Source: Methanobacteriota archaeon (GTDB lineage: Archaea > Thermoplasmatota > Thermoplasmata > UBA10834). Taken from it: a DNA stretch of 64,000 nt. The notes beneath the pieces are model-generated. The model did not search any database. It saw nothing but the letters and a program-made list of their open reading frames with translations, and had not been told where the DNA came from. Each line of letters opens with the position of its first letter. Position 1 is the stretch's first letter. Where the stretch lies: contig DYTN01000007.1 in the NCBI GenBank assembly GCA_020725925.1, positions 1 to 64,000 of the forward strand, given 5' to 3'. Both the position numbers and the translations under genes were made by a program. Of this stretch, positions 1 to 64,000 are shown in pieces.

Positions 1-1
1 G

Positions 2-226
2 CCAGACCTGAAGGTCACCAAGGAGGGCACCATCGCAGTGGACCCCGAGGGCAGGACCTCGAAGAAGGGCGTGTTCGCAGGCGGGGACATCGCCTCAGGG
101 GCGGCGACGGTCATCCTCGCCATGGGCGACGGTAAGCGAGCCGCGCGAGCGATGCACAAGTATGTGATGGAGGACCCGTCCTGGCCCGCGCCCGAGGTCT
201 TCGAGAAGCTCTCGTGCGAGATGTGA
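2..226 (+). CDS. C-terminal fragment of glutamate synthase small subunit-like FAD/NAD(P) oxidoreductase (5' truncated by window)
   Basis: Translation ...GTIAVDPEGRTSKKGVFAGGDIASGAATVILAMGDGKRAARAMHKY matches the C-terminal signature of GltD-like proteins; open to the window edge. Confidence 0.8.
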   Translation, partial: PDLKVTKEGTIAVDPEGRTSKKGVFAGGDIASGAATVILAMGDGKRAARAMHKYVMEDPSWPAPEVFEKLSCEM

Positions 227-332
227 GCGCGCGCTCGCGGGCCTGATGGAACCCCTGCGGAAACCTCTTCCCTGTCTAGTTCTCAAAAAGCGCACTACGA
301 ACGCATGCAAGCCAGGTTTCGCACTGGAAAAA

Positions 333-2174
333 TCACTTCTGCTTCAGGGGCAGCGTCATGTGGAATGTGCTCCCCTGGCCCTTCTTGCTCTCGAACCACA
401 TCTCGCCCCCGTGGCGCTTGATGACCTCGCGGCTCGTGTACAGGCCGATGCCGACCCTCCCATCCTCCCTGATGAGCCCCGCATCCGCGAGGAAGAACCT
501 GTCGAAGAGCTTGTCCTTGTCCTCCTCCGCGATGCCTATGCCCGTGTCCCTGACCCACAGGTGCACCTTCCCTCCCAGGATGTCCGCGCCGATGGTGATC
601 TTCCCTCCGGGGTTGGTGTACTTGACGGCGTTGCTCACCAGGTTGTCTATCACGTCGTGGACGCGCAGCCGGTCCGCCTGGACGATCGGCAGCTCGTTCC
701 CGAACAGGATGGTGACCGCGTGGTTCTTCGACTTGATCGAATTACCCAGGTCATCGACGACCTCCCTTGTGACCATCGCAACGTTGATGGGCTCGAAGTC
801 CAGGGAGAGCGTCTTCTTCTGCAGCCTGGACATCTCGAGCATCGCTGACACGAGCGCGTTGATCCTGTTGACCTGATCGAGAATGCTCCCGAACTTCTCG
901 TTCATCTTCGGGGTCACCTCGCCGTACATGCCCGCAGAGGCCATCTCGAGGTAGCCGAGGATCGTCGTCAGCGGCGTCCTCAGCTCGTGCGAGATGGTGT
1001 CCACGAGGCTGTCCTTCATCTTGTCCAGGTCCTGTATGTCCTCGTACGCCTTCTGGACCGACTCGAAGTTCTGCTTGAGCTCCTCCCTGAGCCTCGCGTT
1101 CTCGATGGCTATCGCGGCGTGCGCGGCGAAAGGCTCGACGACGGCCACTTCCACCGGGGTGAACTTCCGGGACTTGTCCCTGTAGAGCTCCAACACCCCC
1201 TCGACGCCGCCCTTGCCCTTCAACGGGATCGCCATCATCGTCTGCCTGACCTCTATGTCCTCGATGCCCGGGATGTCCTCGACCCTCGGGTCGGCCATGG
1301 AGTCCTCGACGACCTCGACCTTCCCGAGCCTAGCGACCTCTCCAGCGAGGCCGGAGATCGGGCCCCTGTCGGACATCACCTCGTCTGCGTAGGGGCCCGT
1401 CGCATGGATGGGCACAAGCAGGTTCCTGTTCCAGTCGACCAGGTACACGCTGACCCCGTCGAACGGGACGAGGTCGTTCAACTTCTCGGAGATGACCCCG
1501 AGCGTCTGCTTCAGGTCCAATGGCTGCTGCATCGCCACGGTCGTGTCGATCAGGGCCCTGAACAGCTTCACAGTCCTGTTCAGCGCGCTGACGAGCCTCG
1601 CGTTCGTGATGGCAATGGACGCCATCCTCGCGAAGACCTCCAGGTTCGCGACAAGGGCCTCGTTCGGGAGCTTGCCGCTCCTTGGCCCGTCGGGCTCCAG
1701 GAAGCCGAGCATGTTCCCGTCCGCGTCCTCGAACGCGACGTACAGGACGTCCAGCTCGTGCCAATCGTCCTCGTGCTCTCTCGGGAGACGCACCCTGTCG
1801 GGGTGGAGCACGCTGTAGTAGTCGGTTCCGTTCGCCTCCGGCTTCGCCATGAACAGGTATGTGAGCTTGCCGATGCTTCGGCAGACGGCAAGGTCGTCCT
1901 TGACCGACTTCTTGGACTTCGCCAGGCCCTCGACCTTCTTGGCGATGTGGGCCGGGAACCCCTTCGTCGCCCTGAGGACGAAGTTGTCATGCTCCTCGTC
2001 CAAGAGGAAGGCGTCACAGGCCTCGAAGCCGAAGCTGTCCGTGACGTCGTCGACGATCGTCCGGAGGATGCTGTCGACGTCCCTCTTGCTCATGATGGCC
2101 GCGGCCAGCTCGAGGGTCCTGCCCAGCATGTCCTGCTGCACGGGCCTATTCATCACAAGGGGTATATTTCTCAT
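333..2174 (-). CDS. GAF-domain sensor histidine kinase
   Basis: 613 aa; GAF-like regions, then H-box SHELRTPLTTILGYLE, N-box and G-box (DTGIGI, GIGLYTSREVIKRHGG). Confidence 0.9.
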   Translation of the reverse strand: MRNIPLVMNRPVQQDMLGRTLELAAAIMSKRDVDSILRTIVDDVTDSFGFEACDAFLLDEEHDNFVLRATKGFPAHIAKKVEGLAKSKKSVKDDLAVCRSIGKLTYLFMAKPEANGTDYYSVLHPDRVRLPREHEDDWHELDVLYVAFEDADGNMLGFLEPDGPRSGKLPNEALVANLEVFARMASIAITNARLVSALNRTVKLFRALIDTTVAMQQPLDLKQTLGVISEKLNDLVPFDGVSVYLVDWNRNLLVPIHATGPYADEVMSDRGPISGLAGEVARLGKVEVVEDSMADPRVEDIPGIEDIEVRQTMMAIPLKGKGGVEGVLELYRDKSRKFTPVEVAVVEPFAAHAAIAIENARLREELKQNFESVQKAYEDIQDLDKMKDSLVDTISHELRTPLTTILGYLEMASAGMYGEVTPKMNEKFGSILDQVNRINALVSAMLEMSRLQKKTLSLDFEPINVAMVTREVVDDLGNSIKSKNHAVTILFGNELPIVQADRLRVHDVIDNLVSNAVKYTNPGGKITIGADILGGKVHLWVRDTGIGIAEEDKDKLFDRFFLADAGLIREDGRVGIGLYTSREVIKRHGGEMWFESKKGQGSTFHMTLPLKQK

Positions 2175-2309
2175 TTGTGGATTGAGGTGTCAGATGTGAG
2201 AATGAAGGCACCGAATGGCTATTATCCGATGCGACGCGGTTGGGTGCGATTGTGCATGAATGGTGCACAACCATTATCTACCCCTTCGGATGTAGCCCCT
2301 GGCGATAGC

Positions 2310-2492
2310 ATGACAATCCGGTTTGACCAGAGACTATGCGACCTCAACCCCTACTGCCCCGTGGCAAGATCCTGCCCAACCGGCGCGCTGCACGTCGACA
2401 GCAAGACCTTCCAGCCCTCATTCGATCCAGAGAAGTGCACGGGCTGCAGGGTGTGCATTCCGAGCTGCCCCAGAGGGGCGGTTTCCGGATAG
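2310..2492 (+). CDS. Small 4Fe-4S ferredoxin-like protein (60 aa)
   Basis: MTIRFDQRLCDLNPYCPVARSCPTGAL...CTGCRVCIPSCPRGAV; ATG at 2310 inside a longer spurious ORF; ends 4 nt before the convergent FTR gene. Confidence 0.75.
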   Translation: MTIRFDQRLCDLNPYCPVARSCPTGALHVDSKTFQPSFDPEKCTGCRVCIPSCPRGAVSG

Positions 2493-2495
2493 CGG

Positions 2496-2906
2496 TCACT
2501 GGCTCTTCCAGAAGAACCCGCAGTAGCACTTGCCGTTCCTGTCCACGTCCCCGCCCCTGGTCGGCTTGCAGGGACACTGGAACTCGGGCGTGTGCTCCAT
2601 CCGGCAGGGACAGTAGAAGTCCCCGAACCTCCTGTTCTTTCCGAGGAGACCCTGGAGGATCTCCTCCTTCATCTCGTTGAAGACATAGCCCTTGAGCCTC
2701 GCGTACGCCTCGGCGCGCTCCCGGATCTCCTTCTCCGTGCCCTTGTCGGGTCTATCACCCACCCAGCCCTCGGGAGTCCTCCTGAGAGTGAGCTTCTGGC
2801 CGCATATGGGGCAGGTGACCGTGCTGCCCTCCTTCCAGCCCTCCTGGAACTTGAACCTGGCGAGGCACACGGGGCAGTACACGCGTTCGGGCTTCGCGTC
2901 GCTCAT
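2496..2906 (-). CDS. Ferredoxin:thioredoxin reductase catalytic subunit-like protein with N-terminal zinc ribbon
   Basis: C-terminal CPCR...CPC...CYCGFFWKS pattern of FTR beta; N-terminal CPVC...CPIC. Confidence 0.85.
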   Translation of the reverse strand: MSDAKPERVYCPVCLARFKFQEGWKEGSTVTCPICGQKLTLRRTPEGWVGDRPDKGTEKEIRERAEAYARLKGYVFNEMKEEILQGLLGKNRRFGDFYCPCRMEHTPEFQCPCKPTRGGDVDRNGKCYCGFFWKSQ

Positions 2907-3163
2907 AGCTTCAATGCCTTCCTCAGCTTGTCCTCGTCGTGCCCGACGATGATCTCCTTGCCTATGATCACCACTGGGAACGACCTCCTTCCCGTGAGCT
3001 TCTCGACCTCCTCGAGAGCCTCATCCTGCTTGTTGTCCGCGAGGAGGTCGACATCCACGCAGTCGTACACGATCTTGTGCTCCTCCAGGAAGCGCTTCGT
3101 TCTCTTGCAGTATGGGCAAGTGCTCAATGCGTAGACCTTGGGCTTCTCCTTCATCTGGCTCAC
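2903..3163 (-). CDS. Glutaredoxin family protein
   Basis: 86 aa, STCPYCKRTKRFLEEHKIVYDCVDVD; overlaps the FTR-like gene by 4 nt. Confidence 0.88.
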   Translation of the reverse strand: MSQMKEKPKVYALSTCPYCKRTKRFLEEHKIVYDCVDVDLLADNKQDEALEEVEKLTGRRSFPVVIIGKEIIVGHDEDKLRKALKL

Positions 3164-3254
3164 GTCCCTGACGGCTCGGTCGTCATCGCGACGCTTGGAC
3201 GGATGAAATCGCTAGCATAATATGTTTCCCCAGAACAGCCATCGCAGGGCCAGA

Positions 3255-4322
3255 CTACGCGCCAAGCACTCGCCTGCATATGTCCAGCTGCTTCGCGACC
3301 TGGCCGTGCAGGTCGTCCGCACCGAACCTCATCTTCACATGCTCCCTGCCGTAGTCCGAGCTCCCCTTCCCCGCCCACTCGCCGAGGACAAGCAGCACGT
3401 CGCCGTCCAGGGATATCACGCCGAATGTGACTGCAAGATCGTATATCAGGTCGGAGACCTTCCAGGGGTCTATCCTCGCGTGCTCCGGTATGCCGAACGG
3501 GAGCTCGAGCTGCATGGTCATCAGCTCGCTCGTCCTCGCGTGGTTGACCATGTCCTCGTCCGCAGTCAGGAGGAAGACGTCGTAGTCCCCTCCCCTTGCC
3601 CAGTGCTTGTACGACTGTGCGATCTCGATGTCGTTCCTCTCCTTCCCCTTGACGGGAGTGCCCTTGATCCTCAGGGCGCGCAGCTCCGTGAGGAGGAAGT
3701 TCATCTCGTTGAAGGCCAACTTCGCTATCCTCTCTCGCCTCCCGCTGGCATTGGCGAACTCCCGCAGGAGCTCGGGGTGCGCCAGAGTCTCGCCGAGGGC
3801 CCTGATCTCGTCCCTCGAGTACTTGTGCGTTATCTTCGAGTCGATCTCCATCTGGACTATCTCGCTCAGGACGTACCTGAAGTCCTGCGCCTCCACCGCC
3901 CGGCCAGCCTCGTCCCGCAGAGGCAGATGCCTGGACAGGAACCTGTCGTAGAGTATGTTCGTGTCCAGGGCCACGAAGACCGGCCTCGGGCGCTTGTTCG
4001 GGTCACGGGCCTCCTCCCGCAGGTCCAGGAGCTTCCTAGTGATCTCGGCCTCGTTCTTGTAGCTCAGGAACCCGGACGATAGCATGCAGTTCCTCAGGTC
4101 GGTGTAGCTCGGGAGCTCGTCCGCGCTTGCGGACCTGTCGAGCGGCTTCCTGCTCGAGCGCGCCCAATCGAAGGCGTCGGACCTGACTATGTGCGTGAGC
4201 TCGGGTTTGTCGATGTCCACGGTGAACAGCTCAGTGTCAAAGAAGGGGTAGGAGACGTGCACATACCTCCTCTCGCCCCTGTAGATGGCATTGAGGAGTA
4301 TCTGGAGCTCCCGCCTGGACAT
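3255..4322 (-). CDS. PIN-domain ribonuclease-like protein
   Basis: FVALDTNILYDRF...VQMEID...DVFLLTADEDMVNHA acidic pattern of PIN folds; start set at MSRREL, since the upstream part of the ORF overlaps the next gene. Confidence 0.75.
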   Translation of the reverse strand: MSRRELQILLNAIYRGERRYVHVSYPFFDTELFTVDIDKPELTHIVRSDAFDWARSSRKPLDRSASADELPSYTDLRNCMLSSGFLSYKNEAEITRKLLDLREEARDPNKRPRPVFVALDTNILYDRFLSRHLPLRDEAGRAVEAQDFRYVLSEIVQMEIDSKITHKYSRDEIRALGETLAHPELLREFANASGRRERIAKLAFNEMNFLLTELRALRIKGTPVKGKERNDIEIAQSYKHWARGGDYDVFLLTADEDMVNHARTSELMTMQLELPFGIPEHARIDPWKVSDLIYDLAVTFGVISLDGDVLLVLGEWAGKGSSDYGREHVKMRFGADDLHGQVAKQLDICRRVLGA

Positions 4323-4333
4323 CACGAGCTCCT

Positions 4334-4813
4334 TCACTTCCACACCTCCTCCTTGAGGTCGACGAAGTGCTGCAGGTGGAAGGGAATCATGGGGTACGGG
4401 TTGTTCGACTTGCGCATGTCCTCGAGGTAGAGGTAGTAGACGTGGTCGACCTGCTTCTGCCAGGCGGACAGGAGGGCCGAGGATATGATCGCCTTTCTCC
4501 CGGGCGTTATGTCTATCGCAACCTCGTTCCCGCCGCCCCTCTCCTGCTCCATGACGCTCGTGATCTTCTTCCCAGACGAGGTGAAGTCCCCCTCGTCTAT
4601 AGCTATCAGGACAGGCTCGACGGCCCTGCCGTAGGATTCTGTCAGGAGTCTGATCCACCGGGCCAGTTCGCCAGCCTCCCTCTCCCTTCCCCGCGTGACG
4701 AAGAGGTAGACCCTGTCGGGCACGAAGCCCTTGCAGCAGATGGCCGCCCAGAGGCTGTTCAGCACTGGCCACCTGCTGATCCCCGTCATTGTGATGTAGA
4801 CTCTCTCGACCAT
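4334..4813 (-). CDS. CARF-like (CRISPR-associated Rossmann fold) domain protein, stand-alone
   Basis: 159 aa; MVERVYITMTG...FVPDRVYLFVTRG...AIDITPGRKAIISSALLSAWQKQVDHVYYLYLED resembles the CARF strand plus [ST]PGRK/TGGTK motif. Confidence 0.6.
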   Translation of the reverse strand: MVERVYITMTGISRWPVLNSLWAAICCKGFVPDRVYLFVTRGREREAGELARWIRLLTESYGRAVEPVLIAIDEGDFTSSGKKITSVMEQERGGGNEVAIDITPGRKAIISSALLSAWQKQVDHVYYLYLEDMRKSNNPYPMIPFHLQHFVDLKEEVWK

Positions 4814-4892
4814 GTCCAGGCTGGGAAGGAATTGGTGCGGGATATAATTCTCGGATGCTCCGTTCGATGGCCAAACGCCCTCCGCCTAGTAT

Positions 4893-5174
4893 GTGTCATT
4901 GCCCATGGCCGACGATTCGCCGCCTGAGCGGCAGATTGGCGATATTTGGACGGTGTCTTTCATATACCTCCATGCAATTCCTTGTCACGGGGGTGTAAGC
5001 CTGAGGAAGATTTGGATAGTCGCAGCTGGAGTGTTAGCCCTTGGAGTGACAGCTGCGCTGGCAGTCTTGGGTGTAGCACCAGACGGAGGTCACGCGTGGT
5101 TCAGCATTCAGGCCGGCCTGAAGTCCGCTGTATCGAGCGTTGCGACCCCGACTGGTGGGCACGCTTGGTTCTGA
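4893..5174 (+). CDS. Small secreted-like peptide with duplicated GGHAWF motif (start codon uncertain; core about 5001-5174)
   Basis: RKIWIVAAGVLALGVTAALAVLGVAPDGGHAWFSIQAGLKSAVSSVATPTGGHAWF*; signal-like hydrophobic stretch; the two motif copies use different codons. Confidence 0.45.
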   Translation: MSLPMADDSPPERQIGDIWTVSFIYLHAIPCHGGVSLRKIWIVAAGVLALGVTAALAVLGVAPDGGHAWFSIQAGLKSAVSSVATPTGGHAWF

Positions 5175-5251
5175 GGGATCCGAGCAACGAGCGCGGGATC
5201 GCGAGCAGGCGGTCCCCGTCCAAAACCCTAGAAAACCTCTTGAAACCGCCT

Positions 5252-6553
5252 TCAAGCAGCCGCGAGGCGGCTCTCCGCGGCCCTGGCTCTCTCGATGTTG
5301 CCGATCGCGCGATATATCCTAGAAGACTTCTTGAGCAGTTTCGCCGCCAATCTTGGGTTGAGCATCGCCTTGGTCAAGGCCATTCCGTACTCGTAGCAGC
5401 AGGCGGCTAGGGTGTCCTCCACTCCCGATGCGTCGGCGGCTCTGACGCTCTTCTCGAACCATTCCACGGCCTTGTCGAGGTTCGAGTTGCGGAACTCCAC
5501 GTATCCGTAGTTCCTATAGGCCAGGGCGAGCATGTTGTTGTTGTGCGGCTCCTTGAATATGCTCACTGCCTCGTCCGAGTAGGTTATCGCCCGATGCAGG
5601 TCTCCGGTCCTCGAGTAGCAGTAGCCGGCATTCACCAGTGAGATGCCGAGGAGGTCTCTGCTCTTGAGGAGTCTCGAGGATGCGATGGTCTTCTCGAAGT
5701 ACTCCGCGGCTGCATCGAACCTCTCCCGGGAGAGGTTGAGCACCCCCAGATTGTTCGACGCTCTTGCCGCCCTGGCGTTGTCCCCCACATCGAGGAAGTA
5801 CTCGAGTGCGCGCTTCGTCGCCCTCTCGGACTCCTCCGTCCGTCCCTCGAGGTCGTAGATGATCGCCAGGTTGCCCTCAGCCATCGCCTCGAGGCCCCTG
5901 TCGCCGATCGCTCTTGCCATGGCGAGGCTGCTCTCGAAGCACCTCATAGCTGATGCGTGGTCCCCCTTGTTGCCGTACACGACACCCAGGGACCGGTTTG
6001 TCATCGCGACGCCTTTCCTGTCCCCGCAATCCATGTATCTCTCCATGGCGCCAAGGAAGGATTCGAGCGCCTCCTCCCACTTGTTCTGCGCGATCTCGAC
6101 GTTTCCCTGCTGGTAGAGCGAGAAGGCGAGGGATTCCATGTCCTTGGTGCGCTCGGCGATCCTCTTGAGTTCATAGCAGTTGACCAGCGCACTGTCCCAG
6201 TTGCCCATCTCGCACTCGATGGCGATGAGCTTCTTCAGGCCTTCCTTCTTGGGGCCGTTCACGCTGCCGTCGACCGCCCTCAGCACCTCGACCTGGTTCA
6301 GGGTGTTCCTCTCGAGGGACTTGATGTCGGGGCACTCCGCGATGATGCGGCGCCCCTCCTTGGTCAATGAGTAGCTCTCCTCGAAATCGGCCATGCCTCC
6401 GTGGCCTATCCATCCCAGGTCCTGAATGCCCCGCATGGCCGCCACACGGTGTTCCTTCGGGATTCCTTCAAGGCCGGACTTGATGAGGAGCTGCCTGTTC
6501 TCCTCTCCGAGAACGTAGAAGATGAGCGTCTCTAGCTCCTTTCTAGTGGCCAT
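5252..6553 (-). CDS. Tetratricopeptide repeat protein with N-terminal helical/wHTH-like region
   Basis: Many TPR units (GNVEIAQNKWEEALESFLGAMERYMDCGDRKG etc.); start chosen at MATRKELETL. Confidence 0.8.
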   Translation of the reverse strand: MATRKELETLIFYVLGEENRQLLIKSGLEGIPKEHRVAAMRGIQDLGWIGHGGMADFEESYSLTKEGRRIIAECPDIKSLERNTLNQVEVLRAVDGSVNGPKKEGLKKLIAIECEMGNWDSALVNCYELKRIAERTKDMESLAFSLYQQGNVEIAQNKWEEALESFLGAMERYMDCGDRKGVAMTNRSLGVVYGNKGDHASAMRCFESSLAMARAIGDRGLEAMAEGNLAIIYDLEGRTEESERATKRALEYFLDVGDNARAARASNNLGVLNLSRERFDAAAEYFEKTIASSRLLKSRDLLGISLVNAGYCYSRTGDLHRAITYSDEAVSIFKEPHNNNMLALAYRNYGYVEFRNSNLDKAVEWFEKSVRAADASGVEDTLAACCYEYGMALTKAMLNPRLAAKLLKKSSRIYRAIGNIERARAAESRLAAA

Positions 6554-6786
6554 TTGCTCCCCCTGGAAGAGGAGTTGTTGAATGGACCTCCTTAGTAGAT
6601 ATAGTTGTCCATAAGAAGTCATGGTCTGGCCTCCATCCTGCCCAGCCGGCCTCCGGCCAGCGTTTCCGATGGAGAGTCACGTGCGCTGCCTCCTACTGAC
6701 CACTTCTGAGACAGGGACAAGAGCTATCCTGCTGTTGTCGCTAGGACCATGGGACAAGCAGGCATCCACCATCGATCGTATGAGGT

Positions 6787-7371
6787 GTGACCGAAATGAG
6801 GCATGCATCTCGCAGGTTCTCGGCCGAAGGCGATTTTGTCGAGCGTCTCGAGGGAAGGCAGCGCAGGGAACTCGTGCCGTTGGACGAGATCATCCCGAGG
6901 CTCAAGCTCGATAGGGACGACATCGTGCTGGACCTCGGGGCCGGCATCGGTTACTTCACGTTCCCAGCCGCAAGGGCAGCCCGCGAGGTCGTATCCCTGG
7001 ACATTGAGCCGAAGATGTTGGAGCTCCTCTCTTCGAGGAAGGAATCGAGCGGCTCGGACAACGTGCATCCGCTCCGCGGGGAGATGACCGCCATGCCCGT
7101 CGGAGGATCGTCCGCGGATCATGTCCTCGCGGCGTTCGTGTACCACGAGGTGTCGAGTCAGAAGGCGCTCCTCCGGGAATGCGCCAGGGTGCTCAGGCCA
7201 AAGGGGACGCTCACAATCATCGACTTCCAGAAGCGCGAGACCCCGATCGGTCCTCCCGTGAGCGAGAGAATGCCCCCGGCGCATGTGATCAGGACTGCGA
7301 AGGAGTGGTTCTCTCTCGAAGCGAGGTTCGAGACGGAGGTGTACTATCTCCTCCGCTTCGTCAAGCTGTGA
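6787..7371 (+). CDS. Class I SAM-dependent methyltransferase
   Basis: VLDLGAGIGYFTFPAARAAREVVSLDIEPKMLELL. Confidence 0.85.
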   Translation: MTEMRHASRRFSAEGDFVERLEGRQRRELVPLDEIIPRLKLDRDDIVLDLGAGIGYFTFPAARAAREVVSLDIEPKMLELLSSRKESSGSDNVHPLRGEMTAMPVGGSSADHVLAAFVYHEVSSQKALLRECARVLRPKGTLTIIDFQKRETPIGPPVSERMPPAHVIRTAKEWFSLEARFETEVYYLLRFVKL

Positions 7372-7377
7372 AGACGG

Positions 7378-7453
7378 TGGCGCCCCGGTCGGGATTCGGA
7401 CCCGAGTCCCGAGCTCGACAGGCTCGGATGATAGACCGCTACACTACCGGGGC
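7378..7453 (-). tRNA. tRNA-Asp (GTC), 3' CCA encoded
   Basis: GCCCCGG acceptor, anticodon stem CGAGC/GCTCG with loop CTGTCGA, T arm CGGGTCCGAATCCCG, 3' CCGGGGCGCCA. Confidence 0.93.
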
Positions 7454-7577
7454 ATGGGATCAAGCGCCCTGGATGAGCGGGCTCCAAGGCGCCTTCTTGA
7501 GGCAAAAGCGAACTGCGTATTTAAGCGTTGGCGGCTTGCGGAGGATGCTGGCTCTAGCGCTCTCCTCGGCCTCTGGC

Positions 7578-7799
7578 TCAGGCCTTGTTCTCTTCGGGCT
7601 TCGCGACTGCGGCAGCCTCTGCGACCGGCGCGGGTGCGGGCTTTGGCAGGTCGGGGAACTCTTCGACGGGCCTCGTGGTGTACACGCCGCACTTCATGCA
7701 GAAGAAGGTCACGAAGTCGTCGTCCTTGTCGTCCGCTATGAGCTCCTTGCCGCAAATCCTGCACTTGGTCTTCATCTCGTGCAACTTCAAGCGTACCAA
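7578..7799 (-). CDS. Small zinc-ribbon protein with Pro/Ala-rich tail
   Basis: CRICGKELIADD...FFCMKCGVY then PKPAPAPVAEAAAVAKPEENKA. Confidence 0.6.
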   Translation of the reverse strand: MVRLKLHEMKTKCRICGKELIADDKDDDFVTFFCMKCGVYTTRPVEEFPDLPKPAPAPVAEAAAVAKPEENKA

Positions 7800-7851
7800 T
7801 CCTTGGGCAAGCTCCGAATGACAGCCCCTTGTTTAAGCTTTGTGCAGCCTC

Positions 7852-8883
7852 TCACTTCCAGTTTACCAGGATCTCCTCGCGCTCGAACACGGCCATGCTC
7901 AGCCGGAAGATGGCCGCATCTGCCACGAACACCATCCCGGAGAACACCAGCATGGGGAGCACCTCGCTCGGGAGCATCCCTGTCAGGCTGAAGAAGAAGA
8001 ACAACAGCACGGGCAGGATCAGCACCCCCCCAATCTGCTGGGACACGCGCACATCGTTCACCCTGGACGAGATGATCACGTTCGCCATGATGCTCATGAA
8101 GCACATGCCGGGCGCGAGCAGGAGCACCCCGGCGAGCCAATAGGCGTTCGGGAGCGGGTAGTACCCCAGCGTCGGCTCGGTGAGGATGTTCACCATGACC
8201 ACAGCCACGATGAAGGACAGCCAGGTCGCGCCCATGCTGATCACGAATATCGAGCCGGCCTTGCCCGCAAGGAGCTCGAAGTCAGTGACTGGAGTCGCGA
8301 GGAGGGGCTCGAGGCTCTTGTTCACCTTCTCGCCGACGAAGCTGTACGACGCCGTCACTGTCGGGATGGTCACCGGGATCATGACGATCAGGATCAACAG
8401 CACGTTGAACATGACTGTCTGGAGCTTCTCCAGTTCGGGGTTGCCGCCGACATAGTTGCATTCCCTCACCGTGTTCCCCACGTCTGCCGTGAGGTCCACG
8501 AGGTCGCACCTGGTGAGTATCGTGTTCTCGACGGTGCCGAGCTCTATCCTGCTCTCGCTGATGCTCGAGTTCACGACAGTGGAGTTCCTCACGATGCACC
8601 CGCGGAGTATGCTGCTCTCGATGCTCACATCCTCGAACTCGGCATCGTAGATGATCGCGTTCGTGACGGTGACCTCCTCGTAGTAGCCAGAGACGTCGTC
8701 GAAGCTCAGGTCGAGGTCGCTCGTGCTCTGTCTGCTGAGCTGGTTGATCGGGACGACATACACCATTGGCAGGACGATGGAAACGATGAGGGGCATCAGG
8801 ACAATCGTGATCATCACGTACTTGTTCTTCCTGAACTCCGCGAGGTCCTTCTTCGCGACGGTCAACGCCCTGTCGAACCTCAT
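7852..8883 (-). CDS. ABC-2 type transporter permease with repeat-rich extracytoplasmic insertion
   Basis: MRFDRALTVAKKDLAEFRKNKYVM plus several TM segments; overlaps the ATPase gene by 4 nt. Confidence 0.88.
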   Translation of the reverse strand: MRFDRALTVAKKDLAEFRKNKYVMITIVLMPLIVSIVLPMVYVVPINQLSRQSTSDLDLSFDDVSGYYEEVTVTNAIIYDAEFEDVSIESSILRGCIVRNSTVVNSSISESRIELGTVENTILTRCDLVDLTADVGNTVRECNYVGGNPELEKLQTVMFNVLLILIVMIPVTIPTVTASYSFVGEKVNKSLEPLLATPVTDFELLAGKAGSIFVISMGATWLSFIVAVVMVNILTEPTLGYYPLPNAYWLAGVLLLAPGMCFMSIMANVIISSRVNDVRVSQQIGGVLILPVLLFFFFSLTGMLPSEVLPMLVFSGMVFVADAAIFRLSMAVFEREEILVNWK

Positions 8884-9824
8884 CTGCCCTCACCCCCGAG
8901 CAGCTTCATGTAGACCTCCTCGAGAGTGCGCTTCAGCTCCGTCACGTACTCGATCCTCGCCCCCGCCCTGGTGAGCTGGTCGATGATGACCGGGTTCCTG
9001 AGCTCAGGGTCGTCGAGGTCCACCAGCAGCCGGCCCTCCTCCGTCCTCACGTTCGTGGCGAACTCGAGCCTCTTGACGGCCTCGATGTACTGTGGACGCG
9101 AGTCCACCAGCTCGATCACGGTGGTCCTCCCCCAGTACCTCCGGGCCAACTCCTTGGGCGACCCGACCGCGAGCGCGGTCCTGTTCATGACGGCTATCCT
9201 GTCGCACAGCCTCTCGACCTCGTCCAGGTGGTGGCTGTTGATGAACACGGTCCTGCCCTCTTTCTTGAGGGCCATCAGGAACTCCCGGACGGTCAGCGAC
9301 GCCTGCGGATCGAGCCCGGCCGTCGGCTCGTCGAGGAACACGACCTCGGGGTCATGGGCAAAGGCCCTCGCGATGGCGATCTTCTGCTTCATGCCCTTGG
9401 AGTATGTCGCCACGGGCTCGTCCCTGCGGTCCCAGAGATCCAGGAGTCTCAGGAGCTCCTCGATCCTCTTCCCGCGTTTGTCCTTCTTCACTCCGTATAG
9501 CTGCGTGAAGAAGTCTAGGTTCTTGTAGGCGCTCAGCGATTCGTAGAGACCTGGAGCCTCCGGCAGGACGCCGACTATGCTCCGGATGCGCTCGGCGTCA
9601 GGCTCTTTGTTGATTTCGAAGCCGTTGACGTAAGCCGTCCCCGCGGACTGCTTGATCAGGCACGAAAGCATACGTATGGTGGTGGTCTTGCCAGCGCCGT
9701 TCGGACCGAGCAGGCCGAACACCTCGCCCTGGTCCACCCTGAGGTTCAGGTCCTCGACCGCTGCCTTGCCGTTGAAACTTCTCCCGAGCCCAACAGTCTC
9801 AATCATCGAGTACTTCCCCATCAA
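8880..9824 (-). CDS. ABC transporter ATP-binding protein
   Basis: GLLGPNGAGKTTTIRML, YSKGMKQKIAIARA, VVFLDEPTAGLDP. Confidence 0.95.
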   Translation of the reverse strand: MMGKYSMIETVGLGRSFNGKAAVEDLNLRVDQGEVFGLLGPNGAGKTTTIRMLSCLIKQSAGTAYVNGFEINKEPDAERIRSIVGVLPEAPGLYESLSAYKNLDFFTQLYGVKKDKRGKRIEELLRLLDLWDRRDEPVATYSKGMKQKIAIARAFAHDPEVVFLDEPTAGLDPQASLTVREFLMALKKEGRTVFINSHHLDEVERLCDRIAVMNRTALAVGSPKELARRYWGRTTVIELVDSRPQYIEAVKRLEFATNVRTEEGRLLVDLDDPELRNPVIIDQLTRAGARIEYVTELKRTLEEVYMKLLGGEGR

Positions 9825-9882
9825 ACGGACAATGGCCCAACAGCATGTGGATTGAGATAAACCTCTCGATGGGACTATCGAC

Positions 9883-10254
9883 CTACATGCGAGATGCTAT
9901 GATCTTCAGGATCGCCTCCGCGGGGGCACCGTCGGTTTCCTGCAACGCCTTTCCCGCCTCCGACGCGCTGCACCCCGTCTGGGCCATCACGAGCTTGACA
10001 TCATCCTCGGGTATGCCGCCCTCGCCCTTCGCCTCCTCGCGCACCCGCTCGCGCTCCTGTGGCGTGCCGAGTATCTGGAATGTCTTCTGCCCCTGGACGG
10101 TCACGGCCGTCACGCTCGCGTCCTTGAACACGAGCTCCTTGCCCTTCATCTTGATGACGACCTCCTCGACCCCTTCGAGCTCCTCCTGTGCGATCCCCAT
10201 CCTCTTCATCATCGCCTTCATCTGCTTGGGGTTCATCCTTTGGCCGGGCATCAT
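9883..10254 (-). CDS. nac: Nascent polypeptide-associated complex protein
   Basis: NAC-like sequence plus C-terminal UBA (DDVKLVMAQTGCSASEAGKALQETDGAPAEAILKI). Confidence 0.92.
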   Translation of the reverse strand: MMPGQRMNPKQMKAMMKRMGIAQEELEGVEEVVIKMKGKELVFKDASVTAVTVQGQKTFQILGTPQERERVREEAKGEGGIPEDDVKLVMAQTGCSASEAGKALQETDGAPAEAILKIIASRM

Positions 10255-10419
10255 ATGCGTTGCCTCGCTGAGGCTGCAGGTTCGAGAAGTGTCAATCGTG
10301 ATAAAAGGGTTTTGGGGTTCGTTCCGCGCACACTATCGGCTACGAGCATTCTGATGGAAATGTTTTATACGCCCTGCAGGCATTGATGCTCCGCTCGCCC
10401 GGAATGACTGGTGAGATCC

Positions 10420-10914
10420 ATGGCAGGGATCGAGAAGGATCTAATGGATGCACAGGACGCGCTGAGCGCTGGCGACTTCGAGGCCGCGGCCGCGAGGTTC
10501 TCCAAGGTCATCAAGGCCGACCCTAAGTGCGCCGAGGCGTACTTCGGGAGGGCGGAATCCTCCGTCGGCGTGCCCAAGATAGCTCCTGAGGAGGTCATGG
10601 AGCTGTACAAGAAGGCCGTCGAGCTCGACCCGAAGAACCCAATCTACCAGTCGAGCTACGGCGCCTACCTGGTGGAGATCGGCAGGTTCAACGAGGCCGA
10701 GCAGGCGTACATGAAAGCGGCGGAGCTCGACCCGGACAACGCTCGGTACTACTACTCCGAGTTCGCCGTGGAATATGTGCTGCGCGCGCCGGTCGTGATG
10801 GAGAAGTTCCTGGACGAGAAGACCAGGGACATGATCCTCAGGAAGGGGCTCAAGTACCTGCTCAAGGCTTCGGGCATCACAGAGGACGAGGCGAAGCGCC
10901 TCCTCACTTCGTGA
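10420..10914 (+). CDS. TPR-repeat protein
   Basis: AGDFEAAAARFSKVIKADPKCAEAYFGRAES...AVELDPKNPIYQSSYGAYLVEIGRFNEAEQAYMKAAELDPDNARYY. Confidence 0.8.
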   Translation: MAGIEKDLMDAQDALSAGDFEAAAARFSKVIKADPKCAEAYFGRAESSVGVPKIAPEEVMELYKKAVELDPKNPIYQSSYGAYLVEIGRFNEAEQAYMKAAELDPDNARYYYSEFAVEYVLRAPVVMEKFLDEKTRDMILRKGLKYLLKASGITEDEAKRLLTS

Positions 10915-11070
10915 TCATGTCAGGGTCTTCACACGCTTCTGCTTGCCAACGCACGCCCTGCAGACCCTCGTCACCGGATCTGAGTCCTGGGGACATACCA
11001 GCCTGCCACACAGCGGACATGTCGTCGACGCGGGTCTGCCGCAGATGCTGCATATGCCTATCATCGACAT
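10915..11070 (-). CDS. Very small HIT/B-box-like zinc-finger protein (51 aa)
   Basis: Manual translation MSMIGICSICGRPASTTCPLCGRLVCPQDSDPVTRVCRACVGKQKRVKTLT*; abuts the convergent TPR gene stop; absent from the ORF track. Confidence 0.65.
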   Translation of the reverse strand: MSMIGICSICGRPASTTCPLCGRLVCPQDSDPVTRVCRACVGKQKRVKTLT

Positions 11071-11112
11071 GGCGTACGAGAAGCGATTCGAGGCGAGATA
11101 AAACCTTCTTGG

Positions 11113-11826
11113 TCAGCGCCTGATGAGCCGGAGCCAAGCGAGCCCCTCGACCACGCCTGACCCGTTCATGCCCTTCGCGACGAACGATGCAGCGGCCTTC
11201 GAGCCCTCGAAGGCGTTCACCACGGCCACGCCCCAGCCGCACTCGCGGATCATCATCTCGTCGTTGTCAGAGTCCCCGATGGCCGCGGTGTTCTGCACCG
11301 ATATCCCGAGGAGCTCGCACGCCCTCCTCACGCCGAAGAACTTGTTCATCCCCCTCTCCATTATGTGGACCGCCCAGCCGGTGGTCTGCACCTCGACCTC
11401 CCAGCCCTTCAGGACCTCCCTCACACGCTCGAGGTCCACATCCCTCTTGAGCCCGATCTCCGTCTCGCGCCACCTGTCCGTGAACAGGCGCTCCGCAGGC
11501 ATCTTCTTGACAAGATGCTCGTATGCCTTGCGGGGGACCTCGGGATGACCCAAGATCCAGATCCTCTGCCCGTGGGTCACGATGCCGCCGTTCTCGGCGA
11601 TGATCGGGCCCGTGAGCCCCAGGTAGTTGGAGAGCGCATACGCGATGGGCAGCACGTTCCCGCTCGCGAGCATCACGGGCACCCCTGAGTCCTGGACCTC
11701 CCGGAGCGCCTTGACCGCGTCGAGGTTCACCCTCCTGGACTCGTCAGTCAATGTGCCGTCGACGTCGACGGCCAGGGCCTTCACGTCCCCGGGCGCCGGC
11801 CTCCGCCTCCTCCCAGACGAGATCAC
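11113..11826 (-). CDS. Phosphoglycolate phosphatase (archaeal HAD family)
   Basis: VKALAVDVDGTLTDESRRVNLDAVKALREV...AAIGDSDNDEMMIREC. Confidence 0.9.
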   Translation of the reverse strand: MISSGRRRRPAPGDVKALAVDVDGTLTDESRRVNLDAVKALREVQDSGVPVMLASGNVLPIAYALSNYLGLTGPIIAENGGIVTHGQRIWILGHPEVPRKAYEHLVKKMPAERLFTDRWRETEIGLKRDVDLERVREVLKGWEVEVQTTGWAVHIMERGMNKFFGVRRACELLGISVQNTAAIGDSDNDEMMIRECGWGVAVVNAFEGSKAAASFVAKGMNGSGVVEGLAWLRLIRR

Positions 11827-12719
11827 TTGCTCCTCAGCTCGCCAAGGGTAGTGACTCTCTCCGCAAAAGCGTTGTGCTTGTGTATGGACTCCTCGCTCTC
11901 GCTCCTGACGGTCACGTGCACGGAGTCGTCCAGCTTCTTGTACTTCTTCAGCAGCTTGCCCAGGATGTCCCTCACGACGTCCTCGACGAACTTGGGGTTC
12001 CTGTGGGCGTCCAAGACCACATTCGCCTCATCACTGCGCTTCAGGATGCCGTACGTGGGGCTGCTGAGTGAGCCCTCGACGATGTCTATCAGGTCGTCCG
12101 CCTCCACATCCACGTGCTCTGGCACCTCTACCATGAGCGTCGTCCTGTTGCGCTGGTTGTGCGAGATCATCGGTATGTCGCCGCACCGCTCGCTCAAGCC
12201 AGGCCCTTTCGACGCGAGCTTGTGCCTCACGGTCTCCATCGCGCAAGGGCACGCAGTCATGCCCATGACCTCCACCCCTATCAGCTTCATGAGCCCGTTC
12301 CCGCGCCTGGCAGTGGCCTTCGCCATCAGCCTGTACGGCTCGAGCGACTTGCTCCCGCCGTCAGGCCTCCGCTCCAGGAAGTACTCCGCTGACATGCGCA
12401 CCTCGGCGTAGCTGGCATAGTCGTGCCTGTCGAGCAGCTCCCTGCACACATTGGCCGCCAGCTGCTCCAGGCTCGAGACCTTCCTGCGGACGCTCTCGTC
12501 GATCATCTCAGTGATGACCTCGACGTTCCTGGACATGTGCGACCCCCGCTGGGTCGACGGGAGGTCCACGAAGACGTCTATGAGCGCATTCAGATGGTTG
12601 TCCCTGCCGCGCCTGCGCACCACCACTGGCTTCTTCACGCCCGTGACGCCCACGCGCGTCAGCCGGAAGCTGTTGTCCAGCCTCCTGTTCTGGCAATCCA
12701 GCGACTTAGAATCTGTCAA
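11823..12719 (-). CDS. mptA: GTP cyclohydrolase MptA (GTP cyclohydrolase IV family)
   Basis: LDNSFRLTRVGVTGVKKPVVV...FVDLPSTQRGSHMSRNVEVITEMI and MGMTACPCAMETVRHKL. Confidence 0.93.
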   Translation of the reverse strand: MTDSKSLDCQNRRLDNSFRLTRVGVTGVKKPVVVRRRGRDNHLNALIDVFVDLPSTQRGSHMSRNVEVITEMIDESVRRKVSSLEQLAANVCRELLDRHDYASYAEVRMSAEYFLERRPDGGSKSLEPYRLMAKATARRGNGLMKLIGVEVMGMTACPCAMETVRHKLASKGPGLSERCGDIPMISHNQRNRTTLMVEVPEHVDVEADDLIDIVEGSLSSPTYGILKRSDEANVVLDAHRNPKFVEDVVRDILGKLLKKYKKLDDSVHVTVRSESEESIHKHNAFAERVTTLGELRSK

Positions 12720-12797
12720 CTGGGCGCGAATGAAACAGTCGATTAATAAAGTCTGATGAATTTACCAACCGGACGGTAGCTGGAACCTGCTTCTTAT

Positions 12798-13541
12798 CTA
12801 CTCGTACCGCTGGCATTTGAAGCAGTAGTACCTGTTGTACTCGGGTATGTACGTCAGGGCGCGCCCGCACCTCGGGCACATCCTCCCAGGCATCGGGGGA
12901 GGCTCCGGGGGAGCAGTAGCCGAGGCCGCGACAGGGCTCTGCGCAGCGACCCGAGCAGCCCTCCTGCGCGCCTCCTCGTCCTTGAGCGCGGTCATCTGGA
13001 ACGCGGCCCCGAACACGGACACGGCCAGCAGGCCTATCACGACCACGAGCATCTCCATGTCCAGCCACAACAGCCCCAGCGCCACCAGCAGCCCGCCCAC
13101 TACGCCCGTCACGATGCCCATCGCCGCCTCGATGTAGACGACGGCCACGACGAAAGCTATCACGCCGACCAGGAGGGCAACGATTGCGCTCCCTGTGAGC
13201 ATCGCAACGACGATGAAACCCAGAAGGCCCGCGATGATGCCAATCCCTATCCGCGCGAGGAAGATGAAGAGTGTGCTCCCGACCATCGCGGCCAACATGC
13301 CGACTATGAACCCCATGAGCCAGCCGCCTATCGCCGCGCCGATCGCGAACCCGATGAGGCCCCCGATGATCGCCCCGACGAAGGACATCACCTGCTTCCA
13401 GATTCTGCGCCCGGCAAACGCGAGGAACAGCCCGAGAAGGATCAGTATCACGGCGATGAGCGCGAGATACTCGTTCCCACCGGCGAGGTCCAGGTCGAAC
13501 AGCTCCTGACCCTGCTGCTGCATCGCCCCAGGATGGCTCAC
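12798..13541 (-). CDS. Multi-pass membrane protein (DUF4203/TM198-like) with C-terminal zinc ribbon
   Basis: Gly-rich TM helices followed by CPRCGRALTYIPEYNRYYCFKCQRYE. Confidence 0.72.
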   Translation of the reverse strand: MSHPGAMQQQGQELFDLDLAGGNEYLALIAVILILLGLFLAFAGRRIWKQVMSFVGAIIGGLIGFAIGAAIGGWLMGFIVGMLAAMVGSTLFIFLARIGIGIIAGLLGFIVVAMLTGSAIVALLVGVIAFVVAVVYIEAAMGIVTGVVGGLLVALGLLWLDMEMLVVVIGLLAVSVFGAAFQMTALKDEEARRRAARVAAQSPVAASATAPPEPPPMPGRMCPRCGRALTYIPEYNRYYCFKCQRYE

Positions 13542-13603
13542 GCCAGCAATAATCCTTTCCGAGCGAAGAAGCTCTATCTAACCGGGAGCGCATTGGGCAT
13601 GCG

Positions 13604-14248
13604 ATGATCTGCGGGGTCGATGAGGCTGGGAGAGGGCCAATCCTGGGGCCGCTCGTCGTGTGCGCGCTCATGGTCAAGTCCGACTCCGAGCTCGTCAAAC
13701 TCGGGGTCAAGGACTCCAAACAGCTCACCCCGAGACGAAGGGAGGAGCTCGAGCCAAGGATTCGCAAGCTCTGCAAGGTCGAACTGCACGAGATAGAGCC
13801 AGCGGAGATAGACTCCATGCGCAAGAGGTTCTCCCTCAACGAGATCGAAGCGAGGGCCTTCGCAGCGGTAATCGAGAAGCTCTCCCCCGTTGTCGCGTAC
13901 GTCGACGCCGCCGACGTCGACGAGGAGCACTTCGGACGCATGGTCCAGGCGCACCTTAGATGCACTCCGACCATTCATTCGAAGCACAAGGCGGACGAGA
14001 CCTTCCCAGTTGTGTCCGCAGCTTCCATAGTCGCGAAGGTCCAGAGGGACGCCCGGGTGAGGGAGATCGAGCAGGAGCTGGGAGAGCCGATAGGCTCCGG
14101 ATACCTCACGGACCCCGTCACGACCAGATTCCTCGAGAGCTATGTCAGGCGGAACGGCGACCTCCCACCGCACACCCGACGCTCGTGGGAGCCCGCCAAA
14201 AACATAATGCTGATGAAGAGTCTCCGGAAGCTAGACTCGTTCGAGTGA
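13604..14248 (+). CDS. rnhB: Ribonuclease HII
   Basis: MICGVDEAGRGPILGPLVVCA...YVDAADVDEEHF...SIVAKVQRDARV. Confidence 0.95.
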   Translation: MICGVDEAGRGPILGPLVVCALMVKSDSELVKLGVKDSKQLTPRRREELEPRIRKLCKVELHEIEPAEIDSMRKRFSLNEIEARAFAAVIEKLSPVVAYVDAADVDEEHFGRMVQAHLRCTPTIHSKHKADETFPVVSAASIVAKVQRDARVREIEQELGEPIGSGYLTDPVTTRFLESYVRRNGDLPPHTRRSWEPAKNIMLMKSLRKLDSFE

Positions 14249-14252
14249 TGCC

Positions 14253-14585
14253 ATGGTCGAACAGCTCCTGAGAGAGGCGATCGAGAAGTTCAACAAGAAG
14301 GTCGCGGACGACCCGAAACTCGCGAAGGAGCTCGAAGGAATGAAACGAACGATCCAGGTCGAGGTCACGGACGGAGATAGGTACCACTTCGTGCTAGAGA
14401 ACGCCAGGGTGGGAGAGCTGGTCAAGGGCGAGACACAGGCGCCCGACGTAAGGGTCATCGCGAGTTCCGAGACCCTGACACAGCTGTGGACGAGGGAGCT
14501 GAGACCGATGAAGGCGTTCGCGACCAGGAAGCTCCAGCTCAAGGGCTCCATCGAGGACATGCTGAGGCTCAGGAAGTTCTTCTGA
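14253..14585 (+). CDS. SCP-2 sterol transfer-like domain protein
   Basis: 110 aa; VEVTDGDRYHFVLENARVGELVKGETQAPDVRVIASSETLTQLWTRELRPMKAFATRKLQLKGS. Confidence 0.7.
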   Translation: MVEQLLREAIEKFNKKVADDPKLAKELEGMKRTIQVEVTDGDRYHFVLENARVGELVKGETQAPDVRVIASSETLTQLWTRELRPMKAFATRKLQLKGSIEDMLRLRKFF

Positions 14586-14635
14586 GCGCGGTGAAACGCA
14601 TACTTTTAACTACACCGTCAACGTTTGTCGCCATC

Positions 14636-14710
14636 AGCGGGGTGGGGTAGCTTGGAAATCCCATCAGGCTCATAACCTGAAGATCGCTAGTTCAAATCTA
14701 GCCCCCGCTA
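14636..14710 (+). tRNA. tRNA-Met (CAT), likely initiator type
   Basis: AGCGGGG/CCCCGCT acceptor, anticodon arm TCAGG-CTCATAA-CCTGA, T arm GCTAG-TTCAAAT-CTAGC; A1-T72 pair favours initiator. Confidence 0.92.
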
Positions 14711-14751
14711 CGATTCGGCATCTAATATATAAATATTGCGATTAATCTTGA

Positions 14752-15900
14752 TCAGTCACAAAACAGCGCCAGCCCGTATCTCTTGAGGTCCTGCGTCACC
14801 AAGCCGTAGTGGAGGATGCGCCTCATATCCGATCTTCGAAAGAGAATTCTCCAGTTGCAGCTCCAGAATCCATCGTCCTTTAGATAGAGCGAACTGACAG
14901 CGACTCTCGGCTGCAGTCCCAGTCTCCTGAGCAGAATTGCCGAGTCGTCCAGAATGCCAGAGCGCGCTGTCATAGAGCAGTAATCCAGAACCGGGATGCC
15001 GTGGACATGCCGTTTCCTAAGCTCTCCAAGCGTCATGCATCGGGTGGACAGTCTCGATGTTGGCTCAGGTGGGAGTATGATGAAGTCGATATCAGTATGC
15101 CTGGACTGAGCAACAGAGAATCCGTGCAACCCATAGCCCAGAGAAATGCTAATACATCCTTCACCATCAAATATCGGCTGAAGGGCGGCAATCCAAGTGG
15201 CTCTGTCATCGGAATCCATCACCCAGTCTGGCAGATGCGATTCCATGCTGGCCTTGTCTCCCACTGGAACGCCGAGGTTGATCAACGACTCAACCACGAA
15301 GCGGGAGTAGATGAATCCTCGGATCGCTCTTGCGCTGTTGCCTGGTTTCTGTGGAGGCCCGATGTTGTACCGGAACACGCGTTTGCAGAGAGATCCGAAA
15401 TGATTGTAGAGATCCGTTTCGTGCTCGGCAAATGTGACATTGGCTGCGTGTTCCCCGCATCTCTGTTTCTGCATCCACACTGATCCCTCGGTGAGAAGAT
15501 AGGACACGATTGCCGCAGCATCTCTCCTAAGATTATCGTTCTCGCGCAGATCTTGCCTAGAGGGGAGTCTGACACTATCCCGACACTTGTCAATGAAGAC
15601 CGCTTTGGCATGCTCAACCGCCCAAAGCCTGTCCTTTGTTGCTCCAAGCTCCCTCACCCTTCTCTCCAGATGCTCGTCGCTTGCTGCTGCGAGCATATGC
15701 TCCAATATCGAAACTGGCATCGTCAGCCTCCCGATGAGATAGTAGTGGACGGACGATTTCGGGATGTTCAGTCGCTTCGCCAGCTCCTGGCAGTTGCCGC
15801 ATGATGCCGCTGCCTTCTCCACCAGCTCTCTCTGCAGCTCGCCCGGCAACGCAATCCTGTCCTCCTTCCTGTACGCGCCCCTCGTCCCTCTCTTTGCCAT
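14752..15900 (-). CDS. LAGLIDADG-type homing endonuclease-like protein with N-terminal HTH
   Basis: Two LAGLIDADG-like helices (AAAIVSYLLTEGSV, IAALQPIFDGEGCIS); N-terminal CQELAKRLNIPKSSVHYYLIGRL HTH; locally AT-richer. Confidence 0.72.
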   Translation of the reverse strand: MAKRGTRGAYRKEDRIALPGELQRELVEKAAASCGNCQELAKRLNIPKSSVHYYLIGRLTMPVSILEHMLAAASDEHLERRVRELGATKDRLWAVEHAKAVFIDKCRDSVRLPSRQDLRENDNLRRDAAAIVSYLLTEGSVWMQKQRCGEHAANVTFAEHETDLYNHFGSLCKRVFRYNIGPPQKPGNSARAIRGFIYSRFVVESLINLGVPVGDKASMESHLPDWVMDSDDRATWIAALQPIFDGEGCISISLGYGLHGFSVAQSRHTDIDFIILPPEPTSRLSTRCMTLGELRKRHVHGIPVLDYCSMTARSGILDDSAILLRRLGLQPRVAVSSLYLKDDGFWSCNWRILFRRSDMRRILHYGLVTQDLKRYGLALFCD

Positions 15901-16053
15901 AGTACCCAGGCGCAGAAGGCAAAGAGAGCCAGATAGTAGCCAGCACTACAGGTAGGCTACATCCAGCAGGTCGCGTTTCCATGTCGAATCCCTTCGAAAC
16001 ACGGCAGTGTATTTGTATGCGGCACGCAATCCTGCCCGAGAAGGGTTCAGAGC

Positions 16054-17505
16054 ATGAAGGGCATCCCGTGCGTCCACAGAATCAAGGTTCTTTCCGAAGA
16101 GCAGCTGGCCATGATTCACGAGGCCTCCTTGAAGCTATTGGAGCGGACCGGGATCAGGTTCGACAGCGCGGACGCCCGCGCGAGGCTTCTCCGCTGTGGC
16201 GCCCTGCCACATTATTCGCGCAAGTCCGTCTTGACATTCCCGCGATCAGTGGTCGAGGACGCCATCACGAGGGTTCCTCGGAAGGTTAGGTACTATGCCA
16301 GAGATCCTCGCTGGGACATCGAGTACGACGGGGAACACATGTTCACGTACGCCGGTGGAGGCGACCCAAAGATGGTCGACCTGGACTCTGGCCAGGTGAG
16401 GCCGTCGACATATTCGGACATCGAGATGGCCGCGTGCCTGGGTGACGCTCTTGAGAACTGCCGGTTCGCCGCCGGTCTCGTCGAGCCGACCGATGTGCCT
16501 CCTCAGATGACGGGTATCAAGAGCGTCGAGGCGATGATGAGGAATTCCGTCAAGCCCATCTCGTCCCACGCCTTCGACAGGCAGACCGTGGACTTCCTCG
16601 CGAAGATGGGTGCCTGTGTCGCTGGTGGGGCGGAGGCGTTGCGGAGGAGGCCCCTCATCTCTCTCGGTGGTTCCCCAAGCAGCCCCTTGACCTACTCCGA
16701 GAAGATGTGCGACGTGCTCATCCGAAGTGCCGAGCTCGGGATACCCTATTCGATTGTTCCGTGCCCCATCTGCGGCGAGACCGGGCCCATGACCTTGAGC
16801 GGCTCGCTCGCGCAGCAGAACGCCGAGCTCCTCGCCGGGCTGGTGCTGCTCCAGAGCATCGACGCGAGCCTCTCGACCGTTTACTCAGGCAGGGTCTGTG
16901 TCATGGATCCGCGGTCCGGGAGGGACCTCTGGGGGACACCCGAGCAATGCCTTGCGGGCGTCGCCATGGTGCAGATCGCTCGCAAGTATGGGATGGTCTC
17001 CGACGTGTGCGGTATGAATTCCGACATCCCCGGGTGGGGCCTTCAGATGGGACTGGAGCGCATGATGACCGTGCTCGTGCCCGCGCTGGCTGGTGCGGAG
17101 AGCGTGTCCGGGATCGGGACCGGCTGGGAGGGCGCCAGCAGTCTCGAGGCGATGGTGATTGACGACGAGATCCTGAACGACGTTGCCAGGCTGATGCGCG
17201 GGATCGATGTGGACGAGGCCACGTTGGGTGTGGACGTCGTCGACAGAGTGGGTCACATGGGCAGCTTCCTGGCCCAGCCGCACACGATGGAGTATCTCCG
17301 CAAGGGCGAGGTCAGGATATCTGAGCTGTGGGACAAGCGCACTTCCGAGGCGGCCGCGAGGGAGGGCAGGAGGGCAGTCGAAGAAGTCGCGAGGGAGCGC
17401 GTGAAGGCGATTTTGAAGGAGCACGTGCCCGAGCCCTTGGACAGGGATGTGGACAGGGCCATGACCCAGGTCGTGAAGGAGGCGCAGAGAGCCCTCGTCG
17501 GATGA
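16054..17505 (+). CDS. Trimethylamine methyltransferase (MttB) family protein, non-pyrrolysine
   Basis: 483 aa uninterrupted; ISSHAFDRQTVDFL...PCPICGETGPMTLSGSLAQQNAELLAGLVLLQ typical of the MttB superfamily. Confidence 0.85.
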   Translation: MKGIPCVHRIKVLSEEQLAMIHEASLKLLERTGIRFDSADARARLLRCGALPHYSRKSVLTFPRSVVEDAITRVPRKVRYYARDPRWDIEYDGEHMFTYAGGGDPKMVDLDSGQVRPSTYSDIEMAACLGDALENCRFAAGLVEPTDVPPQMTGIKSVEAMMRNSVKPISSHAFDRQTVDFLAKMGACVAGGAEALRRRPLISLGGSPSSPLTYSEKMCDVLIRSAELGIPYSIVPCPICGETGPMTLSGSLAQQNAELLAGLVLLQSIDASLSTVYSGRVCVMDPRSGRDLWGTPEQCLAGVAMVQIARKYGMVSDVCGMNSDIPGWGLQMGLERMMTVLVPALAGAESVSGIGTGWEGASSLEAMVIDDEILNDVARLMRGIDVDEATLGVDVVDRVGHMGSFLAQPHTMEYLRKGEVRISELWDKRTSEAAAREGRRAVEEVARERVKAILKEHVPEPLDRDVDRAMTQVVKEAQRALVG

Positions 17506-17561
17506 CCCAGCTGGCCCTCGCTGTCCACAGAAATTCTGATATAGCTGGTACGACACATACG

Positions 17562-17813
17562 ATGCCCGTGAATTTTCATCCGACCTGCTCAGATGTCAAG
17601 AGGCAGCGTCTGCTCTGTCCGGTGTGCCTTCACTGGGACCCACGTCCGGAGGACGGCGCCGGGCCTGGGGTCGGCTACTGCATCAAGCGCGATGTCGTCA
17701 CGAGGATCAGGTGCGAGTGCAACCTGTTCGAGGAGGCAACCCCGATGAAGGTGGAGGCCCGCAACCGGTCTATCTACGGCCAGATCGACGAGGGCGGCGG
17801 GGAGGAGGAGTAG
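17562..17813 (+). CDS. Small Cys-rich conserved archaeal protein
   Basis: MPVNFHPTCSDVKRQRLLCPVCLHWDPRPEDG...GYCIKRDVVTRIRCECNLFEEAT. Confidence 0.6.
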   Translation: MPVNFHPTCSDVKRQRLLCPVCLHWDPRPEDGAGPGVGYCIKRDVVTRIRCECNLFEEATPMKVEARNRSIYGQIDEGGGEEE

Positions 17814-17882
17814 GCAGGGGTTGCCAGCCACAAAAACATTAAGTGGCCGCGGTCATGTAGCTTCTGGTCTGGTGGGTCTCCG

Positions 17883-19073
17883 ATGAAGGCTGTGATTCTG
17901 GCTGCTGGTGAGGGGATGAGGCTGCGGCCTCTGACCGTCTCCGAGCCCAAGGTGATGATACCCGTCGCGAACCGTCCCATACTCGAGTACGTCGTGGACT
18001 CGCTCGTCAAGAACGACGTGCACGACGTAGTGATGGTCGTCGGCTACCGCAAGGAGCGGATCATGTCCCACTTCGAGGACGGGAAGAAGTTCGGGGCGAG
18101 GATCGAGTATGTCGTCCAGGACAAGCAGCTCGGGAACGGGCACGCGCTCCTGTCGGCGAAGGACCGCCTTTCAGATGAGTTCATGGTACTTCCAGGCGAC
18201 AACGTCATAGACTCCCGCGCGGTGGGCGACCTGCTCAGGTCTGGGGCGTGCCCGAGCGCGCTCGTGGTCGAGAGCGAGAACCCGTCGAAGTACGGCGTCG
18301 TCACGCTGGAGAAGGGGGAGATCAAGAGCGTCCACGAGAAGCCAGCGGAGATGATCTCGAACATAATCCTGACGGGCATGTACTGCCTGACAGACAGGAT
18401 ATTCCAGTTCATCGAGCAGTGCATATCGGAGGGGGAGTACGGGCTCAGCAACGCCGTCCAGCTGAGCCTGGGCGCGCAGGCCGTGACCCCGGTGTTCTCG
18501 GACGGCCTGTGGATTGACGCCGTGTACCCGTGGGACCTGCTGGAGCTGAACTCGGCCGCGCTGGAGAACCTGGCCGTGCGCACCTCAGGGAAGATCGAGT
18601 CCCAGGTGGCCCTCGCCGGCCCGATAGGGATAGGCGAGGAGACCGTGATCAGGGCGGGCACGACCATCTACGGGCCCGTGCTGATCGGGGACGGGTGCGA
18701 CATCGGGCCCAACGTGACGATCTTCCCGTCGACCAGCATAGGGAACAGCGTGACGATCGAGCCGTACACGATGGTCAAGAACAGCGTGCTCATGAGCAAC
18801 TGCAGCATCGGCGCTCACTCCTACCTGTCGCACTGCGTGCTCGGGTACGGCGTGAAGTCGCAGTCCCACCTGATGGCCCCGGGGGCGGAGGCCTATGTGA
18901 ACATCTCGGACGAGTTCTTCAAAGTGCCTCACATCGGGTCCATCCTGGGCGAGGACACGAGCTTCGGGACGGGCGTCGCCATCGAGCCTGGGACCGTCGT
19001 CGGTGCCGGGTGCAAGGTCTCGAGCGGCTCTAGGATCACGAGGAACCTTCCGAACCGCTCACTGGTCACATAG
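17883..19073 (+). CDS. Bifunctional sugar-1-phosphate nucleotidyltransferase / left-handed beta-helix acyltransferase-like (GlmU-like)
   Basis: MKAVILAAGEGMRLRPLTVSEPKVMIPVANRPILEYVV; C-terminal hexapeptide repeats. Confidence 0.9.
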   Translation: MKAVILAAGEGMRLRPLTVSEPKVMIPVANRPILEYVVDSLVKNDVHDVVMVVGYRKERIMSHFEDGKKFGARIEYVVQDKQLGNGHALLSAKDRLSDEFMVLPGDNVIDSRAVGDLLRSGACPSALVVESENPSKYGVVTLEKGEIKSVHEKPAEMISNIILTGMYCLTDRIFQFIEQCISEGEYGLSNAVQLSLGAQAVTPVFSDGLWIDAVYPWDLLELNSAALENLAVRTSGKIESQVALAGPIGIGEETVIRAGTTIYGPVLIGDGCDIGPNVTIFPSTSIGNSVTIEPYTMVKNSVLMSNCSIGAHSYLSHCVLGYGVKSQSHLMAPGAEAYVNISDEFFKVPHIGSILGEDTSFGTGVAIEPGTVVGAGCKVSSGSRITRNLPNRSLVT

Positions 19074-19085
19074 GGAGCAACGGGG

Positions 19086-20876
19086 ATGTGCGGGATAGTC
19101 GGATACGCTGGCAGGCGCGAGGCGCAGCCTATACTCCTTGACTGCCTTAAGCGGCTGGAGTACAGGGGTTACGACTCGGCGGGCATAGCAGTCGCAGGCA
19201 AGGGGCTGCAGCTGTTCAAGTCGAAGGGCGAGATCGCGGTGCTCGAGTCGAAGATGCCCCGGATGCCGGGGACCGTCGGGATCGCGCACACGAGGTGGGC
19301 CACGCAAGGCAAGCCCACGACGGAGAACGCGCATCCGCTCGACGACTGCTCTCACAGGCTGGCCATCGTGCACAACGGCATCATAAGCAACTTCATGGGG
19401 TTGAAGGAGTCCCTGGTGAAGGACGGGCACAGGTTCGCCAGTGAGACGGACACCGAGGTCTTCGCGCACTTGGTCGAGTCCGAGCTGAAGGGCGACCTCG
19501 TGGACGCCGTCTCGAAGGCGCTCAGGCAGGTCGAGGGCACATACGCCTTCGCTGTCGTGGCCGCGGACCGGAGCGAGATCGTGGCGACCAGGCGGGAGAG
19601 CCCTCTGGTCGTCGGCCTGGGAGAGGGGGAGAACTTCCTCGCGAGCGACGTGACGGCCCTGTTGAAGTACACCAACCGTGTCGTCTACATCCAGGACGAC
19701 GAGGTCGTCCGGGTCACGATGGACTCGGTGTCGATCCGCGGTCCCAGCGGGGAGCTGGTCGAGCGCGAGGCGCAGAAGATCACATGGAGCCTCGAGGATG
19801 CGGAGAAGGGCGGGTATCCTCACTTCATGCTGAAGGAGATATTCGAGCAGCCTGACGCCATCCACGACTCCCTGCTCGGGAGGATCGAGACGCTCGAGAC
19901 GGAGCCGTTCTTCCAGGGGGACAGCTTCACCAGCGTCAAGGTGGTCGCGTGCGGCACGTCGTATCATGCGGGGCTCGTCGGGAAGTACATCATCGAGGAG
20001 CTCGCGAAGATCCCCACCACGGTCCAGATATCCTCTGAGTACAGGTACTCCCCGGTCGCGAGGGAGAGCCCGCTCGTGGTGCTCATCACCCAGAGCGGCG
20101 AGACCGCGGACACATTGGGCGCCGCGAGGGAGGCGAGGAAGAGGGGCAACAAGACCGTGGGCATAGCGAACGTCGTGGGCTCGGCCATCACGCGCGAGGT
20201 GGACCACGTGATATACACACGGGCGGGGCCGGAGATAGGCGTGGCCGCGACGAAGACCTTCGCGACGCAGCTCGCGGCGCTGTATCTCTTGGCTATGGAC
20301 CTCGGGGTCCAGAACCGGGTGCTGACGGCCCAGGCGAAGAGGTCCATCACGGGCTCTCTAAGGAACCTCCCCAGGGCTGTCCAGGATGTGTTGAACCAGG
20401 CGCACCTGATCGAGGCCCTCGCGAACAAGTACTCGGGTGCGAAGGACATGTTCTTCATCGGAAGGGGGATCAACTACCCCGTCGCCTTGGAGGGCGCGCT
20501 CAAGACCAAGGAGATATCGTACGTCCACGGGGAGGGGTTCCCCGCCGGGGAGCTCAAGCACGGGCCCTTGGCGCTCATCTCGAAGGAATCGCCCGTGGTG
20601 GCCATCGCGGTCAAGGACCACACCTACGAGAGGATGCTCGGGAACATAAGCGAGTGTTCCGCCAGAGGAAGCCCAGTGATAGCGGTGGCGTTCGAAGGGG
20701 ACACGGAGATAGCGAAGTACGTGGACGATACCATCCGCGTGCGGGAGATCCCGCCGATATTCGCGCCCGTGCCCATCATTGTGGTGCTCCAGCTGTGGGC
20801 ATACTACCTGGCAAAGGCGAAGGGATGCCCGATTGACAAGCCGAGGAACATCGCCAAGACGGTGACCGTCGAGTGA
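19086..20876 (+). CDS. glmS: Glutamine--fructose-6-phosphate aminotransferase (isomerizing)
   Basis: MCGIVGYAGRREAQPILLDCLKRLEYRGYDSAGIAV; SIS domains; C-terminal KPRNIAKTVTVE. Confidence 0.97.
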   Translation: MCGIVGYAGRREAQPILLDCLKRLEYRGYDSAGIAVAGKGLQLFKSKGEIAVLESKMPRMPGTVGIAHTRWATQGKPTTENAHPLDDCSHRLAIVHNGIISNFMGLKESLVKDGHRFASETDTEVFAHLVESELKGDLVDAVSKALRQVEGTYAFAVVAADRSEIVATRRESPLVVGLGEGENFLASDVTALLKYTNRVVYIQDDEVVRVTMDSVSIRGPSGELVEREAQKITWSLEDAEKGGYPHFMLKEIFEQPDAIHDSLLGRIETLETEPFFQGDSFTSVKVVACGTSYHAGLVGKYIIEELAKIPTTVQISSEYRYSPVARESPLVVLITQSGETADTLGAAREARKRGNKTVGIANVVGSAITREVDHVIYTRAGPEIGVAATKTFATQLAALYLLAMDLGVQNRVLTAQAKRSITGSLRNLPRAVQDVLNQAHLIEALANKYSGAKDMFFIGRGINYPVALEGALKTKEISYVHGEGFPAGELKHGPLALISKESPVVAIAVKDHTYERMLGNISECSARGSPVIAVAFEGDTEIAKYVDDTIRVREIPPIFAPVPIIVVLQLWAYYLAKAKGCPIDKPRNIAKTVTVE

Positions 20877-20884
20877 CCGCCCGG

Positions 20885-21892
20885 TCAGGCGAGCCGCTCC
20901 GGGCAGATGGGCCTCCGGGAGCAGTGGACGCACTTCCCGGGCCTGTTGTGGTTCCTGTGCACATCGCCGGTCTTTGAGATCTCGCGCATCTCCGCGAGCT
21001 TCTCCAGCAGGACCTTCTTGAGGTCCTCGTTGTACTCGATCTCGTGCTCATGCTCCGGGTACTTGAGCAGCCCGTACGGAGGAGCTCTCCCCTTCGTCTC
21101 CTCGATGAGAAGGCAGTATGCGGCGATCTGGAGTATGTGTGAGAAGAGCGGCCCTCGCGGAGTCCTCCCCGTCTTCTCCTCGACCGGGATGACATTGTCG
21201 TTCATCTTGATGACGTAGTCTGGCCTGCCCGTCAGCCCGTGTTTCTCCGACTTGAACACCATGGAGTTGTCGAGGTCTATGTACTCTATCTTCCCATCTA
21301 CTCTGAACTCCTTCCTGAGCCCTTCCACAATATCTGTCGAGCGGAGGGATCTGTAGAGGAAGAACGACGCCCCGACCAGCCACGCCACTGCGACCGCCTC
21401 AAGCGCCTCCGCCAGCCTGATGTCCTTGATCAGGAACGCAACCGCGCTCACAGCTACGATCACGGCAACTATCGCGAAGATGAGGATGATTTTCTCGTAC
21501 TCGACGACGGAGCTCTGGATCGTCGACTTGGCAGACTTGTACAGGAAGAAGAGAGCCGCGAGCACCCATATGAGGGCTACAACGCCCAGTATCTGGGATA
21601 TCGTGACTGATTCCTTGAGCGGGAGGAGTTCGAGGCCGATGATCGCCGTCACCGTCGCAACTATCGCCCACCAGAACACGAGCTTCTCGGACTCGCGTGC
21701 AGTCCTCTCACCGGAATCTATCTTCCACAGGGACCTGCCCAGGCGGTCGTGCCCCTTGATCCCCTGCGCCAGCCCCTCGCTCTCGCCCTCGAACTCCGAG
21801 CTCAGCCACCAGCTCAGGGGACAGTAGCTGTACTTCTCCAGGTCCCCCGCTGATATGTACTTGGCCGAGGTTCGGTTCATCCGGGGAATCAT
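20885..21892 (-). CDS. Cas4/RecB-like PD-(D/E)XK nuclease with transmembrane insertion
   Basis: N-terminal YCPLSWWL; GRPDYVIKMNDNVIPVEEKTGRTPRG; HILQIAAYCLLIEE; C-terminal CVHCSRRPICPE cluster; about four hydrophobic helices between N-terminal and nuclease parts. Confidence 0.75.
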   Translation of the reverse strand: MIPRMNRTSAKYISAGDLEKYSYCPLSWWLSSEFEGESEGLAQGIKGHDRLGRSLWKIDSGERTARESEKLVFWWAIVATVTAIIGLELLPLKESVTISQILGVVALIWVLAALFFLYKSAKSTIQSSVVEYEKIILIFAIVAVIVAVSAVAFLIKDIRLAEALEAVAVAWLVGASFFLYRSLRSTDIVEGLRKEFRVDGKIEYIDLDNSMVFKSEKHGLTGRPDYVIKMNDNVIPVEEKTGRTPRGPLFSHILQIAAYCLLIEETKGRAPPYGLLKYPEHEHEIEYNEDLKKVLLEKLAEMREISKTGDVHRNHNRPGKCVHCSRRPICPERLA

Positions 21893-21904
21893 GCTTGCCT
21901 AGTC

Positions 21905-22690
21905 CTAAGAACCTTTCCACCCGATCTTGTCGCGCTCGCAGTCGTCGAAGAAGGTGCCTGGGAGGAGCACGATGCCCTCCGGGGGCTCGATTCCCTCAAG
22001 GAACCCGAACCAGTAGACGACCGCGCCCGGGCCGAAGATGTCTGTGTAAGGCTTGAGCTGCCTACGGACGTTCTTTCTGAGCTCGATCTCGTCCCCGAAG
22101 GACGCCTTGGATTCGATCCAGCAGACCTTCGTGCCGTCGATATGTATGGGCTTGTCAAGGAGGCAGTCAGGGGTCTTCTTGTGTGTGTTCCTGAGGTCCT
22201 CCTCGGTCCTGTACGTTATGCCCCTCTTGTCCAGCCACTCGTGGAGCTTCCTCTCGCCCCACACGCCTCTGTCGGTCTGTATCTGGGCGCCCCTGGGTGA
22301 GTAGACCATGTCCTCCTCGTCTATCTGCTGGAACTCCTTCTTGAGCCTCTTGTCGTGGCAGGTGTTCGGGTCTCGGATGTACTTCCAGTACTGCTTCCTC
22401 GTGAGGTGTATCTCCGGTGCCATCATCAGCCCGAGCAGCACGGGCGGGAAGTTGATCTGCCTCGCGATGCGGGCTATCGGCGTGCCCCTCCGCCACTCCT
22501 TCGCGATCTTCTTGATGTCCTTCTTGACGATGTAGAACCTCCTCGTGGCGTCCCTGACGGTCCTCTGGGTGTAGAGCACCAAGAGGAACTCTCGGTCCAT
22601 GCCGAGCTTCTTGGCGAGGTAGTCTATGTCGTGTGCCTTTCTGAGCTGAGAATAGATGTCTCTATAGTCTTCGAACTTCATCAGTGTCAC
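21905..22690 (-). CDS. CDIN1/C15orf41-like TPD-motif nuclease
   Basis: Helical N-terminus, then WGERKLHEWLDKRGITYRTEEDLRNTHKKTPDCLLDKPI...KVCWIESKASFGD. Confidence 0.72.
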   Translation of the reverse strand: MTLMKFEDYRDIYSQLRKAHDIDYLAKKLGMDREFLLVLYTQRTVRDATRRFYIVKKDIKKIAKEWRRGTPIARIARQINFPPVLLGLMMAPEIHLTRKQYWKYIRDPNTCHDKRLKKEFQQIDEEDMVYSPRGAQIQTDRGVWGERKLHEWLDKRGITYRTEEDLRNTHKKTPDCLLDKPIHIDGTKVCWIESKASFGDEIELRKNVRRQLKPYTDIFGPGAVVYWFGFLEGIEPPEGIVLLPGTFFDDCERDKIGWKGS

Positions 22691-22888
22691 AGTCCAGCCT
22701 AGCGCTGAACGATCCGTTCAATCCGCTTCTGTTTGCGCCTGTTATATTCTCAGTCTACTTATGCCTTTGCGGCCGACCGCCACATTCTCCCTGCCTGGTT
22801 GGCCCAAACATTAATGCTGCACAAGCTTGAAATGCGCACAAGTCATGGCCATCCTGCCGTTCTATGCGGCTTTTGGGAGGTGCTTGGA

Positions 22889-23986
22889 TTGCCTGAGAGT
22901 GGTGTCCGAAGGGTCATCCTGCCAGCGCGGTACGTCCAAGGCTCGGGCGTGCTCAGCCAGCTGGGGTCCCACGTTAGGCAGTACGGCACGAGGCCCTTCG
23001 TGGTCGCCGGGCGGACGAGCTTCTCCAAGGTCAAGGCTCGGGTCCAGGCGAGCCTCCTGGCCGCGGGGGTTCCTGTGGTCGCCTACGACGACAGCGTGGG
23101 CGAGTGCACAATGGCCAAGATAAACGAAATCGCCGCTCGGGCCGATGAGCTAGATGTCGACGTGGTCGTCGGCTGCGGCGGGGGCAAGGCCGTCGACACC
23201 GCCAAAGCCGTGGCTGAGAAGCTGCACGTGCCTGCCATCACTGTTCCCACGCAGTGCGCGACCAATGCGGACGGCATGGCCGATGCGGTCATATTCACGG
23301 AGGACCACAGGTTCGTCCAGGACCTGTACCTGAGCAGGGCGCCTGTGCTCGTGCTCGTCGACACCGACGTGGTCGCCCGAGCGCCGCCCCAGTACCTCGT
23401 GCAGGGCATGGGCGACGCGCTCGCGAGCGCCTTCGAGAAGCCGGCATACGCGGCGTCCCAGCGCATGAAGAAGGCTGCGGACCAGGCCACCGAGGCCGCG
23501 CTCGAGGTCAACCTGAGATGCTTCTCGGTGCTCATGGCTCACGGCCTCCAGGCCAAGAAGGATGTCGAGGCTGGGAAGGTGACGGACTCGGTCGAGGCCG
23601 TGGTCGAGGCCATCAAGCTGATGAGCGGGTTCGGATTCGGTGGCGGAGGATGCGCCGCGGCACACGCGGTACACAACGGCCTCACCATCATCCCAGGGAT
23701 TGCGCGCAAGCACGGCGAGATCGTTGCCTACGGCGTCCTCGTCCAGATGGTCCTCGAGAAGCGGCAGATGGGCGAGATCGAGCGGGTCATGCGCTGGTGC
23801 AAATCGCTCGGGCTCCCCACTCGGCTGAGGGACCTCGGGGAGATCGACCGGGGCCAGCTGTTGGCCGCCGCCGAGAAGGCCTGCGACCCGACCGACTCGA
23901 TGAGCTCCATGCCCTTCGCGGTCACCCCGAGGATGGTCCTGGAGGCAATCGAGGAAGTCGAGAGGCTCGGAACGGCTCTGTCGTAG
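22889..23986 (+). CDS. Iron-dependent glycerol dehydrogenase-like protein (start uncertain; ORF open from 22733)
   Basis: VILPARYVQGSGVLSQLG...VVGCGGGKAVDTAKAVAEKLHVPAITVPTQCATNADG. Confidence 0.85.
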   Translation: MPESGVRRVILPARYVQGSGVLSQLGSHVRQYGTRPFVVAGRTSFSKVKARVQASLLAAGVPVVAYDDSVGECTMAKINEIAARADELDVDVVVGCGGGKAVDTAKAVAEKLHVPAITVPTQCATNADGMADAVIFTEDHRFVQDLYLSRAPVLVLVDTDVVARAPPQYLVQGMGDALASAFEKPAYAASQRMKKAADQATEAALEVNLRCFSVLMAHGLQAKKDVEAGKVTDSVEAVVEAIKLMSGFGFGGGGCAAAHAVHNGLTIIPGIARKHGEIVAYGVLVQMVLEKRQMGEIERVMRWCKSLGLPTRLRDLGEIDRGQLLAAAEKACDPTDSMSSMPFAVTPRMVLEAIEEVERLGTALS

Positions 23987-24121
23987 ATTGTCGCGCCGTC
24001 AGGGCGGCGTCTGCTGGCCTGCTGGCCAGGACCAGCAAGGCTATATATCGCCATCACGATTCTTGACCCGAGGCCGCTTCTTGCGGCTGAAGAAGGGATG
24101 ACTTAGAGGAGGCATTCGAAA

Positions 24122-24751
24122 ATGAGCAGTCCGATAAGTACTATCATTGCGCCTGCTGCGAGCCCGCCGTGGTTGCCCAGGGAAGTCGCCGAGGGCCGCA
24201 AGTTCGCCTGGTGGGCGCAGATGTCGTTCTTTGGCATGGCGTTCATATGGTTTCTGCTTGCCATCGTGTCGATAGTCCTGTATGTGGACAACGGAGGCAG
24301 GGGAGCGCTCGTCGTGGGCGTCTTCGGGTTCTTCGCCATGCTGATATGCTTCACGGCCGCCGTGTTCGAGAGGAAGACCGTAATAGACGCGATCGACCAG
24401 GGGAGGTTCCACGACGCGAAGAACGACAGCATCGTGTGGATCATCTTCGGGCTCGTCGGGTTCGTCATACCTGCGCTGTTCCTTATCCTCACCTATGCCA
24501 AGCTCGGGGACGCGCTCGCTGCCCAAGCGCCAGTGGGCTACCAGCCATACTCCCCGGGCACGGTCCAGGTGCAGCAGCCGGCCCCGTACGCGCCACCGCC
24601 CGCACCGATCCAGCCCCCGCCCGTCCCGCAGGCACCGCCGCCAGCTGCAGCGGCGCACCACGCGACTCCGATGGTCAGGTGCAAGAACTGCAACGTGCAG
24701 TACCCGGTGTTCATGCATTCGTGCCCGAACTGCGGCGCCCCGAAAGAGTGA
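24122..24751 (+). CDS. Membrane protein with Pro-rich linker and C-terminal zinc ribbon
   Basis: Several TM helices, Pro/Ala-rich stretch, C-terminal CKNCNVQYPVFMHSCPNCG. Confidence 0.7.
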   Translation: MSSPISTIIAPAASPPWLPREVAEGRKFAWWAQMSFFGMAFIWFLLAIVSIVLYVDNGGRGALVVGVFGFFAMLICFTAAVFERKTVIDAIDQGRFHDAKNDSIVWIIFGLVGFVIPALFLILTYAKLGDALAAQAPVGYQPYSPGTVQVQQPAPYAPPPAPIQPPPVPQAPPPAAAAHHATPMVRCKNCNVQYPVFMHSCPNCGAPKE

Positions 24752-24803
24752 AGCTATCTCCTCCATCGGCCATTCTGCGTTCCCACAGGGCCCAGTGAAC
24801 ACC

Positions 24804-25520
24804 ATGACAGAGATGCTCTACATGAAGGACGTCGATTCAAACTACATCAGGGAGTTCGACGCGAGGGTTCTCGAGCGAGGGTTCGACTTCGTGGTCCTGG
24901 ACAGGACCGCCTTCTATCCCCTTGGTGGGGGGCAACCGTCGGACACCGGACACCTCGAGTGGCCAGGCGGGAAGGCAGAGGTGCGCGAGGTGACCAAGAA
25001 GGAGGGCGTGAGGCACCACCTGGTCCAGAACCCTGATATCGTCCCCGAGATCGTACACGGCGTGCTCAACTGGGAGCGCAGGTATGCTCACATGAAGATG
25101 CACACGGCGCAGCACATCGTCTCGGGCGTGGTCTACGATCTGTACAAGGCCAGGACCGTTGGCAACCAGCTGTATCACGACAGGTCGAGGATAGATTTCG
25201 CCCCTGTCAAGTTCACGGACGAGATGCTCGCGGAAGTGGAGAGGAAGTGCAACGAGGTCCTCTCTACGGGCGCGAAGGTCGAGATCTGCACGGCAGCGCG
25301 GGCCGAGCTCGAACAGACGGTTGATTCTCAGAGGGCCAACTTGGACCTGCTGCCGAAGTCCGTCCAGGACCTCAGGGTCGTCAAGGTGGAGGAGTTCGAC
25401 GTGTGCCCCTGTGCCGGCACTCATGTGAGATCCCTCGCCGAAATCGGCAAGGTGAGGATCACGAAGTGCGAGAACAAGGGGAAGGACAGGGAGAGGGTCA
25501 CTTACGAGCTCGTCGCCTGA
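24804..25520 (+). CDS. alaX: Alanyl-tRNA editing protein AlaX
   Basis: DRTAFYPLGGGQPSDTGHL, KMHTAQHIVSGVV, VCPCAGTHVRSLAEIG. Confidence 0.92.
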   Translation: MTEMLYMKDVDSNYIREFDARVLERGFDFVVLDRTAFYPLGGGQPSDTGHLEWPGGKAEVREVTKKEGVRHHLVQNPDIVPEIVHGVLNWERRYAHMKMHTAQHIVSGVVYDLYKARTVGNQLYHDRSRIDFAPVKFTDEMLAEVERKCNEVLSTGAKVEICTAARAELEQTVDSQRANLDLLPKSVQDLRVVKVEEFDVCPCAGTHVRSLAEIGKVRITKCENKGKDRERVTYELVA

Positions 25521-25611
25521 TTCCTGCAAGCGTGGGCGCGACAATGGCCGACCGGGACTCCAGCTAAACGCTTAAGTACGGATGCCCAGGATACTCGTCC
25601 TTGGGGATCAA

Positions 25612-25860
25612 ATGGTCGAGGCAGAAACGGCGGCGCAGGTTTCCAAGCTGTCGATGCAGATGAGCATCTTGTTCGGGATCATCGGCGTCGGCCTGCTGTA
25701 TCTTGCGATCGGCATATCAGACGCGTCGAACGAGGTCAAGATAATCTGGGCGAGCGGCCTCTCGCTGACTGTCGCGTTCATGTTCCTTGTCATATGGACC
25801 ATGGCGAGAGACAGCATACTGTCGCGCGAGAGGGAGCTCCGAAGGAAGCTGATGCCTTAG
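25612..25860 (+). CDS. Small two-TM membrane protein
   Basis: MVEAETAAQVSKLSMQMSILFGIIGVGLLYLAIG...LTVAFMFLVIWTMARD. Confidence 0.5.
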   Translation: MVEAETAAQVSKLSMQMSILFGIIGVGLLYLAIGISDASNEVKIIWASGLSLTVAFMFLVIWTMARDSILSRERELRRKLMP

Positions 25861-27011
25861 GCAGCCTTCCTGTTGTTCCCGTTCCCCTTTTCCACGTCCT
25901 GGGCCGAGTCCAGGAGCAGCTCCATCAGGTCGACGACCTTGATTCCTGGGACGGTCCTCAGTTGGGTCTCGCAGAACGGGCACGAGGTCACGATGGTCGT
26001 CGCGCCCGTCGCCCTCGCCTCGGCGACCCTCTTCGTCGCGAGCTCCCGGGAGAGCTTCGGAAACGCTGACTGGAGCCCAGCCCCCGCGCCGCAGCACCTG
26101 GACTCGTACCTGTTGTTGGGCATCTCCACGAGCGTCCCCACAGCATTGACGATCTCCCTGGGCTCCTCGAACACTCCCCCGAGCCTTCCGAGGTGGCAGG
26201 GGTCGTGATAGGTGAGGCGCTCCGTGGACCGCTTCAGGTCGAGCTTCCCTTGCCTCACGAGTCCGCTGATCTCCTGTGCTACATGCCTGACATCGATCTT
26301 CACCCCGGACGATTCGACCGACTTCTTCAGCGTGGTGTAACACCCTGGGCACGCAGTCACGATCTTCTTGATGCCAAGCGACTCGAACTTGCGCATGTTC
26401 TCCCGCGACAGCTCCTCGAAGGCCATTGTCTGGCCCACTCTGAGGAGCGTGGACCCGCAGCACGGCTCGTCCTGACCCATCGTGGCGAACTTCACGCCAG
26501 CCCTTTGGAGCAGCCTCGCGCTGGCGACTAAGCTCCTGTTCAGGGGCTTCGTGACGGCCGAAGTGCATCCGGCGAAGAACAGCACCTCGGGGCCTCCAGG
26601 AGAAGCTTTTGATATGTTCAGTCCCTTCGTCCACCTGTTCCTCGCACTCCTTGGCTGAAACCACGGGTTGCCGTAGTTCTTGATGCTGGCCAGGAGGGAG
26701 GAGTGTTCCTTCATCGGCTCGACGCCGTGCTTGAGCAGGTACTCCCTAAAAGCACGCGTGTGCTCGGTGTTCTTCAGCGAGCACCACCTGTCGCAGTTGC
26801 CGCACAGGGTGCATTCGAACGCCGCCTGGACCACGGCCGGCGTGATCTCGAACCTGCCCTGGAGCAGGCCGAGCATGGTCCTGTTCCTGCCCCTCATGCA
26901 GAGCGTCTTCACCTTGAGCGTCTGGTACACCGGGCAGCCCCTCTCGCAGAAGCCGCAGGAGGTTCCGAAGCAGGTCTCGAGCTCCTCCCTGAACTCCTCG
27001 AGGCCATTCAC
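25857..27011 (-). CDS. (Fe-S)-binding protein, GlcF/HdrD-like with CCG domains
   Basis: CGFCERGCPVYQ, CTLCGNCDRWC, FFAGCTSAV, CCGSTL, YHDPCHLGR, CCGAGAG; GTG start overlaps the GlcD-like stop. Confidence 0.88.
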   Translation of the reverse strand: MNGLEEFREELETCFGTSCGFCERGCPVYQTLKVKTLCMRGRNRTMLGLLQGRFEITPAVVQAAFECTLCGNCDRWCSLKNTEHTRAFREYLLKHGVEPMKEHSSLLASIKNYGNPWFQPRSARNRWTKGLNISKASPGGPEVLFFAGCTSAVTKPLNRSLVASARLLQRAGVKFATMGQDEPCCGSTLLRVGQTMAFEELSRENMRKFESLGIKKIVTACPGCYTTLKKSVESSGVKIDVRHVAQEISGLVRQGKLDLKRSTERLTYHDPCHLGRLGGVFEEPREIVNAVGTLVEMPNNRYESRCCGAGAGLQSAFPKLSRELATKRVAEARATGATTIVTSCPFCETQLRTVPGIKVVDLMELLLDSAQDVEKGNGNNRKAA

Positions 27012-28453
27012 CTGCCGGCCCCCTCGCGCCCGAACTTCTTGCCCGGGTTCATGATGCCCTTCGGGTCGAACAGCCTCTTGACCTCCCTCATGTACTTCAG
27101 GGAGGCGCCGTGCTCCAGCTCGAGGTACGGGGCCTTCTGGTAGGTGTCGCTCATGAAGGTGCTCATGGTGCCTTCGAAGGCCACCGCGAGCCTGCTGAGC
27201 TCGTCGTGGAACTCCCGGAACCTCCTCACCTCGTCCTTGTCCCTGTAGTTCACGAAGACCGCGCAGGAGAGGGAGAAGCCGATGCTGTTGGGATGCGCCA
27301 GGTACGCGTTCATGCCTATGATCTCGAGCCCGTGCTTCTCGGCCACGCTGATGAACTTGTGATAGAACTCCTCGAGACGGCCGACAGGCACTCCCGGATC
27401 TGCCGCGCCGAACTTCTTCTTCGTCTGCGAGTCCGGCCACGTCTGCTTGAAGGGCTCGAAGTCCAGCGTATACTTGGACATCCACCATGAGTCGACTATC
27501 TCGCGCTCTTCCACGAGCTGGGCCTCGAACTCCTTGGCGATCTTGAGCGCGTGTGCCCTGTGCGAATCCACGACCTCGACATCGCCTGCGAAGGCTATCG
27601 CGAGCAGGGCCTCCGCCCATTGTGGGATGTCCGGGTCCTTCCCGTGCTTTAGCTTGTAGCTGTGCGTGTAGAACCTGAGCCTGCGCTTGCAGTTGATGTG
27701 GGCGGCCTCTATGCACAGGCCTGCTTTCAGGAGCCTGCTGAGGTAGTCGACCGCAGCGCCCATGCGTGGGAATACGAGCATGTCGACCCTGCGAGACGGA
27801 GGGATCGGTTCGAGCTTCAGCGTCGCCTCGGTGATGATTCCGAGCGTGCCCTCGCTCCCCGCGAGCAGGTCCTTGAGCTTGTAGCCCGAGGATGTGAAGT
27901 GGGCCTTCCTGTGGCCCAGCTCGAGTATCTCGCCCGTGCCTGTGACAATCTCCGCGCTCAGCAGGCAGTTGAGTATCTTGCCGTACCTCACCCCGAATGT
28001 GGAGTCGTTGTCGCAGGCGATTGCGGAGCCGACCGTGCTGACCCATTTCGATTCAGGCTGATGCGGGAGCCAGAGGTCGTAGGGCTGTACCGCGTCGTTG
28101 ACCTCCTGGAGCGTCGCCCCTGCCTGGGCCCTCACCGTCTGGTTCTTGGGATCGATCTCCACTATCGCGTTCATTGTGGTCGTATCGACGTAGATGCCGC
28201 CGAATATCGGGACAGCGCCGCCGAGCATGCCCGTGAGGCCGCCGCCCGCAGTCACGGGGATGTCGTGGGCATAGGCGATTTTGACCAGCCGCTGGACGTC
28301 CTTGGTCGACCTCGGCAAGACGACGACGTCTGGCGGGACGAACTCGTCCGGGGTTCTGGGGCTCCAGTCCGCCCCGTACACGAACTTCTCGGAGGGATCT
28401 GTGAGGACCTTCTCCCTGCCGAGGACCGCCACGAGTTCGTCTATGTATGTCAT
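27008..28453 (-). CDS. FAD-binding oxidoreductase (glycolate/D-lactate dehydrogenase GlcD-like)
   Basis: PDVVVLPRSTKDVQRLVKIAYAHDIPVTAGGGLTGMLGGAVP; C-terminal FDPKGIMNPGKKF. Confidence 0.92.
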   Translation of the reverse strand: MTYIDELVAVLGREKVLTDPSEKFVYGADWSPRTPDEFVPPDVVVLPRSTKDVQRLVKIAYAHDIPVTAGGGLTGMLGGAVPIFGGIYVDTTTMNAIVEIDPKNQTVRAQAGATLQEVNDAVQPYDLWLPHQPESKWVSTVGSAIACDNDSTFGVRYGKILNCLLSAEIVTGTGEILELGHRKAHFTSSGYKLKDLLAGSEGTLGIITEATLKLEPIPPSRRVDMLVFPRMGAAVDYLSRLLKAGLCIEAAHINCKRRLRFYTHSYKLKHGKDPDIPQWAEALLAIAFAGDVEVVDSHRAHALKIAKEFEAQLVEEREIVDSWWMSKYTLDFEPFKQTWPDSQTKKKFGAADPGVPVGRLEEFYHKFISVAEKHGLEIIGMNAYLAHPNSIGFSLSCAVFVNYRDKDEVRRFREFHDELSRLAVAFEGTMSTFMSDTYQKAPYLELEHGASLKYMREVKRLFDPKGIMNPGKKFGREGAGR

Positions 28454-28540
28454 CTGTGCCAGGTTGTCAGCGGAATGCCGATACAAAAGCTTGATTGATG
28501 TACAATGTTGCGCCGCCGCCCCCGCGGCGGTTCAGAAGGA

Positions 28541-29491
28541 ATGATTCAATATCCCACCTGGGCATTCGAGCTGCGTCACAGGCAGGTGGATCAGATGGCC
28601 GAACAGGTGTTGGAGAGCGGCTTGCTGTACGGGTTGAAGATGCCCTCGTCATACACGGAGCTCGAGGAGAGGTCCGTGAGGACGATCTTGGATGAGCTGA
28701 AGGACTGCCCGAACGCCCTGAAGCTGTTCCAGATGCTCCAGGCAGACGAGGAGACCAACACCTACCTCAGCCTCGCCAACTACATCGCCGTGAGAAAGCT
28801 GGGGTACAACGACCACGGCCCGATCCATGCGAGGATCGTGACCGCGAACGGGCTCAGGCTGCTGAGGATCATCCTCGACAGCGATGCGGTCGCCCTGGAC
28901 TCCGTCAAAGGGCTGGGGATGTCTGAGGACGATGCGCACCTGATCGTCGTCGCTGGCTGCTTCCTGCACGACATAGGCAACGCGGTCCACAGAGAGGAGC
29001 ACGAGGTGTTCAGCGTGATCCTCGCCAAGGGCATCCTGGAACGGCTGCTGCCTTCGCTGTGCCCAGATGTGGGGAAGAGAGTGGAGGTCACGGAGCAGAT
29101 CCTTCACGCGCTCTACGCCCACGACGTAGGCGAGAACGCGCTCACGATAGAGAGCTCGATCATCGTGATAGCGGACGGGTGCGACATCACGAAGGGCAGG
29201 GGAAGGCTCTCGTTCGACCTCGGCAAGCACGACATACATTCGATCTCAGCCTTGTCAATCGAGTCCGTCGACATACACAAGGGCAAGACGAAGCTCATTG
29301 AGATCGAGGTCAAGATGTCGAACTCGGCCGGAATATACCAGGTTCAGGAGACCCTGGGGAACAAGGTCGCGAACAGCCCCTTGAGGGACCATGTCGAGAT
29401 CGTCGCCGACCTTACTCCCTCCAAGACGCATCCGGAGACGCGCATACTGGACAGGATAGTCTTCTCGAACGGCAAGTACAGGAACATCTAG
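28541..29491 (+). CDS. HD-domain phosphohydrolase-like protein
   Basis: NDHGPIHARIVTANGLRLLRI...VAGCFLHDIGNAVHREEHEVFS. Confidence 0.82.
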   Translation: MIQYPTWAFELRHRQVDQMAEQVLESGLLYGLKMPSSYTELEERSVRTILDELKDCPNALKLFQMLQADEETNTYLSLANYIAVRKLGYNDHGPIHARIVTANGLRLLRIILDSDAVALDSVKGLGMSEDDAHLIVVAGCFLHDIGNAVHREEHEVFSVILAKGILERLLPSLCPDVGKRVEVTEQILHALYAHDVGENALTIESSIIVIADGCDITKGRGRLSFDLGKHDIHSISALSIESVDIHKGKTKLIEIEVKMSNSAGIYQVQETLGNKVANSPLRDHVEIVADLTPSKTHPETRILDRIVFSNGKYRNI

Positions 29492-30342
29492 AGCGAGAAG
29501 AGCGGGATCGACACCAAGAGCATGGCCAGCGCCATCAACTGCCTGAGGCTGAGCCGCTCCTTGAGCCTGATCTTGGCTGCGGCGATAGTCACTATCGGGT
29601 AGAGGTTCGTGATCGGCGACACTATCGAGACATCGCCGTTCTCTATGGCCAGGTAGAGCGTGATCCCCCCGCCGGCGAAGCACAGCAGAGAGAGCTCGAG
29701 CAGCCACTTGTTTGACCTGGGCGTCTCGAACCTGCCCTTGGCCGTCCCGATCCAATAGACGGCCCAGATGCTGGGACAGACCAGTGCGTACATGCCGATG
29801 AAGTTGGTGTTGCCGATATCCGTGATGACGTCCTTTGCCAAGGCTGCCGACGTGCCCCAGAAGAACAGCGAGCAGGCAGCGAACGCTATGCCCAGGAGCT
29901 CCGTTCTCTTCTCTTTGTTGTTGCCCGCCGAGTACGTGAAGACGAGCATGCTCGCGACCACCAGCGCAACCCCCGCGCCCTCCCCGAGGCTCATGTCCTC
30001 GCCCAGGAACACAAGCGCGAGCACGACGGTCCAGGGCGCATACGCGCCGGCAATCGTGCCGACGATGCTGACCTTGCCATGCCTAAGCGATTCGTAGTAG
30101 GTGACGTAGGCGAAGCCCGAGAGCGCAGCGGCAGCCGCGGCCCACAGCCAGGTCTCAAGTCCAAAAGTGCCGGGCTCGTGCAGGAGGAGCCAGTAGACGC
30201 CCCACATGACGAGCATGTTGCCCCCGAGGAGCACCAAGAGGCCGGCGGATGCGGCGTCTGCCCTGGTCTCCTTGGCGAAGACCTGGCCGAGACCGTACAT
30301 CATGATGGTTGCCAAGGAGAACGGCAGCCAGAGAAGCTCCAT
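29488..30342 (-). CDS. EamA/DMT family transporter
   Basis: About 10 hydrophobic helices in EamA pattern. Confidence 0.85.
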   Translation of the reverse strand: MELLWLPFSLATIMMYGLGQVFAKETRADAASAGLLVLLGGNMLVMWGVYWLLLHEPGTFGLETWLWAAAAAALSGFAYVTYYESLRHGKVSIVGTIAGAYAPWTVVLALVFLGEDMSLGEGAGVALVVASMLVFTYSAGNNKEKRTELLGIAFAACSLFFWGTSAALAKDVITDIGNTNFIGMYALVCPSIWAVYWIGTAKGRFETPRSNKWLLELSLLCFAGGGITLYLAIENGDVSIVSPITNLYPIVTIAAAKIRLKERLSLRQLMALAMLLVSIPLFSL

Positions 30343-30412
30343 CAGACGCGTGCATGACCATGGCCTAGATATACCTTGCCCAGCAAACGCACCGTCGGGG
30401 GCAGAGTCTCGG

Positions 30413-30667
30413 TCATGTCATGCCCTTTGCGCGCATGTCCTTCTCGAACAGGGTTCTGCCCCTGTAGTCTATCCTGAGAATCCTGTGGTACGGGATCGTC
30501 GCATCGTCTGTCTCGAAGAATCCCCTCCCCAGGGACGAGATCCTGTCCCCAGCAATCTTGAGCACGTCTCCAGGCGCTCCTCGGTGGATGTACCAAATCA
30601 CCGCATCTGCCAGGGATTCGCCCTCAGTCCACCTGAGCTTGTTCAGAACATCCCTTGGATAGACCAT
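30413..30667 (-). CDS. DUF504 family protein
   Basis: 84 aa MVYPRDVLNKLRWTEGESLADAVIWYIHRGAPGD...IPYHRILRIDYRGRTLFEK. Confidence 0.8.
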   Translation of the reverse strand: MVYPRDVLNKLRWTEGESLADAVIWYIHRGAPGDVLKIAGDRISSLGRGFFETDDATIPYHRILRIDYRGRTLFEKDMRAKGMT

Positions 30668-30737
30668 CTAGAGGACGATTCCCTTGCGGGCGATATCATC
30701 GTTTCGGAGCTAGCGCTCAGGTCCTGCGTCCAAGCAC

Positions 30738-31927
30738 TCAGCCGAGCTTCTCCACGATCTTCTCCGCAAGCTCCAGCACCTTGGCGTACTCAGCCTCCTT
30801 TGGCGGGCCCTTGACGTCCACGACTCCGAGGACCTCGATCTTGGTCCCCTCGAGGAACGACTGGAGCTGCCTGACCGCTCCGCCCGACCAGCCGTGCGAT
30901 GTCAGCATGACGGCGTGCTTCGTCGGTGCACGCAGCGTCTTGACGAGGAGCGCGGCATAGGCTCCTACTGGATGCATACCGCTCAGGACTGTTGGGGCAC
31001 CTACCACCAGGACAGGGGAGTCCACCAACTCCTTGGCGACATCGCCGATGTCCGATGCTGTGAGGTCGAACATGTTGACGATGACACCCTTCTTGACCAG
31101 CGCCTCCTTGAGCGCGTTCACCAGCTTCCCAGTGCTGCCCCACATGGTCACATACGCCACCAGGACCTTCCTCTCCATCTTCTCCGCGGTCCAGTTGGTG
31201 TAGGCATCAAGTATGATCTTCGTGTCCCCCAGATTACTCCGTGGGAGGGCGCGATGATTTTCGGGCCCAGTTTCTTGACCTTCTCGAGGGCGTTCTGCCC
31301 CGGCTTCCTGAAGGGCATCATGATCTCCGCGAAGTACAGCTTGGCCATGTCCACTGCCAGCTCGTTGCCGTACTCCTCCGCGTAGAACGCTCCAGCGGCC
31401 ACGTGCGAGCCGAAGAAGTCGCACGGGAAGAGTATCTTGTCCTCCTCCAGATAGGTAAAGATCGTCTCCGGCCAGTGCAGCCAAGGAGCGTCCACGAACC
31501 TGAGGGTCTTGCCGCCAAGATCGATCCTGGTCGTCTCATCGACGACAAGGATCCTCTCGGGGTCGATATCGAAGTACATCATGGCAGCCTCCTTGCCCTT
31601 GGCCCCGGCCACGAGCTTCGCGTTCTTCGCCACGGTCAGCATGAGCTTCGTAGCGTTCGCGTGGTCTGGCTCCGCGTGGTTCATGATGATGTAGTCTATC
31701 TTCGCCGGGTCTGCGTGCGCGGATATCTTGTCCAGGAGCTCCTGCTCGAACCCTGGGTTGACCGTGTCGATCAGGGCTGTCTTCTCCTTGCCCACGACGA
31801 GATACGCGTTGTAGCTCGTCCCGTGAGGCAGCGGGATGAGACCGTCGAACAGTCTCCTGTTGTGGTGCTTGATCCCAACCCAAAACACGCCTGGCGCTAT
31901 CGAAATCGTGCCGCTTGGCATCGCCAT
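30738..31927 (-). pseudogene. Flavodiiron protein (FprA-like), split by an apparent one-base frameshift
   Basis: MBL half ends ...KIIAPSHGVIWG in one frame; flavodoxin half continues ...DTKIILDAYTNWTAEKMERKVLVAYVTMWGSTGKLV in the -1 frame; switch at the G5 run (ccccc at 31226-31230 on +). Confidence 0.82.
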
Positions 31928-32056
31928 CGCATCATCCTCTTCGTGCTGCGAATATTGAGCGGGTTATTAGACTTGTTGCTGACGAACACCCTCGGCCTCT
32001 GGGTGGTCCCAGCTGATGCGAACGGTTAATTCGAGATATCCCGATATGGATTTCGA

Positions 32057-33688
32057 GTGCGGAGCTTGATCGAAGGCAACATCGTGGACGTCCGGCACAA
32101 GAAGATCTTCCCTGGGAGGGTCGAGTTCGAGGGGGGCAGGATCAAGAGCGTAGAACCAGTGGGAGGCGACCTGCAGGGGTACATCATCCCCGGACTGATA
32201 GACTCGCACATACATATCGAGTCCTCCCTGGTCGTGCCATCCCGGTTCGCCGAGGCCGTCGTCCCCCATGGCACTACGACCGTCATCACAGACCCGCACG
32301 AGATCGCGAACGTCCTGGGCCTCCAGGGCATCGAGTACATGGTCAAGGATTCGAAGACCGTGCCGCTGAGGGTCTACTTCACGGCGCCATCGTGCGTCCC
32401 CGCGACCACCTTCGAGACCTCCGGGGCGAAGCTGGGGCCAGCGGAGATCGAGTCCCTGCTCGCCAGGGAGGAGTTCGTGGCCCTCGGGGAGATGATGAAC
32501 TATCCGGGGGCGATCGCCCAAGACCCTGAGGTGATGGCCAAGATCGATGTCGCCAAGAGGCTGGGCAAGCCGATCGACGGCCACTGCCCGATGTTGCTCG
32601 GGGATGGCCTGAAGGCATATGCGAAGCTCGGGATAACGACGGATCACGAGTGCACTTCCTCCGAGGAGGCCCAGGCGAAGTACGCCGCTGGCATGATGGT
32701 CATGGTGCGCCAGGGGAGCGCGTCGAAGAACCTGCCGGCACTGGCGAGCTTCGCGAAGAAGCACGAGTTCCTCCTGGTGTCCGATGACAAGAGCGTCTCC
32801 GACCTGATGCTTGGGCACCTGGACAAGTCGCTCGCCGAGGCCGTCTCGCTGGGCATCGACCCCCTGCACGCACTCCGCGCGGCGACGATCAACCCTGCAC
32901 TGCACTACAAGCTCCCCCTTGGGGTGATCGAGCCTGGCATGGCAGCGGACGTCGTCAGGGTCAAGGACCTCAACGGGTTCGAGGTCGAGGAGGTGTACAT
33001 CGAGGGGAACCTCGTGGCCTCCAGCGGGGCAGCCAAGTTCGAGGTCAAGCCGAAGGAGATGGTCAACCAGTTCGTCCTCCAGAGAAGGATTCCGTCCGAC
33101 TTCGACGTCCAGGCAAAGGGCCCGATGGCCGAGGCGCGCGTGATCGGCGTTGTGCACGACGAGATAGTCACGAAGAGCCTGACTGCGACGCTCCCTGTGG
33201 ACAACGGCCGGGTCATGCCCAACATCGACCAGGACATCCTCAGGATAGCCGTCGTCAACAGGTACAGGGACGCGCCTGCGAGCAACGCGTTCGTGAAGGG
33301 GTTTGGCCTCAAGTCCGGCGCGATTGCCTCGACCGTCGCCCATGATTCCCACAACATCATCGTGGTGGGCACGAGCAACGAGGACATGGCCATGGCTGTG
33401 AACACAATCATCCAGGAGGGCGGCGGGTTCTGCGCGTGCGCTGCTGGCAAGTCCAACATGCTCAACCTGCGCGTGGCCGGCCTCATGTGCACCAAACCAG
33501 TGTTCGACGTGAGAAGGGCCCTCGACTCTCTCCACGAGAAGGTCAAGGAGCTCGGGTGCAAGGCCGAGAGCCCCTTCATGACGATGTCCTTCCTGAGCCT
33601 TCTGGTCGTCCCCAGCCTGAAGCTCGGGGACAAGGGTCTGCTCGACGTTGAGTCGTTCAAGTTCGTGAGCGTGCTCACGAGCCCGTGA
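32057..33688 (+). CDS. ade: Adenine deaminase
   Basis: IIPGLIDSHIHIESSLVVPSRFAEAVVPHGTTTVITDPHEIANV. Confidence 0.94.
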   Translation: MRSLIEGNIVDVRHKKIFPGRVEFEGGRIKSVEPVGGDLQGYIIPGLIDSHIHIESSLVVPSRFAEAVVPHGTTTVITDPHEIANVLGLQGIEYMVKDSKTVPLRVYFTAPSCVPATTFETSGAKLGPAEIESLLAREEFVALGEMMNYPGAIAQDPEVMAKIDVAKRLGKPIDGHCPMLLGDGLKAYAKLGITTDHECTSSEEAQAKYAAGMMVMVRQGSASKNLPALASFAKKHEFLLVSDDKSVSDLMLGHLDKSLAEAVSLGIDPLHALRAATINPALHYKLPLGVIEPGMAADVVRVKDLNGFEVEEVYIEGNLVASSGAAKFEVKPKEMVNQFVLQRRIPSDFDVQAKGPMAEARVIGVVHDEIVTKSLTATLPVDNGRVMPNIDQDILRIAVVNRYRDAPASNAFVKGFGLKSGAIASTVAHDSHNIIVVGTSNEDMAMAVNTIIQEGGGFCACAAGKSNMLNLRVAGLMCTKPVFDVRRALDSLHEKVKELGCKAESPFMTMSFLSLLVVPSLKLGDKGLLDVESFKFVSVLTSP

Positions 33689-33742
33689 CCGCCAGGGAGC
33701 GGGGAAACAACGTTTATTACCCCAATAGCGATTCGTGCATCC

Positions 33743-34300
33743 ATGGCACTGGAAGCTCTCAAAGCGTCGCTCCTCGAATCCCCGGTCGTCAAGCGCGGCG
33801 ATTACGACTACATGGTCCACCCCATCACAGACGGGATACCCCGGGTCGAACCTGCCATCTTAAAGGAGGTCGCAGACGCGATGGCCGAGATCGGCAACTT
33901 CGACTGCGACGTCATCATGACAATCGAGGCCCTCGGCATACCCCTCGCGACCACCCTGGCCCTCAAGACCGGCAAGCCGTTCAACATCGTGAGGAAGAGG
34001 ATGTACGGCCTTCCTGGCGAGGTCAACATGTCTCAGGTCACGGGGTACTCGAAGTCCCAGCTCTTCATCAACGGCATCAAGGCCGGGAACCGCGTGGTCA
34101 TCGTCGATGACGTGATCAGCACGGGCGGCACGCTCTGGGCGCTCGTCGAGGCCCTGAAGTCGATGCAGGTCAAGATCGTGGACATATTGGTCGTCGTCGA
34201 GAAGACGGACAAGAAGGCCGAGATCGAGAGGAAGCTCGGGTGCCCGATCAAGACCCTCGTCAAGGTTGACGTCGTCGGCGGGAAGGTCGTCGTGCTGTAG
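33743..34300 (+). CDS. Hypoxanthine/adenine phosphoribosyltransferase (archaeal type)
   Basis: IMTIEALGIPLATTLALKTGKPFNIVRKRMYGLPGEV...RVVIVDDVISTGGTLWALVEAL. Confidence 0.9.
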   Translation: MALEALKASLLESPVVKRGDYDYMVHPITDGIPRVEPAILKEVADAMAEIGNFDCDVIMTIEALGIPLATTLALKTGKPFNIVRKRMYGLPGEVNMSQVTGYSKSQLFINGIKAGNRVVIVDDVISTGGTLWALVEALKSMQVKIVDILVVVEKTDKKAEIERKLGCPIKTLVKVDVVGGKVVVL

Positions 34301-34397
34301 CGGCCGCTTCCTGATATCAGAGCACATCGTCCAGATGCGGCATTCTGTTTGAAGCAAAAGGGTTCATCTAAGTAGCACCGCGCGAAGCCTACGTGCA

Positions 34398-35837
34398 ATG
34401 CGCGCCCGCAACTCGCTCGAGCGCGTTCGCATGCGCGTGGACGCGATAGCCTTCGTCGTTTCGATTGCGGCGATCTCGGCTCTCGGGGCAGGCCTGGGGT
34501 TCCTCGCGGGTCTCGTGCCGGGCCTTCACATGAACAACATCGCCGCCGCACTGACGGCGTACTCCGGAGCATCCATCGCCTTCGTCGCGGTCTTTGGGGA
34601 TGTGCTCGCCGTCGACGAGCTCGGGCTACTCGCCGCATGTCTCGTCGCGTCAGCGATGACAGGCCACGCGTTTGCCGAGGCGATCACGTCGGCCTATGTT
34701 GGGATACCTGCCGAGGACGTGGTCTCCGTTCTTCCCGCGCACAGGCTGGCTCGAGCTGGCCTAGGTGGTGTGGCCGTGCGTGCTGGAGCCGACGGCACGA
34801 TGGCCGGGCTGCTGTTTGCTGCGCTCCTGATAGTGCCCGTGTGCTTTATCATGGGCCCTCCGGTCGACCTCTATTCTCATCTCCGCAGATTCATCGGACT
34901 GATCGTCGTGCTGTTCTCCATAGTCCTGCTGACGTCGGAGATGAGCCCGTCGCTGGCGTCGAGGAATGCCGGCCCTCGTCTTGGCAGGGCGCTTGCCAAG
35001 ACCTGCGCTGTGTTCGGCGCATCAGGCGTCATCGGCTCGATAGTCCTGCTGTCAGGATACTGCTGGTGTGACCTCCCAGACGCGCCCTGGCTCGCCCATC
35101 GCATCGTGTCGCCATCGTCATTGCTCCTGCCCATGTTCGCGGGCCTCTTCGGCGTTCCGGGGCTGCTGCTCAGCCTGGGATCGAGGGCCGTGCCAGACGC
35201 TGGGAGTCTGGACATGCGGTCCCATCGCCACCGGCCTGGCGTCCGGGACCTGCTCTTGTCGTTCTCCGGCGGAATCCTCGTCGGATGGATGCCGGGAATG
35301 ACCTCGGGATCTGCGGTCACGGTGTGCGCACCTTCGCTCAGGGACTCGCCGGACTCGTTGAGCATCGCGGGCTCGTCGCGGTTCATCTGGCTGTACTCGG
35401 CGATTTCCTCCTCAGGGGCGGTCTTCTCCCTCGGCGCACTGTTCGTCATAATGCGCGCGCGCAGCGGCTCCATGGACGCCCTCCAGTTCTTCCTTCGCAT
35501 GGAGGGACTGGGCGGAAAGGGCGCGGATTGGGGGCTGCCCATGAGCGTCCTCCTGCTGTCGATAGTCTTGTCGGCCATCCTCTCGGTGCTGTTGCTGGAA
35601 CGGTTGAGCGCCCGCGTATCGCGCGTCGAGCGGGTGCTGCTTTCGAGACGCGTGACGATTGCCTCGCTCGTCTTCATATGCGGCCTGTCGGTCGCCCTGA
35701 CCGGCATACGGGGCGGGATGCTCATGGTTGCCTGCACCTCGCTCGGCCTCATTCCTCCGCTGATCGGTGTCCGGAGAATCCAGCTCATGGGCTGTCTGCT
35801 CGTGCCTGTTGCGCTGACGCTGCTCAGGGTTGTCTGA
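34398..35837 (+). CDS. TctA-like tripartite tricarboxylate transporter family membrane protein
   Basis: ALGAGLGFLAGLVPGLHMNNIAA; many TM segments; GWMPGMTSGSAVT repeated signature. Confidence 0.75.
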   Translation: MRARNSLERVRMRVDAIAFVVSIAAISALGAGLGFLAGLVPGLHMNNIAAALTAYSGASIAFVAVFGDVLAVDELGLLAACLVASAMTGHAFAEAITSAYVGIPAEDVVSVLPAHRLARAGLGGVAVRAGADGTMAGLLFAALLIVPVCFIMGPPVDLYSHLRRFIGLIVVLFSIVLLTSEMSPSLASRNAGPRLGRALAKTCAVFGASGVIGSIVLLSGYCWCDLPDAPWLAHRIVSPSSLLLPMFAGLFGVPGLLLSLGSRAVPDAGSLDMRSHRHRPGVRDLLLSFSGGILVGWMPGMTSGSAVTVCAPSLRDSPDSLSIAGSSRFIWLYSAISSSGAVFSLGALFVIMRARSGSMDALQFFLRMEGLGGKGADWGLPMSVLLLSIVLSAILSVLLLERLSARVSRVERVLLSRRVTIASLVFICGLSVALTGIRGGMLMVACTSLGLIPPLIGVRRIQLMGCLLVPVALTLLRVV

Positions 35838-36368
35838 TCATCTTCTGTCCAGGTAGAGCGATATGGCGCTGTCGACCAGCTTGTCCAGGAAGCTCGGGCG
35901 GTAGACCATCAGCACCTTCATGACGCTCTCCTCGTCGGCCACGAAGTACAGGTTCTCCTTGCCCCTGCGCTCCCTCCTGAGAACGTTCTTCCTGAGGAGG
36001 ATGGACAGGTACGTGGAAAGGGTGGATGCGGGGAGCTGGAGGGCGGCCATCATGCTCGAGTGGGTCGCCCCCGGACTGTTCAGCAGGTGGAGCACAATCC
36101 TCCTCAGGCCCTCCTGTCTGAGGGCCTCGAAGGTCTCCGTGGGCACGCTCGGTATCCTGCCCTTCGGGAAGAACCGCTTGAAGTACCTGTCCTCTCTGGC
36201 GAAGATGAGGTCCTCTCGTTGCAGGCGGTCCAGATGGTATCTCACCACCCCCAGGGGAAGATTCGCCAGTCGCTCTATCTCCCGGAGGTGGACGCCTGGA
36301 TTGCGGACGACTATCTCATACACCGCTTTTCTTGTCCCCAGTTCCGGGTTGTTCCTCAACAGACGCAC
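35838..36368 (-). CDS. Tandem winged-helix transcriptional regulator
   Basis: VRNPGVHLREIERLANLPLGVVRYHLDRLQREDLI and LNSPGATHSSMMAALQLPASTLSTYLSILLRKNVLRRERRGKENLYF. Confidence 0.85.
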   Translation of the reverse strand: MRLLRNNPELGTRKAVYEIVVRNPGVHLREIERLANLPLGVVRYHLDRLQREDLIFAREDRYFKRFFPKGRIPSVPTETFEALRQEGLRRIVLHLLNSPGATHSSMMAALQLPASTLSTYLSILLRKNVLRRERRGKENLYFVADEESVMKVLMVYRPSFLDKLVDSAISLYLDRR

Positions 36369-36678
36369 CTTGTCTCCAGAGCAGCGCCGCCACGAAGAGC
36401 AGGATGATGGCGAGATCGATCGCGGCCTCGACGAGCGCGAGCTCGGAGTGCGTCACGCTCGGCGCGTGCGGGTTCTTCTCCTTGAGCACTATTGTGAAGG
36501 TGCCCGCAGCCAGCAGAATCTCCTTCACGACGAATATGCCGAACCCCAGGGCTGCGAGCAGCAGCCTTGTCATCCGTGTGCGCCAATACGACTTCAAAAA
36601 GACGATGAAGGGTATGAGCGCGCACACGGCGACCAATAGCCTGATCGCGATTGCCATCTCTTCGTCCACGGCGCTCAC
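36316..36678 (-). CDS. Small multi-pass membrane protein
   Basis: 120 aa with four hydrophobic segments; overlaps the regulator by 53 nt. Confidence 0.65.
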   Translation of the reverse strand: MSAVDEEMAIAIRLLVAVCALIPFIVFLKSYWRTRMTRLLLAALGFGIFVVKEILLAAGTFTIVLKEKNPHAPSVTHSELALVEAAIDLAIILLFVAALLWRQGASVEEQPGTGDKKSGV

Positions 36679-36816
36679 CTTCTGTGCAGGCGATATCCAG
36701 GAGGCGCTAGATAATCGTTGACAGGGAAATGCCGAAAGGGGTTATCAGAGGAAGGGGACCGCCTTACTCCCCCCGAATTCGCAGTACCCGGCTAGGGCGC
36801 TCCTCCCTCGGCCTTG

Positions 36817-37314
36817 TTAGTCGTCCTCATCGGACGGAGGCCAAGGATCAATACCGAGCGCCTTTGGGCCTCCTGCCCAAGGCGGTCTCCCTTCCTCCTT
36901 TATCGTCAGCTCCTCACCAGTCGTGAGGTTCTCTATGTGCCACGCGCAGAGGACCTCCAAGCCGTCCTCCACCTCCGGCTCGCCCGTCACCTTGACCATG
37001 TCGCCCACGGCCACGACATCCGTGACGTCGGTGTCTTGGACCATCCAGTACCACCACGGCCCGAACTTCACCGCTGTCTGGTCATCTATGAGGAACGCCG
37101 TTGGGATGTCCGGGTGCGCGCTCATGGTCCGGACGACCTCATCGTCAGCGTCGTCATGGTCGTCGTACAGGAATGCGGTCACGATGCCCTCGACCGTGAC
37201 CAAGTCTGGGTTGACCTCGTCCTGACCATCGTTCAGTGCTATCGCCAAGGGCGTCGCTGTGAGAACGAGTGCCGCTATCGCAATGGCGGGCAGCGTGAGC
37301 TTTGGAATGAACAC
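36817..37314 (-). CDS. Exported acidic protein with possible OB-fold-like core
   Basis: Signal-like LPAIAIAALVLTATPLAIA; VTVEGIVTAFLYDD...TAFLIDDQTAVKFG...VAVGDMVKVTGEPEVEDG. Confidence 0.65.
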   Translation of the reverse strand: MFIPKLTLPAIAIAALVLTATPLAIALNDGQDEVNPDLVTVEGIVTAFLYDDHDDADDEVVRTMSAHPDIPTAFLIDDQTAVKFGPWWYWMVQDTDVTDVVAVGDMVKVTGEPEVEDGLEVLCAWHIENLTTGEELTIKEEGRPPWAGGPKALGIDPWPPSDEDD

Positions 37315-37419
37315 TTCGATCTCCCCCCTTCTCCTGCACTGACCTGTTAGCCTGCATCGTATTTATTCTTGTCGTCGAGGTGTGCCGAACATAGCACAAA
37401 TCTCGAAATCAGGTGTGAT

Positions 37420-40119
37420 TCAACCTTTCCTCGGATTCACCGCCCCGAACACCTTCGAGAGCCTTTCCATGTCGTATCCGAAGGGCAGGAGCATGCCCTC
37501 CACGCCCCTGAGCAGGAGGTCGACATACGCCTCGGTATCGTACTCCTCGTCGCCGGACATGAACGAGTCGACCTTGACGCGCTTGTCTGGGTCCTTGCTC
37601 CTGCAGTCGCATATCAGGAACCTCACTGCCTCTCCCGGGTTGACATCGAACCCCTCGTTGTCCAGCTGCGTCAGGGCGGCCACGCTGTCATTGAACTGCC
37701 TGTAGTCCCCCAGGCCCTGTGAGACCCGCTTGGTGATCATCAGCTTTCCCAGGGGCACGGTCCCCGACCTCAAGGCCTCGACATAGCCATCCACCACGCC
37801 CAGGGACGAGGGCACGAGCTCTATGAACTGCTGCGAGTCCGAGGCCTTGGAGAAGTGCTCCAGAAGGTCGTTCTGCATGTCCCGGACGAGCTCGATCGTG
37901 TCGTGCTTCCTGAGCTCTATGCCGCGTATCTTGAACTTGCCATCCTCGAACATGCCGTAGTACCTGTTCAGCACGCCCACCCCGTGCGTCCTCCCTGGCA
38001 GGAACACGATCCACTTGTACACTCCCTCCGGCTCGAGCGGTATGCCTATCCTGCCGGACACGTGTTCGCAGAATTTCCTGGGGTCCCCGTTGCCCTTGAG
38101 CCAGAGCGAGTCCACGATCCCGTGGAGTATCTCGAACCCGTGCGCCTCGGCCATCTCGGACGCCTGGAGCATTATCTCCCTCCCGTAGGCGTTTATCGCC
38201 TCGTGACACTCGATCCTCCCGAACCTGGCGTTCCTGTAGCCCGTGTATCCGAAGCAGTTGTGCGTGAGCACGCCGTTCGCGAGCGCGAACCCGTGCAGCG
38301 GCTCCGAGACCCCGAGGCAGTAGACATGGTCGCCCGTCGGCTCCGTCCACCTCCTGGACCTGATGCGGACATGCGCGATGCAGCCCCCGGCCCGAGCCTC
38401 CCTGGAGTAGAGCGGGAGCAGCACGGGGAGCACATCGCCGCATGCCAGACTCTCTGCGCTGGTCAGCTCCAAATGTCCGCCGCGGAGGACATAGCACGGG
38501 TGGTCGGGCGTGAGCCTCAGCTTCGAGCATCCGAGGTCGAGCTCGAGCACCCGCTCGGGCGCAGGGAACATGAACGCCCTGGTGACGCTCTTCAGTGATG
38601 GATTGAGCTGGCCGTCCATACCGAACAGGCTGAGCCCGTCCGCGACAGCATGCTCCCCAGGCACGCCTCGCGTGTACCTTTCTACGAGGTCCTCCACGGG
38701 GCGCACCTCGAACCTGCCGTCCCTGCTGAAAGGAATCTCGGTGCCGGAGTCGAGGCACGTGACCAGGAGCCACTTGAGTATGTCCACCCGCTCCTTGAAC
38801 GCCTTCGTGTCCCCGACGCCGTCCCTGACCATGCGCTTGAGCCTGGTCCTGCGCTCCACCACGGGCTTGAGCACTCGCGGGATGAGCCCCACCTGCCGGT
38901 CGCATGTGCCGTAGCCCAGCACGGGCACCCTCCTGGTGGGCTCGGGGCAGCAGGGGCACATGATCGTCTCCGGCGAGATGTTGAACCTCACCATGATGTT
39001 CGGGTACAGGGATGTGAAGTCGACCTCGAGCACGCGGTCGTGTATGCCCACCACGGGCTCGTAGATGAACCCTCCCCTGTCGGCTATCACGAGCTCCTCC
39101 GCGGTCTTGAACTTCTCCGGGAGGTTCTTCTTCCACATCACCACGCACCCGTCCCTGAGCGCCTGGTTCACCTCCATGGCGCTGATGGCGCTCCCGGGCG
39201 AGAGCCTCGCCAGCTCCTGCACAGGGATGCTGGACATGCGGGAGAGGTCCGTGAGCCCCACGAGCCCGCTCTCCATGAACATGAACGAGCTGGACCTGTC
39301 TATGTGTATCCTGCCCTTGAGCTTGTATGACGGGGGCTTGTACTTGATCTGCCCGTAAGTGAAGTACGACTTCCCCTTCCTGTCCGAGCGCAGGTCGTCC
39401 TCGTCCCTGCCGAGCCTGAGGCCCGCGAGGCCTAGCCGCTTCGCCCTCTCGTACAGGTACGGGAACATGAAGGCGTCCCCGTCCTCCGTGTACACAACAT
39501 CCGGGTCCTGGGCGGCCAGCTCCTCCTCCATGCCCCTGAGCACGCGCTCCTCGTCCCCGTCGATGGTGCGCTCTCCGACCTTCGCGGAGAGGAGCCTGTC
39601 GTCGTATGTGGGTATGCCCTTCCTTGCCCGGATGGACACGTTGAGCCGTGTGCTCCTCAGCGGCGGGAGCTCGAAGTCTATCGCGTACGGGTCGTCGAGC
39701 ATGCGGGGCTTGGGCCTGAGCTCGAGGAGCCCCATGGGAAAGATGTCCTTCTCGACGAAGTACCTCTGGCTGAACCGGAGGTCCACGTTGAACAGGTCAT
39801 AGTCCCTGTACTTCCCGCGGCTGTCGACCGTGTGGGCGACGTCCTCGACCTTGGCGTAGTCCTTGACCGTCACGGCGAGGACCTCGCGCTCAGCCTCCCC
39901 GAGCCACGTGCGCTTCATCTCGCGCCCGACTTTTCCGACCGCATCAAGGATCGGCAGCGCCTTCTCGAGGTCGTCGAGCTTGTCCCTGGAAGCGTGGACG
40001 TAAATCTTCGGCAGGAAGGACCTGTCCGCTATCCTGTGGGCGCCCCTGCGAGTCCTCAACCAATAGACCATGGAGTTCGTCCCGTAGTCCGGGTAGATGT
40101 CGAACAGCCAGCCCCTCAT
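37420..40119 (-). CDS. Family B DNA polymerase (PolB2-like, degenerate) containing a mini-intein
   Basis: Motif A DFTSLYPNIMV; motif B region LLVT/CFGYTGYRNARFG; motif C-like HGIVDSLWLKG; 899 aa including intein. Confidence 0.88.
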   Translation of the reverse strand: MRGWLFDIYPDYGTNSMVYWLRTRRGAHRIADRSFLPKIYVHASRDKLDDLEKALPILDAVGKVGREMKRTWLGEAEREVLAVTVKDYAKVEDVAHTVDSRGKYRDYDLFNVDLRFSQRYFVEKDIFPMGLLELRPKPRMLDDPYAIDFELPPLRSTRLNVSIRARKGIPTYDDRLLSAKVGERTIDGDEERVLRGMEEELAAQDPDVVYTEDGDAFMFPYLYERAKRLGLAGLRLGRDEDDLRSDRKGKSYFTYGQIKYKPPSYKLKGRIHIDRSSSFMFMESGLVGLTDLSRMSSIPVQELARLSPGSAISAMEVNQALRDGCVVMWKKNLPEKFKTAEELVIADRGGFIYEPVVGIHDRVLEVDFTSLYPNIMVRFNISPETIMCPCCPEPTRRVPVLGYGTCDRQVGLIPRVLKPVVERRTRLKRMVRDGVGDTKAFKERVDILKWLLVTCLDSGTEIPFSRDGRFEVRPVEDLVERYTRGVPGEHAVADGLSLFGMDGQLNPSLKSVTRAFMFPAPERVLELDLGCSKLRLTPDHPCYVLRGGHLELTSAESLACGDVLPVLLPLYSREARAGGCIAHVRIRSRRWTEPTGDHVYCLGVSEPLHGFALANGVLTHNCFGYTGYRNARFGRIECHEAINAYGREIMLQASEMAEAHGFEILHGIVDSLWLKGNGDPRKFCEHVSGRIGIPLEPEGVYKWIVFLPGRTHGVGVLNRYYGMFEDGKFKIRGIELRKHDTIELVRDMQNDLLEHFSKASDSQQFIELVPSSLGVVDGYVEALRSGTVPLGKLMITKRVSQGLGDYRQFNDSVAALTQLDNEGFDVNPGEAVRFLICDCRSKDPDKRVKVDSFMSGDEEYDTEAYVDLLLRGVEGMLLPFGYDMERLSKVFGAVNPRKG
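38257..38757 (-). mobile_element. Mini-intein (about 167 aa, no endonuclease domain) in the polymerase
   Basis: Starts CLDSGTEIPF after LLVT; block F/G-like GDHVYCLGVSEPLHGFALANGVLTHN; +1 residue Cys; removal restores LLVTCFGYTGYRNARFGR. Confidence 0.9.
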
Positions 40120-40439
40120 CCGTCAGACTCACAGCTCCCGAGTTCCCCATCCTGTCCTCCGCCGTTCCTCTTCTCTTCCAGCCTCCTCCTCAGCGCCATG
40201 AGCTCCTTCTCGTGCTCCAGCAGCATCGAGAGCAGGGCCGACTCCGTCGGGTCGAGGCTTATGGCGTACGTGGACGCCGAGGCGTGCATCCTAGCCCTGT
40301 TCACGAGCGAGTCGAAGACCTCCTTGTCCCCGCTCCTGAGCGCTCTCCTGAAGTCGTTCCACTGCTGGGCCATCGATTCAAGGGCCAAGCGGTATGTAGG
40401 CACCGTCCTTCCCGTCGTCCTCCCCCCTGTACTCGTCAA
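40116..40439 (-). CDS. Small helical protein encoded between the RecA-like and PolB-like genes
   Basis: 107 aa; overlaps the PolB start by 4 nt and the 3' end of the RecA-like gene. Confidence 0.65.
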   Translation of the reverse strand: MTSTGGRTTGRTVPTYRLALESMAQQWNDFRRALRSGDKEVFDSLVNRARMHASASTYAISLDPTESALLSMLLEHEKELMALRRRLEEKRNGGGQDGELGSCESDG

Positions 40440-41157
40440 GGATAGATTGATTCCAGGGCACGGGCGCGAACACGACCTCGCGCTCGGCCCTCGGAAGCCT
40501 GAACAGCATGCCCCGCCACCGGGAGCGCATCTGCACGACCACGTCCGCGTGCTCGTACAGCAGCGAGGTGAGCTTCGGCGCTGGCCGGACCTGGTGGTGC
40601 GTGTGGTTCGTCACGAGCGTGACGGTCTCGTGCTCCTTCGTCACCCTGGATATGCGCTCGGCGCACCTCCTGAGCAGCTGGTGCGACTCGATCCACTTCA
40701 TGTCCTTGTCCAGGAACATCTCCGTTATCGAGGACACTATGACGGCCGCTGGGGAGCAGCGCTCGACCTGCTCCTCGAGCTTCTCGTCTATGAGCGTCAC
40801 GAGCTGGTACGCGGTGAACGCCCTGGAGACGTTTATGCGAGAGAGTATCTCGCGCCTGTCCAGCCTGAGCCTCTTGCACAGGGAGCTGATGGCGTACGGG
40901 TCGATCGTGTTGCCGCCGTCGATCCACACGACCTCCTCGTCGAACTGCGATATCGCGCGGATGCAGAGCAGGTGCAGGAGGCTGGTGGCGTAGTCGTTGT
41001 CGCAGTCGAACAGCGTGACCTGGGCCGAGCGGAAGCCGCCCGTGAGCTCGTCTATCTGCAGGACCGACGATTCGAGCACCCTCTCCCGCAGCAGCGGCTC
41101 CTCATCGACGACCTGCACGAGGGGGGTCTCGAACGCTTCCGTCTTCTGGAGGTTCAA
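40378..41157 (-). CDS. RecA/RadA-superfamily protein with degenerate P-loop
   Basis: SSVLQIDELTGGFRSAQVTLFDCDNDYATSLLHLLCIRA (Walker A replaced), AAVIVSSITEMFLD (Walker B-like), VTLVTNHTHHQ. Confidence 0.75.
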   Translation of the reverse strand: MNLQKTEAFETPLVQVVDEEPLLRERVLESSVLQIDELTGGFRSAQVTLFDCDNDYATSLLHLLCIRAISQFDEEVVWIDGGNTIDPYAISSLCKRLRLDRREILSRINVSRAFTAYQLVTLIDEKLEEQVERCSPAAVIVSSITEMFLDKDMKWIESHQLLRRCAERISRVTKEHETVTLVTNHTHHQVRPAPKLTSLLYEHADVVVQMRSRWRGMLFRLPRAEREVVFAPVPWNQSILDEYRGEDDGKDGAYIPLGP

Positions 41158-41441
41158 GCGGTGTCACCAGCGACGTATCATCTCGGACCCTGGGGTTAAA
41201 GCGGTACAGGGGGGAGAAAGGTGAAACTAGTCAAGACGATAAAATCCAGCAGGCGCATTGGTGGGGGTTGTCGTCGTACGGTAAATCTCAGCTAGCATTC
41301 AAACACCTCGGGTTCCCAGTGCAAATCCGGGCCCTCGAACATCTCAATTCTCCCGACTGCGTCGACATGTCGTTCGACGTCGTATTTCACATCGCGAGCA
41401 CAACATCCATAGCTGGGAAAGACGATGCTCGCAAATGAGAG

Positions 41442-42248
41442 ATGGCGATGAAGTGCCGGAATTGCGGGGCCGAAAACCCGGACCATTCCATCTTCTGCGG
41501 GAGATGTTCGAAGCAACTGTCAGTTGAGCCGGGGTCGACTAGAGTTGACACTGATGAACAAGCTCACATCCTCCCCAGAATGGAAGAGAAACTGGCACAA
41601 TCAAGGCGAAGAGGAAGGACCCTTCAGTACGCACTGATCATTTCGGTCGTGTTGGCTCTCGCACTTACTGCAGTCGTTGCGATGTTCTACATCGAAGTGG
41701 TCAACCAGAGGGACGCTGGATACAGAGCGCAATATGCTACCGTCCTAGACGTGATCAGGGTCGCGCCAGTCCTGAACCACACAATTCACCACATGATCTA
41801 CAGCCATGATCTGTACTACGGCAATTCAAGCTATGAAAGGCAAGTCCGGTTTGCCTATGGCGATTTCGCAGAGGGCACGCTCCTACAGCTTTCTTCTGAG
41901 TGCAGATCGATATCAGCTCTCTATGATGTCGGGACAGAGAGGAATTCGGTCTTCTCGAACCTATCTGACAGCTTCGCTGTTTTCGCGAACGCCGTACACT
42001 CCGGGTATTCGAGGTTGGATTGCGGGTTCCTGGAACTGGGCAGCAACTACACGTCTGAGATGGAGAACGCTTCTGTTACCATGGTCAGAATATGTGCACT
42101 GCTCTCGGACGGGGTGAGACCCGACGTAGATGGCCTCGAGAATCCTTACGATGTCCTTGCTGGGATTGAGCTGGCTGAGGTCGACCACTACTCTGCTCGC
42201 GTGTGTATCGCCGCATCATATGCTTGGCATGCATTTGACCTACCTTGA
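41442..42248 (+). CDS. Membrane protein with N-terminal zinc ribbon and extracytoplasmic domain
   Basis: MKCRNCGAENPDHSIFCGRCSKQL; one TM (LIISVVLALALTAVVAMFYI); AT-richer than surroundings. Confidence 0.65.
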   Translation: MAMKCRNCGAENPDHSIFCGRCSKQLSVEPGSTRVDTDEQAHILPRMEEKLAQSRRRGRTLQYALIISVVLALALTAVVAMFYIEVVNQRDAGYRAQYATVLDVIRVAPVLNHTIHHMIYSHDLYYGNSSYERQVRFAYGDFAEGTLLQLSSECRSISALYDVGTERNSVFSNLSDSFAVFANAVHSGYSRLDCGFLELGSNYTSEMENASVTMVRICALLSDGVRPDVDGLENPYDVLAGIELAEVDHYSARVCIAASYAWHAFDLP

Positions 42249-42581
42249 TGAGAACTATCTATCCTTGATCACTTCCGTGCTTCGGCATAGCACCCGTTGG
42301 GGAGGAAGGGCGCCGATACTCCTCGCCTGTGGGAAGGGGGCTGTGTACGTGGTACTCGTCTTGTTCTATTGAGCGAAGCAGGTAGCTCCGGCTGCTGGTG
42401 GGTTCTTGGTCGACAGACGAGCTCTGGTATGCCGCAATCTCGGATTGGTGGCGCATCCTCGCGCCACACGCTGAACCGATTGCTGTGTCGGCCGCTGTTC
42501 AGTCCCATCTAGAAGGGCCATTCTCCGAAGGGCAAATCCGAAAGCCTAGAAACAACATTCACCCCAACGGAGGGTGAAGAG

Positions 42582-42719
42582 TTGGTCAGTGTGTATGAGT
42601 GCAGTGTGTGCCATGTCCTGTTCGGGAGACATGCGCCTCAGTGCCCAGTCTGTCACCATGGAGCACTAGCTCTGGTCGGTTCTCTCTTGCCTGAGAAAGG
42701 GCATGAACAACACCAGTGA
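42582..42719 (+). CDS. Very small zinc-ribbon (rubredoxin-like knuckle) protein, TTG start
   Basis: LVSVYECSVCHVLFGRHAPQCPVCHHGALALVGSLLPEKGHEQHQ* preceded by GGAGGGTGA; absent from the ORF track. Confidence 0.45.
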   Translation: MVSVYECSVCHVLFGRHAPQCPVCHHGALALVGSLLPEKGHEQHQ

Positions 42720-42919
42720 GCGGCATCCTGGCGCACTCATTCAAACCCGGGAAGACGAGGAAGGCCTCGTCCGTGGATTCAGTATACCAGACCTGCGGTG
42801 GCCCATCTGTTGCCCGAGCCTCGATGATAATTGCCACAACTATGTTTAAGTAGGCTTAGGGCGCTTTTCGCCCAACGGTTCCACGGGACCATCAGGATTG
42901 TTGGGAAGGGCAGAGGACA

Positions 42920-45772
42920 ATGGCCCCCAGGTCTTCATCCAGGAAACCACCTCCGGCTAGGCTCTCCTCTCAGCGCCCCTCGTCCGAGCAGATCGAGTCT
43001 GCCGAGGTGAGGCGCTCCCGGAAGGCGGCAATACTGCAGCTCAAGATAGGACGCTTGGCGCACACGATCGGGATAGCTTCTGCCCTATCACTCGCACTCA
43101 CAGCCGTCATCGCGTATGGGCTGATCAACTGGGATTTCCTGCGGGACGCCCCCGAGATGCTCACGATCCTCAAGTGGATAATCCCATTGGTCGCCGGAGC
43201 TGCGGTGGCCGCTGTGGCAATCGCCGTCAAATGGGAACCATATGTTGCGGACAGGGAAGAGCCTCACTTCGTATTGAGCATAGTTGCGTTCGTGGTCCCT
43301 GTGTTCATAATCACGCTCATAGTGTTGGACGAGTACGACTACGTCCAGCTAGGCAGACCCGATTGGCTCTATCCAGTGTCCCTTTTGGGCGTGTGCCTTA
43401 CCGAGATATCGCTCGCGATGGTCTGGGAGGGCAACAGCTCCAGGAGGACCATCAGCGTCGTCTCCGCCATGTTCCCGGTCGCACTGCTCGTGTTCCCGAT
43501 GGTTTTCCACTTCACTCCCGAGGAGCTCGCCAGCATATTGCCCATGGCCTATCTTGGCAGCGCCGTGGCGATCCACCTCAGCGGAGCAATGCTGCACATC
43601 ATCGCCAGCTCGACCTCCGTACAGCAGCGGGAGGTGCTCAAGGCGAGCGACAGCAAGCTCAGGGAGCAGCTCCAGGAGCTCGACAAGAAGCGGCATGCGC
43701 TCGTGTACAGGGAGGACGCGTTGCGGTCCAGGGAGTCCGACCTCGAGAGCTATGAGAAGCGGCTCTCGGACGAGATGGCCTCGATTGAGGAGAGGAAGCA
43801 GCAGGTCACTGCCACCGAGGCCGAGGTGGAACAAAGGCTGCAGCACGTGAGGCAGGAAAAGCAGAGGCTCTCGACGCAGCAGTCAGAGCTCGAGAGCCAG
43901 AACGAAACCCTCCAGCTCAAACTGGCGGACATCGAGGCCCAGAAGAGGGAGCTTGAGAAGCGCTTCAAGTCCGTCGAAACTAGGGATCAGGCACTGCTTG
44001 GGAGGGAGCGCGACTCCAGCAAGCTCGTGCTCGAGATACAGGCGCGCGAGCGCGAGGTGAGGAACAGGCTCGCGGACGTCGAGAACGAGGAGTCGATGCT
44101 GGACAGCCTGCGCAAGGAGCTCGACGCGATGCAGGGCGCGCTCGCCGAGAGGGAGAAGCAGATAGGCGTGCGCGAGAGCGCCCTGGACATGAAGACCCTC
44201 GAAATAGCTGCGGCGAGGGAGCAGCTGGGGCAGGTGACTGCGGAGAAGAGCACGGTCAAGGGCCTCGAGCAGCAGCTTCTGATGAAGCAGGAGTCCCTCA
44301 CGGAGAAGGAGATAGCGCTCAAGGCGCTGGAGGACGAAATCCGCCAGAAGTCCGAGAAGGCCGAGCGCCTGGCAGTCCGCGCAGATAAGCAGATTACCGA
44401 ACTAGTTGAGAAGGAGGGCTCGATCCTGGCCAGGGAGAAGGCTCTGGCAGATGGCGAAACCAAGCTGAGGAGCGAGCTCTCAGGACTCAGCAACCGCCTG
44501 CAGGAGGTCGAAAGCGTCCGCGGGCTCATGAGCGACAAGGAGAAGCAGTACTACACCCTCACCGAGACCACAAGGACCAAGCTGTCCTCCATTGAGGCCA
44601 GGGAGGAGGACATGGTCCGCAAGATGCTCGCGCTGGAGAAGCGGGAGGAGAAGATCAAGGAACTCGAGTCTCGTTTCAGGCAAGAGCACGAGACAATCAA
44701 CACCAAGCTCCGGCAGCTTATAGAGAAGGAGAAGGACCTGAAAGCCCATGAAGCCGAGCTCGGCCTCAAGCAGGCAGAGCTGAAGGCGATGGAGCGCGAG
44801 ATCCTCGAGAGCGTCGAAGAGGTCGAGGAGGTCAGGGCGGAGCTGCCAGCAGAGGGGGAGGACGAACGAGAGAGGGCACTCGCGTACCGGGAGCGCAGGT
44901 TCGTCGAGCGCGAGCGGGAGGCCAAGTCCAAGCTGTACCAGCGCGAGAAGGAGCTCGAGAAGCGCGAGCAATCGCTGAGGGCGCACTTGGCCAAGGACAT
45001 CGAGGAGATGGAAGAGGCGGTCCAGGAGGAGTACTCAGGCGAGAAGGTCAAGACAGGCATTGACCGGCTGGACGACCTCATGATGGGTGGTATGCCGTTC
45101 GGGTCGAACGTGCTGTGCGTGGGCCCGCCGTTCATAGGCAAGGAGGTCGCGATGCTGCTCTTCGTTGCCGAGGGCCTCAAGAAGGGCGTGCCAGCGATCA
45201 TAGTCATCACATCGAAGAACCCGACGGAGATCGCGAAGGAGATGGCTCCCATACTGCCGACCTTCAAGGAGTTCGAGCAGCTGGGGCTCGTCTGGTGGGT
45301 CGATGCGTCGGGCATGCAGCCGGGCGAGGAGGGCATGGCCGAGGAGGCTCATGTCGTGACGGTCGACAAGCCGGGGAACCTGAGCGCCGTGCAGGGCGCG
45401 ATCGACAAGTGCGTCTCGGCGCTGAAGAGGCAGAAGCACCCGTACCTCAGGCTCGCCTACATGTCCCTTTCCATGAGCATCACGCAGGCGGACGAGAAGA
45501 GCGCCTTCCAGTTCGTCCAGACGCTTGCGGGAAGGCTGAAGCAGGCAGGAGCGGTGTCGGTCTTCGCCGTGGAGAGGGGCATGCACACGGAGCAGCAGCT
45601 CGAATCGATTCAGCACCACATGACCGGAGCCATCCAGTTCAAGACCGACAAGCAGAAGACGCTTCTCAGCATCCAGGGCGTCGGCGACGTCCAGACCAGA
45701 GACTGGGTCGAGTACAAGCACACGAACAAGGCCCTTATGATCGGAGCATTTTCGCTTGAGAGGATAAGGTAG
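42920..45772 (+). CDS. Membrane-anchored coiled-coil protein with C-terminal KaiC/RecA-like domain
   Basis: 950 aa: about 6-8 TM helices, ~430 aa coiled coil, C-terminal TGIDRLDDLMMGGMPFGSNVLCVGPPFIGKEVAMLLFVAEGLKKGVPAIIVIT. Confidence 0.85.
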   Translation: MAPRSSSRKPPPARLSSQRPSSEQIESAEVRRSRKAAILQLKIGRLAHTIGIASALSLALTAVIAYGLINWDFLRDAPEMLTILKWIIPLVAGAAVAAVAIAVKWEPYVADREEPHFVLSIVAFVVPVFIITLIVLDEYDYVQLGRPDWLYPVSLLGVCLTEISLAMVWEGNSSRRTISVVSAMFPVALLVFPMVFHFTPEELASILPMAYLGSAVAIHLSGAMLHIIASSTSVQQREVLKASDSKLREQLQELDKKRHALVYREDALRSRESDLESYEKRLSDEMASIEERKQQVTATEAEVEQRLQHVRQEKQRLSTQQSELESQNETLQLKLADIEAQKRELEKRFKSVETRDQALLGRERDSSKLVLEIQAREREVRNRLADVENEESMLDSLRKELDAMQGALAEREKQIGVRESALDMKTLEIAAAREQLGQVTAEKSTVKGLEQQLLMKQESLTEKEIALKALEDEIRQKSEKAERLAVRADKQITELVEKEGSILAREKALADGETKLRSELSGLSNRLQEVESVRGLMSDKEKQYYTLTETTRTKLSSIEAREEDMVRKMLALEKREEKIKELESRFRQEHETINTKLRQLIEKEKDLKAHEAELGLKQAELKAMEREILESVEEVEEVRAELPAEGEDERERALAYRERRFVEREREAKSKLYQREKELEKREQSLRAHLAKDIEEMEEAVQEEYSGEKVKTGIDRLDDLMMGGMPFGSNVLCVGPPFIGKEVAMLLFVAEGLKKGVPAIIVITSKNPTEIAKEMAPILPTFKEFEQLGLVWWVDASGMQPGEEGMAEEAHVVTVDKPGNLSAVQGAIDKCVSALKRQKHPYLRLAYMSLSMSITQADEKSAFQFVQTLAGRLKQAGAVSVFAVERGMHTEQQLESIQHHMTGAIQFKTDKQKTLLSIQGVGDVQTRDWVEYKHTNKALMIGAFSLERIR

Positions 45773-45822
45773 CTTATACCTCGAGGGCTCTCTGTCCTCA
45801 CGCAGGGCCGAGGGTCTCACCG

Positions 45823-46785
45823 ATGATCCAGCATGGGAACGGCATCCTGGTGGAAGTGGACGGTCGGAAGTTCAGGTTCGATCCTCGCAGGGTCAACCAG
45901 GACGACACGTGCATGATTTCGCATGCGCACACGGACCACCTGCCGACCTCGTTCAGGGGCAGCTCGGTCGTGTGCTCGCAGATAACCCGCGACTTCGTGA
46001 AGCTGCGCAGGAACAAGGAAGTCCAGATCGTGGATGACGAGCACGTGAGGCAGCTCGAGGCGGGGCATATAGCCGGCTCGCAGATGTTCCTCGTGGAGGG
46101 GGAGAAGAAGGTGCTCTACACCGGCGACTTCTGCACGAGGGAGAAGGAGCACACGAAGGCTGCCATGCCGCACAAGTGCGATGTGCTGATCATGGAGGCG
46201 ACCTACGGGAAGCCGCACTATGTGTTCCCGGACCATGCCGAGATGATGGCAGTGGTGAAGGATTGGCTCAACGATATCATGCGCGCAGACGGCATCGCCG
46301 TTCTGTACGCATACCCTCTCGGCAAGTCCCAGGAGCTGAGCGCGTACCTGAGGGACTTCCCGCTGTTGCTGCATGGGGCCATCGCGGAGAACAACCGACT
46401 GCTTCGAGCGCATGGAATGACACTCTCCGACGTGGAATACGACCAGCATCTCGCAATCCCTCCGTTCGTCTACATCACATCGGGCCTCGGTCGGGATCTC
46501 GCGAGGGTGGAATCGCTGAAGAAGAAGGGGGCCAAGACGGCTGCGTTCTCGGGGTGGGCGCTCGACAGGGACTTCGTGAGCGTCTCACGGGCGAACGAGG
46601 CGTTCCCAGTATCCGACCACTGCGGGTTCGACGAGCTCGTGGAGTTCGCCAGGAGATGCGATCCTGAGGCGGTCTTCACGACGCACGGCTTCGCCAAGGA
46701 GCTGGCAAATCACCTGAGGCGCAACCTCGGCATCCAAGCGCAGCCGCTGGTGGCCAGGCAGAGGACTCTGGACCATTTCTGCTAA
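45823..46785 (+). CDS. Metallo-beta-lactamase fold exonuclease-like protein (beta-CASP/SNM1-like)
   Basis: MISHAHTDHLPTSF...EAGHIAGSQMFLVEGEKKVLYTGDFCTRE...EATYGKPHYVFP. Confidence 0.85.
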   Translation: MIQHGNGILVEVDGRKFRFDPRRVNQDDTCMISHAHTDHLPTSFRGSSVVCSQITRDFVKLRRNKEVQIVDDEHVRQLEAGHIAGSQMFLVEGEKKVLYTGDFCTREKEHTKAAMPHKCDVLIMEATYGKPHYVFPDHAEMMAVVKDWLNDIMRADGIAVLYAYPLGKSQELSAYLRDFPLLLHGAIAENNRLLRAHGMTLSDVEYDQHLAIPPFVYITSGLGRDLARVESLKKKGAKTAAFSGWALDRDFVSVSRANEAFPVSDHCGFDELVEFARRCDPEAVFTTHGFAKELANHLRRNLGIQAQPLVARQRTLDHFC

Positions 46786-47756
46786 GCGCTCTTCTGCGAG
46801 CTTCCCCAGACTCGCATGTAGGTCCCGACTGGCATGAGGACTCTCGAGACATCCACTGCGAAACCCTCCTTTCGCTTGAGCATCTCCTCAGCGTCCATGA
46901 GGGCCGTCCCGATGCCGACCCCCTCCCCGCTGAGCGTCATGACGGCGACGGTCCCGCCCTTGCGGATGGTCTCATCGATCGTGACGATCCCAGGGGCCGC
47001 GAGGCTCGCACCGTGGCATATCGCATCCACTGCGGAGTCCTTGACCTCCACCTTCGGGATCTGTGCCAGGAGCATCTCCTTGGGAAGGAGCATCTTCTTC
47101 AGGTGGGTGCTGTTGCCCGACCTGTGCTCCTCCAGCGAGTCCTTGAGGTCGTGGAGCGAGACGGCCATGTCCTCCGTCAGCACGCCCGCTCTGGTCCGCC
47201 TCAGGTCCTGGAGGTGTGCTCCTACGCCTATCGCATCGCCCATGTCCACGCACAAGCTCCTGATGTATGTCCCCGCCTCACAGTCGACCATGAAGAGAAC
47301 GTCCCTGTCGGACACTTCCAGCATCTTGAGCGACTCCACGATTCTCGTGCGCATCTCGCGCTTGACGGCCGAGCGCATCGGAGGGGTCTGGAAGATCTCG
47401 CCCGTGAACTCGTCGAATACCTCCGCGAGCCTCTTCTGGTCGACACTGCCGTGCATCTTCATGACGCCGACATAGGCCTTCGTGCCGTAGTGGAGGGCGT
47501 CCATCGCACGGACCGCGCTCCCCAGCCCGACTGGGAGCACGCCCGTGACCCTCGGGTCGAGCGTGCCGCCATGGGCCGCCTTGCTCGCGCCCGTCATCTG
47601 GCCGACCCAGCTGGTGACCTGGTGGGATGTGGGGCCCGCAGGCTTGTCGATGACGACGATGCCGTCCTTGAGCAGCTCCTCGACGGTCCTGTCCTCCGGC
47701 CTCCTGCCCACGCCCGAGCTAACCGGCCTCTTCGACTTGACGAGCATCTTCGGCAA
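46782..47756 (-). CDS. cbf5: RNA-guided pseudouridine synthase Cbf5
   Basis: DKPAGPTSHQVTSWV...HGGTLDPRVTGVLPVGLG; PUA domain C-terminal. Confidence 0.93.
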   Translation of the reverse strand: MPKMLVKSKRPVSSGVGRRPEDRTVEELLKDGIVVIDKPAGPTSHQVTSWVGQMTGASKAAHGGTLDPRVTGVLPVGLGSAVRAMDALHYGTKAYVGVMKMHGSVDQKRLAEVFDEFTGEIFQTPPMRSAVKREMRTRIVESLKMLEVSDRDVLFMVDCEAGTYIRSLCVDMGDAIGVGAHLQDLRRTRAGVLTEDMAVSLHDLKDSLEEHRSGNSTHLKKMLLPKEMLLAQIPKVEVKDSAVDAICHGASLAAPGIVTIDETIRKGGTVAVMTLSGEGVGIGTALMDAEEMLKRKEGFAVDVSRVLMPVGTYMRVWGSSQKSA

Positions 47757-48285
47757 CCGCCTTCCTGGCCCTCTCGACTATCATGTCCGCGATCCTGTCG
47801 GCGCGGGTGTTCGAGGAGTCGACCCAGAGGTCGTAGAAGGCCTTGTCGGTGGGGTCTATGCCGTAGTAGGCCTTGTAACGCTTCTTCTCAGACCTCTCCC
47901 GGGTGCGCATCTCCTTGAGAACGGCCTCGACCTCCCTTCCTTCCCTCTGCGCTACCCTCTGTATCCGGATGTCCTCCGCAGCGTCGACGTACACCGCGAA
48001 CACCGGCACCTTCCTGCCCTTCAGCATCGGTCCCGCGAGCCTCCCCTCGAGCACGATGTTCTCGTTGGCGCGCGCGAGCGCGACCATCCGCTCGTCGAGA
48101 TCCTTGTCTATGGTCTCGTCCTCCTCCGCCAGCCTGCCGAAGGTGCCGAGGTCGAGCTTCCTCTCCTCCGCCATCTGCCTGAAGAGCTGCCCCACGAGGA
48201 CGAAGTCGTAGTCCAGCCTGTTGGCCACGAGCATGCATATGGTCGTCTTGCCGCTCCCGGGTGGACCTGAAATGGCTATCCTCAT
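47719..48285 (-). CDS. cmk: Cytidylate kinase (archaeal)
   Basis: MRIAISGPPGSGKTTICMLVANRLDYDFVLVGQLFRQMAEE. Confidence 0.9.
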   Translation of the reverse strand: MRIAISGPPGSGKTTICMLVANRLDYDFVLVGQLFRQMAEERKLDLGTFGRLAEEDETIDKDLDERMVALARANENIVLEGRLAGPMLKGRKVPVFAVYVDAAEDIRIQRVAQREGREVEAVLKEMRTRERSEKKRYKAYYGIDPTDKAFYDLWVDSSNTRADRIADMIVERARKAVAEDARQVEEAG

Positions 48286-48989
48286 CCGGCCGCTCCCTCT
48301 TCCTCGATGTCCGAGCTCTCCGCGCCCTTCACCTTGAGCTCGCTCAGCCTGCGCCTGAAGCTGATGAACTTCAGGCTCCTGGTCAGCACCTGCCCGAAAG
48401 GCAGTGTCAGGAGCGAGTAGAGCAGGACCCAGTTGGGCAGCACGTTCGAGTGCTTCATGTCCGCGTCGAACGCCCACGGGACGGAGAAGGTCGTGGACGA
48501 GAGGTCCAAGTACACGAAGTTCGCGAGCCATGCGAATATCGGTATGATGACCAGCATGGTCAAGGGCATCAGCTTGAGCTGCATCTGGGACGCCTTGAGC
48601 GACTGCGCCATGATCTGCGGCTGGAGCTCCGTGAGCTTCTTGAGCTTGAAGGTGTTGTTGCTCGCCCTCGCCTCCCTGAGCTCCTTCTGGAAGGCCGAAG
48701 TGATCCTCGCGTTCCTCGCCTGGTCGACCCAGTCGACGAAGAAGTGCCTCACGCTTATGCTGAAGAAGCTCATGATGAGGCCGGTGAAGAGGAGCGTGAG
48801 AATGGGCTGATCGCCGTCGAAGCCGACCAGGGGCGTCAGGGGCACGCCGATTATCCTCCCGAGGCCCTGCCTCAGGTCGTTGTCGAACATGACGAACATT
48901 GCGAGCAGGAAGGCCATCATCACGATGAGCTGGTTCCCGAAGTCCGGCCTGGGAGGCCTCGCTCCTCCAGCGCCCCTGGAGCCCGCCAT
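48282..48989 (-). CDS. DUF106 (YidC/Oxa1/EMC3-like) membrane protein
   Basis: Membrane protein in secY-DUF106-cmk-cbf5 order; RNARITSAFQKELREA...QSLKASQMQLKLMPLTMLVIIPIFAWL. Confidence 0.88.
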   Translation of the reverse strand: MAGSRGAGGARPPRPDFGNQLIVMMAFLLAMFVMFDNDLRQGLGRIIGVPLTPLVGFDGDQPILTLLFTGLIMSFFSISVRHFFVDWVDQARNARITSAFQKELREARASNNTFKLKKLTELQPQIMAQSLKASQMQLKLMPLTMLVIIPIFAWLANFVYLDLSSTTFSVPWAFDADMKHSNVLPNWVLLYSLLTLPFGQVLTRSLKFISFRRRLSELKVKGAESSDIEEEGAAG

Positions 48990-48993
48990 CCGA

Positions 48994-50577
48994 TCACTCG
49001 CCTCCGAAGAAGCCTCTGAGTACCGGATGCATCTCCATCATCTGCTCCCTGCCCATGGCATCGTAGAGCTGTATCATAATGCCCACGGCGAGGAGCACGC
49101 CGGTGCCCGACGCGTTCCCCACCGTGCCTATCAGGTCCGCGCCCGCTGCGAGCCCTCCGACCGTCGCCCCCGAGATGACAGTCACCACCGGTATGTACCT
49201 CTCCAGGACCCTCTTGAGGACCCTCGGGTCCCTCCTGAAGCCCGGGATCTGCATCCCGCTCGACTCGATCTGCGATGCGACCGCCTCCGGGCCCATGTTC
49301 GTCGTCTCGATCCAGAACTTCGCGAACAGGACGGAGCCCAGGACCATGACGCCCACGTAGACCATGACATGGATGCCTATCTGGTACCTCTCCTTGTCCA
49401 GCCCCAGCCCGCTGAGATAGCTGTCGCTAAGAAGAGGCAAAAGCCAGTCGCCGACGCCGTTGATCGTGGATAGGTAGTACGCCAGCCCGCCGGACGGCCT
49501 CGTGGCGTCTGCATCGTAGTAGCCGAGCATCCAGTTCTCGCCCAGCAGGGGCACGTTCCGGAAGGACGGGTGGCTCCAGAAGAGCATCGAGAACATGCTC
49601 ACGTTCGCCAGCAGGGCGGCCATGAGGATGACCGGGATGTTGGACGCGTAGATGAGCTTGATCGGGTACCTGCCCCGGGCTCCTCTCGCCCCTCCGTGCG
49701 CGAGCGGGAGCTCTATCCTGCTCGATTCCGTGTACGCGACGAACAGGAAGATGACTATTGTGCCTATGAGGGCCACCATCGGGTTCGGCTGCGCCAGGAA
49801 GATGCGCTCGTACCCGCCCCCTGAGAGCTCAGGGGCGGACATGTGGTGGAATAGGTAGATCGTCTTCGGGAGCGTGCCCGCCGGCGGGTTGTCGTAGGGG
49901 TCCATCGGGATTGCGTTGTCCACGGGGTGCCAGTTGAGCGACCCCGTGAATATCTGCTGCGCGACGCCCGCGGCGATGAAGAGCGATATGCCGCTCCCTA
50001 TGCCCCACTTCGAGACCACCTCGTCCATGAGGAACACGAGGTACGAGCCGACGAAGAGCTGGACCACGATGAGCGTCCGGGCCAGGGCGAGTCCGTTGCC
50101 CGCCCAGATGCCTTCCATGCCGTCCCTGAACCTCGAGGTCGGCTCCATGAAGCCGTAGACCTGCGGCACCGCCTCGACGACTATCATGATTATCACCAGG
50201 AGCTTCTGTGTGCCCTGGTACACCGCCTTGTCCTCGTCTTCCTTGAGGTTGAGCTTGATGATCTTCGCGCCCGTGAAGAGCTGCATGATGATCGAGCCGG
50301 TGACGATGGGCCCTATCCCCAGGTGCATGAGCGAGAACTGCGCGCCCGCGAGTATCGCCCTGTACTGGGCGAACAGGTCCACACCCTCTCCTGTGTTCAC
50401 GCCATAGATCACGATGTTGGTCATGGCGAAGTACAGGACCAGGATGAGGACGAGCCACATCATCTTCGTCCGGAAGTGCACATGCCCCTCGGGCCTGGTC
50501 ACCGCCGGAATCCTCGACGTGATCGGCTTGAGCTTGTAGAGCATGCTTCTTTCTTCTTTCTCCTCGGCCATCTGCAC
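48994..50577 (-). CDS. secY: Preprotein translocase subunit SecY
   Basis: Multi-TM protein; GSIIMQLFTGAKIIKL, WGIGSGISLFIAAGVAQQIF; ribosomal cluster context. Confidence 0.95.
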   Translation of the reverse strand: MQMAEEKEERSMLYKLKPITSRIPAVTRPEGHVHFRTKMMWLVLILVLYFAMTNIVIYGVNTGEGVDLFAQYRAILAGAQFSLMHLGIGPIVTGSIIMQLFTGAKIIKLNLKEDEDKAVYQGTQKLLVIIMIVVEAVPQVYGFMEPTSRFRDGMEGIWAGNGLALARTLIVVQLFVGSYLVFLMDEVVSKWGIGSGISLFIAAGVAQQIFTGSLNWHPVDNAIPMDPYDNPPAGTLPKTIYLFHHMSAPELSGGGYERIFLAQPNPMVALIGTIVIFLFVAYTESSRIELPLAHGGARGARGRYPIKLIYASNIPVILMAALLANVSMFSMLFWSHPSFRNVPLLGENWMLGYYDADATRPSGGLAYYLSTINGVGDWLLPLLSDSYLSGLGLDKERYQIGIHVMVYVGVMVLGSVLFAKFWIETTNMGPEAVASQIESSGMQIPGFRRDPRVLKRVLERYIPVVTVISGATVGGLAAGADLIGTVGNASGTGVLLAVGIMIQLYDAMGREQMMEMHPVLRGFFGGE

Positions 50578-50623
50578 CCTTCCTAGTCGCAGGAGTTCGT
50601 GGTCTATGCCCTGCCCTGTCTGT

Positions 50624-51049
50624 TCATTCCTTCAGCAGCGTTCCCCCGGCCTTCTTCAGCTTCTCCTCCGCACTCGCCGAGGCCTCGGGTACTTTGATCG
50701 TGACAGGCGTGGTCATCCTCCCGGAACCCAGGAGCTTGTCCACGCCGAGCTTCGCCAGGTCGACAGTCCACTTGCCGTCCTTGTGTTCCGCGTATCCATC
50801 CTTCGCTAGTGCTTGAAGGGACTGCTCGACCTCTGAGAGGTTCATAGTGACCTTGTCCCTCACCACGGACTGGGGCCTCTTGAACCCGTGGCGGCCGAAA
50901 TGGTCAGGATCGTATTTAATCACGCTTATCCACTTGTGCTTGTGCAGGCCGGCGTTTCCCCGCCCGCCCCTGAGGCCAGCGCCCCTCCCGGCCTTCTTGC
51001 CCCGGCCGTGGGTCCTGCTGCCCCTGAACTTGCTCGTCCTGCTTACCAT
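50624..51049 (-). CDS. rpl15: Ribosomal protein uL15
   Basis: RTSKFRGSRTHGRGKKAGRGAGLRGGRGNAG. Confidence 0.95.
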   Translation of the reverse strand: MVSRTSKFRGSRTHGRGKKAGRGAGLRGGRGNAGLHKHKWISVIKYDPDHFGRHGFKRPQSVVRDKVTMNLSEVEQSLQALAKDGYAEHKDGKWTVDLAKLGVDKLLGSGRMTTPVTIKVPEASASAEEKLKKAGGTLLKE

Positions 51050-51538
51050 CTACTTCGCCTCCTTCAGCTTCGGGAGCATCTTGTCGATGAGCTTCTCCAT
51101 GTCTGCGCCCCTGTAGCCGAGCGAGCCGCCGTCCACGAACGGTCTCCTCGTGCTCCTGTGCCCCTGCCTGGGCGGAGGGAGCCTTAGGACGGGCTTGAGC
51201 CCCTTCACGTCTGAGAACCGCGCCTCGCCCTTCTCGAGCGCCTTCGCGAAGGAGAGTATCGATGTGAACGCGGAGTTGTCCTTGACATAGGCGTCCGTGA
51301 GCCTTGCGCCCCCGGCCACCTCGCCCTTGTGGAACAGCAGGCGTGCGATCGCCTCTGGCGTCAGCTCCCCCCAGGTGACGTAGTCCTTCACCACCTGCAG
51401 CATGCCGCTGGTCGTGTCGTTTTTCGGGAGGACCGCGCAGTGGTTCACCCTGTTCAGCCTGAGCATGTCCATCGTCTCCACCGCCTGCCGCTGTATCTTC
51501 GCGTGTCCCCTCACCCTCACCACTGCGACTGCGGCCAT
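51050..51538 (-). CDS. rpl30: Ribosomal protein uL30
   Basis: MAAVAVVRVRGHAKIQRQAVETMDMLRLNRVNHCAVLP. Confidence 0.94.
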   Translation of the reverse strand: MAAVAVVRVRGHAKIQRQAVETMDMLRLNRVNHCAVLPKNDTTSGMLQVVKDYVTWGELTPEAIARLLFHKGEVAGGARLTDAYVKDNSAFTSILSFAKALEKGEARFSDVKGLKPVLRLPPPRQGHRSTRRPFVDGGSLGYRGADMEKLIDKMLPKLKEAK

Positions 51539-51539
51539 C

Positions 51540-52268
51540 CTACTCGCCCTCCTTGGTGGTCTCTGGCGCAGGCCCCTCGGGCTCCTCCTCTGGGGGCACA
51601 CCGACGGACGCGACGTGTATCTGGGTCGGCCCCGAGACTATCTGGAGCCTGGACCTCTGCTCGTCCGTGACCCTGATCTGCGATGTCTTCTTGAGCGCAT
51701 CGAAGGTCGCGATGGAGTTGTTGATCGTGGTCTTCGTGTGCCCGCTCGTGAAGCCCCAGGAGTCCTTTATCCCGGCCATCTTAAGCACGCTCTTCCCGAT
51801 GTCCCCGACTGCGAGGCCCGTGCCCCTTGGAGCCGGCTTCAACGTCACGTACACGGACCCCGAATGGCCCGTGACCTCGAACGGGAGCGAGTGGGGCGTC
51901 AGGCAGCCGCACTGCCACGAGCCGCACCCGCGCTTGACCTCGATTATGTTCAGCTTCGCGACGTCGATGGCTGCCCTTATCGCGGGCCCGACCTCCTTGC
52001 CCTTGAGCCTCCCGAGGCCGACGAAACCGTCGTTGTTGCCGACGACGACTGTGATGGCGAACCTGACCCTCCGGCCAGAGTCGGTCATGCGCTGGACCAT
52101 GTTCACGTCCAGCACCTCGTCCGCGAGCTCGGGCAGGAGTATGTCCACGATCTCCGCCTCCCTCAGGGGCAGCCTCGTCCTGAGCGCTTCGCTCATCGTG
52201 GTTATCTTGCCCTCGGCGACGAGCTTGCCCAGCCTCGTCTTGGGTACCCAGTCACCCATCGGTCGCAC
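51540..52268 (-). CDS. rps5: Ribosomal protein uS5
   Basis: [16 protein letters not shown]...[27 protein letters not shown]. Confidence 0.96.
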
Positions 52269-52770
52269 CTCCTATCTTGCCCTTCGCGCCCTCGAACATG
52301 CCCGCGGTTCCCTCGCGCATGTGCTTTCCCGTGATCCTGTCCTGTGAAGGGAGCATGACGTCGCTGTGCGGGACCTCTATCCCCGCGTCGACTATCCCCT
52401 TCAGCGCCGCGAACACGACCGCGCCCTTGGTCGGCTCCCGGAGGCCTATGTCCAGCACGGCCTCATGAAGGCCCTTCTCCTTGGCCCTCCTGCCCGCGAG
52501 AAGGCCCGTGAGGTACGCGCCCGGGGTGCTCTTGCCCGAGCCCGTCCAGCCGAGCTCCGCGAGCTCCGTCGACACGGCGGACGCGATCACGAAGTCCGCG
52601 CCCTCCCTGAACTCGACGAACTGCACCCTCGTGTGCCTGTTGGACTTCCTCACCACCGCGCGGACCTTGCCGCCCCTTAGCAGCGCCGCCCTGTGCCTGT
52701 AGTCCGTCCGCCCCTCGCGCCTTCTCCTGAAAGGCACTCTGTACCTGGGTCCTGTGGCCATCATCATCAC
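52252..52770 (-). CDS. rpl18: Ribosomal protein uL18
   Basis: [47 protein letters not shown]. Confidence 0.96.
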
Positions 52771-53216
52771 TCCTTCAGGACTCCCTCGGCCTTCATGTGC
52801 GACTCCATGTGCGGCCTGCTCTTGAACACGCCGCCCTTGGCCTTGAGGTAGTAGTCACGGTATGTCGCCGTGTCGATCTTTCCCGCGTCCCTGAGCTCCT
52901 TGAGCTTCTTCCGGATGGGGCGTATGGTCTGCATCCATCGCTCCTTGGTCGGCTTGCGCGCGCCCGTCCTGCCGCGCCTCGAGCCGTGCCCCCTCTGCCT
53001 GCCCTTCCTCCGCTGGGCCTGGTGGTACTTCGTCCTGCCCCTCGAGACGCCCTTCTTCTGCCTCGAGGCTATCGCGCCCGAGTTGATGAGCGTCCTGACA
53101 TCGGCGCGGGTGATGGCGTCGGCCGCATCCTCCATCTTGTTCGGGTCTATCCAGACCCTGTTGGACCCGCACTTGAGGATCTCCGCGGCCATCCGCCTCT
53201 GGTTCTTGAGATTCAT
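52767..53216 (-). CDS. rpl19e: Ribosomal protein eL19
   Basis: MNLKNQRRMAAEILKCGSNRVWIDPNKMEDAADAITRADVRTLI. Confidence 0.96.
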   Translation of the reverse strand: MNLKNQRRMAAEILKCGSNRVWIDPNKMEDAADAITRADVRTLINSGAIASRQKKGVSRGRTKYHQAQRRKGRQRGHGSRRGRTGARKPTKERWMQTIRPIRKKLKELRDAGKIDTATYRDYYLKAKGGVFKSRPHMESHMKAEGVLKE

Positions 53217-53219
53217 GCC

Positions 53220-53975
53220 TCATCCGCTCCTGTTGAGTATCCTTATGCCGAGCTCGTCCGCCTTCTCCTCTATCTGGAGCCGCTTCCTCATGCCCACCTG
53301 GTGCGCGACCCTCGCGGCCTCGAGCTCCGGCCTGATCTTGTCGAGGTCGGCGATGTTCCGGACCATGACCTCCCTGAACCCGGACGGGTGCAGGTGCCTG
53401 GCCCCCCTCGGCGAGCCGTAGCCTATCGACACCACGTTCCGCCTGTAGCGGTAGTGCTGCCTCATCTTGGAGTGGTCCCCCACGGGCTTCCGCCAGCGCG
53501 CGCTCTGGAGGCACTTCCTCCTGTGCCACTCCTGGCGCAGGAACTCCGGCCTCCTGGCGTCCACTTCAGAGCGCTTCCTGAGGGCCTCGAGGGTCTCCTT
53601 GGAGAGCTTCGGCTTGAGCTTGACCTCGTAGCCCCCCTCCTCCTCGATCTCGACCTCTTTTTCCTTCTCCTTCTTGGCCTCGGCCTCCGGCTCCTCCTCG
53701 GGCTCCTTCTCCTCGGCCTCCGCCGCCTCCTTCTTCTCCTCCGGCTCTGCAGGGGCCTTGAGGTCCTCCTCCCAATGCTCGATCGTCTTGGGGCCGACTC
53801 CCTTGAGGTGCTCCTGTATCTCCTTGGCCCTCTCCTCGTCCGCGAGCGCCTCGCCGAGCTGCTTGGGCGTCTTGATGCCCAGCGCATCGAGCTTGGGGAT
53901 GTACTCCTCCTTGAACATGTGGAGCTTCATGAACTCGTCATGGTGGGGTGACTTCTTCTCTGCCAAACCTCTCAC
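53220..53975 (-). CDS. rpl32e: Ribosomal protein eL32 with N-terminal HhH-like and charged extension
   Basis: C-terminal RRPEFLRQEWHRRKCLQSARWRKPVGDHSKMRQHYR; N-terminal LDALGIKTPKQLGEAL plus Glu/Lys-rich linker. Confidence 0.94.
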   Translation of the reverse strand: MRGLAEKKSPHHDEFMKLHMFKEEYIPKLDALGIKTPKQLGEALADEERAKEIQEHLKGVGPKTIEHWEEDLKAPAEPEEKKEAAEAEEKEPEEEPEAEAKKEKEKEVEIEEEGGYEVKLKPKLSKETLEALRKRSEVDARRPEFLRQEWHRRKCLQSARWRKPVGDHSKMRQHYRYRRNVVSIGYGSPRGARHLHPSGFREVMVRNIADLDKIRPELEAARVAHQVGMRKRLQIEEKADELGIRILNRSG

Positions 53976-54520
53976 CTCCCTGGCTTCTCAGTTATGTAGA
54001 TGCCATCCTGGAAGACCCTGGGGTCGAACCCCTTGATCTTCGTGGCGCGCTCGATGTTCGCCGCCGTCTGGCCGACGTCCTCGACGTTCGGGCCGTTGAG
54101 GACGACCTGGTCTCCCTTCACGGAGACCTTCGTGGCGCCCAGGATCCTGGTCTTCCTCGGGTACTTCTCCCCCAGGAAGTTCTCGATCACGAACGTGTCG
54201 CCCTTCACCGACGCCTTGATCGGGAAGTGCGCGTAGACGATCTTCATCTTGTACTCGAACCCGTCCGTGGCGCCCCTGAGCATGTTCCTAATGTACGCGC
54301 CGTAGGTCCCGACCAGGGCCTTCTCCCTCTTCCTCGGGAGCTCGCACGAGACGACGACGTGCTTGCCCTTGACCTCGATCCTGACCCTCGGGTGCGAGAG
54401 CTCCTTCGAGAGCTCCCCCTGGGGTCCCTTGACCTTCGCGACGCCGTCCTGGAAGCTCACATGGACCTTGTCGGGTATCTGTATCTCGTCCTTCAGCAAT
54501 CCGCCGCGCATCATGAACAC
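53972..54520 (-). CDS. rpl6: Ribosomal protein uL6
   Basis: IQIPDKVHVSFQDGVAKVKGPQGELSKELSHPRVRIEVKG. Confidence 0.96.
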   Translation of the reverse strand: MFMMRGGLLKDEIQIPDKVHVSFQDGVAKVKGPQGELSKELSHPRVRIEVKGKHVVVSCELPRKREKALVGTYGAYIRNMLRGATDGFEYKMKIVYAHFPIKASVKGDTFVIENFLGEKYPRKTRILGATKVSVKGDQVVLNGPNVEDVGQTAANIERATKIKGFDPRVFQDGIYITEKPGR

Positions 54521-54521
54521 C

Positions 54522-54911
54522 TCAGTACACGAACGCCAGCAGCTTGCCGCCGACGCCTCCCTTCTTCGCCTCCGTGTGCGTGAGCACGCCCTTCGTGGTC
54601 GTCAGGATGAGCACGCCGAAGTCCTGCGCGGGCAGGTACCTCGACTCCCACTTCTCCAGCTCGCCCACCTTGACGGAGTACCTTGGCCTGATCACGCCGC
54701 AGTCGTTTATGTGTCCCGCCAGGGCGACCTTGAACATGCCGCTCCTGCCGTCGTCGACGAGCTCGAACTGCCCGATGTAGCCGTTCTCCTGCATGACCTT
54801 GAGGACCCTGCCTATCAGCCTCGAGGACGGGCGCACCATGCACTCGCCCTTGCCCACCTTCTCGGCGTTCCTGATGAGAGCCATCGCGTCGTTGAGTGTG
54901 TCCTGCTGCAT
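54522..54911 (-). CDS. rps8: Ribosomal protein uS8
   Basis: [47 protein letters not shown]. Confidence 0.96.
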
Positions 54912-54922
54912 GTCATCTCACC

Positions 54923-55069
54923 TCACGAGTACTTCCTGAAGCCTATGTGTGGCGCGATCTCCCTGAAGCACTGCCTGCACAGGTGCATCCCGTACCTCCG
55001 TATGATGCCCCTCTTCCTGCCGCACCGGGTGCATCCGACGGTCCTGCCGAACTTCTTCTTGGGCTTCAA
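54923..55069 (-). CDS. rps14: Ribosomal protein uS14 (zinc-binding type), TTG start
   Basis: Manual translation (TTG)[47 protein letters not shown]; absent from the ORF track. Confidence 0.95.
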
Positions 55070-55578
55070 TCGACCACCTCCACACCGAACTTCGTCCTGA
55101 CGAATGCGATGCCTTCCTTCTTGGAGACCCTGTGGTGCTTCGGGAGCCTGCGCCTCATCATGCGCCTGCTCTGGACGCGCCTTCCGGGCCTGCTTATCGA
55201 GGCGCAGACGTCCATCCCGAAGATGCCTATCTCAGGGTCATACTTCATCCCGGGGAAGTCCGTGTAGTCCGTGATGCCGAGCGAGAAGTTGCCCTCGGGG
55301 TCGAAGGAGTAGTCGGCTATCCTGTTCTCCCTGATCCAGAAGGCCTTCTTGACGAACTCCTCGGCCTCCTTCCCCCTGAGCGTGACCTTGCACCCGATGT
55401 GCATGCCCTTCCTGATGCCCAGGTCCCTGTTCGTGGTCTTGGCTATCGTGCGGACGGGCTTCTTCCCCGTGACCATCTGGAGGACCTTCTCGGCCTTCAG
55501 GAGCCTCTCGCCTGCGTCCCCGACGCCGATGTTGACGACGGCCTTCTCGAGCCTGATGTCCCTCATGGTCTCTGTCAT
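55066..55578 (-). CDS. rpl5: Ribosomal protein uL5
   Basis: [43 protein letters not shown]. Confidence 0.96.
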
Positions 55579-56285
55579 GCGGCCTTCGCCTCCAGGAGCT
55601 TGATCTCAGGGGCCTTGTCCCCCACGACGAAGACGTTCTCCTTGACGGTCCCGAACCCCTCCTTGAATGTGACGAGGTTGGGCGCTGAGCCCCTCCTCAC
55701 CTTGTAGGTCTCCACCGTCTGTACGCTGCCTGGGTGGGACCCGCCCGTGAGGAGGGCGATGCTCCCCTTCTCGAGCTTGAACGACTTCATGATCTTCTGC
55801 GACGGCAACTCTATCTTGAGCACGTCGCCCGATTTGTACTGGTCCTTCGGGAGCACTATGCACCTGCCGTCGTGCAGGTTGAGCTGGACCTTGCCCTTCT
55901 TCAGGACCTTCTTCTTGTCTATCCGGGCGAGCTTCCAGCCCTTCTCCGCGTCGTCTATCGCGACGAGCTGCAGCTTCGCCTTGTAGTCCACGAGCATCCT
56001 GTAGCTCTGCTTCGTCTTCAGGATCGTGACGACGTCCATGAGCCCGACCGGGAATTTGTAGTCCGAGACGGGCTTGCCGTCCACTGCCACGCCCCTGCCC
56101 CCGATGATGAACCTCGCCTCGCGCGAGTTGTCGCAGAGCTTGAGCATGTCCCTCACGACCGCCAGGAGCGGCATCGATTCGTGCATTCCATGCGGGCCAG
56201 GGCTGGGCTTGGTCACCCAGTGGCTCGTCTTCCTCGGTATCGCCCAGCTGCTCGGGGCAGCCATCCTCTTGACATGCTTCTTCAT
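55575..56285 (-). CDS. rps4e: Ribosomal protein eS4
   Basis: MKKHVKRMAAPSSWAIPRKTSHWVTKPSPGPH. Confidence 0.96.
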   Translation of the reverse strand: MKKHVKRMAAPSSWAIPRKTSHWVTKPSPGPHGMHESMPLLAVVRDMLKLCDNSREARFIIGGRGVAVDGKPVSDYKFPVGLMDVVTILKTKQSYRMLVDYKAKLQLVAIDDAEKGWKLARIDKKKVLKKGKVQLNLHDGRCIVLPKDQYKSGDVLKIELPSQKIMKSFKLEKGSIALLTGGSHPGSVQTVETYKVRRGSAPNLVTFKEGFGTVKENVFVVGDKAPEIKLLEAKAA

Positions 56286-56662
56286 GCCGACCCACCTCCC
56301 TTGAGGCTGTCCAGCTTGCTCTTCCTCCACGGGTCCGAGAGGTCGAGCTTCGTGATCACGAGGTCCGAGGGGTCGATCGGCTTGGGCTTCTGCGTGCCGT
56401 CCGCCTTGGGCACCGTGATGTTCTCGATTATGATCTTCATGTGCTTCAGGTCCACGGACGCGACCTTGGACTCCGTCGCCTTGAAGTCCGCGTGTCCCCT
56501 GACCACCTTGACGGTGTCGCCCTTCCTCACCGGCAGGGAGCGCACGTTGTACTCGGTCATGAGCGCTGAGTCGAGGTGCGCGGACACCATCCGCCTCTTC
56601 CTGTGCAGCGGGGCCTCGGCCCTCGCCCTCCTCTGCTTCCTGGCCTTCGTGCTAGCGGTCAT
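56282..56662 (-). CDS. rpl24: Ribosomal protein uL24
   Basis: LRSLPVRKGDTVKVVRGHAD-like KOW motif. Confidence 0.94.
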   Translation of the reverse strand: MTASTKARKQRRARAEAPLHRKRRMVSAHLDSALMTEYNVRSLPVRKGDTVKVVRGHADFKATESKVASVDLKHMKIIIENITVPKADGTQKPKPIDPSDLVITKLDLSDPWRKSKLDSLKGGGSA

Positions 56663-56671
56663 CCTGCCACC

Positions 56672-57079
56672 TCACACTATCATCGAGGCCGTGGCCGCGA
56701 TCCTGGGCCATCTCTCGGCGGCCTCCCTCGCGACCGGGCCCTTGATGTCGGTCCCCTTGGTCTCTCCTGTCTCCGTGACTATGACGACCGCGTTGTCCTC
56801 GAACTGGACCATCGTGCCCTCGGGCCTCCTGAAGGGCCTCCTCTGGCGCACGATGACCGCCCTGAACAGCTGCTTCCTCGTCTCGGGCGTGCCCTTCTTG
56901 ACGGTCACGACCATCATCTCCCCCAGGGCCGCGTTCGGGTACCTCCTCTTGGTGCCGTGGTAGGTGGGCACGCTGACGACCTGGACGACCTTCGCGCCCG
57001 TGTTGTCGATGCAGTCGAGCCTCGCACCCGTCGGGATGCCCCTTGTCTGTCTGCCAGGAATGCCTTTCATCGCGCTCAC
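56672..57079 (-). CDS. rpl14: Ribosomal protein uL14
   Basis: [46 protein letters not shown]. Confidence 0.96.
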
Positions 57080-57436
57080 CTACCGCTTGTTCTCTATGAC
57101 CACGAATGACACTCTCTTGCTCAGCGGCCTGCACTCCATGATCGTGACGCTGTCGCCGAGCTTCGCCTGCAGGCAGGGCGGCGAGTGTGCCAGGTACTTG
57201 CTGGTCCTCTTCTCGTATCTCTCGTACTTGGGGAGGTACCTCATGTACTCCCTCTCGACCACTACCGTGGCCTGCATCTTGGCCGACACGACCTTCCCGC
57301 CCAGCACCGTGCCCCTGACGGGCAGCTGTCCGTGGAACGGGCAGTGCTTGTCCGCGCACGCGCCCGCCGGCGGCTCGACATCGAGACCGATGTCCGCGGG
57401 CTCGGTCTTGGCCATCTTCTTGACCTTCCTCACCAT
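57080..57436 (-). CDS. rps17: Ribosomal protein uS17
   Basis: [49 protein letters not shown]. Confidence 0.95.
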
Positions 57437-57447
57437 CTCATCTCACC

Positions 57448-57711
57448 CTACCGCACCTTCTTGATCCTGTCCTCAGGTCTGAACTTGATGTCCTTCCCGG
57501 AGACCATATGGGTCCTGTGGCCATCGACGAACTTGAACTTGCAGCAGTCCTTGGGGACCTTCCTCTCCCTGCCGTCCTGTTCTATCGTGAGCGTGTTCCT
57601 CGTCTCGTCCACGACCCTGCCCTTGATGCCGACGTACTCCGCGCAGGTGGACTCGACGACCTCCGCTCCGAGGCCGATGAACTCCCGTCTCCGGAAATCT
57701 CCTGAACTCAT
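57448..57711 (-). CDS. rnp1: RNase P protein component 1 (Rpp29)
   Basis: EFIGLGAEVVESTCAEYVGIKGRVVDETRNTLTIEQDGRERKVPKDCCKFKF. Confidence 0.93.
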   Translation of the reverse strand: MSSGDFRRREFIGLGAEVVESTCAEYVGIKGRVVDETRNTLTIEQDGRERKVPKDCCKFKFVDGHRTHMVSGKDIKFRPEDRIKKVR

Positions 57712-57723
57712 GCTCGGTTTCCT

Positions 57724-58017
57724 TCACTCCACGGAAAACCCCAGCTCCTCCAGGACCTCCTTGACCTTCTTCTTGTGATCCCCCTGGAGCTCTATCCTGC
57801 CGTCCTTGGCAGTGCCCCCGGCGGCGCACCTGGTCTTCAGCTTCCTCGTGAGGTCCTCCAGATCGATGTCCGTGTCGTCTATGCCCTCGACAACGGTCAC
57901 GATCTTGCCGTAGCGTCTGGTGTCCGAGAGTATGCGTATCTTCTGCTGTTCCTTGGCAATCTGCTCACACATGCACAGCTCTTCTGGCAGTCCGCAAACC
58001 GAGCATATTCCAGCCAT
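57724..58017 (-). CDS. Translation initiation factor SUI1/eIF1
   Basis: [18 protein letters not shown]...[35 protein letters not shown]. Confidence 0.93.
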
Positions 58018-58340
58018 TACTTCTTCTCCTCCTTCTTGGGCTTCTCAGCCTTCTCCTTCTTCTCCTTCTGCTTGGGGGCCTTCGCCTCCGTCTTCTCCGC
58101 GGGGGCCTTCTTGACGGGCTTGGCAGCCTCTGCCATCCCCAGCTCCCGCTGGACCGTGTGTATGCGGGCGATGCTCGTCCGGAGGGCCCGGATCTTTCCT
58201 GGGCTCGCGGGCGCCCCGCCCATCGCCGCAACGCCCCTCTCGTGCATCAGCTCGTCGTTCAGCTCCTTGAACTTCGCCCTGATGTCCTCTGGGCGCATCG
58301 ACCTCAACTCCTTCGGCTTCAGCAGGGGCATCCGGCTCAC
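58017..58340 (-). CDS. rpl29: Ribosomal protein uL29 with charged C-terminal tail
   Basis: [30 protein letters not shown]; tail [26 protein letters not shown]. Confidence 0.93.
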
Positions 58341-59329
58341 TCCTCCTTCTTCTCGCCCTCTGCTGCCTCGGGCTTCTTCTCCTCCGCCGGCGCCTCCTCG
58401 ACCTTGTCCACGGGCTCCGCCAATGGGGCGGGCTCGGGGACTGTCATGGCCTGCGTGGGGGCAGGCGTGATGGCCTCTGTGGGCGGCGTCCCAGCCGGTG
58501 CTGGAGCGGCCTCCTTCTTCTTGCGCTTCCTCGGAGGCTTCTTCTCCTCGGCTCCCGGGGCGCCCTCGCCCTCCTTCTTCTTCCTCGGCTTCCTTGGCTT
58601 TGCCGCCGCTGCCCCCGCCTCCGCGGCCTTCTTCAGCTCCTCGACCGCCTCCACAACCTTCTTTTCCTCGGCCTTTGTCTCGGGCGCCGGCTGCGCGGGC
58701 GCGGGTGCTGGGGCGGGCTCTGCGGGCGGCGGGATGATGTCTATCTCGTCCGGCAACCTCGCCTTCGGGTTCATGATCTGGACCGTGACGCCGAGCACTC
58801 CAGGCTTCAGCTTGGCGGCCGCGAACCCCTGCTGCATGAAGTCGAGCTTTGCCTGGCCGCAGTACTTTATGTGGCCGTCCTTGAACTTCTCAGTCCTGTG
58901 CCTCTGGCCCGTCAGCTTCCCCGCGATGATCACCTGGCAGCCCCTGGCGCCGGACTCCATGATCCTCCTTACGGTCGAGTGGCCGGCGCGCCTGAAGTGC
59001 CAGCCCCGCTCGAGCGCGTTCGCGAGCTTCTCCGCCATGATCTGGGCGTTCAGGTTGGGGTTGTCGACCTCCTGGACCTCGATCTGCGGGTTGTTGAAGT
59101 TGAAATCCTCCTCGATGGCCTTCGTGAGGCTCTTGATGGCCTCTCCCCTCCGGCCTATCACCAGGCCCGGCCGCTCGGTTATGAGGGTGACCCTGGTGCC
59201 CATGGGCGTCCTCTGCACGTCCAGCCCGCCGAAGCCTGCCCGGCCGACCTTGGCCATCATGTACTCCTTGAGCAGGATCCTGCGGATGTTCTCCGTGACG
59301 AACTTCCTCTCGCTTGCCATCTTCATCAC
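58337..59329 (-). CDS. rps3: Ribosomal protein uS3 with Ala/Pro/Lys-rich C-terminal extension
   Basis: KH domain ITERPGLVIGRRGEAIKSLTKAIEEDF; long low-complexity C-terminus. Confidence 0.95.
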   Translation of the reverse strand: MMKMASERKFVTENIRRILLKEYMMAKVGRAGFGGLDVQRTPMGTRVTLITERPGLVIGRRGEAIKSLTKAIEEDFNFNNPQIEVQEVDNPNLNAQIMAEKLANALERGWHFRRAGHSTVRRIMESGARGCQVIIAGKLTGQRHRTEKFKDGHIKYCGQAKLDFMQQGFAAAKLKPGVLGVTVQIMNPKARLPDEIDIIPPPAEPAPAPAPAQPAPETKAEEKKVVEAVEELKKAAEAGAAAAKPRKPRKKKEGEGAPGAEEKKPPRKRKKKEAAPAPAGTPPTEAITPAPTQAMTVPEPAPLAEPVDKVEEAPAEEKKPEAAEGEKKEE

Positions 59330-59331
59330 TC

Positions 59332-59781
59332 CTAGGACGCCTCGATCTCCTCCAATATGATCTCTATGTTCGTCGTCTGCTCGTTCCAGGGGGTGCTCCT
59401 GCCCTGCGCCCTGGGCATGTACGACTTCTCGATCCTGCCCCTGTGGGCGGCAGCGACCTTGACCCTCATGTTGTCCGCCTCAAGCCCCTTGTACTCCGCG
59501 TTGGACTGGGCGCTCTCTATCACGCGCAGGATGGCCTTCGCGGCCTTCTTCGGGTATCTGCCGGGCCCGACGCCCGGCTTCGGGCTCAGGAACATCTTGA
59601 AGCGCGTGTAGGGCACTGGCCGCTTCAGGTCGGCGACCTCCTTGAGGTACTTCTTCGCGTCCTCGACCTTCATGCCCGTGAGCATCTTGCAGACTTCCCG
59701 GCAGTGCTTCGGGCTGACGCCCAGTTCCTTGCCTATGGCCTTCGAGGTCGTCTCCGGGTCCGATTCCTGCGTGTATCCCAT
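59332..59781 (-). CDS. rpl22: Ribosomal protein uL22
   Basis: KELGVSPKHCREVCKMLTGMKVEDAKKYLKEV...AQGRSTPWNEQTTNIEIILEE. Confidence 0.95.
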   Translation of the reverse strand: MGYTQESDPETTSKAIGKELGVSPKHCREVCKMLTGMKVEDAKKYLKEVADLKRPVPYTRFKMFLSPKPGVGPGRYPKKAAKAILRVIESAQSNAEYKGLEADNMRVKVAAAHRGRIEKSYMPRAQGRSTPWNEQTTNIEIILEEIEAS

Positions 59782-59796
59782 TGCCCTCGCCCTCCC

Positions 59797-60408
59797 TCAC
59801 TTCAGCGGCATGAACTTGGACGACCTGGTCGCGCCAACCCCGAGGCCGGAGTGCCTCACCGACTTCCTCGTGAGCGCGAACTCGCCCAGGTAGTGCCCGA
59901 TCATCTCGGCCTTGATGTCCACGGGCGAGAACTCCTTGCCGTTGTACACGTGGACGGTCTTGCCGACGAACTCCGGAAGTATGGGTATCTCGCGCCTGTG
60001 AGTCCTGACCGGCTCGTCCGAACTCCTGAGCCTCTTGATGAACGCCTCCTGCTCGGAGTTGAGGCCCCTGATGTAGGTCCTCCTCGCCCTCGCGGGCAGG
60101 AGTTCTATGATCTCCGCGAACGGCAGCTTCAGGAGCTCCTCCAGGGTGTGCCCCCTGTAGGTGAACTCCTTCTTCCTGCGGGCCTGGATCTGGCTCTTCT
60201 TCTTCCTCATCTTCCTTCTCGCGGCCTTCGCCGACCCCGTGAACCTCGCGGAGGGCTTCGCCTTCTTCTCCGGAGGCGGAGCCGCCGCGGCAGGCGCTGC
60301 CGGGGCCGCTGTTGGAGCCGCTGCGGGCTTCGGCGCCCCCGCCTTCTCCGCCGCTGGTGCCTTCGCAGGTGCCTTCTGCTGTGAATCAGCCTTCTTCTCC
60401 TCGGCCAT
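59797..60408 (-). CDS. rps19: Ribosomal protein uS19 with Ala-rich N-terminal extension
   Basis: RREIPILPEFVGKTVHVYNGKEFSPVDIKAEMIGHYLGEFALTRKSVRHSGLGVGATRSSKFMPLK. Confidence 0.95.
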   Translation of the reverse strand: MAEEKKADSQQKAPAKAPAAEKAGAPKPAAAPTAAPAAPAAAAPPPEKKAKPSARFTGSAKAARRKMRKKKSQIQARRKKEFTYRGHTLEELLKLPFAEIIELLPARARRTYIRGLNSEQEAFIKRLRSSDEPVRTHRREIPILPEFVGKTVHVYNGKEFSPVDIKAEMIGHYLGEFALTRKSVRHSGLGVGATRSSKFMPLK

Positions 60409-60411
60409 CTA

Positions 60412-61113
60412 TCACACCTTCCTCTTCTTCCTCTGAGGTGCCAGCCGGCCCACCTTCCTGCCCGGGGGAGTGTTCCTGCCCACGCTCGACTGCGTGCCGA
60501 CGTGCGGGTGGCCGCCTCCGCCGTGCGGGTGGTTGACCGGGTTCATCGCTATGCCTTTGACCTTGAAGTACGCCTTCGCCTTCGCGCCGTACGCGTGGAA
60601 CTTCTTCCCTGACTTCGCGAAGGGCTTCTCCTTGTGCCCGCCGCCTGCCACCAGCCCGACGGTCGCGAGGCACTTGTTGTCGACCTCCTTGAACTTGCCA
60701 GACGGCATCAGGAGGACCGTCTTGTCACCGTGGGTGACGATCGTGGCGGCGGTACCAGCGGTCCTGGCGAACTTCCCGCCGTCCCCTGGCTGGGACTCGA
60801 TGTTGTAGACTATCGTGCCCTCGGGCAGCGCGCCCACAGGCATCGTGTTGCCTGCGGATACGGCGCCCCTCGCGCCGAATGTGATCTCTTGGCCGACGCT
60901 GACGCCGTCGGGCGCGATCATCAGGTGGTCCCTGTCCGAGTACCTCACCTTGACCAGAGGCGCGATCCTCCCGGGCTCGTGGAGGATGTCGACGACGGTC
61001 CCTGAGTCCGCGCGCATCTTCGGGTGGCTGGCGTCCGTGAACCTGAGGTGCCTCGGGGACCTGTACCTTCCGAAGCCCCGGCCCCTCCTCTGTGTGATCA
61101 ACCTCTTTCCCAT
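60412..61113 (-). CDS. rpl2: Ribosomal protein uL2
   Basis: MGKRLITQRRGRGFGRYRSPRHLRF...AMNPVNHPHGGGGHPHVG. Confidence 0.97.
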   Translation of the reverse strand: MGKRLITQRRGRGFGRYRSPRHLRFTDASHPKMRADSGTVVDILHEPGRIAPLVKVRYSDRDHLMIAPDGVSVGQEITFGARGAVSAGNTMPVGALPEGTIVYNIESQPGDGGKFARTAGTAATIVTHGDKTVLLMPSGKFKEVDNKCLATVGLVAGGGHKEKPFAKSGKKFHAYGAKAKAYFKVKGIAMNPVNHPHGGGGHPHVGTQSSVGRNTPPGRKVGRLAPQRKKRKV

Positions 61114-61124
61114 GTCAGCACCAC

Positions 61125-61403
61125 CTAGAATATGCCTATCCTCATGCCGATATCCTCGGCGGAGTAGCCCTCCTTGAGCCTGATGATCGCGTGCTTGCCG
61201 TCCCTCATCAGCTTGACGTTGATCCTGTCCACCTTCGCCTCGAACCGCTCCTCGAAGGCTTTCTTGATCTCGGGTTTGGTCGCATCCTTGCGGACGATGA
61301 ACTCCAGCCTGTTGCCGTCCTTCAGGTCCTGGACGGGCGTGCCGGACATCGCGTTCATCGTCTTCTCTGTGACGTATGGATGCAGGATGATCGTGCGCCT
61401 CAT
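61125..61403 (-). CDS. rpl23: Ribosomal protein uL23
   Basis: MRRTIILHPYVTEKTMNAM...NRLEFIVRKDATKPEIKKAFEERFEAKVDRINV. Confidence 0.95.
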   Translation of the reverse strand: MRRTIILHPYVTEKTMNAMSGTPVQDLKDGNRLEFIVRKDATKPEIKKAFEERFEAKVDRINVKLMRDGKHAIIRLKEGYSAEDIGMRIGIF

Positions 61404-62224
61404 CTCCTCCACGCTCCTATCGTCTGCAGCGCGGACTCGCTCACGAGCATGAGCCTCCCGGGCGCCCCGCCGGGCGCCAGCACGGATGCGTTGAGCTTGC
61501 TCGGGGTCGCGACGTCCACTCCGGGCAGGTTCCTTACGCTCCTGCCGCCGACGCACTCCTTCGAGAGCACGACGAGCAGGCTCTTGGGGACCCTGTACCT
61601 GCGGCCCCGCATCTTGCCCCTCCCTGCCCTGATGTTCGTGCCCTTGAGCGCGCGCTCGACGTCGTCATAGACACCGATCGACTCGAGCGCCTTGACCGCG
61701 TCCTGGGTGCTCTTGATGGATTCGAAGTCGTCCCTGACCACGACTGGGACGGTGAGCCCGTCGCTGAACCTGTGTCCCCGCGCCCGGACGAGCCCCGCCT
61801 CGCTCGTGGCGCGAAGCGCCGAGAGCTTGCCGAGCAGGAGCTCCTTGTGGTTGATCTTCTTGCCCAGGTCCTTCTCCACCTTCGGCGGGTGCGCGCGCCT
61901 GCCCCCGACGTTCCCCGGGGACTGCGCGCCCGTGGAGCTGTTCATCAGCCTCTGGACCCTCGACACTCCTCTCCCCTTGCCCCAGGTCTCCACCGAGTGG
62001 CGCATGCCCGCCCTGGGAGCGGGCGCGTACGGCTGCCTGGCGTTCGCCTCGATGGCCGTAACGGCCCTCCTGATGATGTCGGGCCTGTACTCGCCCTTGA
62101 ACGATTCGGGCAGGTCCAGCTCCCCGGACACCTTGCCGTCCAGGTCGTAGACCATGAGCTTCCCGGGAGCGTGCTTCGGCTTCTCCTCTTCGGCCTTTTT
62201 CTTCTTCACTTGCTTCTCAGCCAT
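61400..62224 (-). CDS. rpl4: Ribosomal protein uL4
   Basis: VETWGKGRGVSRVQRLMNSSTGAQSPGNVGGRRAHPPKVEKDLGKKINHKE. Confidence 0.95.
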   Translation of the reverse strand: MAEKQVKKKKAEEEKPKHAPGKLMVYDLDGKVSGELDLPESFKGEYRPDIIRRAVTAIEANARQPYAPAPRAGMRHSVETWGKGRGVSRVQRLMNSSTGAQSPGNVGGRRAHPPKVEKDLGKKINHKELLLGKLSALRATSEAGLVRARGHRFSDGLTVPVVVRDDFESIKSTQDAVKALESIGVYDDVERALKGTNIRAGRGKMRGRRYRVPKSLLVVLSKECVGGRSVRNLPGVDVATPSKLNASVLAPGGAPGRLMLVSESALQTIGAWRR

Positions 62225-62228
62225 AAAG

Positions 62229-63230
62229 TCACACTCCCTGTTTCGATTCAATGGACACAAAAGTCAGTTCCGGGGGTTCCGTGAGCTTCACTCCCGTCGC
62301 CCTCACGGGCTCCCTGAGCCGCACGATCCTCTTCGTCGGGCCGGGCACGGACCCGTGCAGGAGCATGTAGCTGTTCTTCACCTCGCCGTAGTGGAGGAAC
62401 CCTCCCTTCGGCGTCACCTCAGCCCCGTTGTCACCTATCTTGAGGACGCGCTTGTTCAGCTCGGTCCTCTGATGGAAGCCTATCTGGCCTCCCTGGGGAA
62501 CGGTCGGCCGCACATAGTTGGGCCTCTTCGTGCCCAGCGTGCCCACGAGGCGCCTGTGCTTGCTGTTCTTGTGCATCAGAAGCTTGGTGCCCCATCTCTT
62601 CGTCGTGCCCTGCCATCCCTTCCCCTTGGTGATGGACGAGACATCGATCATCTCGCCTTCCTTGGTGAAATCCTTGATCGTGACTGTCTTGCCCAGGATG
62701 CTCTTGGCGTAGCCGAGCCTGTCCTGGAGCTTCGCCCCGCCAACCCTGATCTCCATGAGCTCCGGGCGCTTCTTCGGCAGCCCGGACACGAGCGTGGGCT
62801 GCGTGTACAGGAGCGCCCTGATGTCGTCGTACTCCAGCTTCTCGACCGCTGCCCAGCCGGCCTTCTCGTCGTAGCTCTTCGGTATCGGCAATCTGCGGGC
62901 CAGCTCCTTGTCCAGGTTCTTGGACCACACCTCTCCAACGGCCTTCCTGCCGTAGGCGGTGTCCTGGTAGAACCTCACGCCGCAGACCTTCATCGGGGGG
63001 ACCTCGAGCACGGTCACAGGCACCTGGACCTCCTGGCCTGCGGTGGTGCTCCTGGGCCTGTAGTCGACGACGAACGCGTGCGTCATGCCCGCCTTGTACC
63101 CGGCGAAGCCCTGGAGCTTCGCCCCGTCGCCCCCTTCCGGCCAGGTCGAGATCCTGGCGGTTATGCTCCTGGCTCTCTTCCTAGGTGAGTAGCCCATCGA
63201 GCCCTTTCTCGGACGTCTTGTGGTTGGCAT
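62229..63230 (-). CDS. rpl3: Ribosomal protein uL3
   Basis: RRPRKGSMGYSPRKRARSITARISTWPEGGDGAKLQGFAGYKAGMTHAFVVD. Confidence 0.96.
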   Translation of the reverse strand: MPTTRRPRKGSMGYSPRKRARSITARISTWPEGGDGAKLQGFAGYKAGMTHAFVVDYRPRSTTAGQEVQVPVTVLEVPPMKVCGVRFYQDTAYGRKAVGEVWSKNLDKELARRLPIPKSYDEKAGWAAVEKLEYDDIRALLYTQPTLVSGLPKKRPELMEIRVGGAKLQDRLGYAKSILGKTVTIKDFTKEGEMIDVSSITKGKGWQGTTKRWGTKLLMHKNSKHRRLVGTLGTKRPNYVRPTVPQGGQIGFHQRTELNKRVLKIGDNGAEVTPKGGFLHYGEVKNSYMLLHGSVPGPTKRIVRLREPVRATGVKLTEPPELTFVSIESKQGV

Positions 63231-63416
63231 CGCTATCCCTCTCGCGGAATCGATGGACCTGTCTGCAGGTCCTCGAGTTCTCGAGCACAGCGTCCCAAAG
63301 GCATTGTTCGTCGGCCGTGACGCCTCGTTCGCGCCTGAAAACCTGTTTCAGCGCGAGTGTTGGGTTGCTCTCGGCATTGCCCACATGGCGTCTGGCCGAT
63401 ACCGCCTAAGGTATCG
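63231..63416 (-). promoter_or_regulatory. Candidate structured 5' leader of the ribosomal protein operon
   Basis: Perfect hairpins GATACC-TTAGGC-GGTATC (63398-63415) and GGACCTG-CAGA-CAGGTCC (63255-63272, minus strand) downstream of a TTTAAATA box. Confidence 0.4.
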
Positions 63417-63440
63417 CGGATTTGCTGAATGGGGTACTGG

Positions 63441-63449
63441 TATTTAAAG
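63441..63449 (-). promoter_or_regulatory. Putative archaeal TATA box for the ribosomal protein operon
   Basis: CCTTTAAATA on the minus strand, about 25 nt upstream of the first hairpin. Confidence 0.5.
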
Positions 63450-63479
63450 GTCACCGAGCTGGCACATGCTGCCGCAGGT

Positions 63480-63800
63480 TCAGAGCTTCCCTTCCTTGGC
63501 CTTCTTCTGGATCCTCTTGCTCCTCTCCTTCGAGGTGAGCCCGGTGACGCGCTCCAGGAACGAGTTGTACGCCTTGATCGTGCTCCTCGCCACGTCGTCC
63601 GGCACCGAGGGGTCCATGACCATGTCCACGAAGAGCGACTTCTTGCCCGGCCACGCCCTGAACTCCTTCAGCGCCCCGAAGGAGGTGACGAACTTCCCGT
63701 CCCTTTCCTCGACCTTTCCGAAGCTGTCCTGTATGAGTGCTCTCAGCTTGTCGGGCTGTATGTTGTCCTGCAGGCCCCTCTTGACCTCGTACTCCTGCAT
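63480..63800 (-). CDS. Small conserved archaeal protein (DUF5611-like)
   Basis: MQEYEVKRGLQDNIQPDKLRALIQDSFGKVEERDGKFVTSFGALKEFRAWPGKKSLFVDM. Confidence 0.65.
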   Translation of the reverse strand: MQEYEVKRGLQDNIQPDKLRALIQDSFGKVEERDGKFVTSFGALKEFRAWPGKKSLFVDMVMDPSVPDDVARSTIKAYNSFLERVTGLTSKERSKRIQKKAKEGKL

Positions 63801-63818
63801 CTCCTCACGCTCACGGGA

Positions 63819-64000
63819 CTAAGCTCGCTGCCGCCTGAAAAACCTTTGGAGGTCCGGCGTGCCCCCCATGACGAAGCCTTCCAGCTCCATGACTGACTCC
63901 CAGATCCCTCTGCACTCGCAGTCAGGCGCCCCCAGCCTCGAGTGGTCCTGGGAGAGAGAGAACGCTTTCACGGAATCCAAGACCACGCCGTCGCACTTCC
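63819..64000 (-). CDS. C-terminal part of an unidentified protein (truncated by window edge)
   Basis: Reading frame KCDGVVLDSVKAFSLSQDHSRLGAPDCECRGIWESVMELEGFVMGGTPDLQRFFRRQRA*. Confidence 0.5.
   Translation of the reverse strand, partial: KCDGVVLDSVKAFSLSQDHSRLGAPDCECRGIWESVMELEGFVMGGTPDLQRFFRRQRA

Follow-up and report, generated by a model that had tools for sequence, protein, structure and literature searches.

A two-gene, mostly Cas10-free form of the CARF-PIN effector in Thermoplasmatota archaea

Introduction

In the current understanding, effectors with a CARF domain act as the output arm of type III CRISPR systems. CARF genes unlinked to CRISPR-Cas were already noted in 2014 (PMC4012209), and the gene pair described here, from an archaeon of the Thermoplasmatota, can be compared with several described systems. 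The closest is SiRe_0806 of Sulfolobus islandicus (PDB 9jxw, apo; 9jxx, with cA4), for which no publication was found in the literature searched. It shares with the pair the combination of CARF and PIN and the sequence DITPGRK, and is the top structural match of both proteins, but it is a single polypeptide of 429 aa, whereas the pair consists of two genes. The PADLOC collection holds the CARF_m1 family (PDLC01971-01973; CARF and CARF_PIN), the sequence profiles of which match both proteins; this family is apparently catalogued by sequence only, while its Cas10-free distribution and its two-gene operon in these archaea are established in this study.

Other relatives resemble one half of the pair. 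The ring nuclease Crn1/Sso2081 is, like our CARF protein, a standalone protein of similar size with an identical motif II, GRK, but it carries a motif I, GTS, that is not seen in our protein, and our protein has a PIN nuclease as its partner. RtcR, the regulator of RNA repair, is likewise a CARF protein acting without CRISPR (PMC7790460); its CARF domain is divergent and belongs to a transcriptional activator that also carries NtrC-like AAA+ and HTH domains (PMC4012209), and it binds tRNA fragments (PMC7790460). The CARF-wHTH proteins of the Csa3 and HFX_2341 type are also CARF sensors, but are predicted transcription factors and not nucleases. VapBC modules combine a PIN toxin of about 130 aa with a small DNA-binding antitoxin, as against a PIN protein of 360 aa with a CARF partner in the present case.

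Results

Organization of the gene pair

The window, that is the whole stretch of DNA analysed, covers bases 1-64000 of a contig of 80,782 bases (C36) in a draft archaeal assembly of 2.04 Mb with an estimated completeness of 92.9% (hereafter G000). As the original prediction had it, a frame of 159 aa lies directly upstream of the PIN gene on the same, minus, strand:

3255..4337, minus strand: predicted PIN-domain nuclease, 360 aa (PADLOC, AF2 model, PDB matches)
4334..4813, minus strand: standalone CARF protein of the CARF_m1 family, 159 aa (PADLOC, AF2 model, PDB and Foldseek matches)
4334..4337, minus strand: GTGA start/stop overlap of 4 nt between the end of the CARF gene and the start of the PIN gene (ORF coordinates)

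The CARF frame runs from 4813 to 4334 with its TGA stop at 4336-4334, and the PIN frame opens with a GTG at 4337 and ends at 3255. This overlap suggests translational coupling of the two genes, and overlapping or near-abutting CARF and PIN genes were found in the relatives too. The further proposal that CARF and PIN are separate proteins here, and not parts of one polypeptide as in the fused form of PADLOC, was borne out by two reading frames in the window and in all relatives inspected within the phylum.

Fold and ligand motif of the CARF protein

The 159-aa protein was matched by the PADLOC profile CARF_m1--CARF with E=3.1e-32, and by Pfam Csa3_N with E=0.0017, which is under the Pfam cut-off. 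A profile built from 26 relatives was compared with the PDB and matched Sso2081, a ring nuclease, with E=2.4e-6 and SiRe_0806, the CARF-PIN fusion, with E=2e-5. Structure prediction had been named in advance as a result on which the CARF assignment might fail, and a Rossmann-like CARF fold was obtained: the single-chain AF2 model (pLDDT 92.2, pTM 0.89) matched SiRe_0806 with cA4 best in the Foldseek comparison with the PDB, followed by Cam1, Csm6, Cad1, Csa3 and Sis0811. The predicted CARF-like sensor is therefore recovered by PADLOC, profile, AF2 and Foldseek alike, with CARF proteins as the top matches, and the PADLOC and PDB profile matches together with the modelled fold confirm the assignment well above the level of chance.

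The segment that had been likened to a CARF ligand-binding motif contains, after the fourth strand, a sequence of the D-x-T-x-G-x-K type characteristic of the superfamily, D101-I-T-P-G105-R106-K107, which is identical letter for letter in SiRe_0806. Among 26 relatives this motif II is well kept (D in 24, T in 25, R106 in 21 and K107 in 23). In the alignment with Sso2081 its GRK falls on Gly104-Arg105-Lys106, where the change of Arg105 to Ala abolished the binding of cA4 (PMC10018336). The GTS of motif I, important for cleavage in Sso2081 (PMC10018336), was not seen in the sequence of the window protein, which has T10-G-I-S13 in its place. Because this element of ring cleavage is absent from the sequence, the protein is predicted to be a binder of its ligand and not a ring nuclease.

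Domains and active site of the PIN protein

The 360-aa protein is composed of an N-terminal domain (residues 1 to about 115), a PIN core (about 120-280) and a C-terminal extension with an invariant W321-x-G-K324. It has the acidic cluster of PIN nucleases, with the predicted catalytic residues D125, E164, D236 and D260 invariant in 28/28 relatives. The PIN half of PADLOC CARF_m1--CARF_PIN matched it with E=5.4e-29, and Pfam PIN_12 with E=1.8e-5, under the Pfam cut-off. At E<=0.001 the single-chain model (pLDDT 93.0) matched five chains in the PDB, each of them from SiRe_0806; the overall superposition on that protein is loose, with a TM of about 0.4-0.5, which is expected if the domains differ in angle. 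Named relatives, whose PIN proteins are 66-81% identical to that of the window, are MAGs of Thermoplasmata/Euryarchaeota, for instance RBG_13_57_23, and 11 named Thermoplasmata loci were recovered.

Since both proteins best match the SiRe_0806 fusion together with the CARF and CARF_PIN profiles of CARF_m1, the pair is taken to be a split form of this known fused effector. PIN is the commonest toxin fold, and the two genes overlap with the small one first, so that a toxin-antitoxin-like pair has to be weighed. In it PIN would be a constitutively active toxin, while the CARF protein would either restrain it until released by a ligand or destroy its activating ring; such a pair is also favoured by the best PDB sequence matches, which include the standalone CARF ring nuclease Sso2081. 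The PIN protein is, however, far above the size of VapC, the cleavage motif of Sso2081 was not seen in the sequence, and a single fused CARF-PIN protein is matched by both halves, which favours a sensor with its effector. A toxin-antitoxin-like arrangement is accordingly judged to be very unlikely.

Conservation of the pair

Among 100 relatives searched, the CARF query was found in 33 and the PIN query in 34. The CARF gene lies directly upstream of the PIN gene on the same strand at 57 of the 60 PIN loci (two locus sets, with some genomes in both), the three exceptions being two contig ends and one truncated PIN gene. The pair recurs in no fewer than 11 families of the class and also elsewhere in the phylum, so that the association of the two genes, the loss of which had been named as a possible refutation, is found to be conserved. 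Pairwise identities of CARF and of PIN across 23 genomes are correlated (Mantel r=0.86, 0/2000 permutations), but the value falls to 0.53 among distant pairs alone, and shared ancestry explains part of the correlation. With conserved adjacency and co-evolution of its two members, CARF-PIN is a real, conserved two-gene unit. Its spread within families is patchy, with none in the seven members searched of genus g3, as for an accessory function.

CRISPR components and known messenger makers

The original prediction had noted neither a cas gene nor an array in the window and had advised looking for type III CRISPR in the rest of the genome. The repeats detected in the 64 kb are all low-complexity coding repeats, with no CRISPR-like array among them, and family models gave no match for Cas1, the Cas10 palm, RAMP or Csx1-HEPN in the whole 2.04-Mb assembly. 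A survey of the phylum, covering 393 genomes, detected the PIN protein in 37 of them and the Cas10 palm in 12, with both in three only (G032, G255 and G302). The remaining 34 of the 37 carriers gave no Cas10 palm match, and these include G074, a single contig with 99% completeness, and G054, also 99% complete. In the three genomes with both, the pair and Cas10 are unlinked: some 400 kb separate them in G032, and in G302 and G255 they occupy different contigs. Of the 100 relatives, three have RAMPs, two of these three being carriers, and no association of Cas1 with CARF-PIN was observed (p=0.37). This distribution supports the proposed independence from CRISPR.

The same survey bears on the reading of the pair as an ordinary ancillary effector of type III systems, the Cas10 complex being missed in drafts or brought in from time to time on mobile type III loci. 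PIN is among the listed effectors activated by cyclic oligoadenylate (cOA) (PMC12669027), G000 is a draft, and the co-occurrence of Cas10 with the pair is slightly above expectation (odds ratio 3.4, Fisher p=0.09). With Cas10 neither linked to the pair nor co-resident in G000, the large majority of carriers free of it, including the single-contig genome, RAMPs so rare, and Cas10 unlinked wherever it co-occurs, the survey largely refutes this reading, which we regard as the least probable of those considered.

Known makers of cyclic nucleotides were searched for with family models, and since G000 is a draft of 92.9% completeness the following results are not proof of absence. No match to mCpol was found in G000; its sole match in the 100 relatives overlaps Cas10 of G088. 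The c-di-AMP cyclase DAC is absent from G000 and from all 20 members searched of its family and order, and is present in some other families. The SMODS model, the only CD-NTase model tried, gave one match in G000 (E=1.4e-6), which is the CCA-adding enzyme, and a CD-NTase as in CBASS was therefore found with this model neither near the pair nor in the genome.

As a separate observation, a carrier genome (G030, contig C5) encodes a 260-aa nucleotidyltransferase of SMODS type without the domains of CCA enzymes (L157, 866-1648), possibly a CD-NTase. All other SMODS matches in carriers have a frame length as in the CCA-adding enzyme, the identity having been checked for that of G000.

Neighbouring genes

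Tandem CARF-wHTH genes of the Csa3/HFX_2341-like type immediately precede the pair, in the same orientation, in G020, G043, G068 and G089, and a region related to the tandem lies upstream of the pair at L099 (G111). Tandems were also found at the following loci:

9314-10638 of L137 (G000, contig C18): CARF-wHTH tandem beside a gene for a HAD-type hydrolase
6962-8370 of L111: CARF-wHTH tandem
8537-9813 of L144: CARF-wHTH tandem

A HAD-type hydrolase gene divergent from the tandem was found at nine loci in all. The tandem and CARF-PIN occur together in 17/25 genomes (p=7e-5 by genome), but the association is not claimed as established because p=0.24 when counted by family. Cas10 is missing from all 25 genomes with the tandem. 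It is plausible that the tandem and CARF-PIN share a signal. As a tentative and rather doubtful extension, the Thermoplasmatota may possess a CRISPR-free network of CARF signalling, in which a cyclase other than Cas10, mCpol or DAC would produce a cyclic oligonucleotide acting on both the CARF-wHTH tandem, which lies beside the gene of a HAD-type hydrolase, and the split CARF-PIN.

Two further kinds of neighbour were recorded. Genes for QueE-like radical-SAM proteins and/or QueC, of the archaeosine pathway, adjoin CARF-PIN or lie within about 8 kb of it in families f14, f16 and f20, which may be chance. In family f14, an M24 peptidase gene follows the PIN gene on the same strand, overlapping or abutting it.

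10571-11200 of L147, 8254-8883 of L148, 14087-15432 of L150, 17119-18415 of L149: QueE-like / QueC loci
10372-11301 of L148, 8147-9079 of L147, and L083-L087: M24 peptidase gene by PIN, f14

A peptide frame beside the TPR gene

Between the CARF gene and a TPR protein gene (6622-5252, minus strand), there is a conserved unannotated reading frame of about 56-60 aa (4995-5174, plus strand), which is preceded by a CACGGGG element. Its product has a hydrophobic N-terminus and contains a hexapeptide twice; the two copies are identical within each of seven genomes and vary among them (GGHAWF, GGHAWH, GGHTWI in two genomes, GGHSWF, GAHAWY and GGHAWL). Divergence at third codon positions is roughly double that at first and second positions, and a clear ATG start is missing in several copies. 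The frame stands tail to tail with the TPR gene in the window and at L105 and L108. RRNPP systems are known from Firmicutes and the mobile elements of these bacteria (PMC10075063); the peptide frame and the TPR gene resemble a pheromone precursor beside its receptor, and might represent an RRNPP-like system of archaea.

Discussion

In our preferred reading, which we consider probable though far from assured, the pair is a split CARF-PIN effector, in which CARF binds a ligand resembling cyclic oligoadenylate and activates the PIN RNase in trans, the signal being supplied by something other than type III CRISPR. Sequence comparison and modelling give two predicted folds with intact predicted active and binding sites, both halves being homologous to one cA4-binding fusion. 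From these we infer that the pair is a signalling device with a cyclic oligonucleotide as its ligand. The CARF protein, as a dimer like known CARF domains, would bind a cyclic-oligoadenylate-like nucleotide through its GRK, and the ligand-bound form would switch on the separately encoded PIN RNase, which would cut RNA and thereby bring about a stop of growth, the blocking of a virus or the death of infected cells. The messenger would come from a source other than a type III CRISPR complex. The type of ligand, the activation in trans, RNA as the substrate, the role in defence and a signal maker of another kind than those sought would all belong to this proposed mechanism.

Since the CARF of RtcR binds tRNA ends and not cOA, the fold by itself does not settle the class of ligand, and an RNA end as for RtcR may be regarded as the main alternative. 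The CARF protein would then recognize, for example, tRNA fragments with a 2',3'-cyclic phosphate, and PIN would answer RNA damage. No messenger synthase would be needed, in keeping with the lack of a match to any known one in G000, and the nearness of the archaeosine genes to the pair in three families gives a weak hint of tRNA, although it may be chance. The ligand motif, in contrast, matches that of the cA4-binding SiRe_0806 and Sso2081 and not the divergent CARF of RtcR, and we consider an RNA-end ligand to be unlikely.

The novelty first attached to the pair has to be lowered, since CARF_m1 with and without fused PIN was already in PADLOC and the crystal structure of the fused homologue with bound cA4 is available. 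What is new is the split, mostly Cas10-free form of this catalogued CARF-PIN effector. In this form sensor and nuclease can be purified apart, which makes activation in trans directly testable. CARF-PIN stays intact in many genomes without detectable Cas10, and therefore either a messenger of like kind has another source in these archaea, or the CARF protein reads something else.
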